A DNA stretch of 46,680 nucleotides from a virus (IMGVR_UViG_3300027706_000003:1-46680), one strand, 5' to 3'. Shown: positions 1-46,680, numbered from the stretch's first letter. Notes: a model not told the origin generated them from the sequence alone. Translations and numbers: made by a program.

Positions 1-127
1 CCGGCGGACCGTGCACGACGCGTGCCAGCGTGGCGCTCGAGGCGGGGCCTGGGGTGGCCGCCGCTCGGCTGTTGCGTTTGTGCCGCCCGGTGTTCGCCGT
101 TTGTTCGCTTTTCCCGCGCAAGTTCGC
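1..127. repeat. Left copy of the 127-base terminal direct repeat
   Basis: These bases are identical to 46554-46680. A perfect end repeat means the contig closes on itself. The length of 127 is also a common assembly k-mer, so this is more likely assembly overlap of a circular or circularly permuted molecule than a biological terminal repeat. Confidence 0.95.
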
Positions 128-146
128 GATTTTCCTAGGGAATCGC
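126..146. repeat. Palindrome with CCTAGG centre
   Basis: Arms GCGATT (126-131) and AATCGC (141-146) flank a centre containing CCTAGG (134-139). CCTAGG recurs in both 40-base direct repeats further on, so it may be a protein-binding motif. Confidence 0.5.
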
Positions 147-196
147 TAACTGGCATTCGCACGACGGTGCGGCACGTTTGCCACGCTTGAGGCAAG

Positions 197-225
197 ACCT
201 CGAGACGCTCCATCCGGATGGGGCG
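197..225 (-). repeat. Dispersed repeat, copy 1 (partial)
   Basis: Contains the palindromic core CATCCGGATG (211-220) next to a GAGCGTCTCGAG-like half on the minus strand. The C-rich CTTCCAGCC half found in the other copies is replaced by a G/C run. It is the only copy inside the non-coding region. Confidence 0.6.
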
Positions 226-301
226 GGGGGGCGGTCGGGGGGGCGGTGCCACGGTCGGGGTGCCGGGCGTCGGTCAGGAAAAAACGTTGAAAATGCGTGA
301 A

Positions 302-319
302 CTTTTTGCGGGCAAAAAG
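302..319. repeat. Inverted repeat CTTTTTGC / GCAAAAAG
   Basis: Perfect 8-base arms separated by two bases. It is the first of three hairpins with CTTTTT/AAAAAG arms in this region. Confidence 0.6.
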
Positions 320-355
320 GTCTTCGCAGGGTGCCCGCGGGGTGCCGTTCGGGGA

Positions 356-374
356 CTTTTTGTGGGACAAAAAG
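356..374. repeat. Inverted repeat CTTTTTGT / ACAAAAAG
   Basis: Perfect 8-base arms with a GGG loop, 54 bases after its sister at 302-319. Confidence 0.6.
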
Positions 375-403
375 GGGGGTCGCGCGAAAAAAGGTCGCGG
401 AGT

Positions 404-420
404 GATTTCGCAGGGAAATC
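404..420. repeat. Inverted repeat GATTTC / GAAATC
   Basis: Six-base perfect arms with loop GCAGG. The GATTTCGC/GCGAAATC word recurs at 702-725, and as GCGAAAT in both 40-base direct repeats. Confidence 0.5.
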
Positions 421-520
421 GCGTGGTTGGCGCGCTCGAACGGTGTTTGAGGGACTTACTTTTTTCGGGGCGGCCGTGGGTCGGCGGGCGCGTCGCGAGG
501 ATTCGCAGGAATGAGAAAGC

Positions 521-580
521 TCAATGAAATCAATTATTTATAATTATATAATATATATATAAAATACAATACGTTATATA
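521..580. other. AT-rich island, possible DNA-unwinding element
   Basis: Only 6 of 60 bases are G or C, including a long run of alternating A and T, in an otherwise very GC-rich genome. Such islands beside iterons and hairpins usually mark unwinding sites of origins. It could instead be a promoter region: it ends in the word GTTATATA, which recurs near 1318. Confidence 0.6.
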
Positions 581-602
581 GTGGGGGGTCGGTCAGGCGG
601 GG

Positions 603-646
603 TGCCACACCCGACAACGGGTGGTGTGTGGCATTTTGCCACACCC
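603..646. repeat. Hairpin with GTGTGGCA / TGCCACAC arms plus a third arm
   Basis: Arms at 626-633 and 637-644 are perfect with a TTT loop. A further direct copy of TGCCACACCC lies at 603-612 and matches 637-646, so two alternative foldings are possible. No U-run typical of an intrinsic terminator follows. Confidence 0.55.
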
Positions 647-701
647 ACCGGCGCGGAGACGGGCGCGCGCCCCTCAAAAAAATGAAAAAAGGGGTCCCCC
701 G

Positions 702-725
702 CGCGAAATCCTCAGCGATTTCGCG
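702..725. repeat. Inverted repeat CGCGAAATC / GATTTCGCG
   Basis: Perfect nine-base arms with loop CTCAGC. It shares its word with 404-420 and with the GCGAAAT in the two 40-base repeats. Confidence 0.6.
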
Positions 726-738
726 AGCTTAAGTGCCC

Positions 739-759
739 GACTTTTTATAACAAAAAGTC
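739..759. repeat. Inverted repeat GACTTTTT / AAAAAGTC
   Basis: Perfect eight-base arms with loop ATAAC, third member of the CTTTTT/AAAAAG hairpin family. The stem is too AT-rich for an ordinary intrinsic terminator. Confidence 0.55.
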
Positions 760-826
760 AAAAAAGTACCTGGAGGGCGCGAATGCGACCGGATGCGTGT
801 CCTACACGCACCCGCGGCGGAGCGTG

Positions 827-866
827 GCTCCTAGGGCCGTTTCCGTGCGAAATTTGGGCATCCTCG
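827..866. repeat. 40-base direct repeat, first copy
   Basis: Matches 947-986 with a single mismatch (base 839 versus 959), offset exactly 120 bases. It contains CCTAGGG and GCGAAATTT, words that occur in the palindromes upstream. Confidence 0.85.
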
Positions 867-946
867 AGCGGAGCGCGGCGCGGGCGATCGTGGATTGTGA
901 TGCAATGCGTCGTGCGTGGGGGAGACGTGGGCGGGTTCGGCGCGCC

Positions 947-986
947 GCTCCTAGGGCCATTTCCGTGCGAAATTTGGGCATCCTCG
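947..986. repeat. 40-base direct repeat, second copy
   Basis: Second copy of 827-866. A short TAGG/CCTA inverted repeat around a T-run follows at about 988-1003. Confidence 0.85.
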
Positions 987-1068
987 TTAGGGATTTTTTC
1001 CTAGCATGTATAACGTCGCATTTTTATCATGGAGGGAATTCGCGGACTTACGAGCGCGTCACACAGCA

Positions 1069-1150
1069 CAGCGTGGCGCATGGCGAAGCGAATGGCGTAG
1101 CGCACAGATGGGCGCACCGCAGGATGCGTGGCGGAGCGCATGGCGGAGCG
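1069..1150. repeat. 12-base iterons, TGGCGNAGCG type
   Basis: The word TGGCGNAGCG starts at 1081, 1093, 1129 and 1141, in register with a 12-base period; the units between are degenerate. Iterons of this kind are common initiator-binding sites. Confidence 0.6.
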
Positions 1151-1191
1151 CACCGCGGGCGCTTTGGCAGGCCCCAACGCTCAACGCACGG

Positions 1192-1227
1192 CACTCCGCA
1201 CAGCACACCGCACAGCATGCCGCACAG
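1192..1227. repeat. 12-base iterons, CCGCACAG type
   Basis: Three adjacent 12-base units (1192-1203, 1204-1215, 1216-1227) all end in CCGCACAG and start with CA. On the opposite strand they resemble the TGGCGGAGCG units, so the two runs may be one family in opposite orientation. Confidence 0.65.
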
Positions 1228-1315
1228 TGGGTGCTATGCGGCCTGCGAACCCCCTCCCACCCCCGCCCATGCGGACGCGAAGACCCTCCCCCATATGCGC
1301 ACCAAAAAAATCGAG

Positions 1316-1356
1316 TGTTATATAACGCTCGCGGTTGACGCCGGTGCGTTATAGTG
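1316..1356 (+). promoter_or_regulatory. Possible promoter/operator of the rightward unit
   Basis: TGTTATATA resembles an extended -10 element, and a TTGACG lies just downstream at 1335-1340. GTTATA occurs three times (573, 1318, 1348), which could mark an operator. No well-spaced -35/-10 pair is clear, so this is a weak call from position and composition. Confidence 0.3.
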
Positions 1357-1365
1357 TTAGTGAAC

Positions 1366-1659
1366 ATGAACGGGATGGGCGCCGTCCGCGGTTGCGGCGG
1401 GGGCGGTGATGAGGACGGCGCCCGTCCCGTGCGGTGCTGCATGACACCCCGCGCGCGCGCGAACACCTCGCTGTACCTCGACCCAGAGCTGCGCGAGCAG
1501 CTCCGGGCGCTGTCCCACCGGCTGCGGCTGTCCAAGTCGGACTGTCTCCGCCGCGCCTTGCGTCACGCGATCACGTGTGACGCCTTCCCCGGCCCCGGCG
1601 TTGCGGAGCGCTTGCCACCTCCTCAGGCGACTCCCGCGCCGGGGCGCCCTCCTGCCTGA
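1366..1659 (+). CDS. Ribbon-helix-helix DNA-binding protein
   Basis: The segment NTSLYLDPELREQLRAL followed by LSKSDCLRRALRHAI has the strand-helix-helix pattern of CopG/Arc-type repressors. It is the first gene after the candidate control region, which suits an autoregulator or a repressor of the divergent promoters. The Gly/Cys-rich N-terminus before the ATG at 1441 looks non-coding, and neither start has a good ribosome site, so the protein may really begin at 1441 (72 residues). The stop overlaps the next ATG (TGATG), suggesting coupling. Function is inferred from the fold pattern. Confidence 0.6.
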   Translation: MNGMGAVRGCGGGGDEDGARPVRCCMTPRARANTSLYLDPELREQLRALSHRLRLSKSDCLRRALRHAITCDAFPGPGVAERLPPPQATPAPGRPPA

Positions 1660-2027
1660 TGCGCAAGCGCTCCGTGCGCAAAGCGGTCAATCTGCCCCTC
1701 GTGCGACGCTTTGCGCATCGTCGCGGGAATACCGCACCGCTGCGCCCGTGGGAACAGCAACTCCGCGAACGGGTGCAGGACCGCACGCCAGAGCGGCGAC
1801 TCTGGGCGGCCACGCTCGCGGAATCGTTGCGCATTATTTACACTGGACGCGATCCCGTGGACGTGTTGCGCGAGCTCGCATGGATCGAGGCACCCATTCG
1901 TGGCCCGCTCCAGTGCTTTGAAACGATTGCCGAAGTGCTCGACTTGTCGCCAGACGCGATTCGCCGCGACGTGCGCGCGGACGTGAGCGCTGGGCGCATT
2001 GCGGCGGTGCTGCCCCATGTTGGATAG
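1659..2027 (+). CDS. Small putative HTH protein upstream of terminase
   Basis: 122 residues, Arg-rich N-terminus, no recognised family. The C-terminal part (CFETIAEVLDLSPDAIRRDV) reads like a helix-turn-helix. It overlaps the RHH gene at its start and the putative terminase small subunit at its end, so it probably belongs to the packaging or regulatory operon. It could be a second DNA-binding regulator or a terminase accessory protein. Confidence 0.55.
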   Translation: MRKRSVRKAVNLPLVRRFAHRRGNTAPLRPWEQQLRERVQDRTPERRLWAATLAESLRIIYTGRDPVDVLRELAWIEAPIRGPLQCFETIAEVLDLSPDAIRRDVRADVSAGRIAAVLPHVG

Positions 2028-2547
2028 CCGGGCGCGACGCGCGGCACTGCTCACAGCGGCCGGGTGTGCTGACGCGGACGTGTGTACCGCCGCGGGGATC
2101 ACGGCGGACGAGCTTGCCGTGTATCAGCGGTCACCGCTTTGGCAGATGCTCGTGGAGCGCGCGCGGGGCTTGGAACCACAACCCAAGCTGGCCGATGTCC
2201 TCATGGAGGACGCGCCGACGAACGTGCGATTCTTGCGCGAAGTGCGCGACGGTCTCGTCGAGGACACCCCAGGTCGACTGCAGACGCGGCTGCGGGCGGC
2301 GCAGCTTTTACTGGATCGCCAAGTGGCGAGCGCGGACCAGCGCGCGAATGCGGAGACGGCGGCACGCATTGTGGTGGAAGGGCGGCTCATGGGGCAAATC
2401 CTGCACGCCATGCGCGAGACCGGCGTGCTGGACGTCACCCCGGAGGCGGTGGAGAGCGTAACGCAGGGGCCCGCAACGGCGCCGGCCGTGCCCGCGATTG
2501 TCACCCCGGAGGACTATGCCTCCCAACACGAAAAAGACGAGCCCTAG
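2017..2547 (+). CDS. terS: Putative terminase small subunit
   Basis: 176 residues directly upstream of, and overlapping, the terminase ATPase gene. The N-terminal third (AGITADELAVYQRSPLW) looks like an HTH that could bind the packaging site, followed by helical, charged segments suited to ring oligomerisation and an Ala/Pro-rich tail. Small subunits are poorly conserved, so the call rests mainly on position, size and architecture. The ATG at 2017 is chosen because it gives a short overlap with the preceding stop. Confidence 0.6.
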   Translation: MLDSRARRAALLTAAGCADADVCTAAGITADELAVYQRSPLWQMLVERARGLEPQPKLADVLMEDAPTNVRFLREVRDGLVEDTPGRLQTRLRAAQLLLDRQVASADQRANAETAARIVVEGRLMGQILHAMRETGVLDVTPEAVESVTQGPATAPAVPAIVTPEDYASQHEKDEP

Positions 2548-3733
2548 CCCCGAGAACCGCATCTCCGAGCGCCTGCTGGAGGCTGTCGGCGGCACGGAGT
2601 GGATTCAGCGCGCCGAGATGATCGTGGAGCGCAACGGCACCGTGCGGCAGGCGGGCGCGGATCGCGTCGATACGAAACTCATCACGACGTTCCGCACCGC
2701 CTGCGAACAATCGCTGTACTGCTTCCTCCGTGGTGTGCTGGGGCACCAGTTTCTCGATCCGGCGCTGCACAAGCCCGTGTGCGACTGGCTGACCACCATC
2801 CCGCCCTACCGCAAAATGCTCCTCATGCCGCGCAACCACGGCAAAACCACCATCGTGGCGCAAGGACTCCCCCTGCATATGATTATTCAGCCGGCGGAGA
2901 AGAATCGATATTTTCGCGCAATGCTGGGCACCGACGTGCGCATCGTCCTCGCGGGCGAAACCGAGGAGATGGCCGTGCGCAACCTGCGGTACATCAAGAC
3001 CATGTTGGAAGGCAACGCGCTGCTGCGCGCGCTTTGGCCGCACGTTGCATGGGACAACGCACGCAAACAGGCGCCCAAGTGGTCGGACGACCAGATTATT
3101 GTGCCGCGCCAGACGCCGTTCGCCGAACCCACCATCCGCGCGATCGGCGTGGGCGGGGCCGTGACGGGCATGCACCCGTGCTGCCTCATCAAGGACGATC
3201 TCACGACGCAGCGCGCCGCGAACGAGCCGCCCACGATGGCGAAGGCGATCGAGTGGCACAACGATTCGCGCGCGCTGTTCGCCAACCCCGACACGGACTT
3301 GGAGTTCATCACCGGCACGCGCTGGGCGAACTTCGACCTGCCAAGCTACATCGCCGAACACGACAAGACCGTCGCGATCAATACGCGGTGGCGGCGCGTG
3401 GTCGAAGACGGCCAACCGTTGTGGCCCGCGAAATACGGCTTCCCGGGTGCGATCGAACAGTTGCAGAAGGAGCATGGCCTCAAGTTCAACCTGCTCTACA
3501 TGAACGAGGCGATCGGGGAGGGCCTGACCGATTTCTTGGACAGCGAGCTCCGCACCTATCGCCTAGTGGGCGGCGCGATCCAGTTCGAGGCGCAGGCGAG
3601 CGACGAGGCGTTGCGCGAGGCCGTGGAAGCACCCGCGCCCGAGCCGGGCATCCCAAGCCGCCGCGGCATGGACCTCTACACGGCGCTGACGCTGGAGAAT
3701 TTGGAGTATTTGCGCAACACTCGGAGTGGGTAA
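2516..3733 (+). CDS. terL: Terminase large subunit, ATPase domain only
   Basis: Motor ATPase that drives DNA into the procapsid. It has a terminase-type Walker A (MPRNHGKTT, residues 104-112), Walker B (CCLIKDDL, 222-229) and coupling motif TGTRW (266-270). At 405 residues it stops after the ATPase and linker; the RNase H-like nuclease that normally follows in the same chain is a separate gene at 4300-4959. GGAGGA at 2508-2513 precedes the ATG closely. Two small genes and a dispersed repeat sit between the two halves, and the halves are in different frames, so simple stop-codon readthrough cannot join them. Confidence 0.88.
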   Translation: MPPNTKKTSPSPENRISERLLEAVGGTEWIQRAEMIVERNGTVRQAGADRVDTKLITTFRTACEQSLYCFLRGVLGHQFLDPALHKPVCDWLTTIPPYRKMLLMPRNHGKTTIVAQGLPLHMIIQPAEKNRYFRAMLGTDVRIVLAGETEEMAVRNLRYIKTMLEGNALLRALWPHVAWDNARKQAPKWSDDQIIVPRQTPFAEPTIRAIGVGGAVTGMHPCCLIKDDLTTQRAANEPPTMAKAIEWHNDSRALFANPDTDLEFITGTRWANFDLPSYIAEHDKTVAINTRWRRVVEDGQPLWPAKYGFPGAIEQLQKEHGLKFNLLYMNEAIGEGLTDFLDSELRTYRLVGGAIQFEAQASDEALREAVEAPAPEPGIPSRRGMDLYTALTLENLEYLRNTRSG

Positions 3734-3813
3734 CCATGTGGATGTGGAGTCTTGTCCCAACATGGGGCGCCGGGTGGCCGCTCGGCCTGACCGGCATGCT
3801 GGAGGACCGAACC

Positions 3814-3999
3814 ATGACCATCGAAGAACGGTTGCGACAGGTGGAGGATGCCGTGCGCGACTGGTGCGACTGCCACGACGAGCTCTCGCGCCAGGCCATG
3901 TATCAGTACCTGTACACGCTCGGCCACCGCATTCCCACGGGCGCCTTCCACGCCAACCTGGCCGCGATCGCCCGGCGCACGCAGCCCGACGCGACATGA
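3814..3999 (+). CDS. Small helical protein between the terminase halves
   Basis: 61 residues, starting at an ATG with GGAGG eight bases upstream; an in-frame ATG at 3736 would add 26 residues without a comparable ribosome site. The sequence is mostly helical (TIEERLRQVEDAVRDWCDC) with no recognised family. Its position in the gap of a split terminase makes a packaging role possible, but this is only context. Confidence 0.6.
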   Translation: MTIEERLRQVEDAVRDWCDCHDELSRQAMYQYLYTLGHRIPTGAFHANLAAIARRTQPDAT

Positions 4000-4075
4000 C
4001 CCTCGCCCGCCCCGACCGTGGCCCCGATCCCCGCTTCGACACAACCTCCCCGCCCCGGTCTCTTCTCCGACTCCT

Positions 4076-4120
4076 CCCCCCTTCCAGCCCTTCTCCCTCA
4101 TTCGGATGGTGAGTCCCGAG
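4076..4120 (+). repeat. Dispersed repeat, copy 2
   Basis: Carries CTTCCAGCC, then CTCATTCGGATGG, then GAGTCCCGAG. It lies between the two small genes inside the split terminase region, immediately upstream of the membrane protein start. Confidence 0.8.
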
Positions 4121-4124
4121 GGTG

Positions 4125-4310
4125 ATGCGGCGGCGGTGGGAAACGGCGTGGAGCTGGCTGGTCGAGCGAGGCTTTGTGGTGGTCTACAGCGCGCTCGCGA
4201 CGGTTGCGCTGGTGCTTCTCGTCGTGGGAATGATCATTGCGGCGACGGGATTCTGGGTGGCGGAGCGCTTGGATCGGTGGGAGTCGCAGTGGTGGAACGA
4301 TGGAGACTGA
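4125..4310 (+). CDS. Small single-pass membrane protein
   Basis: 61 residues with one strong hydrophobic segment (about residues 17-43, GFVVVYSALATVALVLL onward) between a Trp/Arg N-terminus and a charged C-terminus. A GTG at 4122 is an alternative start. The last 11 bases overlap the nuclease start. It could be a holin-like or other membrane-acting protein, but the nearest lysis enzyme is 3.4 kb away, so no function is assigned. Confidence 0.55.
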   Translation: MRRRWETAWSWLVERGFVVVYSALATVALVLLVVGMIIAATGFWVAERLDRWESQWWNDGD

Positions 4311-4959
4311 GACCACCATTGCCTTGAGCGATCTTCCGGAGCGCTATGCGTTCCTCGATCCCGCGAGTTCGCGCAAAGACAACGAGCATCGTCTCGTCAA
4401 AGCGCGGTCGGCCATTGTGGTGGTAGCCTCGGATTGGCTCGGGCGTATCTTTGTGTTGGATGCGTGGGCGGGGCGCTGCTCGACCGATGCGTTGATCGAG
4501 CGCATTTTTCGCACGCATGAGATGTGGAAACTGCGCGTGTTTGGCATTGAGGCGAACGCGATGCAGGAACTCTTCTTTGAGGCGGTGCAACGCGATGCGC
4601 GATTGCGGGGCAAACCGTTGCCGCTGCGCGCTGTGCATCAACCCACACATGTGACCAAGGACTGGCGCATCCGAACAGTGCTGCAGCCATTGGTGGCCGG
4701 CGGTCGTCTGTTCCTTCGCGAAGATATGCTTGAGCTGCGCACGGAGCTGACGGCGTTTCCCCTGTCACCGGTGAAAGACTTGGTGGACGCGCTCGCGTCG
4801 GCGGTCAAGTTGGTGCCGCGGCGCAGTACACGCCGCGAGACCGATCAAGAAGTCGAAAAACTTCTCGACTATCTCCGAAAGACGGGTGCGCCGCCGGCCG
4901 TGATCGAAGAGGTGGTACGGCGGAAGCGGTTCAATACGACGCGGTGGAGGATGGGGTAA
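4300..4959 (+). CDS. terL: Terminase large subunit, nuclease domain as a separate protein
   Basis: 219-residue RNase H-like nuclease that would cut the DNA concatemer during packaging. The acidic residues sit where expected: FLDPAS (D20), FGIEANAMQ (E84) and VKDLVDALA (D160/D163). This matches the C-terminal half of tailed-phage large terminases, yet it has its own start codon, overlapping the upstream membrane gene by 11 bases. It presumably pairs with the ATPase encoded at 2516-3733. The catalytic pattern is clear; the physical association is inferred. Confidence 0.82.
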   Translation: METETTIALSDLPERYAFLDPASSRKDNEHRLVKARSAIVVVASDWLGRIFVLDAWAGRCSTDALIERIFRTHEMWKLRVFGIEANAMQELFFEAVQRDARLRGKPLPLRAVHQPTHVTKDWRIRTVLQPLVAGGRLFLREDMLELRTELTAFPLSPVKDLVDALASAVKLVPRRSTRRETDQEVEKLLDYLRKTGAPPAVIEEVVRRKRFNTTRWRMG

Positions 4960-4962
4960 GCG

Positions 4963-5235
4963 ATGGACGGAAGCCGGATGCGACCGCTCGCCGTAGTGCT
5001 TGGCGTGTGTGCGAGCGCAAGTTTGGGGTGGGCGGCATATATGAGCCAGGAAGTGGTTCGCAACCGGGAGCAGTTTGCGCGAATTGACGCACGCTTGGCA
5101 ACGATTGAGCGACGATTGGACCAGATGGCCACGTCGCAGGAAATCGATCAGGCGCTTGCGGCCTTGCGAGACGCCCTTGCGAACGCTTCCCACCCTGGGT
5201 ACAACGAGGGGAAGCGGCCGCAGGGCCGGCCGTAA
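4963..5235 (+). CDS. Membrane-anchored coiled-coil protein
   Basis: 90 residues: an N-terminal hydrophobic segment (about residues 7-26), then heptad-like helix (REQFARIDARLATIERRLDQ) and a polar tail. The layout resembles an inner-membrane spanin or a holin accessory protein, but no partner outer spanin was recognised. It follows the nuclease gene by three bases. Confidence 0.55.
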   Translation: MDGSRMRPLAVVLGVCASASLGWAAYMSQEVVRNREQFARIDARLATIERRLDQMATSQEIDQALAALRDALANASHPGYNEGKRPQGRP

Positions 5236-5246
5236 GAGGAGAACCT

Positions 5247-5441
5247 ATGGCGGAGAGCAACGTCCCGCGGAAGACGCCGAGCGTTCTGGACATCGTCTAT
5301 GACGAGATGAACAGCCAGAACGAGGCCGTGCACGCGACCGACACCGCGACGCGGAAGAAGTTTGGGCCGGCGGCCAAGCACGAGGCCGGCAATCCAACCG
5401 TGGGCGGCGGGATCAATCGGCCAGCGCGCGGCAAGGTGTAA
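5247..5441 (+). CDS. Hypothetical small protein
   Basis: 64 residues, preceded by a good ribosome site (GAGGAG at 5236-5241). Polar with a Gly-rich end; no family recognised. First of a run of tiny, mostly basic genes that lies between terminase and endolysin. Confidence 0.6.
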   Translation: MAESNVPRKTPSVLDIVYDEMNSQNEAVHATDTATRKKFGPAAKHEAGNPTVGGGINRPARGKV

Positions 5442-5444
5442 CCC

Positions 5445-5717
5445 ATGGGAGCGACACGGCTCCCAGTCATCGTGAACCCGGGGGCCGATCCCGGGCGCAA
5501 CCAGGTCCCGAAGCCGGGAATCGACATGGGCGCGGTGCGCCGTGGGCAGTATCGCGACCCACAGTCTATGGTGCACAACTGTGGGGGTGCGGCCACGACG
5601 CGGCGAACCTGGTTCGCGGGCGGCCGCGAGCCGGATAGCGATGTCGAAGAGCACGAGGCCGTTGAATTGGCGGACTATAACGGCCCGGCGCCGCGGGATC
5701 GCAGCAACCGAGCGTAG
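5445..5717 (+). CDS. Hypothetical small protein
   Basis: 90 residues starting three bases after the previous stop. N-terminal half is Gly/Pro-rich (VNPGADPGRNQVPKPG), C-terminal half acidic. No family recognised. Operon position and tight spacing support it as a real gene. Confidence 0.55.
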   Translation: MGATRLPVIVNPGADPGRNQVPKPGIDMGAVRRGQYRDPQSMVHNCGGAATTRRTWFAGGREPDSDVEEHEAVELADYNGPAPRDRSNRA

Positions 5718-5719
5718 CG

Positions 5720-5920
5720 ATGGCGCGGCGGAGCAGGCCGAAGCGGCCGCCACGGTTTGACATGATGGAGTCGCATGCGGACGCCATTGCGGGTTCCATG
5801 ATGGCGGAACATCCCATGCGAAAGCGTCTCAAGGCCGACATTTTGTCGGCGCTCAAGGGGATTCAACGCTCGGCGCGGGGTCCGGCGGCCCGCGGCCGCG
5901 CCAAGAGCGTGTTTTCGTAG
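5720..5920 (+). CDS. Hypothetical small basic protein
   Basis: 66 residues with an Arg/Lys-rich N-terminus and a central helix containing several Met residues. It might bind DNA or be packaged, as several neighbours are similarly basic, but there is no direct indication. Confidence 0.55.
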   Translation: MARRSRPKRPPRFDMMESHADAIAGSMMAEHPMRKRLKADILSALKGIQRSARGPAARGRAKSVFS

Positions 5921-5923
5921 AAC

Positions 5924-6103
5924 ATGGCGGCACGCACGCACCCAGCGCACCCCATTGCAGGGGCGTTTCACCGTCGTGAAGGAAACGCGCGCCCCGCAAA
6001 GGTGACGGATGTGCGCGTGAGTGAGATCAACACTCAGCGGTTTGCGGCAGGGTCTCGCGGCGGAACGACAGCCGGGCAGGGCCCCGCCCTCGACGCCAAG
6101 TAA
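5924..6103 (+). CDS. Hypothetical small protein
   Basis: 59 residues, read from the ATG at 5924 to the TAA at 6101-6103; starts three bases after the preceding stop. Composition is His/Arg/Ala-rich in the N-terminus and Gly-rich in the C-terminus. No family recognised. Supported by operon spacing only. Confidence 0.45.
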   Translation: MAARTHPAHPIAGAFHRREGNARPAKVTDVRVSEINTQRFAAGSRGGTTAGQGPALDAK

Positions 6104-6113
6104 GGAGTTTTGG

Positions 6114-6296
6114 ATGGCCAAGTCGATGAAGCCTGGCGGTGGCGCACGCTTTGCGGCGCTCAAGGCAAAACTGGCTCGTCGTGGCGATGTGAAGGATCCG
6201 GCTGCGGTGGCGGCGGCCATTGGGCGGAAGAAGTACGGTGCCGCCAAGATGGCAAAGTTTGCCGCGGCCGGGCGGGCGCGCGCTCGCGCCAAGTAA
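6114..6296 (+). CDS. Small basic phage protein with IGRKKYG motif
   Basis: 60 residues, Lys/Arg/Ala-rich. The central piece VKDPAAVAAAIGRKKYG resembles a motif I know from many uncharacterised small phage proteins. TAAGGAG just before the start serves as both the previous stop and the ribosome site. Role unknown; the strong basic charge would suit nucleic-acid binding. Confidence 0.65.
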   Translation: MAKSMKPGGGARFAALKAKLARRGDVKDPAAVAAAIGRKKYGAAKMAKFAAAGRARARAK

Positions 6297-6299
6297 GCG

Positions 6300-6461
6300 A
6301 TGCCGGTCGCGCGCGGGCGGTCTGGCGTGCAACAGGTCCTGCGAGAGTTCAAGCAGGGCAAGCTGCGCTCTGGGTCGAAGAAAGGCCCACTCGTTAAGTC
6401 GCGAAAGCAGGCGGTTGCGATTGCGCTCAAACAGGCAGGGCTTTCGCGCAAGGGTCGGTAA
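6300..6461 (+). CDS. DUF6496-like small basic protein
   Basis: 53 residues. The pattern LREFKQGKLRSGS followed by VKSRKQAVAIALKQAGLSR matches the small basic family I know as DUF6496, common in phages and of unknown function. Overlap-free but only a few bases from both neighbours. Confidence 0.7.
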   Translation: MPVARGRSGVQQVLREFKQGKLRSGSKKGPLVKSRKQAVAIALKQAGLSRKGR

Positions 6462-6463
6462 AG

Positions 6464-6679
6464 ATGGCAATGCGAGGTCGTCAGCGCATTGTTGGGTCTG
6501 GAACGCCGCAGCGGGAACGCGATATCCCCGTGACGAAGTCGGACAAGAAGTTGTCGATCAAACACGCCAAGGACAGCATACGGTACAACATGCGGCACGC
6601 CCGCGACCACCTGAAGGCGGCGCAAAAGGCGCGGCATCACCTGATGGAGGTTCGTCGGGCGCGCGTGTCGGCGAAGTAG
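6464..6679 (+). CDS. Hypothetical small basic protein
   Basis: 71 residues, His/Lys/Arg-rich with a long predicted helix (KLSIKHAKDSIRYNMRHARDH). No family recognised. Third basic protein in a row. Confidence 0.55.
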   Translation: MAMRGRQRIVGSGTPQRERDIPVTKSDKKLSIKHAKDSIRYNMRHARDHLKAAQKARHHLMEVRRARVSAK

Positions 6680-6680
6680 T

Positions 6681-6863
6681 ATGGCAGGCAAGGTGAAAGC
6701 CCCTCCGATTTCGCGTGCCAAGGGCGTGCCCTCCGTGGGCTTGAAGACGCCGCCTGCGCGGGTGGCCGCGCCGCGCTTCGTGCGTGGGGCGGATCGAACG
6801 CTGGATGCGGCAGGCGGTCCTCGAGGTCTGCTGACTACGAAGCCGCGGGTGGGGATCGGCTAG
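6681..6863 (+). CDS. Hypothetical small protein
   Basis: 60 residues, Pro/Arg/Gly-rich, little predicted structure. The phrase RFVRGADRTLDAAGG resembles RFTVRADPTFDAAST in the next gene, so these two may share a short motif or ancestry. Confidence 0.5.
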   Translation: MAGKVKAPPISRAKGVPSVGLKTPPARVAAPRFVRGADRTLDAAGGPRGLLTTKPRVGIG

Positions 6864-6864
6864 G

Positions 6865-7134
6865 GTGGCGTCCGCCGCGGAAATTGCGCGCCAGCGGGCG
6901 CAGTTCGAGGCGAGCGCGAACACGCTGCGGCAACGCGCATCGGCGTCGCCGTTGCAGTCGAGCGGCGGTGGGGGCTTTCAGCCTTCGGCGGCTCCGCGTT
7001 TCACCGTGCGCGCTGACCCCACCTTCGACGCGGCGTCAACGGGATCGTCGGGCGTTCTGCACACCGAGGATCAGGAACGCGCGATTCGGCAGAAGGCAGC
7101 CTCGGGGCAAGTCATTACGCAGGAGGATTTGTGA
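6865..7134 (+). CDS. Hypothetical small protein
   Basis: 89 residues from a GTG start one base after the previous stop. N-terminal helix (AAEIARQRAQFEASANTLRQ), Gly/Ser linker, and a C-terminal helix. Its stop overlaps the next GTG start. Confidence 0.5.
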   Translation: MASAAEIARQRAQFEASANTLRQRASASPLQSSGGGGFQPSAAPRFTVRADPTFDAASTGSSGVLHTEDQERAIRQKAASGQVITQEDL

Positions 7135-7370
7135 GCATCCGAGCGCTCTCGGTGGCGGCCATTGCCGTAGCGGCGGGCCTGTGGGTGGTACTGGCGCAGT
7201 ACGTGGCGCAACAGCGCTATATCGTGGTAGGGATGTGCCCGCCGGGCATCGTTGGCCAGGGTCCCGGCTTGCTCATCTACGATGCGCGGCATCCTGCGGT
7301 GGCGTGCTTGCCGCTTCCCATGCCGCGCGATACGATCAACCCGCAGCAGGCCCCAAAGGTGCCGTCGTAG
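7131..7370 (+). CDS. Hypothetical protein with N-terminal membrane segment
   Basis: 79 residues from a GTG overlapping the previous stop (GTGA). A hydrophobic N-terminus (ALSVAAIAVAAGLWVVLA) could be a signal anchor; the rest has three Cys/Pro-rich turns. Two genes before the endolysin, so a lysis accessory role is possible. Confidence 0.5.
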   Translation: MSIRALSVAAIAVAAGLWVVLAQYVAQQRYIVVGMCPPGIVGQGPGLLIYDARHPAVACLPLPMPRDTINPQQAPKVPS

Positions 7371-7373
7371 CGT

Positions 7374-7706
7374 ATGGCATACACGGTTGCTCGGCGCGAT
7401 CACGTTTGGTTCATCCAAAGCGATGGAACCGCAGGCGGCGTCACGGTGTTCGGGGACACGGAGCGCTTGCGCACCATTCGATGGCACCCGGTAGCCGTGA
7501 CGGATACCGTGACGCTTGATCGGGTAAAGACTGACGGGACGACCGAGACCGTGTGGGAAGCGAGCGCCGGGGGGACGGGTGCCACGCTCGTCCCGCAAGA
7601 GTCGCGCTTGGACGTTCGGCTCACCTTTGGCTTCAAGGTAGTGATGCCGAGCGGGGGCAAGCTCTACCTGTACGAAGCCTTGGACGGCCCGGCGGGAGGA
7701 CGGTGA
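7374..7706 (+). CDS. Hypothetical beta-rich protein
   Basis: 110 residues, strongly beta-strand in pattern (VTVFGDTERLRTIRW, VTDTVTLDRVKTDG). It may be a small virion or fibre-associated protein. Its end overlaps the endolysin start by four bases. Confidence 0.55.
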   Translation: MAYTVARRDHVWFIQSDGTAGGVTVFGDTERLRTIRWHPVAVTDTVTLDRVKTDGTTETVWEASAGGTGATLVPQESRLDVRLTFGFKVVMPSGGKLYLYEALDGPAGGR

Positions 7707-8215
7707 GCCGCTTCACTGACTGTTTGGCGATCGTCAAACAGCTCGAAGGCGGGCTCGCAAATACGTTGCACGACACCGGCGGACCGACGGCCTACGGTAT
7801 TACGCAGGCGGTCTATGACGCATGGCGTCAAGCGCAGGGCCTTTCCACGCAGCCCGTATCCTTTATTGGGGATCACGAGGTCGATACGATCTATTTTACG
7901 CAGTATTGGCAGCCGGCCCACTGTGACGACCTCCCGCGCCCGCTCGATTGTTTTCATTTCGACACGGCGGTGAACATGGGCGTTGAAAGCGCCGCACGGC
8001 TGCTCCAAACGGCGCTCGGAACGGTGGTCATCGACGGCGTGATTGGCCCGGAAACGCTGGCGGCGGTGGCGGCAGCGAACCCATGGGTGTTGCTCGCCCG
8101 GTACGCGGGGGTGCGGTGTATGCGGTACGGGGTCATCGCCGCGGTGCGTCCCAACCAGTGTGGATTCCTCCGCGGATGGTTACGGCGCGTAGGAACCTTG
8201 CTGCAACGTCTCTAA
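7703..8215 (+). CDS. Endolysin, GH108-type N-acetylmuramidase
   Basis: 170 residues from a GTG with GGGAGGA just upstream. The motif QLEGGLANTLHDTGGPTAYGI places the catalytic Glu at residue 15 and matches the GH108 lysozyme family (ZliS type); AVNMG and a C-terminal peptidoglycan-binding-like part (GVIGPETLAA) follow. It would cleave the host cell wall at lysis. No signal peptide, so it should depend on the holin candidate directly downstream. Confidence 0.8.
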   Translation: MSRFTDCLAIVKQLEGGLANTLHDTGGPTAYGITQAVYDAWRQAQGLSTQPVSFIGDHEVDTIYFTQYWQPAHCDDLPRPLDCFHFDTAVNMGVESAARLLQTALGTVVIDGVIGPETLAAVAAANPWVLLARYAGVRCMRYGVIAAVRPNQCGFLRGWLRRVGTLLQRL

Positions 8216-8233
8216 CGCGCTAGGCTCTCTCCT

Positions 8234-8476
8234 ATGTCGTACCTGATGTCTCTCATCAAGGCCGTCAGCAAGGTGGTGGATGAGGCGGTGCCGGTCGCGG
8301 TTGGCATGCGTACGAAGATCGCAGTGGTGCTGTGCCCAGTCCTTGGGTCCGCGATGACCAAGGCTGTGGTCCAGGCCGTGTATCCGCCGGCCGCTGCGAT
8401 GCTCCCGCATCTCCAGTCCTTGCTCTGCACGGCTGCGGTGCCGTTCGCAATCGCGGGCCTCGTTCGCGAGAAGTAA
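8234..8476 (+). CDS. Candidate holin
   Basis: 80 residues, directly after the endolysin. Two moderately hydrophobic stretches (about residues 27-50 and 52-77) separated by a Pro-containing turn, ending in a short charged tail. Size, hydrophobicity and position fit a small holin; no family signature was recognised, so the call rests on context. Confidence 0.5.
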   Translation: MSYLMSLIKAVSKVVDEAVPVAVGMRTKIAVVLCPVLGSAMTKAVVQAVYPPAAAMLPHLQSLLCTAAVPFAIAGLVREK

Positions 8477-8488
8477 GCCGGAGGCGCC

Positions 8489-8851
8489 GTGGCTGCGCCT
8501 CCGGTTGGCGTTAAAGTCACCGTCCACGTTGAAGTTGACGGGGAACCGGTGAAGGGCTCCCCGTTTGTGCTGCGCCAAGAAGTCTCGCAGTTGACCTCGG
8601 TTGACCTGCAAGACCTTGGCAACATTTTTGCCACGCAGTTCTCCGATGCTGTGCTCGCCCTGCGGGCCTATGGCGGTGCGGTGGCGCTGAAGGGCACTGA
8701 AACGACGCAAACCCCCGCCCTCCTCGACAAGGGCGGTTTTGTCGTCGTGGTAGGAGCCGATTCGACCGCGTCAACTACCCCAACCGTTGCGGACCCCCTC
8801 ACACCAACCGGACCGCCGTCCACGCCGTACCGAATTCTGTACGGGGCCTAA
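8489..8851 (+). CDS. Hypothetical beta-rich protein, paralogue of the next gene
   Basis: 120 residues from a GTG start. The N-terminal pattern VTVHVEVDGEPVKGSP and the later KGGFVVVVGAD resemble VSVVLDIDGEPVPGYP and PGGFMLLAG in the next gene, indicating an old tandem duplication. Probably a small virion component because the portal follows. Confidence 0.6.
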   Translation: MAAPPVGVKVTVHVEVDGEPVKGSPFVLRQEVSQLTSVDLQDLGNIFATQFSDAVLALRAYGGAVALKGTETTQTPALLDKGGFVVVVGADSTASTTPTVADPLTPTGPPSTPYRILYGA

Positions 8852-8854
8852 GCC

Positions 8855-9244
8855 ATGGCGCAAAAAACGATCGCCGTGTCTGTGGTCCTCGATATTGACG
8901 GAGAGCCGGTGCCGGGCTATCCGTGGCGGCGCGTCTTTGCCAGTGCGGCGCAGGACGAGCGCGTCGTGGTGCTCGCCGCCAATGGGAGTACGTTTGGAAC
9001 AATGGCTTCCATGCCACGGATGGAGTTTGTGCAGTGCATCGGTCCCAACGCGGTCGATGTCTTCGCGACCACAAACACGACCGTGGCGTGGAAGCAGCGG
9101 CTCAAGCCGGGCGGTTTCATGCTGTTGGCTGGACGGCGAGGCGATCCGAACACCGGGGCGTTCTTCTTGGTGCAGAACACCTCAGCAACCACCTCGACCA
9201 CGGTGTACTTGCTCAGCGTTGGGCATCAGGCGGTAACAGACTAG
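8855..9244 (+). CDS. Hypothetical beta-rich protein, paralogue of the previous gene
   Basis: 129 residues starting three bases after its paralogue and ending one base before the portal. Strand-rich, with an N-terminal DGEPV motif and Thr-rich C-terminal strands (TSATTSTTVYLLSVG). Likely structural, such as a capsid or neck decoration, by context only. Confidence 0.6.
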   Translation: MAQKTIAVSVVLDIDGEPVPGYPWRRVFASAAQDERVVVLAANGSTFGTMASMPRMEFVQCIGPNAVDVFATTNTTVAWKQRLKPGGFMLLAGRRGDPNTGAFFLVQNTSATTSTTVYLLSVGHQAVTD

Positions 9245-11200
9245 ATGCGGCTCATCGAACGCCATCCCGTTTCTCGGCTCCCCAAAATTGTGCGATCGAG
9301 CGATGCCGACCGTCGGCTGGAAACGTTTCTCAGCATGGAGATTGAGGACGCGCTCACCGCACGGCGCACCGTGGACAAGGTGTGGAATGAGGCGCGGCGG
9401 CAGTACAACGGCGTTCCCAAGCGTCCCATGCGGGAGGTCCCGGTACCCAACGCCCCGAACATTGAGATCACGTTGGGCGCCACGCTCGCGGACGACGTCT
9501 GCGCGCAAGCGAGTGATGCGTTGTTCACCGCGACGCCGTTGATTACAGTGCGCGCGGTGGACGCCAAATGGGTTGAACACGCCAAGGCGGCGCAGGATTG
9601 GATCAACTGGCTCGCAGCCAACGAGATCGGATTGCGTGAGGCGGCCAATCACGCCTTGGTGGATACGTGTCAGCTGGGCACGGGGGTCTACTACATTCCC
9701 TTCGTAGAAATGACGAAGAAGGATCGCGTGTACCGGGTGACCCAACGTGCCCCGCGCGTGTTTGCGATTGCTCCGGAGGACTGGATTGTCCCGCCCGGTT
9801 CGCGCGGAGACATCCAACGCGATCGGTGGGTGGCGCTTCGGTTTTGGTATACGCGCGGAGAACTGGAGGAGCGTGCGCGGACGTTGGGCTGGAACATCGA
9901 GAACGCAATGCCCGTTGCGCAGTTCGATCTTGTGCGGCTGCAGCATGAGCGCAAAGCGAACATGCGGGGCGCCATGCTCTGGCGCGAAGTGTACGAAGTG
10001 TGCGAGGTGTATGCCTACTTCGATTATGACGATGACGGCCTCGACGAGGACCTCCTCATTACGTGGGATCGGGCGTCGCGCACCATTCTCGACTTGAAGT
10101 TCAACCCATATGACCTCCGCCCCGTGGAGGTGATGCGGTACCAGTTGCGCTCACACCTTCCCTACGGCCTTGGTGTGATGGAGATGGTGCAGCCGTTCCA
10201 GGAGGAAACCACAGAGCTGCACAACTACACCCTCCTCAACATTTTCTTAGCCAACGCACGCGTGTGGGCGGCGAAGGAGGGCGCCGTACCTGAGAAGCTC
10301 GAAATCATGCCGGGCAGCGTGATCAAGGTGCTCGGCGATGACGTGCGCTCGGGGCTCGTTGAGCTCAAGATGAGTGAGGTCTATCCGAGCGCGTTCCAGG
10401 CGCAGAACAGTGCCGTCGCCTTGGCGGAACGTCGCATCGGCACCAGCGGGGCCGCGGGGATGCTTGCCAAGGGTGGCGCGCGTACGCCTGGGGTGACGGC
10501 GCTCAGTTTGCTGCAACAGGTCAACCGACGGTTTTCGCCCGCGTTCGACGACATGCGCGAGAAAACCGCCGCCGCGGTGCGTCAGGCCGTTTATCGGTAC
10601 CGGGAACGCCTGCTCGCGCGGGATCGCGACATCGAGCGGCACCTGCTTGACGTCATGGGCGAGGACCGGGCGTTGCTGTTGCACGAGCTGCTGACGCTCA
10701 CCGATGTGGAGCGGGCGATTGCGATCGAAATGACGGCCAGCTCGGCCACGGTGAACCGGGAAGCGGACCGCCAGAACGCGATTCAGATTGCCAATCTCAT
10801 GCAGGGATACTATCAACAGACGGTCGCGCTTGCCCTCCAAGCGGCCTCGCCGCAGCTTCCCGACGACCTCCGCAATCTCCTCGTGGATATCGCCAAAAAG
10901 GGCACCGAACTCATGGATCGCACGCTACGCACCTTCGACCAAGTGCGCGATCCGAAGTCGTTCTTGGTGGACACGTCGATTATCGATCAGGCCGCCCTGT
11001 CTGGGACGCTCGCGCAACAGCAGGCGCAGGCTGCTACCATGGTGGTCAATGGCGGGATTCCCCAGGGATTTGGCGGGCAGTCAGCGCCGGGGCCCTTCCG
11101 CGGCGGGACGTTGCCAAGCGGAGGCGAAGACACGAATCCCAGCCCCGAAGAGCTTGCGTTGCAGGCACCTCCTGCCCCTGGCGTAGCAAGTGGCGGATAA
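9245..11200 (+). CDS. Portal protein
   Basis: 651 residues, the size of podovirus portals. The order of features fits: an N-terminal helical clip region, DWIVPPGSRGDIQRDRWV and VYEVCEVYAYFDYDDDGLDE in the middle (a common portal wing pattern), LPYGLGVMEMVQPFQEE before the stem region, and a long C-terminal helical part ending in a Gly/Pro-rich tail. It forms the dodecameric ring through which DNA enters. Location upstream of scaffold and capsid genes supports the call. Confidence 0.82.
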   Translation: MRLIERHPVSRLPKIVRSSDADRRLETFLSMEIEDALTARRTVDKVWNEARRQYNGVPKRPMREVPVPNAPNIEITLGATLADDVCAQASDALFTATPLITVRAVDAKWVEHAKAAQDWINWLAANEIGLREAANHALVDTCQLGTGVYYIPFVEMTKKDRVYRVTQRAPRVFAIAPEDWIVPPGSRGDIQRDRWVALRFWYTRGELEERARTLGWNIENAMPVAQFDLVRLQHERKANMRGAMLWREVYEVCEVYAYFDYDDDGLDEDLLITWDRASRTILDLKFNPYDLRPVEVMRYQLRSHLPYGLGVMEMVQPFQEETTELHNYTLLNIFLANARVWAAKEGAVPEKLEIMPGSVIKVLGDDVRSGLVELKMSEVYPSAFQAQNSAVALAERRIGTSGAAGMLAKGGARTPGVTALSLLQQVNRRFSPAFDDMREKTAAAVRQAVYRYRERLLARDRDIERHLLDVMGEDRALLLHELLTLTDVERAIAIEMTASSATVNREADRQNAIQIANLMQGYYQQTVALALQAASPQLPDDLRNLLVDIAKKGTELMDRTLRTFDQVRDPKSFLVDTSIIDQAALSGTLAQQQAQAATMVVNGGIPQGFGGQSAPGPFRGGTLPSGGEDTNPSPEELALQAPPAPGVASGG

Positions 11201-11203
11201 CGC

Positions 11204-11395
11204 ATGGCGTCCGCGTGGATTCGTGTGCTACAGACGACGCCGGGAGCGCTCGCCGACTTTTCGGCATACATGCAGCGCTGGCTGGACACGGAAGACCGGT
11301 TGTCCAAGGCCAACACCGTCGAGGAATTGCACTATCAACGCGGGAAGATTGATGCGATCCGGAGCATCCTCTTCGCCGTGAAACACGAAAAGTGA
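11204..11395 (+). CDS. Hypothetical small protein after portal
   Basis: 63 residues, largely helical (YMQRWLDTEDRLSKANTVEE, YQRGKIDAIRSILFAV). Small helical proteins in this place are common in podovirus head modules; the function is not known to me. Confidence 0.6.
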   Translation: MASAWIRVLQTTPGALADFSAYMQRWLDTEDRLSKANTVEELHYQRGKIDAIRSILFAVKHEK

Positions 11396-11403
11396 GGGAC
11401 ACG

Positions 11404-12261
11404 ATGGCACTGTTTCGAAATCCTCCAAAGACCCCCGCACAGCCCGCTGCAAAGGCGGACCCGCCACCGCCACCTCCGCCGCCGCCGGCCGGGCTGTCGA
11501 AGGACGAGGTGAAAGCCTTGCTGGAGACGACCCTGAGCGGGCTTGGCGATCGCTTGGGCAGCGTCGTGCAGCAGCTCAACGAACGCATCGAAGCGTTGGC
11601 GGCACGACAGCCCCAGGTCGTGGTCCAGCCTCCCGCACCGCCCGCGTCCGTTGCGGATATCACGGACGAGGAAATCGATCGTGCGGTGCTTAGCGGGCAG
11701 GGCGCTGCGCAACGCATTCGGGCGCTCGTTGACCGCGCCGTGAACGCTGCCACGGAACGCATCATCAAGGAGCGTGTGCAGCCCCTCGAAGAGTTCGGCG
11801 TGCGCGCCCTGGGCGACGTGACACAGCGCGTCGTTGCGACGAGCATGAAGTACTATAACCGCTTCAAGAAGGAGATCGACGAGCAGCTCAACACCCTCGC
11901 GCCTGCGGCACGGTCCAACCCGCTCGTGATCGAAACCATCTATAACGCGGTGGTCGGGCGCCATGCGGAAGAGCTCGCGAACGAGGCGGCCGAGGCCGCG
12001 GTGCGGCAGGCGCAAGAACAGACAAAGGCCCCGGCACCCGGCACCGGAGCGGGCGGTCAAGCAACCGAACGCACGGACGAGGTCCCCACGCTGCAGGATT
12101 TCCTTGGACCGGCTGCTAACGAAGCCAAGGAAGCGTTGCAGCATAAGGTACAGGGCGCCGACGCAGACGCCTTTGCCCGCAGCCTTGGATACAAGGATTG
12201 GGCGTCCTACATGAAGATGTATCAGGAACTGCTGTCCGCAGAGACGGAAGGTTCCGCGTAA
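11404..12261 (+). CDS. Putative scaffolding protein
   Basis: 285 residues between portal and capsid, where scaffolds are normally encoded. It has a run of consecutive prolines (about residues 22-30), long amphipathic helices (SKDEVKALLETTLSGLGDR, QQLNERIEALAARQ), an Ala/Glu-rich middle and a compact charged C-terminus. A scaffold would guide capsid assembly and then leave. The call is from position and composition. Confidence 0.6.
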   Translation: MALFRNPPKTPAQPAAKADPPPPPPPPPAGLSKDEVKALLETTLSGLGDRLGSVVQQLNERIEALAARQPQVVVQPPAPPASVADITDEEIDRAVLSGQGAAQRIRALVDRAVNAATERIIKERVQPLEEFGVRALGDVTQRVVATSMKYYNRFKKEIDEQLNTLAPAARSNPLVIETIYNAVVGRHAEELANEAAEAAVRQAQEQTKAPAPGTGAGGQATERTDEVPTLQDFLGPAANEAKEALQHKVQGADADAFARSLGYKDWASYMKMYQELLSAETEGSA

Positions 12262-12288
12262 CCAACAACCCGAATGAATGGAGCGATG

Positions 12289-13026
12289 ATGGCAACCTCG
12301 AAGGAAAAGGCAGCGCCCACCTTTACGGTGGACGACCTCGCGGCCGCGAAGGACGTGGTGCAGGAGCAGGCAACGCAGGCTGGCGAACCCGCCCTCAAGC
12401 CCGAAGAAGTGGCGCGGCGGGCCGAGCGGCTGATTGCTGAAGCCCAGAAGCTCTTGGAGCAGTTGGACGTGCAGGCCGCCGACCCGGCCAAGCTCACGGT
12501 GGAGAATGAGGTACGGCAGGCCCTGAACGAGCTCAACGAAGTCTATGTGTCCAATGCCCAGCAGGAGTATGCGTACGCGTGGGTGTACCGGGACCCGCAT
12601 AACGAGTACGGCGGCCGGTACGTTCGCAAGATGCAGGCGCTTGGGTGGGAAATCGTCTCCGGCGACATGCCGGAGGCAAAGGAGCACCGGTTCGTGGACG
12701 GCACGCGTGTCGTCGCGGATTGCTTGCTCATGCGCATCCGGCTAGACCGCAAACTCCTCCTCGATAAGCGGGACCGGCTGCTCCGCGAAGCGCAGCAGGC
12801 CGGCATTGTGTCCCGCGTGTACGAGCTTGCCGAGCATGCGGGGACGCGCGTCTATGACAAGCTGCCCGATTTCGTCGAAAACGCGATTTCCCAGCAACAG
12901 CACGCTCGCCGGGCAGCCGCATTGCGGGACTTCCATCGCCTGAATCGCGATGGTAGCGTGGACAAGATGCTACGCACGGGGACAATCCCCGGCATTCCGG
13001 TACCGGGCGCGGGTTCCGGAAAATAA
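12289..13026 (+). CDS. Hypothetical head-module protein
   Basis: 245 residues starting at the ATG spaced five bases after GGAG; upstream in-frame ATGs at 12274 and 12286 are possible. Helical N-terminus (EEVARRAERLIAEAQKLLEQ), then an unusual conserved-looking segment YAWVYRDPHNEYGGRYV and GWEIVSGD, then a helical end. Comparable proteins sit beside capsid genes in other podoviruses, but I cannot name a function. Confidence 0.6.
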   Translation: MATSKEKAAPTFTVDDLAAAKDVVQEQATQAGEPALKPEEVARRAERLIAEAQKLLEQLDVQAADPAKLTVENEVRQALNELNEVYVSNAQQEYAYAWVYRDPHNEYGGRYVRKMQALGWEIVSGDMPEAKEHRFVDGTRVVADCLLMRIRLDRKLLLDKRDRLLREAQQAGIVSRVYELAEHAGTRVYDKLPDFVENAISQQQHARRAAALRDFHRLNRDGSVDKMLRTGTIPGIPVPGAGSGK

Positions 13027-13052
13027 AAGCCTAGCGGCAAGGCGAGGAGTTC

Positions 13053-13652
13053 ATGGCAGTCAAGCACGCAGTGATCACACCGCTCCGGCACGCCGGGGTG
13101 GCGGCGCAGGATCGGGTGTACATTAGCGGAGGCCCGATCGTCGCGGGGGCGCCGGTCGTCCTGTCAGGCGGCAAGGTGGTTGAGTTTACGGACTCGCTCA
13201 CGGGACCCACGACGGGATCGTTGGTGCTCGGGATTGCCCTCAACGCAACCACGGCCGCGAACCAGGACTGCATGGTTGCGCTGGCCCTGCCGGGACGCCG
13301 GTTCGTGGCCTCCAAGACCGGCCTCACGGCGAACGGCCAGTCCGACGCGGGCGCCACGGCGATTGCGCTGGCGGACATCGGGAGCGTGGTAGAGCTGCAC
13401 AAGGACGCGACCACGGGCAGGTGGGTGCTTGGCGCCGTCGATACCGGGAAGGGGGCCGTGATTACCGGCCTCGTGGACAAGGTGGGCGCGACCACCAACG
13501 ACAACCTGAGCTTTGGCGAGTCGGGGAGCGGCCCGGGCGTGACCGGGACGCCGCCGAACGCGACCTTCGTGGGCGACCCCGTGGCGGGCCCGAATTTCGG
13601 GCTGGCCCGGGAAGAGTTCGTGTTCCCGATCAGCACGACGATTTACGGGTAA
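13053..13652 (+). CDS. Putative capsid decoration protein
   Basis: 199 residues, beta-rich, immediately upstream of the capsid gene. The layout (VYISGGPIVAGAPVVLSGGKVVEF, then GLTANGQSDAGATAIAL) resembles capsid cement proteins encoded beside capsid genes in many phages. Preceded by AGGCGAGGAG as ribosome site. Confidence 0.6.
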   Translation: MAVKHAVITPLRHAGVAAQDRVYISGGPIVAGAPVVLSGGKVVEFTDSLTGPTTGSLVLGIALNATTAANQDCMVALALPGRRFVASKTGLTANGQSDAGATAIALADIGSVVELHKDATTGRWVLGAVDTGKGAVITGLVDKVGATTNDNLSFGESGSGPGVTGTPPNATFVGDPVAGPNFGLAREEFVFPISTTIYG

Positions 13653-13665
13653 GTAAGGAGAACGC

Positions 13666-14562
13666 ATGGCAATCGGCCGCGGTGCATTTGCAGCCCTCCT
13701 CAAGCCGGACCTCTATCGCGTCTACGTGGAGACCGGCAAGGAGCGTCCGCTCGAGTATCCGCTCTTCTTCAACGTGGACGACATCCCCTGGAACCCCGTA
13801 AAGGATCAGCAGATCGCGGGGCTGGGGACCCTGCTCGCCATGCCGGAGGGCGAGAACTTCCCCCTCGACCAGCCCATTCTGGGCGGCACGGTACAGTACG
13901 AGGCACAGCCCTTCGGCCTTGGCGTGGAGATCACCTGGCCGATGTGGCGCGACGACCAGTACGGCATCATGCGGGAGCTGGTGGCGGAGCTGGCGCGGGC
14001 GAGCCGCAACCGCCAGGAGGTCGATGCCTGGTCCGTGCTGAACAACGCCTTCGACACCAACTTCCCCGGGTACGATGGCCAGCCACTGTGTTCGACGGCG
14101 CATCCGCTCCTCGGGGGCGGTACGGCGGCCAACCGGCCGAACCCGGATGTCGGGTTCAGCTCACTCGCCATTCAGCAGGCGCTTACGCGGTTCGAGAATA
14201 TGCCGAACGAGCGTGGGCTTCCGCGCCTCCTCGCCCCGAACCTGGTGCTCGTGGCGCCCGAGAACAAGTTCCTGGCTCGCCAGATTCTGGGCACCGCGAA
14301 GCAGCCCTTCACGGCGAACAACGAGATCAACCCGCTCATCCAAGACGACCTGTCGTGGATGGTTGTGCACTACTTTACGAATTCCACACAGTGGTTCCTT
14401 GCGAGCCGCGGCAATCACGATCTGCAGTTCCTGTTCCGCGATCGGCCGATCTTCGACGGCTTTGATGCGCCATGGAACAAGAACGCGATCTTCACGGTGT
14501 ATCAGCGCCACACCAAGGGCTTTGGCACGTGGCGCGGCATTGACGGGTCCAAGGCGAGCTAA
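13666..14562 (+). CDS. Major capsid protein
   Basis: 298 residues with a strong ribosome site (TAAGGAG). The sequence runs FGLGVEITWPMWRDDQYG, a helix RELVAELARASRNRQEVDAW typical of the spine helix of HK97-fold capsids, GQPLCSTAHP, then LLAPNLVLVAPE and a C-terminal segment. Similar strings occur in capsid proteins I know that use a Mu-like HK97 fold. No N-terminal propeptide is evident, which fits the separate scaffold gene upstream. Confidence 0.78.
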   Translation: MAIGRGAFAALLKPDLYRVYVETGKERPLEYPLFFNVDDIPWNPVKDQQIAGLGTLLAMPEGENFPLDQPILGGTVQYEAQPFGLGVEITWPMWRDDQYGIMRELVAELARASRNRQEVDAWSVLNNAFDTNFPGYDGQPLCSTAHPLLGGGTAANRPNPDVGFSSLAIQQALTRFENMPNERGLPRLLAPNLVLVAPENKFLARQILGTAKQPFTANNEINPLIQDDLSWMVVHYFTNSTQWFLASRGNHDLQFLFRDRPIFDGFDAPWNKNAIFTVYQRHTKGFGTWRGIDGSKAS

Positions 14563-14565
14563 TCC

Positions 14566-15399
14566 ATGGCAGATAAGCGGTCCGGCCAGGCCATTCACGT
14601 CCCAGCGTCGGCCGCCATGCCTCCGGTTGCGTCCAAGGTGCCGGGGCTGGCGTATGCTCCGCACTATCTGGACGGGGCGCCGATGGAGGAAGTGGACGGC
14701 ATTCGTGTGGTTGGGGACGCCGAGATTGGCCCCCAGACCGTCGGAGCCGCCGTCGACTTCATCGACGCACTCGACCTTCCCGCGGCAAGCGGGACGCGAC
14801 ACCTCATCGTAGGAACGGGCGCCTCGGCTGCGCTGCGTGGCGGCCAGGTGACCGGCATTGTCCGGCTCACCACAGGGGCCACCGCGGGCAATGACGCCAT
14901 CCTCGTCCGAAACGGCCACACGATGAGCCTGCCGCCCTTCACGAGCGGCGCCGTCAACAAGCGGATGTGGTTCACGGCAAAGGTGAGCGTGGTGGATGGC
15001 CTCGGCGATGGCGCCGTGCTGGTCGGCCTCGCCCCGTCCACCACGGCCGACATGGATGTCGAGCCCACCGACGGCGTGTATTACTACTTGGCGAATGCCG
15101 GCACCGACATGAAGTGCGTGGCACGGAAGGCCGGCGCCAGTTCCACGATCGTGGCCGCCGCGTTCGCGACCGCTGGCCAGACCCTCACCGCGGGCACCAT
15201 GAACGAGCTCAGCGTCTCCATGGACCCCAACGGGACGATCTCGGCCTACGTGAACGGCATCCTGGTTGGGCAGCTCGTCGGCAGTGACCCCAACATCCCC
15301 ACGGCGTCGACCCTCACCGTCGTCATCGGCCGCAGCACGCAGTCCGCGACCGCACGCAACCTCGACTGCGACTACTATCTGATCGCGCAGGAGGTCTAA
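14566..15399 (+). CDS. Virion protein with a lectin/jelly-roll-like domain
   Basis: 277 residues right after the capsid gene. The second half (MWFTAKVSVVDGLGDGAVLVGL, DGVYYYLANAGTDMK, MNELSVSMDPNGTISAYVNG) has the strand order of concanavalin/LamG-like folds found on phage capsids and fibres. It may decorate the capsid and bind sugars. Fold assignment is from pattern only. Confidence 0.55.
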   Translation: MADKRSGQAIHVPASAAMPPVASKVPGLAYAPHYLDGAPMEEVDGIRVVGDAEIGPQTVGAAVDFIDALDLPAASGTRHLIVGTGASAALRGGQVTGIVRLTTGATAGNDAILVRNGHTMSLPPFTSGAVNKRMWFTAKVSVVDGLGDGAVLVGLAPSTTADMDVEPTDGVYYYLANAGTDMKCVARKAGASSTIVAAAFATAGQTLTAGTMNELSVSMDPNGTISAYVNGILVGQLVGSDPNIPTASTLTVVIGRSTQSATARNLDCDYYLIAQEV

Positions 15400-15465
15400 C
15401 CCGGGATCGGCGATCACGGTCGCGTGGGTGGTCCGGGTCCCGGACGCCTCCCAGAAGGAGCCCAC

Positions 15466-15657
15466 ATGACAGAACCGTCGTCCGCCGATTCCGTCGTTGC
15501 CCTGGCCGCCCTGATCCGGCGCGGCCAGCTCCGCCTCGTCGATGTCCCAGAGGCAAAGCGTCCGCTCGTCGCGGCCGTGTGCCAGCGGCTCACGGACGCG
15601 CAGTTGGCGATTCTGCATCGCCCGTCTCGGCATCCACGATGGAAGGCCGTCCGGTGA
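15466..15657 (+). CDS. Hypothetical small protein
   Basis: 63 residues with AAGGAG five bases before the ATG. Largely helical (SSADSVVALAALIRRGQLRLVDVPEAKRP, reading as two helices). No family recognised. Followed by dispersed repeat copy 3. Confidence 0.55.
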   Translation: MTEPSSADSVVALAALIRRGQLRLVDVPEAKRPLVAAVCQRLTDAQLAILHRPSRHPRWKAVR

Positions 15658-15709
15658 CCTCTCGACCTCGCCGCCCGCTCCGAAGGTCCCACGCGGCCCC
15701 ACAGCGCGG

Positions 15710-15750
15710 CCCCTTCCAGCCTTCCCCTCATTCGGATGGAGAGTTCCCGG
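15710..15750 (+). repeat. Dispersed repeat, copy 3
   Basis: CTTCCAGCC, then CTCATTCGGATGGAGAG and TTCCCGGGGG. Upstream it also shares GGTCCCACGCGGCC with copy 4, so at least these two elements are longer than the 42-base core. It fills the gap between the small gene at 15466 and the connector gene at 15771. Confidence 0.8.
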
Positions 15751-15770
15751 GGGCGAAGACGGAGACCTAA

Positions 15771-16796
15771 ATGCTAACCGTCGACGATGTGGCGCGCTCT
15801 GCGCTGAATGCGGTGGGCTCCAATGCGGGCTTGCTGCAAGCGATTCGCTGGGTCAGCGATCGGTATCGGCAGCTCGGCAATCGGGGGAAGCTGCGTGCGC
15901 TGCGGCGCATTGATCAGCTTGTGATCCCCGCCGCGATCACGGACGGCACGGCCACCTTCACCCGCGGATCGAACCTGGTGACCGGAGACGACACCGCCTC
16001 GTCGGCATGGATTACCGGCACCTCCACCGCCAATGCAGACGATGCACCACCCCTCAACACGCCAGCGCCGCAGCATAGTGTGGTGGGCCGATGGATTCGC
16101 TACAAGCGTGTCTGGTACAAGATTGTGGACCTCTCCGTCACCGCCTCCGGCGGTGCCACGCTCCGTCTCAGCACGCCCGTCGCGGAAGATTCCGCATCGG
16201 GCGCCGCGTACAAGATTGTCCAACGGCACACGCGACTGCCGAAGAATACGCGCTTCGTGGGCGGTTTCGTCCAGCAACGGTTGTGGCGCCCCCTGACCCA
16301 GCTCAGCATTGCGGAACTCGATTTGACGTATCCCGAGCGGTTGTTCGTAGCGGGGACAGGTCCGGAAGTGTGGGCCGTGATCGGCGACGACGACGAAGGC
16401 TATCGCACGGTGGAGTTCTACCCGTATCCAACGAAAAACGAGGCAATCCTGTTCACATACTACGAAAAGGCGCCCGAACTGCTTCCTGGCATGCCGTTAC
16501 CGACCGATCTCGACGCGGAAGCGCTTAAAATGGGCGCGCTGATCGACATTTACCGGTTTGAGATGGCGCAGGCGCTTCGCGCCGGCAACGTCGAAGCGGC
16601 CGCGGTATGGCGGAACGAGGCGCGTGCGCAGGAAACCACGTGGAACGCTCGCATGGAAGAGCTGTTCCGCACGGATCGTATGGATGACGAGATCAAGATC
16701 ATCTTGCACACGCAGGGGCCGCCCACCTTCGGCGACTTCACGTTCATCCGCACCGCGCGGCAAGACGCCATCTCACGGCTCGGGAACTTCCCCTGA
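15771..16796 (+). CDS. Putative head-to-tail connector protein
   Basis: 341 residues. The N-terminal helix pair (LLQAIRWVSDRYRQLGNRGK), the strands FTRGSNLVTGDD, and YPYPTKNEAILFTYYEKAPEL followed by a helical LDAEALKMGALIDIYRFEMAQ are the pattern of podovirus adaptor/tail-tube-A proteins that sit below the portal. Ribosome site GGAG at 15761. The stop overlaps the next ATG. Confidence 0.6.
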   Translation: MLTVDDVARSALNAVGSNAGLLQAIRWVSDRYRQLGNRGKLRALRRIDQLVIPAAITDGTATFTRGSNLVTGDDTASSAWITGTSTANADDAPPLNTPAPQHSVVGRWIRYKRVWYKIVDLSVTASGGATLRLSTPVAEDSASGAAYKIVQRHTRLPKNTRFVGGFVQQRLWRPLTQLSIAELDLTYPERLFVAGTGPEVWAVIGDDDEGYRTVEFYPYPTKNEAILFTYYEKAPELLPGMPLPTDLDAEALKMGALIDIYRFEMAQALRAGNVEAAAVWRNEARAQETTWNARMEELFRTDRMDDEIKIILHTQGPPTFGDFTFIRTARQDAISRLGNFP

Positions 16797-17446
16797 TGGC
16801 GCGCCTTGCTCCCAGCGGTTTTCTCGACGCCAACGCACCCGCGACCGCTACGACCACGACACCGGTGTCCACGCCAGCGCAGGCCGCCGAACGCCTCGAG
16901 CCCGGCGCGACCGGTTCAACGACGCCACTCATCGATCCCGTGTCGCTTGCGGCCGGCGTCCTCGCCAACGTGTTCCGGGGCGGGCTTCTCGGGGCGGCGA
17001 CACGGGCCGTTACAGCGGAAGCCCCCGCGGCGGCTGCGGAAGCGCCCGCCGCGCCGCAAGCCGCGATGCAGGCCATTCGCAAGGTGGTCCTTGGCGATCC
17101 CGTCAAAGTGGAAGCGCATGGGGGCGGTGACGCCTTCTTCCACCCCATCCTGGACCAGGATGGGCGCGCCATTGCTGGCATGACGGTTTCGTTTCCCCAG
17201 CCGGACCGCGCGCTCGTGCGTGGCCTCTATCCCATGCCAGGGACTGGCGTCGGCCCGACCACGCTCGGACCGTCCCATGTTCGGTCGTTGCTGCGCCAGT
17301 TCAAGGACACCTATCCCGAGGTCAAAATGCTTGGTGGGACGCGAGTCACCGGCGTGTCGACGGGGATGCCACGGTTTACGACCGTCAGCCTGGGATCGTT
17401 GGCCGCCGCGCTCGGGCTTGGTACGCCGTCGCAGGAGTCCCAGTAG
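16796..17446 (+). CDS. Hypothetical virion-module protein
   Basis: 216 residues: low-complexity Ala/Thr/Pro N-terminus, a hydrophobic Gly/Ala stretch (VFRGGLLGAATRAV), Ala/Pro linker, and a folded C-terminal half (KVEAHGGGDAFFHPILDQDGR; FPQPDRALVRGLYPMPGTG). The folded half vaguely recalls acetyltransferase-like phage proteins, but I do not assign a function. Confidence 0.5.
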   Translation: MARLAPSGFLDANAPATATTTTPVSTPAQAAERLEPGATGSTTPLIDPVSLAAGVLANVFRGGLLGAATRAVTAEAPAAAAEAPAAPQAAMQAIRKVVLGDPVKVEAHGGGDAFFHPILDQDGRAIAGMTVSFPQPDRALVRGLYPMPGTGVGPTTLGPSHVRSLLRQFKDTYPEVKMLGGTRVTGVSTGMPRFTTVSLGSLAAALGLGTPSQESQ

Positions 17447-18091
17447 ATGGGAACCTTTACGGGATCAGACCTGATCAATCGACTTTCGGCTCGACTCCGT
17501 GACACCAGCAACACTGGCTACCCACGGGCAACGATCCTAAACGTCATCAATAGGGTGCAGGACTGCGTCAACGTACGACTTGGGCTCGTGCATAACACGG
17601 CCACTTTTTCCACCAGCAACACGGCGCTCTACAGTACGAGTGCTATTGCCAGCGACTACGCCTACCCAGTACAGGTGTTCGACGGCAACAACATTGAACT
17701 CGATCTCATTCCGTTCGATCGGTTGGTGCAGCAGGACGAGCACTGGCTACGGCGCTTCGGGGCTCGACCGGTCGTGGCGGCCCCTGTTGGGCGCGAATTG
17801 CTCGTCATCAGCCCGATTCCCACCGTTCCGATGACGATGACCGTACGATACGTAAAGCATCCCACCACCCTCGTGGATGGCGCAGGGGCGTGGGATTTGC
17901 CCGACGAGCACGTCGGACTCGTGCTCGATCTGTGCGAGGCCGTGCTCTTGCTCATGCCACGCGATTTCCAGGCGCTGCAAGCCGCGGTCCAGCGCGCGGC
18001 GCCCGCGTTGCAGCTCGAAGACGTCGCCCAAATTGTCCGTCGGGCAACGCCGGGCGACGCGCTCAAAGCCCCGCCAATGCCAGAGCCATAA
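17447..18091 (+). CDS. Putative adaptor/connector protein
   Basis: 214 residues. N-terminal LINRLSARLRDTSNTGYPRATILNVINRVQDCVN is the start pattern of many phage head-tail adaptors, followed by strands (LDLIPFDRLVQQD; ELLVISPIP; MTVRYVKHP) and a C-terminal helix HVGLVLDLCEAVLLLM. One of three adaptor-like genes in this module, beginning directly after the preceding stop. Confidence 0.6.
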   Translation: MGTFTGSDLINRLSARLRDTSNTGYPRATILNVINRVQDCVNVRLGLVHNTATFSTSNTALYSTSAIASDYAYPVQVFDGNNIELDLIPFDRLVQQDEHWLRRFGARPVVAAPVGRELLVISPIPTVPMTMTVRYVKHPTTLVDGAGAWDLPDEHVGLVLDLCEAVLLLMPRDFQALQAAVQRAAPALQLEDVAQIVRRATPGDALKAPPMPEP

Positions 18092-18094
18092 CCC

Positions 18095-18739
18095 ATGCCC
18101 TCGTCCACCATTACAACCTTGGTGCAGCAGCTTGATGTAATTCCGGTGGATTCCACTGCCCAGGGGAATTTTCAGGACGAAATCATCTACGAGCTTGCGC
18201 GCGGTCGATTTCCGCGGGTGGTACCGCCGCAGACGGGCGCCGTCTTTTTGGCCGTGACGGCAAGTACGGAACGCTACACCGTGGCAACGGCATCGCCGAA
18301 CTTTCATCGGACGCCGATTGCGATCTGCTACGACACTCGGCAGCTCGCCCAAATCCGCAAGGAGGAGGCGTGGGAATACCTGGAAGCGTGGCGGCGCTCG
18401 CCACGGTCGACGGTGGTCGGGTTCACGATGGACCCCGAAGACCGGGTGTCGTTTTCCGTGGTACCGCCGCCCCGGCGTGACGGCGACGCGATTGGCTCGA
18501 ACACGCCCACCAGCATCACCACCTGGCCGAGTGGAAACCTAACCGTCATTGCTACGCGATCCGATACGACGTTCCCAGGAAGCACGTACAGCGATTATCA
18601 GCTGCCCATTGCGCTCGAAACGCTCGCGCGCGAATTCGCCCGCGATAGCGATCACCAGGACACCACATTTGCGCAGGTGTGTCGTCAACTGGCACAATTC
18701 TTTTTCGCCATGACCACACCGTTGGCACAGCCGACCTGA
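18095..18739 (+). CDS. Putative adaptor-like virion protein
   Basis: 214 residues. The flow resembles the preceding adaptor: an N-terminal helical region, beta strands (AVFLAVTASTERYTVATAS), a helical segment (QIRKEEAWEYLEAW), and a C-terminal helix (LPIALETLAREFARDS). It may be a distant paralogue or a partner in the neck ring. Confidence 0.5.
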   Translation: MPSSTITTLVQQLDVIPVDSTAQGNFQDEIIYELARGRFPRVVPPQTGAVFLAVTASTERYTVATASPNFHRTPIAICYDTRQLAQIRKEEAWEYLEAWRRSPRSTVVGFTMDPEDRVSFSVVPPPRRDGDAIGSNTPTSITTWPSGNLTVIATRSDTTFPGSTYSDYQLPIALETLAREFARDSDHQDTTFAQVCRQLAQFFFAMTTPLAQPT

Positions 18740-18740
18740 C

Positions 18741-20384
18741 ATGGTACGTCACGCCTTCCGCGTTATTGCGCCTCGCGATGCCTCGTCGCCGCAAGCGCTT
18801 GCGTATCTGGTGGGCGAAATTAACCGGCAGCTTGGCCTCGTCGCGCACGCTCTCAACAAGCTCGAAACTCAAGGCGTCGCTGGTGGGGACGGTGGCGGTG
18901 GCGGTGCAGCGGCGCCGGCAGACGAAAACCTTGCCACGGGTTTGGGGGCGAGCGAGGAAAACCCCGACCCGACGGGCGAAACAACGAAGGGGAAGCACTA
19001 CCGCAAGCAGAAGCATCCCAAACACCATGGCCACCATCATCGGCAGGGTGGTGACCAGCCACACCACGGCCACCACCCTGGGCGCCACGCCACGGCTGCC
19101 CACCATCACCATCTTGCGCATCAAGCACACCGAACCAAGCATGGTGGGGTCCATTCACGGCCAGCCTCCGCAACGAGCGTACGGCGAGATCGCGTTGATT
19201 CGGCGGTTACGTCGGGACTCGCAAACACAAAACCGCAAGCGCCCCCGCCAAACATTGCGGACACGAGCAGCCTTGGCACCACGAACGGGATTGCCGCGCC
19301 GCTCCAGTACGCCCTCGCGGACCACACCCACGGCGGCGTCACGTCGAGCGGGAACGTTACTGTTACAGGAACGTGGACATTCGCGCCGTCTTCCGGTCCT
19401 CCGTTTCTCGTTGGAGCGAACAACCGCACCCTCGTGGACCACCTCCTCGCGAACACAACGATGCGCGTGCTCTTTGCCCCTCGGTCGCCCCAACGCGCAA
19501 GCCAGACAAGCCTTCAGCCCACCGGCGGTGGGGGGACGCCGACGGGTCCGGCGGGGGGCGGGCTCTTCGGAACGTATCCGAACCCCGGGGTGCGGATCAC
19601 CGAGCGCATCCTCGTCGCCCCCAGGTCGCCCCAGGTGGTGAGTCGCACGAGCCTCCTCCCGGTGTCGGCGCCCCCGACGGGTCCCGCGGGGGGCGATCTT
19701 ACGGGAACGTACCCGAACCCCACGCTCGTCGCGTCCGGGGTAACCGCGGGGACGTATGGGAGTGCGACGCAGGTCCCACAACTGACAGTGGATGCCAAAG
19801 GCCGCGCGACGACCGTCACCAACGTGACGATCAGTGGTGTCTCGCCTGGGGGAGCGGCCGGTGGCGGGTTGTTCGGAACGTATCCGAACCCGAGCGTGAG
19901 AACGACGGAGCGCGTGCTGTTTGCCCCACGCTCCCCACAACTCATCAGCCGAACCAGTCTGTATCCCGTCTCGGCAACGCCAACGGGACCGGCTGGTGGG
20001 GATCTTGCTGGCACGTATCCGAATCCAACACTCGTCACGACGGGAGTGACTGCCGGTACGTACGGAAGCGCGACGCAGGTCCCGCAGCTCACCGTGGATG
20101 CCAAGGGCCGCACAACCGCGGTCACGAACGTCACGATTAGCGGCGTCGCACCCGGCGGCGCGGCGGGGGGTGACCTGACAGGAACCTATCCGAATCCACG
20201 CGTGCGCGTGACGGAGCGGATTCTTGTTGCCCCGCGATCACCACAACTAGCGAGCCGAACGAGTCTGATCGCGACGGGGGGCTCGGGCTCGCCAACCGGT
20301 CCCGCTGGGGGCGACCTCACGGGGACATATCCGAATCCGAGCGTGAAGACGTTTCGTCACGCGCTCTTGCTGGGAGGGATGTAA
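18741..20384 (+). CDS. Tail fibre-like protein with His-rich segment and GTYPNP repeats
   Basis: 547 residues in three parts. The N-terminal helix (SPQALAYLVGEINRQLGLVA) may anchor it to the tail. Residues about 85-138 carry some 20 histidines in HH and HHHH clusters. The rest contains six copies of a G-[PA]-AGG-[GD]-L-x-GTYPNP unit and four of APRSPQ-x-x-S-[RQ]-TSL, forming two long tandem units. Such repeats are typical of extended, trimeric fibre shafts. Receptor binding or a metal-bound shaft are plausible; neither is shown. Confidence 0.65.
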   Translation: MVRHAFRVIAPRDASSPQALAYLVGEINRQLGLVAHALNKLETQGVAGGDGGGGGAAAPADENLATGLGASEENPDPTGETTKGKHYRKQKHPKHHGHHHRQGGDQPHHGHHPGRHATAAHHHHLAHQAHRTKHGGVHSRPASATSVRRDRVDSAVTSGLANTKPQAPPPNIADTSSLGTTNGIAAPLQYALADHTHGGVTSSGNVTVTGTWTFAPSSGPPFLVGANNRTLVDHLLANTTMRVLFAPRSPQRASQTSLQPTGGGGTPTGPAGGGLFGTYPNPGVRITERILVAPRSPQVVSRTSLLPVSAPPTGPAGGDLTGTYPNPTLVASGVTAGTYGSATQVPQLTVDAKGRATTVTNVTISGVSPGGAAGGGLFGTYPNPSVRTTERVLFAPRSPQLISRTSLYPVSATPTGPAGGDLAGTYPNPTLVTTGVTAGTYGSATQVPQLTVDAKGRTTAVTNVTISGVAPGGAAGGDLTGTYPNPRVRVTERILVAPRSPQLASRTSLIATGGSGSPTGPAGGDLTGTYPNPSVKTFRHALLLGGM

Positions 20385-20387
20385 TCG

Positions 20388-20717
20388 ATGGCTGAGACCT
20401 ACAAGACCCTTGGGCAGGCGAAGCCCACGGCGGCCACGCTGACGGCGCTCTACACCGTGCCGGCCGCGACACAGACGATTGTCGCCGTGGTGACGGCCGC
20501 GAATCAGTCGTCTACGGCGGACACGATCCGGATCAGTGTGGCACCGGGCGGGGCTGCGGACGCTGCGTCGCAGTACCTCGTGTACGGGGCGACGGTAAAC
20601 GGGAACGACTCGCTCATCATCAACCCGGGCTACGGCATGCAGGCGACGGACGTGCTGCGCGTGTATTCGACCAACGGCACGACCTCGTTCTGCGCAAGTG
20701 GGGTGGAGATCACCTGA
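20388..20717 (+). CDS. Small beta-rich virion protein
   Basis: 109 residues. The pattern AATQTIVAVVTAANQSSTAD, IRISVAPGGAAD and SLIINPGYGMQATDVLRVYST is that of small beta-sandwich head or tail appendage proteins often next to fibre genes. Its stop overlaps the next ATG. Confidence 0.6.
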   Translation: MAETYKTLGQAKPTAATLTALYTVPAATQTIVAVVTAANQSSTADTIRISVAPGGAADAASQYLVYGATVNGNDSLIINPGYGMQATDVLRVYSTNGTTSFCASGVEIT

Positions 20718-21358
20718 TGAGCGTTGGCCGGGCGCAGACGCCGCTCATTACGCCGCGCTGGGCGCTCAGCGTCGATACGACGCCGCGCAACATTCGTGGC
20801 GTCTACCAAATCCCTTTTCTCTCCGTCCTGACAACCGGACAGACGGGAGGAGCCGCGGGGAGCTATGTTTACGCGCTCCAGACACCGCATACCGGCGGAG
20901 CGGGGTGCTGGATTATCCCCGCCATCTGGGTCAGTCTCACCATGACTGCCGCTCCCTCGTCAGCGTTTACCTATCAATTCAGCCTCGACAAATACACGAA
21001 CTTTACGACCGATACGACGGGAGGAAACGGGACATGGATTCCATGGCTCCAGGTGGGCAATCCTTCGTCAACGCTCCAGATTTCTACGCTAGCGACAAGC
21101 GGCTCAACGGCGATTACGAAAGGCACGAGTACGTTGGTCGGCGTCATGAACTTCATCGCTGGGGAAGCGGTCACTAGTCTCTCCGCCGGCGACGTCATCT
21201 TCAACGACTACGTCTTCGGCCCCGCAACGGGATCAATGCCACCCATCGTGCTCGGGAACGCGGAAGGCATCCTGATCACGAACAACAACGGGATTCTCAA
21301 TAACGCATCGTTTGTCCTTTCGGGGGGCCTTGTTCTCATCGAGGCGTCGCAATGGTAA
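20717..21358 (+). CDS. Hypothetical beta-rich virion protein
   Basis: 213 residues, Thr/Ser/Gly-rich with strong strand pattern (FTYQFSLDKYTNFTTD, STLVGVMNFIAGEAV). Probably a tail appendage or fibre-associated protein by composition and place. It overlaps the next gene by seven bases. Confidence 0.55.
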   Translation: MSVGRAQTPLITPRWALSVDTTPRNIRGVYQIPFLSVLTTGQTGGAAGSYVYALQTPHTGGAGCWIIPAIWVSLTMTAAPSSAFTYQFSLDKYTNFTTDTTGGNGTWIPWLQVGNPSSTLQISTLATSGSTAITKGTSTLVGVMNFIAGEAVTSLSAGDVIFNDYVFGPATGSMPPIVLGNAEGILITNNNGILNNASFVLSGGLVLIEASQW

Positions 21359-21735
21359 CTCCGGTGCTCCCCAACACGGGATGGGTGTTTCTCGGTCCCG
21401 GCGCACGCGGGTGGCACACGCCGGGCTGGCGGTGGCACGATCGCCCCAACGTGACGTTCGATGCCTGGCTAAGCCCGACGCGGTTCTACGGCGTGTTTCG
21501 GGACCCCGACGATCCGGCGCACGAAGAGCACGTGGGCGGCACGTGGCGGCGGTGCGACGACGGAACCATCGTCTGCGATGGTGGCCGTCGCCACGGTACG
21601 ATTACGTTGGCCTATGACCCCACGGCCACCGGCTGGCGCGTCATTGGGGCGCGTGGCCGGGCAGCACGGATCGATTGGTCGCGCTTCACCATCCCAGCCA
21701 CCATCCTCGACGCGGCAGGGCAATGGGTGAGGTAA
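21352..21735 (+). CDS. Hypothetical Trp-rich protein
   Basis: 127 residues with an unusual number of Trp/Arg and turns (WHTPGWRWHDRPNVTFDAW), ending in a short helix. No family recognised. Positioned between appendage genes and the tail nozzle. Confidence 0.55.
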   Translation: MVTPVLPNTGWVFLGPGARGWHTPGWRWHDRPNVTFDAWLSPTRFYGVFRDPDDPAHEEHVGGTWRRCDDGTIVCDGGRRHGTITLAYDPTATGWRVIGARGRAARIDWSRFTIPATILDAAGQWVR

Positions 21736-21739
21736 TCTG

Positions 21740-24538
21740 ATGCCGCGGTTCAAGTTCATGGGCGCCCCGCGCGGTCTCTATCTCCCTACCGCGCTTGAGA
21801 GCGCGCCGGAGGGAAGCGCTGCCGAGTTGCGCAATGCGGCCTACTTGGGCAGTGGCGTCCTCCGGCAAGCGCCACCGTCGCTGCTTATTGCGTCTCCCGG
21901 CGCCCTCCGCTCCGGAACACGGTTCAATGGACGGTTCGTCGTGGACGGCTTTGTGGTAAGCCTGAGCGCCATGCAGATTCGGCGCGAGACGGCGCCGGGC
22001 AGCGGGTCGTTTGCGGCGCTCACCCTACCGGCAGGAACGCAGCTCGCCGACAGCCCAAACCCGCTCCAGTACGTCACGGCGCCCCCTACACCAGACAAGG
22101 ACGAACACCTCTTCATCCTGGATACCTCCAACAGCATTTTCGGGAACGCCGCGGTGGGGATGTGGAAACTCTCCGACGGGGGCACGCTCAGTCGATGGGG
22201 ACTGCTTCCCCCGCCAGCCACCGTGTTCCAAGGCGCGGCCGCTACGGCCACCAAGGGTACGCAGCAAGCGGTCTACGTGTTCCCGGGAAACACGCAGGAC
22301 CCTTTCGACGATGCCAGCGCAATCGGGACGACGGCCAGCGGCGAAGGGGCCGCGCTTTCGAACTGGACGCTCACCTCTGGCGATGATGACACGCTCACCA
22401 CCAATTCGTTTATCCAGGTCTCTGGCGTCGTCGCGCCGGGCAGCGGGAAAGCCCTCAAAATCCGGTGCGAACAGGGCAAAGTAGCACAAGCGACTCGCGT
22501 GTTTGCCACGCCGGTCGATTTAACGACCTTCGGCGGCGGTGTGTTGTCATCGGACGCCGATTTCATTCAGTTCTGGGTTCGCGTTCGCCGCGTGAAGAAC
22601 ATCCATTCGCTGGAGATCCAGTTCGACACGACGGACGGCACCTTCACCAACAACGTACTCAGCCGCGAAATCACGTTCAAGCTGGTGCGCAACCAGTTCA
22701 AGCGCAAGCTCATCGGCCTTGGCGACCTCGTTCCGCCACAGCATGTCCACGACTACCTTCGACAGCACCCCAATGCGCTCGACTACAGCTTCGCCCAGCA
22801 GCAGGGGCAGCAGGAGATTCCGATTGCCAAGAACGCCTGGGCGCGGGTGACGCTTCCGAAGAATTCGTTCAATCCCTCGACAGGCATTCCCTGGTCCTCG
22901 ATCAAAGCCGTCCGCATTTCGGTACATACGACCACCGAGGGCGCTGGAGCGGTGTTCGTGGACGAGCTCAAGCTCGTTGGAGGCGCCGGTGTTCACGGCG
23001 ACTACCACTACACCATCACGTATTCCAGCGAGGATGGGACGCCAGCATCGCCCGGCTCTCGCTCCAATCCACCCATCGACGATCGTAACGGCTCCGTGAC
23101 TGGCCAACCCAATTCTGTTGTGCAGCTCACCGTTGGCGCCGTCGAACGTCAACCCGTGGTGCTCTCGTTCCCGAACGGGCTCACCTTCGACCCCCAAGTG
23201 CGCCGAATCGAGATTTGGCGCACGGTGGGCAACGGTGCCGCGTTCTTCCGTTGCGGGTACATTACCGTACCCCCCAATTCAGGATCGCTGCCCGCTGGCT
23301 ATACGTTCACGGATTCCGCGGCCGATTACTACGGACTCAACGACAAGGCCACCCAAACCACCACCACACCGGTGCCTGGCTACACCAACACAAACTTTGC
23401 CGTACTCGATCCCAGCGAAGAGCTTCCTCTCGACAACATCCCGGCCAGCGGTCAAGGGTTCGCCTTCCAGCGCGTTGCGGATCGCATCCATGTCGGGCGG
23501 ATGTGGTGGGGGCGCAATATTGCCACGCTCGCGGACGACAACACCATGCAGGGATCGCTAGGGAACCAGGGCACGGTGGCGTACAGCCCGGTGGGGCGCT
23601 TCGAGTCCGTGCAGGGCGCGATTCAGGTCACGAGTGGCGTGTCGGACCCCGTCCAAGCGCTCGCGGTGTGGAATGACCGGCTTTTCGTGTTTACGCAGCT
23701 CGGGTTGTTCGAGATTGTCGGCGCGGACGAACCTTTCATTGTGCAACGATTGGAAGGCGTTCCCGGGACGCAGTATCCGTTCACGGTAGCCTCCGGGACC
23801 GATGGCCTGTACTGGCTCGGTCCCGATGGCGTGTACCGGTTCAACGGACAATTCGCGGAAGTGATCTCCGATCCCGCCCTGTCCCAAATTTTCCGCTACC
23901 AAACGGTTCCCTCCCTAGCGCCTCCTGGAACGCCAGTAACACCGTTCGCGCTTCTCATACCTTTTAGCCCGTATGCGCGCGGCGTATTCGCCCGCAACAC
24001 GTACTATCTGAGCGGTGTTGCGAACGGTTTCATCCTCGCCTACGACGCCACCGTACAGGCGTGGCGCTACCTCGACGGCAACTATTCCCTGGATCATACC
24101 AACGGAGCGCTCTTCCTCGACACACAAAGCGTGACCGTTTTCGTACAAGGAACCAGTAGTAGCATTTACGAACTCGAACCCCGTTCGTTTCCTACCTCCG
24201 GTACATCGTTTTTTTCGGTAACGGCGCTCCCATATTTCTACGCCGGACCAGGAAAACAGGCCGTTCTACGGCGTGTACTCATTGACTGGGAAATCGGTCC
24301 CAACGGGACCTCGACTTCCGTAACGGGTCCCTTGAATGTGTACACCGACACGTCGAGCGTTGGTTTGAACTTCTCCACCGCCCAATCTAGTGGAACGCGA
24401 ATCACGACCGATGTTGCAACACTCGTCCCGGGCCGCACGTTCGGTGTACGCCTCAATTTTTCCGGCCGCGACATTCGCATCCATTCCATCGAGGCAGATT
24501 TTTACGTGCCCGGACAGGCCGACGTGGACGCGGCGTAG
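21740..24538 (+). CDS. Putative tail nozzle/hub protein
   Basis: 932 residues, the largest protein of the window and beta-rich throughout. The second half (GRFESVQGAIQVTSGVSDP, NDRLFVFTQLGLFEIVGADEPF, GTDGLYWLGPDGVYRFNGQF) has the blade-like repeats of podovirus nozzle proteins such as T7 gp12 and P22 gp10; the middle (FIQFWVRVRRVKNIHSLEIQF) is a jelly-roll-like insert. It would close the tail and release DNA on infection. Last gene of the rightward unit. Confidence 0.6.
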   Translation: MPRFKFMGAPRGLYLPTALESAPEGSAAELRNAAYLGSGVLRQAPPSLLIASPGALRSGTRFNGRFVVDGFVVSLSAMQIRRETAPGSGSFAALTLPAGTQLADSPNPLQYVTAPPTPDKDEHLFILDTSNSIFGNAAVGMWKLSDGGTLSRWGLLPPPATVFQGAAATATKGTQQAVYVFPGNTQDPFDDASAIGTTASGEGAALSNWTLTSGDDDTLTTNSFIQVSGVVAPGSGKALKIRCEQGKVAQATRVFATPVDLTTFGGGVLSSDADFIQFWVRVRRVKNIHSLEIQFDTTDGTFTNNVLSREITFKLVRNQFKRKLIGLGDLVPPQHVHDYLRQHPNALDYSFAQQQGQQEIPIAKNAWARVTLPKNSFNPSTGIPWSSIKAVRISVHTTTEGAGAVFVDELKLVGGAGVHGDYHYTITYSSEDGTPASPGSRSNPPIDDRNGSVTGQPNSVVQLTVGAVERQPVVLSFPNGLTFDPQVRRIEIWRTVGNGAAFFRCGYITVPPNSGSLPAGYTFTDSAADYYGLNDKATQTTTTPVPGYTNTNFAVLDPSEELPLDNIPASGQGFAFQRVADRIHVGRMWWGRNIATLADDNTMQGSLGNQGTVAYSPVGRFESVQGAIQVTSGVSDPVQALAVWNDRLFVFTQLGLFEIVGADEPFIVQRLEGVPGTQYPFTVASGTDGLYWLGPDGVYRFNGQFAEVISDPALSQIFRYQTVPSLAPPGTPVTPFALLIPFSPYARGVFARNTYYLSGVANGFILAYDATVQAWRYLDGNYSLDHTNGALFLDTQSVTVFVQGTSSSIYELEPRSFPTSGTSFFSVTALPYFYAGPGKQAVLRRVLIDWEIGPNGTSTSVTGPLNVYTDTSSVGLNFSTAQSSGTRITTDVATLVPGRTFGVRLNFSGRDIRIHSIEADFYVPGQADVDAA

Positions 24539-24539
24539 C

Positions 24540-24582
24540 GGGAGCGGCCCCATCCGGATGAGGAGAAGGCTGGAAGGGGCCA
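24540..24582 (-). repeat. Dispersed repeat, copy 4, at the convergent junction
   Basis: Contains CATCCGGATG (24551-24560) followed by AGGAGAAGGCTGGAAGGGG. GGCCCC and GGGGCC at its two ends can pair, so it may fold as a hairpin. It lies between the stops of the two converging units and could act as, or replace, a bidirectional terminator. Confidence 0.75.
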
Positions 24583-24639
24583 GGACGCGAGGCCGCGTGG
24601 GACCGCTGGGGCGTCGAACGGCGCTGTGAGGCCGCGAGG

Positions 24640-26334
24640 CTAGAACTGGTTCGGGCCGTTCGATCGCTGCGCGAGTGACTGCGCGACCTGCGCCACCGCC
24701 TGCACCACATCCGCCGCCGCGGCCTTCGCGGCAGGAGAGCCCGGCGTGGCGAGCGCCAGCCGGCGGAGCGCAAGCCCTCCCCCGCCGGCCAGCGCCGCCG
24801 CCGTGAAGAAGGCAGGGTTGCTGTGCGCAAGCTGTGAGACCGCAACGGCGGGCCCCGTTAAGCCGCCGGCGGCGGCGGCGCCGCCGAGCACGCCCAGGGT
24901 GAGCGGCTTCAGCGAGCCGGAAGAGAGCGAGTGCACCACCTGCGAAAACACCCCCGGCCGACTCAGCATCATCAGGGAATCGAGCTCCTGCGGGCTAAAC
25001 AGGCCGGCGCTTTCGAGTGCGGGGCGCAGTTTGGCAATGGCGGCGGAGGCTTGCGGATTGCCCATGATGTTGCCGCCCGCGGCGGCGAAGAGGTGCTGCA
25101 TCGCGCCCAGGCGCAGGATGCGATTGAAGTCCGGGGAGACATCCCGCAGTTGCGCCAGCGTGCTGAGGACTTCGGGTTTTGCGTTCGGCGAGAACATGAG
25201 CTCGAACGCGGTGGATGGCGAGAGATTGTTCGAGAACACGGAGCGCAGCACGCGCTGCGGATCGCGGACTTGGGTTTTCCACGCCAACAGCGCCTCGTTG
25301 TACGCTTGACCATCGGGGCCCAGCAAATCGGAAATGAGACCGGTGACCATGCTGCGCGCGCGTCCAACGAGACGGATATTTGCCGGGAGGTTCGGGTTTG
25401 TGATGTTCGCGAACGAGTTGACCGGCGCGTCATAGAGATCGCTGCGAAGCCGGACCACGTCGCGCAAATCGATCGGTTTTTCCTTTTTGAACGCGTCGCG
25501 CAATTTGCTAATCAGCGGAGACCCAACGGGCAGTTGCGAAACCGCATCTTCGATCTGGGCATACCATGGATGATCCGGATCGATACGCCCTTCGCTTGCC
25601 AATCCTTTCTCGAACGCTTCCAAGGTATCGCTGAGCGGCTTTTTGCGTGCCTCGATCGCGGCGACCCCCTCATCGATGATCTGCTGCGCAATGCGCTGTT
25701 TGGAGGAGAGCACCTCCGTGGCCGTCGCCGTTCCCGCCTCTTCGCTTGCCGGGACGGCGCCACCCGCCACCGCTTCTTGTATGGCAGCCCGGCCCGGCGC
25801 GGCGGCCTTGGCCACCAAGCTGCGCCCTGCCGTAAACGTCGTGCCGAGGTCGGCGAGGAAACCGATCGCGTTCGCCCAGCCGTGCGACACGCCCCAATCG
25901 TCGAGCGCTCCCTTAATCACGGGGCCGACGACGGGCGCTGCCGCAAAGGCCGCCCCCGCCGGTCCGCCCACGGCAGCCCCGGCCAAGCCGGCGCCGAGAA
26001 GGCTCCCGAGACTCACCACATCGGCGGTGGCTTGTCCTGGCCCCGGCTCGTTGCCGGTGGCGACGCGCAGCGCCGGATCGACGAACGCTTCGCGGAACCG
26101 CCCAACAATGCCTGTCCGGGGGTCGTCCACCGGCGGCGGCTCCGCGCCGAGGGCCCGCATCACGCGCGCGGCTTCGTCAGGGTTCGACACGGCGAGACGC
26201 TGAAACGTGGGATCGCTTTGCAGCATGCCCACGTCCACCCCGGGCGCCGGCGGTGCCGAGGACGCTTGGGTCGGTCCGGGCGCCGGCGGCGCCCCCGCAC
26301 CAACCACTTCTTGGAGCAGATCGTCGGCCGCCAT
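24640..26334 (-). CDS. Putative ejection (internal virion) protein, gp16-like position
   Basis: 564 residues, last gene of the leftward unit. Pro/Ala-rich N-terminus, a Gly/Ala hydrophobic stretch (SLLGAGLAGAAVGGPAGAA), long helices in the middle (AAIEARKKPLSDTLEAFEKG) and a second Ala/Gly hydrophobic stretch near the end. Long helical Ala/Gly-rich proteins with membrane-like stretches are typical of podovirus ejection proteins. The T7 counterpart is far longer and has a transglycosylase domain, which I do not see here. Confidence 0.5.
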   Translation of the reverse strand: MAADDLLQEVVGAGAPPAPGPTQASSAPPAPGVDVGMLQSDPTFQRLAVSNPDEAARVMRALGAEPPPVDDPRTGIVGRFREAFVDPALRVATGNEPGPGQATADVVSLGSLLGAGLAGAAVGGPAGAAFAAAPVVGPVIKGALDDWGVSHGWANAIGFLADLGTTFTAGRSLVAKAAAPGRAAIQEAVAGGAVPASEEAGTATATEVLSSKQRIAQQIIDEGVAAIEARKKPLSDTLEAFEKGLASEGRIDPDHPWYAQIEDAVSQLPVGSPLISKLRDAFKKEKPIDLRDVVRLRSDLYDAPVNSFANITNPNLPANIRLVGRARSMVTGLISDLLGPDGQAYNEALLAWKTQVRDPQRVLRSVFSNNLSPSTAFELMFSPNAKPEVLSTLAQLRDVSPDFNRILRLGAMQHLFAAAGGNIMGNPQASAAIAKLRPALESAGLFSPQELDSLMMLSRPGVFSQVVHSLSSGSLKPLTLGVLGGAAAAGGLTGPAVAVSQLAHSNPAFFTAAALAGGGGLALRRLALATPGSPAAKAAAADVVQAVAQVAQSLAQRSNGPNQF

Positions 26335-26337
26335 GGG

Positions 26338-28935
26338 TTATAGCCCAGCCTGGCGTGCCGCGCGCAAGCGCTGCACCGCCGCGTCGCGGCTTATCTGCCC
26401 TGCGGTCACCATGCGGTCGAGCTGCTCAGCCAAGCGCCGCAGGGCTGGCGAAACCGGTGGGGCCGCCGCTTGCGGGGCCGCCGCTTGCGGGGCCGAGCTG
26501 AACTCGCCACGCCGAGCGCGATCGAGCAACTGCTGCCCCGCGGGGCTGACAGGAACCTGCGCCTCTGCGGCCCGGAGACGGGACTCGGTTTCGGGCGTAA
26601 GGCCTGGCTCGGTCACGAGCGGCCGTGTGGGATCGTAGGCTTTGATAATACGAGCCATTTGCAGAATACGTTCCACGAACTGCTGCCGCGTGAGCGAACG
26701 CTGCTGAATGCCGTCGAGCAGCCCTTCGAGCGTCTTCGTCATGGCGATCACGCCGCCGCGCACGCTGCCAAAGGATTCCAGCATCGCGAGCTGCACTTTG
26801 AGGTTCTGCGCCAACTGCCGCGCCGTCTCCACACTCGCCGGGTCCGTCAGGTTCGAGGTCACCCGGTCCCACGTTTGCGCCTTCACGCGTGCCAGCTCGC
26901 GCACCTGGCCCTCGTCGGGGAAGGCGTTCACGACATCGGGCGACGTGAGCTCTTTCAGGTTCTCCATGGCCACGTTAAAGGCCCCAATAGCCCGGGGTTC
27001 CACGAGCGAAACCGTTGCCGGTACCCCCGCAGGGCGCTCCGTAAGCTGGACAAAGTTGGCGCGATCCTGCGGCGTCATCGCATTCCACACGTTCTGATCG
27101 ACACCCGCCGGCGCTTTCTCCACCTGCTCGGGCGTCGGCGGTGGAGGAATCATGATGACTTCGCCGCCAGGGCCGGTCGTCTGCGTCCACCCCGGACGCG
27201 CCGCGAACGACTTGAGCACTTCCTTGCTCGGGTTGACGCCCAGGTTGACCGCCCCAGGACCGCCCGCGGCCGCGGCGATCGCTGCCGCCCCTTTCGATTT
27301 CCCAACCTCTGTCCCCGCTTTGCGCTGTTCTGCGAGCTGCGCCTCAAAAGGCAACCGCCCCGTCGCCTCTCCGACCGCGCGCTCCTGCGCAATTGCGCGC
27401 GCAAAGCGAAGCGTCGAGCGGTTGCGCGCATCCGCAATCTCTTCGGCAGCAATGTCCCCCATGGCGAGGTTGTACAGCTCGGATGGAGGCAGCGGACTCT
27501 GCCGAATGGCGAGCACCGCGGCCTGCTTCGCCGCCTGGTCGAACGGCATCCCACTCTGCGTCAACCGCGACACGGTATCCTGCCACAACGACCACGCACC
27601 CAACGCCGCGCGATCCTTAAACGTTGGCGGCACGGTTCGCGCCGTCACGTAGCCTTTCGCGTCCACCTGCAGCCCAAGATCGGGGCGCGCGCGAATGAGT
27701 TGCGCGGCCACCGCAGGGGCAACCGAGCCGTCGGGAAGCTTGGTCCCTGGCGGGACAATGGACACCCCGAGCTGCTGTGCCAGGAGGGCGTTATGGCCTG
27801 TGGGAGACAACGCCGCCGACGTCCCCGGCCCCAAGAACCGATCAACGGCATCGGCAACGGCCGGATTCGTTTCAAGCAGCTGGGGATTCTGCGCCGCCGT
27901 TTGCACAAGAGCCGCCATGCGCGCTTGCTGCATCTGTTGCATCGAGAGAAACAGCGACGGATTCCGCAAGCCGCCGATCGTGATCAGGCTGTCCTCCAGA
28001 AACGCTTTCACGTGCGGCCATACTCCCGCACCGCTCTCAGCTGCCTGAATCCCCGCAGACAGCGGAGGGGCCGTCTCCGTCGGCTGTCCTGGCGTCGGCG
28101 CCTGGGGTGTCTGCGTCTGCGGCGCCGGAACCACGGTCGCACCCCCTTGTGGGTGCGCTTGCACTACTTCTGGGCCTGCTTCGCCGACAATCGCCTGCTC
28201 ACCAGGCGCCAGCGTGCCGCCCGCCTGCATCATGGGCAAACCCGTTGCCGGATCGAAGCTCGTCGGCGCACCGATCGGTGCCGGGGTTGCCCCAGGATTC
28301 CTGCCCTCACCGTAGAGCGCTTGCGCCCGCGACATGTTGAACTGTTCGGAGAGACTGCTCTGAATAAAGTCTTGCAGGGATGCGCGCAAGAACTGCCCGC
28401 GCTCCTCGTCCGTCAAGCCCAAAAACCCCTTCGGTTTCGTGGACTGCGGCAGTCCTGCCGTTACCGAGCCCGTTGAGCCCGTGGAGCCAACTTGGGACGG
28501 GGCAACATCGGGCGGCGTCGCGGCGGCGCTCTGCTTGAAGCCCGTGCCGAGCAAGTTCTGGATGAACCCGCCAATAAATCCTTGAGGATTGCTGAAGCCG
28601 GAGCCTCCGGTGATCGCGGCTTGCGTCGCCGAAGCCGAAGGGCCCGCCGATCCGGCAGCGGTCGCCGGGGCTGCCCCTGCCGCATCGCTGACTGCCGCGC
28701 CGGCCCCTGGCGTTGCGGCCGCCTCAGAGGCTGAGGTCGGGATGGCAAGCGTTTGCCCTTCGATGCCCGTTGCGCCGGCAAGGCCGGTCGTAGAAAGGGC
28801 CGATCCTGCCGCGCCGGTGCCGGCCCCTACCGCACCAGTACCCGCGGCACCGGCCCCCGCAGCCGCACTCGCCTCCGCCGCACTCGTGCTCGCCGCCCCC
28901 GCCGTCCCGCTCGCCCCACCAGCCAGGAATGCCAT
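26338..28935 (-). CDS. Putative ejection (internal virion) protein, gp15-like position
   Basis: 865 residues. About the first 130 are Ala/Gly/Thr low complexity; the rest is mainly helical (VKAFLEDSLITIGGLRNPSL; LQQMQQ-type Gln-rich helices; FNVAMENLKELTSPDVV). Size and place between a 181-residue and a 564-residue helical protein resemble T7 gp15 (747 residues). It would be ejected into the host with the genome. Homology is not shown. Confidence 0.5.
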   Translation of the reverse strand: MAFLAGGASGTAGAASTSAAEASAAAGAGAAGTGAVGAGTGAAGSALSTTGLAGATGIEGQTLAIPTSASEAAATPGAGAAVSDAAGAAPATAAGSAGPSASATQAAITGGSGFSNPQGFIGGFIQNLLGTGFKQSAAATPPDVAPSQVGSTGSTGSVTAGLPQSTKPKGFLGLTDEERGQFLRASLQDFIQSSLSEQFNMSRAQALYGEGRNPGATPAPIGAPTSFDPATGLPMMQAGGTLAPGEQAIVGEAGPEVVQAHPQGGATVVPAPQTQTPQAPTPGQPTETAPPLSAGIQAAESGAGVWPHVKAFLEDSLITIGGLRNPSLFLSMQQMQQARMAALVQTAAQNPQLLETNPAVADAVDRFLGPGTSAALSPTGHNALLAQQLGVSIVPPGTKLPDGSVAPAVAAQLIRARPDLGLQVDAKGYVTARTVPPTFKDRAALGAWSLWQDTVSRLTQSGMPFDQAAKQAAVLAIRQSPLPPSELYNLAMGDIAAEEIADARNRSTLRFARAIAQERAVGEATGRLPFEAQLAEQRKAGTEVGKSKGAAAIAAAAGGPGAVNLGVNPSKEVLKSFAARPGWTQTTGPGGEVIMIPPPPTPEQVEKAPAGVDQNVWNAMTPQDRANFVQLTERPAGVPATVSLVEPRAIGAFNVAMENLKELTSPDVVNAFPDEGQVRELARVKAQTWDRVTSNLTDPASVETARQLAQNLKVQLAMLESFGSVRGGVIAMTKTLEGLLDGIQQRSLTRQQFVERILQMARIIKAYDPTRPLVTEPGLTPETESRLRAAEAQVPVSPAGQQLLDRARRGEFSSAPQAAAPQAAAPPVSPALRRLAEQLDRMVTAGQISRDAAVQRLRAARQAGL

Positions 28936-28938
28936 GCC

Positions 28939-29484
28939 CTACACAATACCGGCGATGCGACCGCCACCGAAAAGGCCACCCTGCAAAATCTGTTGCTGCA
29001 TCGTGGCAGCGTTGAATTCGGCGAGCTGCTGCGCCGACTGCGCCGCCGTGCTGAAGCCACCCATCCCGAGCGATTGCACCTGCGACGCGAACGGCAAAAA
29101 CTGCCCAATGACTTGCTGTGCCATCTGTGTTGGGATAGCCGCGGCCTGTTGGTTCCCGAGCAGGCGCTGGCGCGCCAGGATCGATTGCGCGAATGGGCCG
29201 CCAATATTGCGCTGCCCAAGCTGCTCCGCGGTTTGCTGCAACGCCGCCGCGGTGGCCTGATTCGCGCGCGAGACCGCTTGCTGAATCATCGGAATGTTGG
29301 CCTTCACCCCGCCCGTGCGGAGCGCTTCGAGCAACTGCCCCAACACTTCCTTCCGCACCGGGCGCGTTTGGCGCAGAAACGCCTGTCCATACTGCGCCAG
29401 CAACTGCTGCAACGGCGATGTATCAGCTTGCGGCGCCTTCCCCTCTGCGGCTGGTGCTCCCAAGCGTAGATCTCCTCCCGACAC
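28939..29484 (-). CDS. Putative ejection (internal virion) protein, gp14-like position
   Basis: Up to 181 residues, extremely Gln/Ala-rich and helical (QLLAQYGQAFLRQTRPVRKE, NQATAAALQQTAEQLG), close to T7 gp14 in length (196) and style. The GTG at 29484 is given, but a TTG at 29463 with GGGAGGA nine bases upstream is an equally good start. A Gly-rich hydrophobic end may insert into membranes. Confidence 0.5.
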   Translation of the reverse strand: MSGGDLRLGAPAAEGKAPQADTSPLQQLLAQYGQAFLRQTRPVRKEVLGQLLEALRTGGVKANIPMIQQAVSRANQATAAALQQTAEQLGQRNIGGPFAQSILARQRLLGNQQAAAIPTQMAQQVIGQFLPFASQVQSLGMGGFSTAAQSAQQLAEFNAATMQQQILQGGLFGGGRIAGIV

Positions 29485-29496
29485 TCCCCCGAACGG

Positions 29497-30057
29497 CTAC
29501 GACGAACGCTGACGACGCTGGGCGTGCATGGTATCAAATCGGGCCTGTCCTGCTGCGGACTGAAACGCCGTTCTGGTCATGTACATCAGCCAGCCATCCA
29601 GTCCAGGACCGTACATCCCCGGAATGGTACTCATCATAGTGTATCCAAGCCGCTGCGCCTTCGCCACGACCGCGGACTGGTGCGTCGACAACACCAAAAA
29701 CGGGAAGGCCTGGAACGCGATCGCGTGGCATTGCCGCACAAATTCCACCGCGTCCGGCGCCCCGCGGCAGTCTGGGCGTATCCACAGCCCCCACGAGGCG
29801 CCCGCCATGAACGGGCGCACCCAGAACGTCGCCCACCATTCCCCCTGCTCGTCCACCGCGCAAAACAGCGTGGTCGCGCGGTCGGTAAAGGCTTGGAAAA
29901 ACAGGTGCAGCGGGTACGCGGGGTTGCCGAAGATATTCAGCAACTCTTGCCGCTCCACCAGCGCTAGGTACCAGCGCAGAAGTGGCACATCGGCGTCATC
30001 GCCTGGCTCGTAGACGAGGACGAGGTCGGCATCAGGAACGCGCCTCATGCGACGCAT
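29497..30057 (-). CDS. GNAT-like protein, gp13-like position
   Basis: 186 residues with an acetyltransferase-like flow: strands TTLFCAVDEQGEWWATFWV, a turn WIRPDCRGAPDAVEFVRQ and a strand-helix ending VVAKAQRLGYTMM, as in GNAT folds. T7 gp13, the first ejection-module protein, has a related fold as I recall, and this is the first gene of the four-gene module here. Dispersed repeat copy 5 ends directly at its start; its G-rich strand (GGAAGGGGG next to ATG) supplies the only purine-rich sequence upstream. Confidence 0.55.
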   Translation of the reverse strand: MRRMRRVPDADLVLVYEPGDDADVPLLRWYLALVERQELLNIFGNPAYPLHLFFQAFTDRATTLFCAVDEQGEWWATFWVRPFMAGASWGLWIRPDCRGAPDAVEFVRQCHAIAFQAFPFLVLSTHQSAVVAKAQRLGYTMMSTIPGMYGPGLDGWLMYMTRTAFQSAAGQARFDTMHAQRRQRSS

Positions 30058-30488
30058 CCCCCTTCCAGCCTTCTCCTCATCCGGACGGAGCCGGCCCCGA
30101 AAACACCACGGGCGGCCTGCAAAAGACCGCCCGTGATGCCCCTTCCAGCCTTCTCCTCATCCGGCATGGAGCCGTCCCGAGGTCGAAGACGCCCGTGATG
30201 TAGCACATCCCTCATTCGAGCGCAAGACGACCGTGCGGGACGCTCCATCCGGATGAGGAGGAGAGAGGCTGGAAGGGGGGACCCCCCAACGGTCGGCACG
30301 CGCAGCGGCGGCCGCGGCTCTTCGGAATGCCGCGGGCACGGGACGCAGGTCTGTGGCGCCTGCAACAGCAACTGCTCGAGCTGCTGCGTCCGCTGAAGCA
30401 CCCGCCGCAGAATCACGTTGGTCCCCACGAGGGTAAGCCCAAGAATCACAATCGCCACGTCACGCATCGTCCGGTTTCGCACGCTCAT
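30045..30488 (-). CDS. Small membrane protein extended through three dispersed repeats
   Basis: The open frame gives 147 residues. Only the first ~69 look like a protein: a hydrophobic segment (VAIVILGLTLVGTNVIL) followed by a Gln/Leu-rich helix (QRTQQLEQLLLQAPQ) and a CVPC pair. The remainder is the translation of repeat copies 7, 6 and 5. Either the repeats have extended the gene, or the true product is shortened by the terminator-like hairpin at 30107-30135. The start overlaps the preceding stop. Confidence 0.5.
   Translation of the reverse strand: MSVRNRTMRDVAIVILGLTLVGTNVILRRVLQRTQQLEQLLLQAPQTCVPCPRHSEEPRPPLRVPTVGGSPLPASLLLIRMERPARSSCARMRDVLHHGRLRPRDGSMPDEEKAGRGITGGLLQAARGVFGAGSVRMRRRLEGGCVA
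30058..30100 (+). repeat. Dispersed repeat, copy 5
   Basis: CTTCCAGCC, CTCCTCATCCGGACGGAG, then CCCCGA. It abuts the start codon of the GNAT-like gene on the minus strand. The core palindrome carries one change (CCGGACGG). Confidence 0.8.
30107..30135 (-). terminator. Terminator-like hairpin between repeat copies 5 and 6
   Basis: Perfect nine-base stem CACGGGCGG (30107-30115) / CCGCCCGTG (30127-30135) with an 11-base loop. On the minus strand it is followed by GGTGTTTTCGG, a short T-run. It could attenuate leftward transcription before the ejection genes. Confidence 0.5.
30139..30190 (+). repeat. Dispersed repeat, copy 6
   Basis: CTTCCAGCC, CTCCTCATCCGG, then GCCGTCCCGAGGTCGAAGAC. The core has one inserted base (CCGGCATGG). 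The GTCCCG-containing end faces copy 7 head to head. Confidence 0.8.
30236..30280 (-). repeat. Dispersed repeat, copy 7
   Basis: GGGACGCTCCATCCGGATG followed by AGGAGGAGAGAGGCTGG and AAGGGGGG. It retains the full 14-base palindrome half TCCATCCGGATG. It lies within the 3' half of the 30045-30488 frame. Confidence 0.8.
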
Positions 30489-30793
30489 CGTGTCCTCCCT
30501 TGCTTCGTGGTTTTGGTTTCTCCCGTCACGCCGCCGGTCTCGCGCCTCTTCCGGTCCTCGTAGGGGGCGACCTCCTGGCGGTACAGCTCCTGAACCGTGG
30601 CCGTGAGTGCGCCGAGGACCGAGGCGTAGTCGCTATATCGCCGGAGAGTCGGTGTCGGGAGCCACCCAAGTGCGAGGCGATAAAGGCAGTACGTCAGGTC
30701 CCCCACGCTCCCTGTCATCTGGAACTCCTCGATCAGGGCATTGAGGTACGGATCGTACCGCCGAGCCCGACGCTCGGTCTGGATGTACGGCAT
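30485..30793 (-). CDS. DUF6899-like small phage protein
   Basis: 102 residues. The start MPYIQTERRARRYDPYLNAL and the later GSVGDLTYCLYRLA follow the pattern (MPYI, DP, GDLNY) of a widespread small phage protein I know as DUF6899, of unknown function. Its stop and the next gene's start overlap. A basic tail ends the protein. Confidence 0.65.
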   Translation of the reverse strand: MPYIQTERRARRYDPYLNALIEEFQMTGSVGDLTYCLYRLALGWLPTPTLRRYSDYASVLGALTATVQELYRQEVAPYEDRKRRETGGVTGETKTTKQGRTR

Positions 30794-31134
30794 TACGACG
30801 TCTCCTTCTGCTGAGGTCGGTCGTCGATCAGCGTCCCGTGGGCGCGGGCATCAAGGACGATCAAGCAGCTCGCCATCACGTGCGCGAGCGGGTCGAGACC
30901 GCTCTCGTGGTCCGCGTCCTGTCTCGCGGCGGCGGCGAGGAGGTGGCGAAGCATCGCTGCCAAGTAGACCGAATAGCGGACCGGCGTCGCGCGCCAGTTC
31001 CACGCCCCATACTTCTTCGCCCCGCACTCCATCGCGCGCGCAAGCGGTTCGAGCGCCGGCGAAAGCACGAGGTCCATCGGCACCTTTCGCCCTCGCTTCG
31101 CCGCCGCATCCTTCGGATTCTCACGCGCAGGCAT
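30793..31134 (-). CDS. dATP/dGTP diphosphohydrolase-like protein (DUF5664)
   Basis: 113 residues; start chosen nine bases after GGAGGAG rather than the GTG at 31152. The signature LARAMECGAKKYGAWNWR, then YLAAMLRHLLA and HESGLDPLAHVMASCLIVLD, matches the family named dATP/dGTP diphosphohydrolase N-terminal (PF18909, DUF5664). In some phages such enzymes remove dATP or dGTP to favour a modified purine. No PurZ gene is visible here, so simple dNTP-pool control is the safer reading. Confidence 0.7.
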   Translation of the reverse strand: MPARENPKDAAAKRGRKVPMDLVLSPALEPLARAMECGAKKYGAWNWRATPVRYSVYLAAMLRHLLAAAARQDADHESGLDPLAHVMASCLIVLDARAHGTLIDDRPQQKETS

Positions 31135-31158
31135 GCCTCGATCCTCCTCCACAAGGAT

Positions 31159-31527
31159 TCATGGGCGGACGTAGGTGTGGAACCATGCAAACAGCGTGTC
31201 GAACGAGTGGAACACGGGAATGCCAGCGCGCAGCGCCTCCGCGACCTCGCGATCCGCGCCGGGCGACGCGCCTGGGAGGCGATAGACCGCATCGCACCGC
31301 GCCAGCAGGCGCAAATCATACTGGAGCCAGTATTCGTAGTCTTCTGGCGCCAGCAGTTCGAGCAGAACGTGTTCGTGCGGGACGACCACCGCGCACCCGC
31401 GATCGATAAGCGCTTTGGCAACCGTGAGCGCGTTGCGCACGTTGCCGAGAAACGTTCCGGAGCCGGTGAGCGGTCCGGAGACGTACACCAGCGGCGCCGC
31501 CGTGGCGGTTACTGCGGGAATTGGCAT
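31159..31527 (-). CDS. Nucleoside 2-deoxyribosyltransferase-like protein
   Basis: 122 residues. YVSGPLTGSGTFLGNVRNA at the start, a middle VVVPHEHVLLELL, and the loop SPGADREVAEALRAGIPVF are the pattern of the deoxyribosyltransferase/DUF4406 fold, which moves or cleaves the base of deoxynucleosides. It sits next to the dATP/dGTP hydrolase gene, making a small nucleotide-metabolism pair. Confidence 0.65.
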   Translation of the reverse strand: MPIPAVTATAAPLVYVSGPLTGSGTFLGNVRNALTVAKALIDRGCAVVVPHEHVLLELLAPEDYEYWLQYDLRLLARCDAVYRLPGASPGADREVAEALRAGIPVFHSFDTLFAWFHTYVRP

Positions 31528-31739
31528 GGGGGCGGAACCTCCTCAATAATAGCTTGCAACATCTCCTGCACGAGGTCGTGCAGGGCCCACACTTGGATGA
31601 GCGCGGGCACGATGTCCTGTTCGTTGAAGGCGTCCATCGTCATGCGCAACAGTTGCGCGCTCAGCTCGCTCCAGGACACGCACAGGAGGGCGAAGACGTC
31701 GAGGGGAATCACGATGCGGCTGAGCGCCTTCTCGTTCAT
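31509..31739 (-). CDS. Hypothetical small helical protein
   Basis: 76 residues from the ATG at 31739, whose ATGA overlaps the stop of the small membrane gene upstream. Helical and rather hydrophobic (RIVIPLDVFALLCVSWSELS), with a Pro-rich end. No family recognised. Confidence 0.55.
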   Translation of the reverse strand: MNEKALSRIVIPLDVFALLCVSWSELSAQLLRMTMDAFNEQDIVPALIQVWALHDLVQEMLQAIIEEVPPPCQFPQ

Positions 31740-31876
31740 CGTCGGCCCAACGTTGGCCACGGCGCTGGCGGCGGCTTCCCCGTCCGGACAAGGACCACCC
31801 ACAGCAGCACCACAAGCGCGAGCGCTGCGGCCACGATCTCGAGGCCACCACGCCGCCACCATGCGCCGAACCGCAT
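31736..31876 (-). CDS. Tiny membrane protein
   Basis: 46 residues: short basic N-terminus (MRFGAWWRRGG), one membrane helix (LEIVAAALALVVLLWVVLV) and a Pro-rich tail. Its ATG overlaps the upstream stop (TAATG) and its stop overlaps the downstream ATG (ATGA), which is the main evidence that it is real. Confidence 0.55.
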   Translation of the reverse strand: MRFGAWWRRGGLEIVAAALALVVLLWVVLVRTGKPPPAPWPTLGRR

Positions 31877-32337
31877 TACGCAGGATCTCCACGCAGCGAG
31901 AATACCCCGCGCGATACTTCCAGCGCAAGCCAGCGAACTGCATAGAGAACCGCATAGCTGCGGTGCCCCTTCCGGTGTTGGCGGTGCTGCCGCTCGATTC
32001 GCGTCACGAGTTCCTCCAGCGCCCGCGTGAACCGGAGCCCGGTCTTGCCGTACACCCGGAGCTTGTACTCTACCGCCGGGGGCGCTGGGGGCGGCAACGC
32101 AATCGCGGGAAGGTTCTCCACCCGCGACACGAGCCAGACCGCGAGCTGCATCACCCGCGAGGCCGGAAGGCCAAAGTGTGCGGTAAGGCACCGCAGATCG
32201 CGCCGGAACTGCCGGGCGCGCGCGAGCCCTTGGCAATGAATGGCGACGGTGACTCTTCGCCACCGACGCCCTTCCGCATTGGCCGGTGCGTGAAAGCCTG
32301 GTCGAAACCGCGTTGCGCGAACCACGGCGCTGCTCAT
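31876..32337 (-). CDS. Hypothetical basic protein
   Basis: 153 residues, Arg/His-rich and helical (RQFRRDLRCLTAHFGLPASRVMQ; RALEELVTRIERQHRQHRKG). The middle LPASRVMQLAVWLVSRVENLP might be a small DNA-binding or dimer helix. It is linked by ATGA overlap to the phosphoesterase gene upstream. Function unknown. Confidence 0.55.
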   Translation of the reverse strand: MSSAVVRATRFRPGFHAPANAEGRRWRRVTVAIHCQGLARARQFRRDLRCLTAHFGLPASRVMQLAVWLVSRVENLPAIALPPPAPPAVEYKLRVYGKTGLRFTRALEELVTRIERQHRQHRKGHRSYAVLYAVRWLALEVSRGVFSLRGDPA

Positions 32338-33143
32338 AGCTCAACGCGAATACGCTCGGCAGGATTCTTGGCCGCGCCGTCGATCACGATGAGCGGAGCC
32401 GCCAGCGGACTCGGGGAGAGCATCTTCTGCTCGGCATAGTCGCCGCGCACGATGCGTCCCATGCGATGCCCCACCACGCTCGACTTGGCAAAGCCGCCCG
32501 CGTTCACGAGCAAGATGTCCCGGTGCCGCAGCTCGCCCCGAGCCCAGTCCGGCTCTGGGCGCGAGAGCCGTACGGCGCCCATGCGCGTGGTGTGCCCCAT
32601 CACGAACACATCCGCCCCGGCAAAGCCGTGCGCCACATGGTAGAGCTTGTTGAGCGGCCCGCTCGGAAGCACGCTGTTTCCCACGCCATGGTGCGCCCAG
32701 AGCACCACATCGGCCGGAAGCAGGCGGATGTAGGCCGAGGTCCCGAGGAACGACGTCTCTAACAGCTCCGCCAGCCACATGTCGCTGGTCGAGCCCTGCG
32801 CTTCGTAGAAATGGTGCCCTTCGAGCATCCCAAGCCAACGGCCCCGCGTGGGTTTGAGCACCCGCTCGTAGAGCTCCTCGACCAGCGCGTGTGCCTTGGC
32901 ATCAATCACCGCGTCCGCCGTATCGTAGAGCGCTGCGGAGCGAAGCCGCTGACGATTTGAGGGGCTCAGGAAGTCGATCATGTCGCCCAAGCCAAGGAAG
33001 TAGGCATCCCGCGCCAGCGCGAGTTCAATGTGGCGGCGCAGCAGGCGCTCCGCCGCGGCGCCCTCCGGTCCGGTCCACTGCACATCCCCAAGGGGGGCGA
33101 CCACGACCTGCTTCTTGCCCGTGCGAACCGTATGGAGTTCCAT
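32334..33143 (-). CDS. Calcineurin-like metallophosphoesterase
   Basis: 269 residues with metallophosphoesterase motifs in order: PLGD (17-20), LGLGDMID (50-57), EGHH (108-111), WAHHG (149-153) and VMGHTTRMG (181-189). The first motif lacks the usual DxH (it is GDVQW), so one metal ligand may be supplied differently. Located between helicase and nucleotide genes, it may act on nucleotides or nucleic acid ends. AGGGGAG precedes the start. Confidence 0.72.
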   Translation of the reverse strand: MELHTVRTGKKQVVVAPLGDVQWTGPEGAAAERLLRRHIELALARDAYFLGLGDMIDFLSPSNRQRLRSAALYDTADAVIDAKAHALVEELYERVLKPTRGRWLGMLEGHHFYEAQGSTSDMWLAELLETSFLGTSAYIRLLPADVVLWAHHGVGNSVLPSGPLNKLYHVAHGFAGADVFVMGHTTRMGAVRLSRPEPDWARGELRHRDILLVNAGGFAKSSVVGHRMGRIVRGDYAEQKMLSPSPLAAPLIVIDGAAKNPAERIRVEL

Positions 33144-33153
33144 GCTCCCCTCG

Positions 33154-34407
33154 TTATTCGTTGCCCACGGTGTGCGGCAGCCGAACCGTGGGGACGATCC
33201 AGGTATACAGCGTCATCGGACGGCCCCCCGTGGTTTTCTGTTCCATCCGAATCCGCTGCGCCTCAAGCAACACCTCAAGAATTTCGGTCAGGTGACGCGA
33301 AGTCTTTACCCCGCGCTCCATGGCGTATCGCATCAGCTTGGTGCGCGAAATCGGGGAATTCAGGCGAATGATTTCCTCCACAACCACGCGCGCCTGCGTT
33401 TCTGGGCTTTGGTAGGCATAGGTCGCCACGGTTACGATGTTCTTCACGACCACATCGCGAAACGCACGATCCGCGCGCACAATGGCTTCATCGTCCACCA
33501 CGAGCGGTTTACCCGGACGCCACCGTGACAGCGCGTACACCATGGCAAGCTTGACCACCGTCGTGCGCGCCCGCGTGAGCACATTGCGCTCCACATCAGC
33601 CAATTGCGTCGTCCGCAACCGTTCCACCTGATGTGCAAGCCACTGTTGGTAAAAGATTTCCCCGCGATCGGTGAAGACGAATTCTCCTTCGATGGTAAGC
33701 AGGTCGCGACAATGACGACGCAAGCGTTCCATGCGGGCGTCATGGTCCGGCTTGCGCGGCGGCGTAATCACCTCGTAGGCTTCGTAGACGGGATCGGCAC
33801 AAACGAACACGGTGCGGCCTGCAAAGCCAGCCGTGAACACGTCCGGATGCACCGCACGCGGAAACCACGATCGCGTGCATCCAGCAATCCAGTTCAGGAG
33901 TGGACGGTTGACCGTCTTGGTGCCACTGGTGCGCGTGATGTCGATCAGTTCGCGATCGCGGCCGCCGTAGAGGGGCAACACGCGCGACATGAAATCCATG
34001 GCCTCGGCCCCAATGGGAAGCTGTTCCACCACATCACTGCTGACCAGGTAGACCGGCGCACCAAGACGCTGCGAGGCGCGCTGCTGTCGTTCCATGTAGT
34101 CGTAGAGCCCTGAGATCGTCACCTTGCCGTCGACGCACCAGAGCGCATCCTTCGGGAGGAGCTGCTGCGCTGCTCCAATGGCGGAGTCTTTGCCGGTCCC
34201 ACTATCGCCGACCAGAAATACCCACAGATTCGGGTACAGCGGCGAAAAGTCCACCATGCGCAGGCAGACGCGATCCTCAACGGCCGCGGCCAACACCGAA
34301 AGCGCCGCCCAGTGTAAGTAGACCTCGGGAATGATCCAGCCTCGATAGAGATCAACAAACTCGTCGACAAAGTCCCAGGACGTTACGGACAGCGACAAAG
34401 GTTCCAT
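33154..34407 (-). CDS. Putative replicative helicase/ATPase (DUF3987-like)
   Basis: 417 residues from the ATG at 34407, which follows GAGAGG. P-loop GDSGTGKD at residues 67-74 (Asp after the Lys instead of Ser/Thr). EVYLHWAALSVLAAAVEDRV before it and the later LLNWIAGCTRSWFP and GFAGRTVFVCADP resemble DUF3987-type phage helicases. The C-terminus looks like a winged helix (NSPISRTKLMRYAMERGVK). It overlaps the polymerase gene by 25 bases; no separate primase was found. Confidence 0.6.
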   Translation of the reverse strand: MEPLSLSVTSWDFVDEFVDLYRGWIIPEVYLHWAALSVLAAAVEDRVCLRMVDFSPLYPNLWVFLVGDSGTGKDSAIGAAQQLLPKDALWCVDGKVTISGLYDYMERQQRASQRLGAPVYLVSSDVVEQLPIGAEAMDFMSRVLPLYGGRDRELIDITRTSGTKTVNRPLLNWIAGCTRSWFPRAVHPDVFTAGFAGRTVFVCADPVYEAYEVITPPRKPDHDARMERLRRHCRDLLTIEGEFVFTDRGEIFYQQWLAHQVERLRTTQLADVERNVLTRARTTVVKLAMVYALSRWRPGKPLVVDDEAIVRADRAFRDVVVKNIVTVATYAYQSPETQARVVVEEIIRLNSPISRTKLMRYAMERGVKTSRHLTEILEVLLEAQRIRMEQKTTGGRPMTLYTWIVPTVRLPHTVGNE

Positions 34408-37001
34408 GCGACCTCTCGCATTTCGGCGTCCGAGGGAAGCCGTGTCCATTCCACCCCGCCCGCGCCGCCCCAGCGTGCAGACACCTTGAACGTCACCGGC
34501 ACCCGCAACAGCGTGCCCCCGATCGGCCGCGGCACCATCAGGGTCCGTTCAAGCAATCGCACAATCTCCGGCACCATATCCGGTGGCACGGATAGCACCA
34601 CGCTGTCGTGCACTTGCAGAAGCGGCGGCCGCCCAAGGCTGCTTTCGGCCCAACACCACGCGGGCCACAGCCCGCACTGATTCATTAAGTCTGCGGCTTC
34701 GCTCTGCGGCAAGAAGCTATAGGCTTGGCGAAACACGTCGTCGTTGAGACGATCGAAGTCGAACCGCATCACGCGGCCCCACGAGTTCACGAGACGGCGA
34801 TCCCGCAGAACGCAACGCCGCACCCACCGAAAGTAGTGCTCCCGAATCGCAGGCTTCGAGCGATGGTAGGCTTCTACATAGGCGTCGCAGGTGTGGACAG
34901 GAATCACCAGATTCAACTCGCACAGAATACGATCGCTCAGGCGCGCGCCACCCATGCCTCGCTGCGCACCGTGGCTCACGATCTTCCCAATGTGCCGCTT
35001 AAGTTTCCAGTCGGGATCAGACGGCTCTGCCCCGAAAATGGCGCGGGCGTTTTCGGCGTGCGTGTCGTACTCCCACGGTGGCGTATTGGCCAGGCGCTGC
35101 AGTTCCGGATCGTTCGTCAGCGCAAACACCACCCGACTCTCCACCTGCGACAAGTCGGCCTCAACAATCACCTCGTTCGGCTGATCCGGTACAAAGATGT
35201 CGCGCAGCGCCGGATCGATGTTTTGCAAGTTCCGCCCCGGGCCCCAGGGCGTCGCCGCGCTGGCTAAGCGCCCCGCCTCCGTCACAAAGCTAAAGCTGCA
35301 CCGCATGCGGCCATCGGTGTCCAAGAGGTCCGGGTTGAGCACTTCCGCATGTTTGCGGTTTTGCCGATACGCCAGGAGCGCGCGAGCCAACTCCGGCCAG
35401 CCGTCGCGCGATTCGTATTTTCGCCACAAGCGCCGCACAGCCGCCTCGTCCGCGGTCACCGTGGACCCTTTGCCGTCGGTCCGCCGCTTCTTGCGGGGGA
35501 GAAAGCCGTACGAACGCACCGCGGGAAACTTGGCCTTCAGGGTGGCCACCTTCGTGGCCGAGAGGCCCCGCGCGCCGTACAGTACGTACTTGACGCGGTC
35601 ATCAGACAACCCCCGCTGCACCACCAGGGGCATCCCATCCACCGTCAACGGACCCTCGCGCAGCCGCTGCGCCTCGGCTTCGAGGGCTGCCCGACGCGTG
35701 CGGAGCAGTTCCGCATCGACCCGGAAGCCGTGCGCCGTCATCGCGAGTACGGCAGGAATGAGTCGGGTAACATGACGAAAGTAGAACTCGGCTAACCCGT
35801 GCTGCACCAGCTCCTTGCGCAGCGCGTCGAAGACTTCCCACGTCACGGCAACATCCATACCGCAATAGGTCCACAGCGCCTCGTCTGCGTTCGCGTATTT
35901 GTACGTCTCACGCGCTTCGAGTTTCCAGTACGACCACTTGGTGTACATGGAAGCGAGGTACGCGAGGTCGTGATCGTCGCGCGGATCGAGCACGTGATGC
36001 ATGCATCGCGTGTCCCAGTACGTCTGCGACGGTGTGATGGCGAGCCAGCCATCGCGCACTAGCCATGGCAAGTCGAAGCTCACTCCATTCTGGGTCACGA
36101 TCGCGGGCACCTGCGCGAGCAGGCGTCGCACTGCGACCTGCACCGCAGGCCATTCTGGCCCCCAGTGGCGCGCTTCCAGCGGCACGGTCCAGGTCGTGCC
36201 GGCCTCCACGGCAAGGCCGATACAGGCGATATGTCGTTCGCCTGGTACCGTGCGCGTTTTGGGCTGCCCTTTGCGCGCGCCACTCTTGTAGCACACCACA
36301 TCGGTGCGATCCGGCGTCGCTGGCACCCATTCCCCGCCGAGCGTCAGCATCTCCGTGCGCGGGCGTCGTGGGGTTTCAATGTCGAGCACGCAGCGATCCG
36401 TGGTCGTTGTGCTAAGCCCGTGCAGCTCGTCCAGGGTTGGAACGCGGTGCTCCCACGCGATGCGCGGCGGCGGTCCGTACCGCACCAAGTCTGCGATGCG
36501 TTGCCAGTCTCGCAATGCCCGACGTTCCCACGATGGCGTCCGAAGCACCGCGGCCGGGTGCACCGTGGGAATCACCCAGAGCGTGCGATCCCCAAGCGTC
36601 GTCGAAAGCATAGAGCCGCGCCAGTCGAGAATACCGGTCCGTGTGCTGCGCTGCCACGGGACATGACCACGACCGGTCAAGGCATAGAGCGCATAGTTTC
36701 CGAGCGGCACAATCACTCGGGCGCGGCATTTCGCCAAACGGGCGCGCAAGGCCTCCGCGGCTGCCTCGATCTCCTCTCGTGGTACGCGCTCGAGCACTTC
36801 CGGGCGCCACGGCAGCACGTTCGTCAGATAGCAGTCTTTGCGTTCGAGACCGACGCGCCGCCACCACGCCGCAAGCCGTTCGCCGCTCGGCCCCACGAAC
36901 GGCCGTCCCTCCCGTTCTTCGTGCGCGCCAGGCGCCTCGCCCACCACAACAATCGGCGCGTGCAACGACCCATCATCAGGCACATGCGGCTTGGTCGTCA
37001 T
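34383..37001 (-). CDS. DNA polymerase: uracil-DNA-glycosylase-like domain fused to exonuclease and PolA
   Basis: 872 residues in three parts. Residues ~15-175 look like a family-4-type uracil-DNA glycosylase (VVVGEAPGAHEEREGRPFVG; TNVLPWRPE; HPA at 148-150). A 3'-5' exonuclease follows (DIET 207-210; NGVSFD about 305-310; YCGMD 379-383). Then PolA motifs A (EADLSQVESR, 614-623), B (KRHIGKIVSHGAQRG, 668-682) and C (VHDS 797-800; Ser where Glu is usual). The four Fe-S cysteines of family-4 glycosylases are not visible. It is the replicative polymerase of this phage. Confidence 0.85.
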   Translation of the reverse strand: MTTKPHVPDDGSLHAPIVVVGEAPGAHEEREGRPFVGPSGERLAAWWRRVGLERKDCYLTNVLPWRPEVLERVPREEIEAAAEALRARLAKCRARVIVPLGNYALYALTGRGHVPWQRSTRTGILDWRGSMLSTTLGDRTLWVIPTVHPAAVLRTPSWERRALRDWQRIADLVRYGPPPRIAWEHRVPTLDELHGLSTTTTDRCVLDIETPRRPRTEMLTLGGEWVPATPDRTDVVCYKSGARKGQPKTRTVPGERHIACIGLAVEAGTTWTVPLEARHWGPEWPAVQVAVRRLLAQVPAIVTQNGVSFDLPWLVRDGWLAITPSQTYWDTRCMHHVLDPRDDHDLAYLASMYTKWSYWKLEARETYKYANADEALWTYCGMDVAVTWEVFDALRKELVQHGLAEFYFRHVTRLIPAVLAMTAHGFRVDAELLRTRRAALEAEAQRLREGPLTVDGMPLVVQRGLSDDRVKYVLYGARGLSATKVATLKAKFPAVRSYGFLPRKKRRTDGKGSTVTADEAAVRRLWRKYESRDGWPELARALLAYRQNRKHAEVLNPDLLDTDGRMRCSFSFVTEAGRLASAATPWGPGRNLQNIDPALRDIFVPDQPNEVIVEADLSQVESRVVFALTNDPELQRLANTPPWEYDTHAENARAIFGAEPSDPDWKLKRHIGKIVSHGAQRGMGGARLSDRILCELNLVIPVHTCDAYVEAYHRSKPAIREHYFRWVRRCVLRDRRLVNSWGRVMRFDFDRLNDDVFRQAYSFLPQSEAADLMNQCGLWPAWCWAESSLGRPPLLQVHDSVVLSVPPDMVPEIVRLLERTLMVPRPIGGTLLRVPVTFKVSARWGGAGGVEWTRLPSDAEMREVAWNLCRCP

Positions 37002-37053
37002 GGGCAAGCCAATCGGGGGAGGGGCGGCTTCCTGCCGCCCCCACAGGCTCTCG

Positions 37054-37692
37054 TTATTCGAGCAGGTCGGACTCTTCGGTCACGATATCTTTCATGTGCT
37101 GGGACACGTGCGTCTTCAGCTCCGCACGCGGCACACGCTTCCGGCACGCCGTGCACGTCACCACATCGGCCGTCGTCGGCTGCGGCGTCGCGGCGCCGTT
37201 GCCTTGCTGCTTTGCGCGCGCGTCGTCGAGCCCCGGCGTCCGCTCGCCGAGCTTCCAGTAGTTGGTGGCGTTCGCACGCACGCGACCCTTGAACTGCGGA
37301 TCACGACTCCCATCGTCGATCTTCTGCACGATTGCGCACAGATACTCGGCGCCGGTCAGCGCGTGCAGCAGCTGATCCGTGGGCTCCTGCTCGCCGACCG
37401 CCACACCAGTCGCCCGCACGAAGCGCTTGAACGTGCGGCTGCCGATGCTCTGCTGCCACGTGGAAGTCTCCGTGGCGTCCGGATCGTCGTCTGTCCCGAT
37501 CACGAAGTTGTCGAAAAAGGCGAGTCCGCGAAATGTGTCGGGCTCGACCACGCGCGCCGTAACGGCAAACATGAGCTTGCCGGTTCGGGTCGCGCGCTCT
37601 TCGACGCGCTCGACACGCAGGCGATAAATGCCATCGGTGAGCACCGTCTGCTGGTCCGGAATACTGCCGAACGGAATCGTGGGGGTCTTCAT
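37054..37692 (-). CDS. Single-stranded-DNA-binding-like protein (DUF669-like) with zinc-finger tail
   Basis: 212 residues with an excellent ribosome site (GAGGAGG). N-terminal strands (QQTVLTDGIYRLRVERVEER; KLMFAVTARVVEPDTFRGL) fit an OB-like, DUF669-type phage protein. A C-terminal CTAC ... H-x3-H stretch could bind zinc, and the protein ends in the acidic EESDLLE, as SSBs commonly do. It sits between polymerase and Sak4-like genes, consistent with binding ssDNA for replication and recombination. Confidence 0.6.
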   Translation of the reverse strand: MKTPTIPFGSIPDQQTVLTDGIYRLRVERVEERATRTGKLMFAVTARVVEPDTFRGLAFFDNFVIGTDDDPDATETSTWQQSIGSRTFKRFVRATGVAVGEQEPTDQLLHALTGAEYLCAIVQKIDDGSRDPQFKGRVRANATNYWKLGERTPGLDDARAKQQGNGAATPQPTTADVVTCTACRKRVPRAELKTHVSQHMKDIVTEESDLLE

Positions 37693-37716
37693 TTTTCCTC
37701 CTCGTGCTGAGTACGT

Positions 37717-37929
37717 TTACTCAGCTTGATATGGCGGGAACTGAAACGGCTCTTCCTCGTTGGTGTCCGCCTTCCCGTTCCCGCGCTGGAGCGCCCGAAA
37801 CTCGCGGTTGCAGTCGAAGCAAAAGAGCAACGCCCACCGCACGAGTCGCTGGCACCCCGGGAACGGACACCAATGCAGCCAACGATTTGGGGGCCCCGCG
37901 GCTGGCGGTTCAGCGCGTCTGCGGGGCAC
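37717..37929 (-). CDS. Small zinc-ribbon-like protein
   Basis: 70 residues from a GTG eight bases after AAGGAGG, overlapping the end of the ATPase gene. Four cysteines in CPFPGC and CFDC spacing suggest a zinc ribbon; the C-terminus is acidic then aromatic (EEEPFQFPPY). It may be an accessory protein for the recombination proteins around it. Confidence 0.6.
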   Translation of the reverse strand: MPRRRAEPPAAGPPNRWLHWCPFPGCQRLVRWALLFCFDCNREFRALQRGNGKADTNEEEPFQFPPYQAE

Positions 37930-38722
37930 GCGATGCACCTCCTTCCTTTCGCCGATCGTAGACGTCCCACAACGCGTCGTAATACGGATCACAGGGATTC
38001 GGTGCTTCGAGGAAGACCGACGAAGCGTTGTAGCGCGTGTCGGCGCGTGTTTGGAGACAGTAGCGCAACCCACCACCGTCGTCGCGCCGCACATGGCTCA
38101 CGTACATCTCGGCGTAGCCGCTCCCGAGCCGGGTGCGTAGCCGTCCCGGCGCGGCGGGATTATAGACCAGGCTGCCAAGCAGTTCATCCCGTTCCTGGTC
38201 CACGTGGGCCAGCACGACCACGTTGGCGCGGTAGCCACCAAATCGGCAGAGCAGCGTTTCTTCAAGCATGTCCGTGGCAGCGGCGAACCAGCGGCGTGGA
38301 TCCTTGGATTGCGGCTCCAGCTCGTACTGCGCCAGCTTACGCGCCGTGAGCTCGAGGTAGGTCAGGCTGTCGATGACCACGGTTTGCCACATCCCCGCTG
38401 CGAGTTCGTCGTAGAGCGATCCCATGCGACGCAAGAAGGCGTGGTAGGCGCTGGGCACATACGTGCCGGCGCTGTTCGTCGCCGTATCGTGGTAGTACTC
38501 AATCCGCGCCAGCACCGCATTGCGCGAGCCCGTCACCTCGCACACGGGGATGTCGTTCTGGTGTTCCACGGGCTGCGGCTGCCCCAGCCGCAGGTACGGC
38601 ATCTCTTTGCCCAACGGATCGAAGCAGAACACGAGCATCGGGCGGGGGAAGGTTGCCGCGAACGTGCTTTTCCCACTGCCCGGCTGCCCGTACACCACCA
38701 CATGAATCGGCGGGCGTTCCAT
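37910..38722 (-). CDS. RecA-fold ATPase, Sak4-like
   Basis: 270 residues. Walker A GQPGSGKST (12-20), Walker B QTVVIDS (113-119) and a compact RecA-like core match phage Sak4/AAA_24 single-strand-annealing ATPases. It is flanked by an SSB-like gene and a Cas4-like nuclease, the usual partners in phage recombination modules. The start follows the preceding stop directly. Confidence 0.7.
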   Translation of the reverse strand: MERPPIHVVVYGQPGSGKSTFAATFPRPMLVFCFDPLGKEMPYLRLGQPQPVEHQNDIPVCEVTGSRNAVLARIEYYHDTATNSAGTYVPSAYHAFLRRMGSLYDELAAGMWQTVVIDSLTYLELTARKLAQYELEPQSKDPRRWFAAATDMLEETLLCRFGGYRANVVVLAHVDQERDELLGSLVYNPAAPGRLRTRLGSGYAEMYVSHVRRDDGGGLRYCLQTRADTRYNASSVFLEAPNPCDPYYDALWDVYDRRKEGGASRAPQTR

Positions 38723-39658
38723 TCACTGCTCCTTCTCGACCGCGAGCGCGTGCGGCATCCACGGATCGTGCCGGAGCATGGTGGAGGCGTACGCGGGCGG
38801 CCGGCCAGCGAGGCAAAAGTCCCGGAACGTGCAGTACGTGCAGCCGCCGGTAAAGAGCCCCTGCACGCGTGTCTGCGTCGCATCGGCTACGCTCGTCACG
38901 CGCGCCGCAAGCGCTTCGTACTGCTGCGCCAGCGCAATCGCTTCGGCGCGCCATTCGGCCAACTGCATCGGCGAGCGGCTCACCAAAATGAACTGGCTTT
39001 GGCTATGCAACGACCCACATTCGGCGTACGGCACGCCGTGGGTCGCGCAGGGGCGCCCACTCGTCGGGAGTCGCTGCAGCTCGATCGCATTGATATAGAC
39101 ACCAACAACAGGCTGGCCGAGCGTACACTGCACCGCCCACACGTAGCCCGACATCTGGACATCGCGCTTCCATTGCGCAACCCAGTCTGGCGTCAACCGT
39201 GCGGTGGTTTTGTGGTCCACCACATACAGCTCCCCGTTGTGCCGCGAGCGCACGATGGCGTCGATGCGCCCAGTAAACGCCACCGTATCCGTTAGCGGCA
39301 CGGAGAAGCCGACCTCGACCGCTTCCACGGTGAACGGCAACTGCTCGCGAGGGTGGTCTTCAATCCACGCGGTCAGCACCCGCAACACATTCTCGTAACT
39401 CAGGCGAGCAAAACGCGATCCAGGGTCGCCCAGGCCGTGCGCATCGCTGTAGGTCCGATACGGCTCCAACGCCGCCACCGCGTCCGCCACGAGACCCGTG
39501 CGGAAGTACGCCGCCAGCGCTTCGTGCATGGCAATGCCGGCTTGCGCTGCGGGTCCGCTTTCGTCCCCCTTGCCGACGTAGCCCAACACATGGCGCAACG
39601 CGGCCGCCGTTTCACAGCGCGCGAGCGTGCGCAACATCGTGTTGTCCACGTAGCGCAT
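38723..39658 (-). CDS. PD-(D/E)XK nuclease, Cas4/RecB-like with Fe-S cysteines
   Basis: 311 residues starting at the ATG that overlaps the previous stop (TGATG). Nuclease motif GRIDAIV (D133) then YVVDHKTT (D148, K150) and a Tyr-containing helix. Cys15 at the start and C273, C276, C282 (GGCTYCTFRDFC) near the end are arranged as in the [4Fe-4S] cluster of Cas4/AddB-type exonucleases. It likely produces or processes single-stranded ends for the Sak4-like protein. Confidence 0.75.
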   Translation of the reverse strand: MRYVDNTMLRTLARCETAAALRHVLGYVGKGDESGPAAQAGIAMHEALAAYFRTGLVADAVAALEPYRTYSDAHGLGDPGSRFARLSYENVLRVLTAWIEDHPREQLPFTVEAVEVGFSVPLTDTVAFTGRIDAIVRSRHNGELYVVDHKTTARLTPDWVAQWKRDVQMSGYVWAVQCTLGQPVVGVYINAIELQRLPTSGRPCATHGVPYAECGSLHSQSQFILVSRSPMQLAEWRAEAIALAQQYEALAARVTSVADATQTRVQGLFTGGCTYCTFRDFCLAGRPPAYASTMLRHDPWMPHALAVEKEQ

Positions 39659-39933
39659 CAACGCGCCCTCCCCCGGCCTCGGGACTCACCCTCCGGATGA
39701 GGAGAGGCTGGAAGGGGGGTGGGTGGCTGGAACGCCATGGCCACCGCGTCGGCCAGGATCGTGGACAGACTCGCGCCCCGCCCCATGCTAGCGCGCAGCA
39801 CGGCTCCAATGGTGAACGCGGCCACGCGCTCCACCTGCTCCCGCGAGCAGGAGGGCTCTTGCAAGAATGCTAGCAAGTGCACCAGTCGCGCCCGTGCACA
39901 CAGTTCGCGTTTGTCGGCGGGGGGCGTCGTCAT
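39658..39933 (-). CDS. Hypothetical protein with a repeat-derived C-terminus
   Basis: 91 residues. The first ~68 form a helical unit (LCARARLVHLLAFLQEPSCS; VAAFTIGAVLRASMG). The last ~23 (PPTPLPASPHPEGESRGRG) are the translation of dispersed repeat copy 8, so the repeat appears to have inserted into or replaced the original 3' end. It is coupled to both neighbours by overlapping start/stop codons. Confidence 0.6.
   Translation of the reverse strand: MTTPPADKRELCARARLVHLLAFLQEPSCSREQVERVAAFTIGAVLRASMGRGASLSTILADAVAMAFQPPTPLPASPHPEGESRGRGRAR
39678..39719 (-). repeat. Dispersed repeat, copy 8, inside a gene end
   Basis: GGGACTCACCCTCCGGATG then AGGAGAGGCTGGAAGGGG. It is read in frame as the C-terminus of the gene at 39658-39933. 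Confidence 0.8.
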
Positions 39934-40334
39934 GCGTGCGACCGTCCTAGCACGCGGCCGGGCGCGCCGTCAACTGCGGCCGGCCCGGCGTCCTCCCCCT
40001 GGGCCGCGGGCGCTGGTGACGCAGCGCGGCGCCGGCTGCAGCTGCGACGCCCCCGGACGGCGCGAATCCAGCCCGTCGGGATGACGATGAAGTCGCCGTA
40101 CTCCGGCTCGTCTTCCGGCGTTTCGGGCGGATCGAACGTGGCGGCGAGAACGTGGACCGGGACGCCGTGGAGGTCGGGGCCCTCGTAGACCAGCCATCCT
40201 TTGCACAAGCGCACGGCGAGCCCGACGCGCTGCGGTACGCTTTCACGCGGGAGCGTGTCGTAGTTCCACGACCGGGCATCGTACCACTCAATGACGACTT
40301 CGGGCGCGCGCGGCGCCGGCTTCTTGGTTCCCAT
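39930..40334 (-). CDS. Hypothetical protein
   Basis: 134 residues starting at an ATG preceded by GGAGGG. The N-terminal ~90 residues (VVIEWYDARSWNYDTLPRES; LAVRLCKGWLVYEGPDLHG; PEYGDFIVIPTGWIR) read like a small beta-sandwich; the C-terminus is Arg/Ala-rich. It follows the paralogue array and overlaps its last member, to which its strand pattern is only vaguely similar. Confidence 0.6.
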   Translation of the reverse strand: MGTKKPAPRAPEVVIEWYDARSWNYDTLPRESVPQRVGLAVRLCKGWLVYEGPDLHGVPVHVLAATFDPPETPEDEPEYGDFIVIPTGWIRAVRGRRSCSRRRAASPAPAAQGEDAGPAAVDGAPGRVLGRSHA

Positions 40335-40530
40335 GGGGTTCCCTCCTTGGCCGCCGCCGCGGTGGGTGCGGCGCGGGCGTGATTCGGATCCAAAGACAGG
40401 CACGACGGCAGCGGAGCACGTGCTGCGAGTCTGCGCGGAGGAGACTAATGAACGTCCATCCGAGCTTGCTCGGCCGAAGGAGCCAAACAGCGCTGCCGCC
40501 GAGCGGCGCCGGTTCAACGCGAAGCGTCAT
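40288..40530 (-). CDS. Array member 16, MT[LF] small paralogue
   Basis: 80 residues; the first ~40 (MTLRVEPAPLGGSAVWLLRP) align with the member at 40736: 18 of 38 positions are identical by eye. The rest is Arg/Pro-rich and overlaps the following gene, so its end may be eroded. The start overlaps the preceding stop (TGATG). Confidence 0.6.
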   Translation of the reverse strand: MTLRVEPAPLGGSAVWLLRPSKLGWTFISLLRADSQHVLRCRRACLWIRITPAPHPPRRRPRREPHGNQEAGAARARSRH

Positions 40531-40739
40531 CACGAGGGCTTTCGCACAGAGTAGGAGGACCTGAACCGAGCGCTCGGCCGTTCTGCGCGGGGCTCTTGGC
40601 GGCAGTAGATCGAAATGAGCTCCGGATAGAAGGACCAAGAGCAGCGAATGTCAATGGTATCGTGTTGCGGGGAGGCCGCAAGGTACCAGACGTACGAGTG
40701 ATGGCGTTGGTTGTAAAGGCGGATCGCAGAGAAGGTCAT
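40530..40739 (-). CDS. Array member 15, MT[LF] small paralogue
   Basis: 69 residues. After MTFSAIRLYNQ comes the strand YVWYLAASP, then W-S-F-Y and an Arg/Ser-rich basic tail. Start overlaps the previous stop. Confidence 0.6.
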   Translation of the reverse strand: MTFSAIRLYNQRHHSYVWYLAASPQHDTIDIRCSWSFYPELISIYCRQEPRAERPSARFRSSYSVRKPS

Positions 40740-40921
40740 CGGTCGTTACCTTTACGCAGGAAGCAGACAATGCGACGCTCGCTGCGCGCGTTGTCGATGT
40801 ACCAAAAGAGACTGTGCGCGTCGGCGTGGAGAAAGGCGACGAACGGCCGAGGCCGTTTGGCAGGGCGGAGAAGCCAGACGGCGTCGAGGCCGACGGCCGA
40901 CGGTTGAAAGCGTAAGGTCAT
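40736..40921 (-). CDS. Array member 14, MT[LF] small paralogue
   Basis: 61 residues: MTLRFQPSAVG, second strand AVWLLRP, then a stretch FVAFLHADAHSLFWYIDN and a basic end. It is the best preserved relative of the member at 40288. ATGA overlap with the previous gene. Confidence 0.65.
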   Translation of the reverse strand: MTLRFQPSAVGLDAVWLLRPAKRPRPFVAFLHADAHSLFWYIDNARSERRIVCFLRKGNDR

Positions 40922-41121
40922 TGCTTCCCTCGGGCTGAGCCGATCGGCTCGGGCACGATAAATCGGTATACCTGCTGGTGACCGCTTGGGGTAGAGATAT
41001 ACCAGGATTGGCCAGCGGGGTGCACCCGGAGCAGGACGACGAACGTCGAATCGGCATCGTTGAGGCGGAGCCTCCAAATAGAACCCGTGCCAGGGGCAGA
41101 TGGTTCGAGGAGGAAGGTCAT
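40918..41121 (-). CDS. Array member 13, MT[LF] small paralogue
   Basis: 67 residues: MTFLLEPSAPGTGSIWRLRL, then TFVVLLRVHPAGQSWYIS. EPSAPG and the W-containing strand align with the two relatives downstream. The start shares its first base with the previous stop. Confidence 0.65.
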   Translation of the reverse strand: MTFLLEPSAPGTGSIWRLRLNDADSTFVVLLRVHPAGQSWYISTPSGHQQVYRFIVPEPIGSARGKQ

Positions 41122-41318
41122 CAGGTGTCCTCATGACATGGGCAGACGCACCGGTCGGCGAGGCAGAGCTCGGCCGGGTCGTCGGTGCCGCACTTGGCGC
41201 ACCACGCACCTGGCCAGCCGGACCACCAGTGATCGCCCACGGGCTCGCCGTGGAGCGAGAACTGCGCCGGGCAGGGCTGCGCATGGTCAACGTGGCAGGT
41301 AGGGATATGGATCATCAT
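41121..41318 (-). CDS. Array member 12, Cys-rich zinc-binding-like protein
   Basis: 65 residues, not of the MT[LF] type. Cysteines in WCAKCG and C-x4-C-x-C-x-C near the end, with several His, suggest one or two zinc sites. It resembles small Cys-rich proteins common in phages. ATGA overlap with the previous stop. Confidence 0.6.
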   Translation of the reverse strand: MMIHIPTCHVDHAQPCPAQFSLHGEPVGDHWWSGWPGAWCAKCGTDDPAELCLADRCVCPCHEDT

Positions 41319-41488
41319 GGGCGATCCTCGTCAGATGGGGAGTCTCTAAGACTAATCACGCCAAACGGAGTGTAGTAGCAGCAACCCCATAAAGCGATCC
41401 AAAGCAAGTCGTTGCTCGGTTTAGGTACAGCCACATTGCGATACATTACCCAAAAGCCTGAGCCTCCGCGATCAAAGGTCAGTGTCAT
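41315..41488 (-). CDS. Array member 11, MT[LF] small paralogue
   Basis: 57 residues: MTLTFDRGGSGFWVMYRN, then LLWIALWGCCYYTPFG and an acidic end. It overlaps the preceding gene by 17 bases, longer than the usual ATGA overlap. Confidence 0.6.
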   Translation of the reverse strand: MTLTFDRGGSGFWVMYRNVAVPKPSNDLLWIALWGCCYYTPFGVISLRDSPSDEDRP

Positions 41489-41693
41489 AACCGAGGCCTC
41501 CGGGGGCGCGGGGCGTGTCGCCGGCGACGAAGACGGCCGTGCGCTGACCCGGACCATGTTCGGTGCAGCGGAGGATACACAAGGCCTCCAGGGCGGTGAG
41601 CGTGCAGCCGGCGGGCGCGACGTGGTTGTGGAGGACGATGGCGACGCCGCGCTCCCCGCGGAGGCCGACGACGGCGCAGCAGCGGAAGGTCAT
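41472..41693 (-). CDS. Array member 10, small protein
   Basis: 73 residues beginning MTFRCCAVVGLRGERGVAIVLHN. The first two strands could be related to the MT[LF] family but the Trp is missing, and the rest (LEALCILRCTEHG) differs. Start overlaps the previous stop (ATGA). Confidence 0.55.
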   Translation of the reverse strand: MTFRCCAVVGLRGERGVAIVLHNHVAPAGCTLTALEALCILRCTEHGPGQRTAVFVAGDTPRAPGGLGYDTDL

Positions 41694-41953
41694 GCGGGTG
41701 CCTTGGCGTCGCCTCCAGCAGGTGCCTTGCAGGGGGCCGACGCGGTGCCGTGCGGTTCGCCAAAGAGCCACGACGCGGCGAGGCGATGGCGCTCGAAGAG
41801 GAGGATGGCGACGGTAGGCGGTGCGTCGGCCGGGTAGTGTGCCCACTCGAACACGACAAACGGGAACCAGCCAGCCTCCGGGAAGCGGCCGGGGGCCTCG
41901 GCCTTGTAGCACACGAGGCGGGCGCCGCGGATCACGGACAGTGTCATGGTCAT
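41690..41953 (-). CDS. Array member 9, small protein
   Basis: 87 residues beginning MTMTLSVIRGARLVCYKAE, with WFPFVVFEWAHYP and HRLAASWLFGEPHG. Aromatic and strand-rich, plausibly a long, diverged relative of the array. ATGA overlap with the previous gene. Confidence 0.55.
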   Translation of the reverse strand: MTMTLSVIRGARLVCYKAEAPGRFPEAGWFPFVVFEWAHYPADAPPTVAILLFERHRLAASWLFGEPHGTASAPCKAPAGGDAKAPA

Positions 41954-42141
41954 GCGGGGGCCTCGAAGGTGTAGGTAGTATGCCGGCTCGCACCCGGCGG
42001 ACGCACGGTAATCACCGTGGCTTCCCACGCCTTGGCGTCGAAGGCCAGGACTAACCCCCGGTCGTCCCAGCGGAGTGATGGCGCGCAGACGGCGCGGACG
42101 CGCGCCGAGTAGAGCGGGTCGTACTGGAGGCGGAGCGTCAT
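41950..42141 (-). CDS. Array member 8, MT[LF] small paralogue
   Basis: 63 residues: MTLRLQYDPLYSARVRAVC, then LRWDDRGLVLAFDAKAWEATVI in two strands. Divergent member; the family Trp is displaced. ATGA overlap with the previous gene. Confidence 0.55.
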   Translation of the reverse strand: MTLRLQYDPLYSARVRAVCAPSLRWDDRGLVLAFDAKAWEATVITVRPPGASRHTTYTFEAPA

Positions 42142-42317
42142 CGTTCTGGAAAATGGATCACCAAAGCCCCTTGGGAGGCAAAGTTTCTCCTCGTGGCATA
42201 CCAGACAGACGCCATGTACCAGACAGTCTCGGACATACTCAGATGAACAGACATTGCGCGATTGGCGATGGTGATCCACCCCGTGTCTGGCGCCCATGTC
42301 GTGAGGCGAAAGGTCAT
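42138..42317 (-). CDS. Array member 7, MT[LF] small paralogue
   Basis: 59 residues: MTFRLTTWAPDTGWITIANR then ETVWYMASVWYATRR. Typical member with a two-strand start and a WY motif in the second half. ATGA overlap. Confidence 0.65.
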   Translation of the reverse strand: MTFRLTTWAPDTGWITIANRAMSVHLSMSETVWYMASVWYATRRNFASQGALVIHFPER

Positions 42318-42514
42318 CGTCCGGCCCTGGGGTGGGCAGTGTAGCGGTACATGCACGTGGGTGCGTACCATACGAGGTCGCCGGTGTCCTCTTCGAGCTT
42401 GAGTAAATCCCGAACGAAGTCACCCCGGAGATAGCTCCGAGAGTCGTGGGGGCGAAGGACCCATACAACCGTTTTCCCCTTGGCGTTGCGTTCGGCTTGG
42501 ACGCGGAGGGTCAT
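42314..42514 (-). CDS. Array member 6, MT[LF] small paralogue
   Basis: 66 residues: MTLRVQAERNAKGKTVVWVLRP, a charged helix-like middle, then GDLVWYAPTCMYRYT. The VVWVLRP strand matches AVWLLRP of members 14 and 16. ATGA overlap. Confidence 0.65.
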   Translation of the reverse strand: MTLRVQAERNAKGKTVVWVLRPHDSRSYLRGDFVRDLLKLEEDTGDLVWYAPTCMYRYTAHPRAGR

Positions 42515-42747
42515 GGGGCGTCTCCTTGGGCAATACAGTCGCAGAGCGAAAGGCGTCCCGCAAAGTAGAGGCAGCCGCCCCGAACACCGAGGTGCGGGCA
42601 GTACTGGAGTATGCGGATGTCGAGTGTCTGCGACAAGGGCTCGACGTGCGCGCGCCAGTGGCAACCGCACGCGAAGTAGACATGGACCGTGGGTCGTGGT
42701 TCGGTGTCTACTTCGATCACGGTTCCGCGAATTCCAAGATCAGTCAT
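42511..42747 (-). CDS. Array member 5, Cys-rich protein
   Basis: 78 residues with six cysteines, including FACGCHW near residue 27 and LCDC near the end; possible zinc-binding fold. Starts MTDLGIRGTVIEVD, so it may be a diverged relative or an unrelated gene inserted into the array. ATGA overlap. Confidence 0.6.
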   Translation of the reverse strand: MTDLGIRGTVIEVDTEPRPTVHVYFACGCHWRAHVEPLSQTLDIRILQYCPHLGVRGGCLYFAGRLSLCDCIAQGDAP

Positions 42748-42941
42748 GGGGTATCCTCCAGCAGGGGAAACGGACGGGCGTGCGGGCTGGTGAGGCGAAA
42801 CTTCACGCTCACGTCGTCCGGGACGCTGCACGAGAACACGGCGTACCATTGAGTTGTGGGGGAGAGTCGCCCCCGGTCGCGCTCCGTGGCCTCGATCCAC
42901 CACGTCTCTGTCGTGGCGGAATACTTGAGTTTGAGGGTCAT
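42744..42941 (-). CDS. Array member 4, MT[LF] small paralogue
   Basis: 65 residues: MTLKLKYSATTETWWIEATERDR, then QWYAVFSCSVPDD and VKFRLTSP. Closely parallels member 3 (MTLTFAYSPATMAWWIDVADRR), the clearest neighbouring pair. ATGA overlap. Confidence 0.7.
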   Translation of the reverse strand: MTLKLKYSATTETWWIEATERDRGRLSPTTQWYAVFSCSVPDDVSVKFRLTSPHARPFPLLEDTP

Positions 42942-43123
42942 CGGTTGCCGCGCAGGGACTCGTCTGGGCGGGGGAACCGGATGACACCTGCCCATGGGAA
43001 GGCCGCCGTCTTCGGAACGAACCACGTGACGGTTTGTCCGTCGAGGAGCACCCTCTGGCGACGGTCGGCGACGTCGATCCACCACGCCATCGTTGCTGGC
43101 GAGTAGGCGAAGGTGAGGGTCAT
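42938..43123 (-). CDS. Array member 3, MT[LF] small paralogue
   Basis: 61 residues: MTLTFAYSP, then MAWWIDVADRRQRVLLDGQ and VTWFVPK, with a basic end. Typical MT[LF]/WW member. Its ATG overlaps a stop in the frame that member 2 should end in. Confidence 0.7.
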   Translation of the reverse strand: MTLTFAYSPATMAWWIDVADRRQRVLLDGQTVTWFVPKTAAFPWAGVIRFPRPDESLRGNR

Positions 43124-43331
43124 GTAGGCGAGCCTCTTAAAGCCGGTCTGATCCCGGCCGTCGCCGAGTACGGTGTACTCGTGGTGCGCGCGGCGCCACG
43201 TGCGCGTGGGAACGAGGCAGACGGCGGAGGCGTGGGCGCCGGAAGTAGATGAGGCAGTCGCCATGAATAGTGGCAGGAAGGTGTATCCAGGCGACCTTCC
43301 CGTCCTGTGAGGCTCCGAGAGTGAGGGTTAT
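43120..43331 (-). pseudogene. Array member 2, MT[LF] paralogue with ATA in place of the start and a likely frameshift
   Basis: At the junction with member 1 the sequence is ATAACC where other junctions have ATGACC: the expected start is ATA, and the upstream stop is TAA instead of TGA. The first ~30 residues (TLTLGASQDGKVAWIHLP) are clearly family-like, then the frame becomes Arg/Pro-rich and ends at 43137. The frame that gives the normal ATGA junction to member 3 is a different one, so a -1 shift seems to have occurred. It is either a decayed copy or sequencing error. Confidence 0.6.
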
Positions 43332-43489
43332 GGGGTAGGCCTCCCAAAGACTGTCTCCCGACCGTCGCCGGGTACGGTGTACCAGCGAAACTCGGCGGGG
43401 GCGAACCACGCCGCATAGGCTTGCCATGCGGTTCCCCAGAATCGGACATGGACGCGGCCGTCGTAGCCACGTTCGAGGCGGAAGGTCAT
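43328..43489 (-). CDS. Array member 1, MT[LF] small paralogue
   Basis: 53 residues: MTFRLERGYDGRVHVRFWGTA, then AWFAPAEFRWYTVPGDGRE. First member of the array; the ATGA overlaps the stop of the VWA gene, tying the array to the MoxR/VWA pair. A strand resembling EFRWYTVPGDGR also occurs in a shifted frame within member 2. Confidence 0.65.
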   Translation of the reverse strand: MTFRLERGYDGRVHVRFWGTAWQAYAAWFAPAEFRWYTVPGDGRETVFGRPTP

Positions 43490-44718
43490 GGGTAGCCTCC
43501 CAAGTGCGCCAGCAGGCGCGGACGCCACGAAAGGCGCCAGCGACCGTGCTGGGTGAGGAACACGGCGAGTGGCACGGGGGGCGCGGGGGGCGCGTCGGCG
43601 CACTCGCCGTCCGTCACGTGGACCAGAAGGTCGTACTGGGCGAGGGCGGGGGCCTGGTAGAGGGGCCCGAAGCGCGTGCCGCCCGTGCCAGGGTCGCGGA
43701 GGCCGCAGCGAGAGCGCTGAGGTCGCGACGGCGGACCGTCGCTATGGACGCACCACTCAACGTCGGCGATGCGCTCGAGTGCGGCGCAGGCCCGCGCGAG
43801 CGTCAAGGTTTCGGGCTCCATGCTGCCCGAGCGGTCAAGCGCCACGAGGATGCGGCCGCGCCGCGTTCGCCCCGAGCCCGGAAGGATCGGGTCGGTGATG
43901 TAGCGGTGCGCGCGGCGCCACGTGCGGGTGCGCATGAGGCGCGCCGTGCCGAGTGCCTGAAAGAGGACGGCCGCGAGGCGGACGGCAGGATCCGGGGGTG
44001 CCGGGGGAAGCGGGGCGCACGGACGAGAGCCGTCTCCAGGCGGGACGGCAGGGCCAAGGCCAAGGAGTTTGTCCTTGCACGTGGCGTCGTCGGCGATGGC
44101 GCGGCGGGCGCCATAGCGCTCGACCGCCTCCGTGGCGCGGTCATACTCGCCGCCCTCGGGGCCTTGTTGATCGCAGGTGCCGGGACCGTCGCCCCGATCG
44201 TCGCCCTCCGGGGTGTCGCCCTCGGAGTCGTCGTCGTCATCGTCGTCGCTCGAGGGATCAGGGATAACGTCGTACCATTGCCGCCAGGTGGGGCGCTCGC
44301 AGGGGGCGAGGGAGCGCCAGGGCTCTCTTGTGGCGTCAACCACGGGAAGCGAGGCGCAGAGCGTAGGCAACAGTGTGTTGATCCTCAGGTCCCGCGCTAG
44401 GTTGAGTTTGTGCGGGTTTGCCCGGTCGAGGTCGGGCGGCGCTGCCAGGTCGCCAGCGGCAACATGGAGAAGCTCATGACGGATGACATCGGCAACGACG
44501 TGCGCCGGGACATCGGCGAAGGATGGGAGTATGGCGACCGTATAGCGGCCCGTCTGGTCGAGCGTGGTACGGGCGAAGTACTTGAGGCGGCCCTTTCTCG
44601 TCAATGGCGGGGGATCGAGCGCGACAAGGCGCGGGCGAAGCCATGCGATAGCGCTTGGGGGAAGGCCGCCGTCCGCTGCGTGGGCAAGAATCGTGGAAAT
44701 CGCACGTTCGTGGATCAT
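43486..44718 (-). CDS. Putative metallopeptidase with VWA domain (DUF2201-like)
   Basis: 410 residues. The N-terminal domain carries VIRHELLHVAAGD (HELLH at 81-85), a zinc-peptidase signature. An acidic linker with seven Asp in a row (about 158-164) follows, then a VWA-like domain with the metal-site motif LVALDRSGSM (291-300) and VTDGE (368-372). This is the layout of DUF2201 proteins, which are usually encoded beside MoxR ATPases. The substrate is unknown. Confidence 0.75.
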   Translation of the reverse strand: MIHERAISTILAHAADGGLPPSAIAWLRPRLVALDPPPLTRKGRLKYFARTTLDQTGRYTVAILPSFADVPAHVVADVIRHELLHVAAGDLAAPPDLDRANPHKLNLARDLRINTLLPTLCASLPVVDATREPWRSLAPCERPTWRQWYDVIPDPSSDDDDDDDSEGDTPEGDDRGDGPGTCDQQGPEGGEYDRATEAVERYGARRAIADDATCKDKLLGLGPAVPPGDGSRPCAPLPPAPPDPAVRLAAVLFQALGTARLMRTRTWRRAHRYITDPILPGSGRTRRGRILVALDRSGSMEPETLTLARACAALERIADVEWCVHSDGPPSRPQRSRCGLRDPGTGGTRFGPLYQAPALAQYDLLVHVTDGECADAPPAPPVPLAVFLTQHGRWRLSWRPRLLAHLGGYP

Positions 44719-45827
44719 GCAGGATCCTTCTGTCGGCGGTCAAGCTCTTTGAGGGTGGCAAAGAGCTTGGCAAGGCGCTCGGAGGCCTCGGCGTCGTTGT
44801 CGAGGGGCCAGCCGACGACGTCGACGGCTGCGCCGCCCGTGCGGGATAGCTCTTCTGTGATCCACTTTCGAATGGTGTCTTGCCATTCAAAGAGGATGTC
44901 CCTGGACGTGCCTTCGGCGACGCGGCGGAGAGCGATGGCATACGCGTCGGCACAGCCATGCTGCAAGAACATAGCGCCCCCGGCGGCGACCAGGTCGGCA
45001 AGTGGCATCGACTCTGCCAAGGCGATCGCGGTCTCTCGGTCGCGGTCAAGTGCCGCCCCCAGGTCGGGCGGCACAGCGTCGCGCGCGAGCAGTAGGTCCC
45101 GGACCGGGGCGTGCCAGCGCTCCGCGAAGAGACCGCGGAGCAGGGCCTCGAAGCAGGCCGCATCGGGCTCGCCGTGTTCGTCGCGGGGTAGAAGTGCCGC
45201 GAGCGCTGCGGCCTCGCATACGGTGCGCGGGCAGGGGTCGCCTACGGGGGGCTGCGGGGCGTGTCCGAGGTCAGCGAACGCTGTGAGCGAGGCTGTAGGG
45301 ACGCGCAGGTGTTGTGCGACGTAGGACCAATCGGCCCCAAGCGGGAGCCATAGCATCCGCCGGGCCAGTGCGAGTCGGAGCTCGTCGGCGTGCCAGGCGT
45401 CGTCCATCGTCGGTTGCATGGCGACAATGATGCGGGTATCGCCATGCAACTCTATGCTCTGGTACCGGCGCTCCCATAGGAGCGAGAGCATGGCGCCGGC
45501 TGTGGCAGGCGCCGTATCAAGCGCTTTGTCGAATTCATCGACAAAGAGCACCGCGCCGGGCTGCATACAGCGGGCAAGTTGTGGAAGCGCCAAGAACTCT
45601 ACACGCTCCGCGCCTGCGCGTCCGCGTGGGCGCGGTAGTGCTAGGTCCTCAGGCAGCAACGCTTGTGCATGGAGGACCACTACGTCACGTCCCTCGGCGG
45701 CTGCCCAGGCGCGGACTCGCGCGGTCTTGCCCGAGCCGGACGGGCCGATCAGGCACGGCACAAGGGCTTCGCGGGACTCCCCCTGCCGCTGCCACGTTAC
45801 GTGGACAAGCATTTCTATGGTATTCAT
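44715..45827 (-). CDS. MoxR-like AAA+ ATPase
   Basis: 370 residues from the ATG at 45827, preceded by AGGAG. Walker A GPSGSGKT (28-35) and Walker B VLFVDEFD (94-101) with a RIIVAMQPT sensor-like strand later are typical of MoxR-type AAA+ ATPases. These act as chaperones or metal/cofactor inserters with VWA partners. The stop overlaps the start of the VWA gene, so the two are probably co-translated. Confidence 0.78.
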   Translation of the reverse strand: MNTIEMLVHVTWQRQGESREALVPCLIGPSGSGKTARVRAWAAAEGRDVVVLHAQALLPEDLALPRPRGRAGAERVEFLALPQLARCMQPGAVLFVDEFDKALDTAPATAGAMLSLLWERRYQSIELHGDTRIIVAMQPTMDDAWHADELRLALARRMLWLPLGADWSYVAQHLRVPTASLTAFADLGHAPQPPVGDPCPRTVCEAAALAALLPRDEHGEPDAACFEALLRGLFAERWHAPVRDLLLARDAVPPDLGAALDRDRETAIALAESMPLADLVAAGGAMFLQHGCADAYAIALRRVAEGTSRDILFEWQDTIRKWITEELSRTGGAAVDVVGWPLDNDAEASERLAKLFATLKELDRRQKDPA

Positions 45828-46009
45828 TGAAGCTCCTGGTCGCGGAGCGCTTGGAGCGCGGCGAGCAACCGTCGCGCCGCGGCAAGCTCCTCGTTTACGA
45901 TCGTCTGAAATACCCTCGGAAGAGGGCCGAGCTCGCTGACGATCGTGGCAATCTCTTGATAGAGATTGCACAGCTCTTCTTCTGGGCTTGGTTGGACGGT
46001 GGTGGTCAT
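45824..46009 (-). CDS. Hypothetical small helical protein
   Basis: 61 residues: MTTTVQPSPEEELCNLYQEI, then a long Ala/Leu/Arg helix (NEELAAARRLLAALQALRDQ). Its end overlaps the MoxR start by four bases. No family recognised. Confidence 0.6.
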   Translation of the reverse strand: MTTTVQPSPEEELCNLYQEIATIVSELGPLPRVFQTIVNEELAAARRLLAALQALRDQELQ

Positions 46010-46034
46010 GGGCCCGCGATATAGTCCACAGGTG

Positions 46035-46319
46035 CTACCGCCGGAAGAGGGCCCGCCGACGGCGGGCCTCGAAGAGCCAGTGGTACACGTCCGTGTAATC
46101 AATTTGCGAACCGGAAGTGAGCGCTTCGTAAACCGCCCGGGCACGCCCGGGGGCCGGGCCGGTTTCACCGTCCCGAGGTAAATAACACAGGACCGCATGG
46201 ACCGCGTCCGGGTCCTCGAGGGTGTGCGCCGCCGCCCAGTACGCGCCCTGTCGGATGGCGTGGTACACGGCGTCATCCTCGAAGGATGAGTCATCGAAAT
46301 CCAGGATGGGTTGTGCCAT
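46035..46319 (-). CDS. Hypothetical acidic small protein
   Basis: 94 residues starting seven bases after GAGG (an ATG six bases earlier is possible). The N-terminus is acidic (ILDFDDSSFEDDAVYHAIRQG), the end basic (EARRRRALFRR). Helical; no family recognised. Confidence 0.55.
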   Translation of the reverse strand: MAQPILDFDDSSFEDDAVYHAIRQGAYWAAAHTLEDPDAVHAVLCYLPRDGETGPAPGRARAVYEALTSGSQIDYTDVYHWLFEARRRRALFRR

Positions 46320-46332
46320 GGTCATACCTCGC

Positions 46333-46551
46333 TTAGCGGGCGCGTAGCGCCGCCCGCACGTAGCCCGCAAGATACTCGGTCCGGCCGCGGAGCACGTCCG
46401 GGTCGGTGGCGTCTAGGGCCTCGTCGAGGAGGCCCGCCACGCGCTCTAGGCGCGCCTCGGCGCGGCGAAGAGCACGGCGGAGCGCATGGACCTGGTCCAG
46501 GTAGTAGGAGATCAGGTCTGCGGCGAGCGGGTCCAGCACCGGGTTTTCCAT
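46333..46551 (-). CDS. Hypothetical small helical protein, first of the leftward unit
   Basis: 72 residues of almost continuous helix (LISYYLDQVHALRRALRRAE, ERVAGLLDEALDATD), probably a coiled-coil dimer. No strong ribosome site precedes the ATG. Upstream on the closed genome lies the structured non-coding region, where the leftward promoter is expected. Confidence 0.6.
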   Translation of the reverse strand: MENPVLDPLAADLISYYLDQVHALRRALRRAEARLERVAGLLDEALDATDPDVLRGRTEYLAGYVRAALRAR

Positions 46552-46553
46552 GA

Positions 46554-46680
46554 CCGGCGGACCGTGCACGACGCGTGCCAGCGTGGCGCTCGAGGCGGGG
46601 CCTGGGGTGGCCGCCGCTCGGCTGTTGCGTTTGTGCCGCCCGGTGTTCGCCGTTTGTTCGCTTTTCCCGCGCAAGTTCGC
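46554..46680. repeat. Right copy of the 127-base terminal direct repeat
   Basis: Identical to bases 1-127. On the closed molecule the first leftward gene (start codon at 46551) therefore reads away from the non-coding region at 1-1353. Confidence 0.95.

Follow-up and report, generated by a model that had tools for sequence, protein, structure and literature searches.

The window analysed here, the whole stretch of 46,680 bases, is a virus record of IMG/VR, and its source is an uncultured tailed phage. Capsid, portal and terminase genes are found on the plus strand up to about 24.5 kb. The minus strand, read from 46 to 24.6 kb, carries genes for a MoxR ATPase and a VWA-metallopeptidase, then an array of very small genes, and then genes for a PD-(D/E)XK nuclease, an AAA ATPase and a DNA polymerase (replication genes), so that the array is flanked by the MoxR/VWA genes on one side and by the nuclease, AAA and polymerase genes on the other. 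The genes of the array (g1 to g16), its neighbours and a mosaic patch within it are as follows:

44715..45971, minus strand: MoxR-type AAA+ ATPase, with an AAA_5 match above the Pfam cut-off
43486..44718, minus strand: VWA-metallopeptidase gene, 410 aa, directly upstream of g1; metallopeptidase-like region with HELLH (HExxH) at the N-terminus, VWA domain with a DRSGSM motif at the C-terminus
43328..43489, minus strand: g1, 53 aa (MTFRLERGYDG...), start motif only; 4-nt overlap with the stop of the VWA gene
43137..43331, minus strand: g2, 64-codon frame with an ATA start; member-like 5' half, mosaic out-of-frame 3' half
43152..43218, minus strand: mosaic patch belonging to the 3' half of g2; 36 nt like the VWA gene, then about 47 nt like the 3' end of g1
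42938..43123, minus strand: g3, 61 aa, group B
42744..42941, minus strand: g4, 65 aa, group B; sub-threshold SPDY/DUF317 match
42511..42747, minus strand: g5, 78 aa, Cys-containing; membership not demonstrable
42314..42514, minus strand: g6, 66 aa, group A
42138..42317, minus strand: g7, 59 aa, group B; lower G+C (54%)
41950..42141, minus strand: g8, 63 aa, start motif only
41690..41953, minus strand: g9, 87 aa, start motif only; alternative start at 41947
41472..41693, minus strand: g10, 73 aa, start motif only; 17-nt overlap with g11
41315..41488, minus strand: g11, 57 aa, probable member in which both Trp positions align; low G+C (51%)
41121..41318, minus strand: g12, 65 aa, Cys-rich and zinc-ribbon-like by eye; non-member
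40918..41121, minus strand: g13, 67 aa, group A
40736..40921, minus strand: g14, 61 aa, group A; low-confidence beta-rich model
40530..40739, minus strand: g15, 69 aa, probable group A member
40288..40530, minus strand: g16, 80 aa, group A; Arg/Pro-rich tail, overlaps g17 by 47 nt
39930..40334, minus strand: g17, 134 aa, first gene downstream of the array, outside the family

For the two upstream genes, the MoxR start common to the window and its relative is an inner methionine at 45827, and the VWA assignment was made by motif; the DUF2201_N and VWA_CoxE matches were below the cut-off. In a relative with a capsid protein 94% identical over 202 residues (G010), a single contig carries the MoxR and VWA genes and, about 14.6 kb further on, the capsid gene. 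This spacing fits the two ends of the window adjoining each other; the genome in the window is therefore probably near-complete and circularly permuted, with an uncut array.

The array consists of 16 consecutive minus-strand frames of 53-87 codons each, running from 43489 to 40288 within 3.2 kb, which agrees with the preliminary description of 16 tiny tandem genes of about 50-90 codons. The ATGA or TGATG overlaps that had been described at nearly all junctions were also found: among the 15 internal junctions, 11 are 4-nt overlaps (ATGA or ATAA) and two are 1-nt TGATG overlaps, while g10 and g11 overlap by 17 nt and a 13-nt gap separates g2 from g3. Most genes are preceded by a Shine-Dalgarno-like core, and these cores are longer than those at random positions of the region (mean 4.1 versus 2.1). 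When codon use was compared over all six frames, the annotated frame came top for 10 of the 16 genes and second for a further four, with g16 third and g2 fifth. The array is coding in character, with phage-like codon use in most frames.

The beginnings of the genes resemble each other in both DNA and protein. A spacing pattern of three starts was found two times in the window but never in 100 shuffles, and a 29-nt repeat of junction DNA spans the starts of g1, g6 and g13. Position 2 of the protein is T in 15 of the 16 genes and position 3 is L or F in 14 (p ~2e-11 against composition), and Trp is enriched 2.3-fold across the array. It had been proposed that the M-T start was partly forced by the ATGAC junction. 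However, the ATGA overlap dictates just the first base of codon 2 and does not force T at that position, therefore T2 and L/F3 are real shared features. The start motif and the Trp excess may reflect either common descent or a copied start cassette.

Paralogy was assessed by pairwise shuffle and profile tests run without the first five residues of each protein. The shuffle z scores were 10-12 for g13/g14, about 10.7 for g14/g16, 6-7.5 for g13/g16 and 6-7 for g3/g4, which bears out both the 18 identities in about 38 positions counted earlier between g14 and g16 and the earlier observation that g3 and g4 are alike. Four of the 120 pairs in the array exceeded a z of 6, compared with 0 of 378 and 0 of 153 pairs when the small genes from two other phages were treated likewise. 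When g13, g14 and g16 were combined in one profile, it ranked g6 over all 2125 shuffled decoys, and a profile of g3 and g4 did the same for g7. These results support two paralogous groups, group A (g6, g13, g14 and g16) and group B (g3, g4 and g7). The DNA identity of the closest paralogues is 54-64%, and conservation in the group A alignment was too weak for it to serve as a search query. The two groups are collinear along their length (hhalign P 0.035), a weak indication that they may share a common link.

Beyond these seven genes, g11 was joined to the family by profile comparison (P 0.014), and g15 scored above every decoy in the trimmed test and more weakly in others. Leave-one-out tests were suggestive for g10, g11, g15 and the 5' half of g2, and gave unremarkable p values for g1, g5, g8, g9 and g12. 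As shuffling also destroys strand periodicity, weak signals of this kind may represent a general pattern of beta proteins rather than homology. On this sequence evidence, the family probably also includes g11, g15 and the 5' half of g2. The profile aligned with g1, g8, g9 and g10 over 2-11 starting residues only (9-11 for g1 and g8), and it gave no alignment with g5, g12 or g17. Similarity beyond the first five residues did not rise above shuffled decoys for g1, g8 and g9, nor for g5 and the Cys-rich g12. The preliminary claim of at least eleven paralogues thus holds for a smaller set: seven genes have support, in two groups, with two to three further genes as probable members; four genes share the start only, and g5 and g12 are outside the family.

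Gene 2 differs from the other genes. It has no ATG and begins with ATA at 43331, inside an ATAA overlap. Its 5' half (ITLTLGASQDGKVAWIHL) resembles family members, whereas by codon use its 3' half has a non-coding score in its own frame and a good score in another. That second frame is a patchwork: 36 nt are 86-89% identical to positions 43905-43940 of the VWA-metallopeptidase gene and keep its reading frame, and behind them come about 47 nt that align to the end of g1 with a single 3-nt gap; shuffled controls did not reach the scores of either part. We take the 3' half to result from recombination inside the region followed by loss of frame, making g2 a probable pseudogene. Alternatively, the frame break could be a sequence or assembly error.

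The array members were compared with Pfam, PHROG, NCBIfam, PADLOC, PDB and phage records, and nothing significant was found, with no match past a curated cut-off, in line with the earlier remark that no named family was known. For the ten array proteins scanned against PHROGs the best E value was not below 0.26; no significant match came from protein searches with g4, g12 or g14, PDB sequence searches were negative, a DNA search against phage records returned one 34-nt chance match only, and Rfam found no RNA family. The best match below the cut-offs was SPDY/DUF317 (PF03771), whose profile partially matched g4 (E 0.0015, 18.9 bits against a cut-off of 25), covering the Trp strand and the second Trp, and matched none of the other members. 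A match of g13 to Tad8, a type II Thoeris inhibitor (PF25189), was rejected as noise (E 0.17, 12.1 bits against a cut-off of 27). AlphaFold2 models were made from input alignments of 6-7 window sequences and are of low confidence: g14 was modelled as four antiparallel strands (13-18, 27-33, 37-43 and 49-55; pLDDT 63.5) and g4 as a hairpin (2-8 and 13-18) with a short strand at 44-47 and a short helix (pLDDT 55.8). Foldseek searches with the models against PDB and BFVD gave no match at E <0.4. Overall, the analysis supports an undescribed, expanded paralogous family making up about half of the array.

A search of relatives for related arrays and changes of copy number had also been suggested, and no array was found in those examined. 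The array was missing from relatives with 63-66% identity in the capsid protein; in the three at about 66% that keep the polymerase (G007-G009), the VWA gene is absent and array members were undetected in the stretches examined. Relatives found through the AAA protein lack the array and have other genes, or none, at that place. The nearest relative with both upstream genes is G010, with identities of 63% and 52-53% for the two. After its VWA gene an overlapping small MT- gene (MTAYLYSYNHRIRIRANM...) continues for 58 codons until the contig ends, and this partial gene has no detectable similarity to any array member. Searches of viral contigs with the VWA protein, the polymerase, the MoxR and VWA alignments and the VWA protein of the relative returned no further array-bearing contig, and a genome-contig scan with MoxR gave distant matches only. 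An IMG/VR-wide search for a DNA pattern of three spaced ATGACSYT starts found 93 stretches, with no comparable MT[LF] chain at the loci analysed. Thus only one genome is known to carry the array, one relative hints at a counterpart, and the array is best read as lineage-specific.

Our preferred explanation, to which we assign a probability of about 0.5, is a lineage-specific tandem expansion of tiny early proteins, in which at least seven of the 16 genes, and probably 9-10, derive from one ancestor and have a probable role in counter-defence or takeover of the host. One ancestral gene of about 60 codons would have been duplicated locally and repeatedly, and its descendants would have diverged to about 25-36% protein identity while keeping the Shine-Dalgarno site, the MT[LF]x[hydrophobic] first strand and the two Trp positions. 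Scattered among these descendants would be further tiny genes (g5, g12 and perhaps g1 and g8-g10). The array probably belongs to an early operon on the replication side, its timing being suggested by position, and would be read as one transcript with the translation of all members coupled. Coupling is implied by the overlapping stops and starts, and roughly balanced amounts of the proteins would therefore be expected. The most likely fold of the members is a small antiparallel beta-sheet, and they would most likely act by binding host proteins, each with another target or variant, so that defence is blocked or host processes are redirected at an early stage of infection. The 54-64% DNA identity between the closest paralogues and the absence of the array from the 63-66% relatives are consistent with fast diversification, and the VWA-gene and g1 patches carried by g2 are signs of local recombination in the region.

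It is possible, though on balance rather unlikely, that most of the array consists of unrelated small early genes with a common start cassette, and that the groups of four and three are the only true local duplicates. The similar Shine-Dalgarno, ATGAC and first-strand DNA would then result from coupled translation or from recombination at the junctions. The restriction of the profile match to the starts of g1, g8, g9 and g10, the failure of g5 and g12 to align, the repeated junction DNA and the unremarkable leave-one-out values of several genes all point this way. However, L or F at position 3 is unforced by the overlap, Trp is enriched array-wide, and g11, g15 and the 5' half of g2 beat most decoys without their starts. 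Another, quite improbable explanation is that the array proteins are partners of the adjoining MoxR-VWA-metallopeptidase pair, acting as substrates, cleaved precursors or adaptors of a chaperone or protease machine. This could account for the direct contact between the array and the pair through the 4-nt overlap of VWA and g1, and for the small overlapping MT- gene at the next position in G010, the sole relative found with the pair; in bacterial conflict systems, a zincin is also paired with small, fast-diverging proteins (PMC7159879). Nevertheless, the members show no conserved cleavage motif and no shared C-terminus, and the jumbo-phage pair has been proposed to act in virion assembly, with such an array unmentioned in the available part of that source (PMC7824862).

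The least probable of the alternatives, and one we consider very unlikely, is that the members are small beta proteins that bind nucleic acid or modulate transcription, remodelling host transcription or protecting phage DNA. The early-region position, the Arg-rich tails of some members and the beta-rich small models, themselves of low confidence, would fit such a role, and there is a precedent for expansion in the zinc-ribbon family of about 35 copies in Bacillus phage G (PMC7824862), but known DNA-binding families were unmatched. A more far-reaching form of the preferred expansion, which remains tentative and in our view unlikely in full, would be a new family of tiny beta proteins in a coupled cassette array, where variants continually arise and are lost through duplication, patchwork recombination and frame decay, so that a single transcript would supply the phage with a ready panel of inhibitors against many host defences.

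The counter-defence or takeover reading of the expansion draws on the position of the array and on two precedents, and such a role is plausible; sequence and profile searches found no resemblance between array members and known anti-defence proteins. The Sulfolobus rod-shaped virus SIRV2 has 12 AcrID1 homologues, where one small-protein family is likewise expanded in a viral genome and strongly diverged amid unannotated small genes (PMC11065993). In contrast to the single coupled chain of overlapping genes described here, most early genes of SIRV2 are driven by separate promoters that have a regulatory sequence in common; the function of AcrID1 has been tested whereas our array is known from sequence, and the sequences do not match. 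In phage T4, the small counter-defence gene tifA was amplified segmentally, multiplied by local recombination, in an evolution experiment (PMC9391042). The closest copies in our array have just 54-64% DNA identity, suggesting that, unlike the tifA repeats, the array is old and diversified.

The phage G zinc-ribbons, whose role is unproven, are also a lineage-specific expansion of a tiny phage protein (PMC7824862), but phage G is a jumbo phage and the array members have no conserved Cys. For SPDY/DUF317, the likeness is confined to the sub-cut-off match of g4. The two genes upstream of the array share by motif the architecture of the MoxR-VWA-metallopeptidase pair of group 2.2 jumbo phages (PMC7824862), a likeness that concerns the neighbours of the array and not the array. 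The ternary conflict systems contain MoxR, VWA and a third component such as VMAP (PMC7159879); here MoxR is above the cut-off, VWA is assigned by motif and no third component was recognised in the general family searches.

To summarise, the array is real, and its unnamed family is smaller than first claimed, with a role that we infer. Divergent small genes in viral tandem arrays have yielded new counter-defence proteins before, and the mosaic g2 offers a view of turnover in such arrays. With about half of its 16 frames in one family and a length of 3.2 kb, the array is compact enough to be synthesised and screened as a group against defence systems. Even as a set of ordinary early ORFans, it would illustrate how small genes can be packed through coupling.

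Directly upstream of the array of tiny genes lies a pair whose architecture has been reported before. It is listed below with the other features discussed here.

44715-45971, minus strand: phage-encoded MoxR ATPase
43486-44718, minus strand: VWA protein, N-terminal HELLH metallopeptidase-like region
41121-41318, minus strand: g12, array gene with the Cys/His-rich pattern WCAKCGTDDPAELCLADRCVCPCH
34383-37007, minus strand: DNA polymerase frame
2498-3733, plus strand: large terminase, ATPase-part frame
4237-4959, plus strand: large terminase, nuclease-part frame
818-866 and 938-986: two 49-nt direct repeats

Such a MoxR and VWA-metallopeptidase-like architecture is reported from group 2.2 jumbo phages (PMC7824862); the genome here is 46.7 kb. 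Within the array, the g12 pattern looks like a zinc ribbon, and a protein search of g12 against phage records gave no significant match.

The two terminase frames are separated by about 500 bases; in relatives, the two parts likewise match separately, with gaps of about 40 to 430 bases. An Rfam search found no intron. By eye, a uracil-DNA-glycosylase-like region opens the polymerase frame, and in three relatives (G007-G009) this region and the polymerase match as separate pieces. One of these, G008, carries an Arg/Pro-rich low-complexity repeat stretch (L091 9155-9830) close to the contig end, upstream of the nuclease gene.

The direct repeats (92% identity, spacing 120 bases) sit in the stretch preceding the rightward genes, and could possibly be promoter or origin elements.
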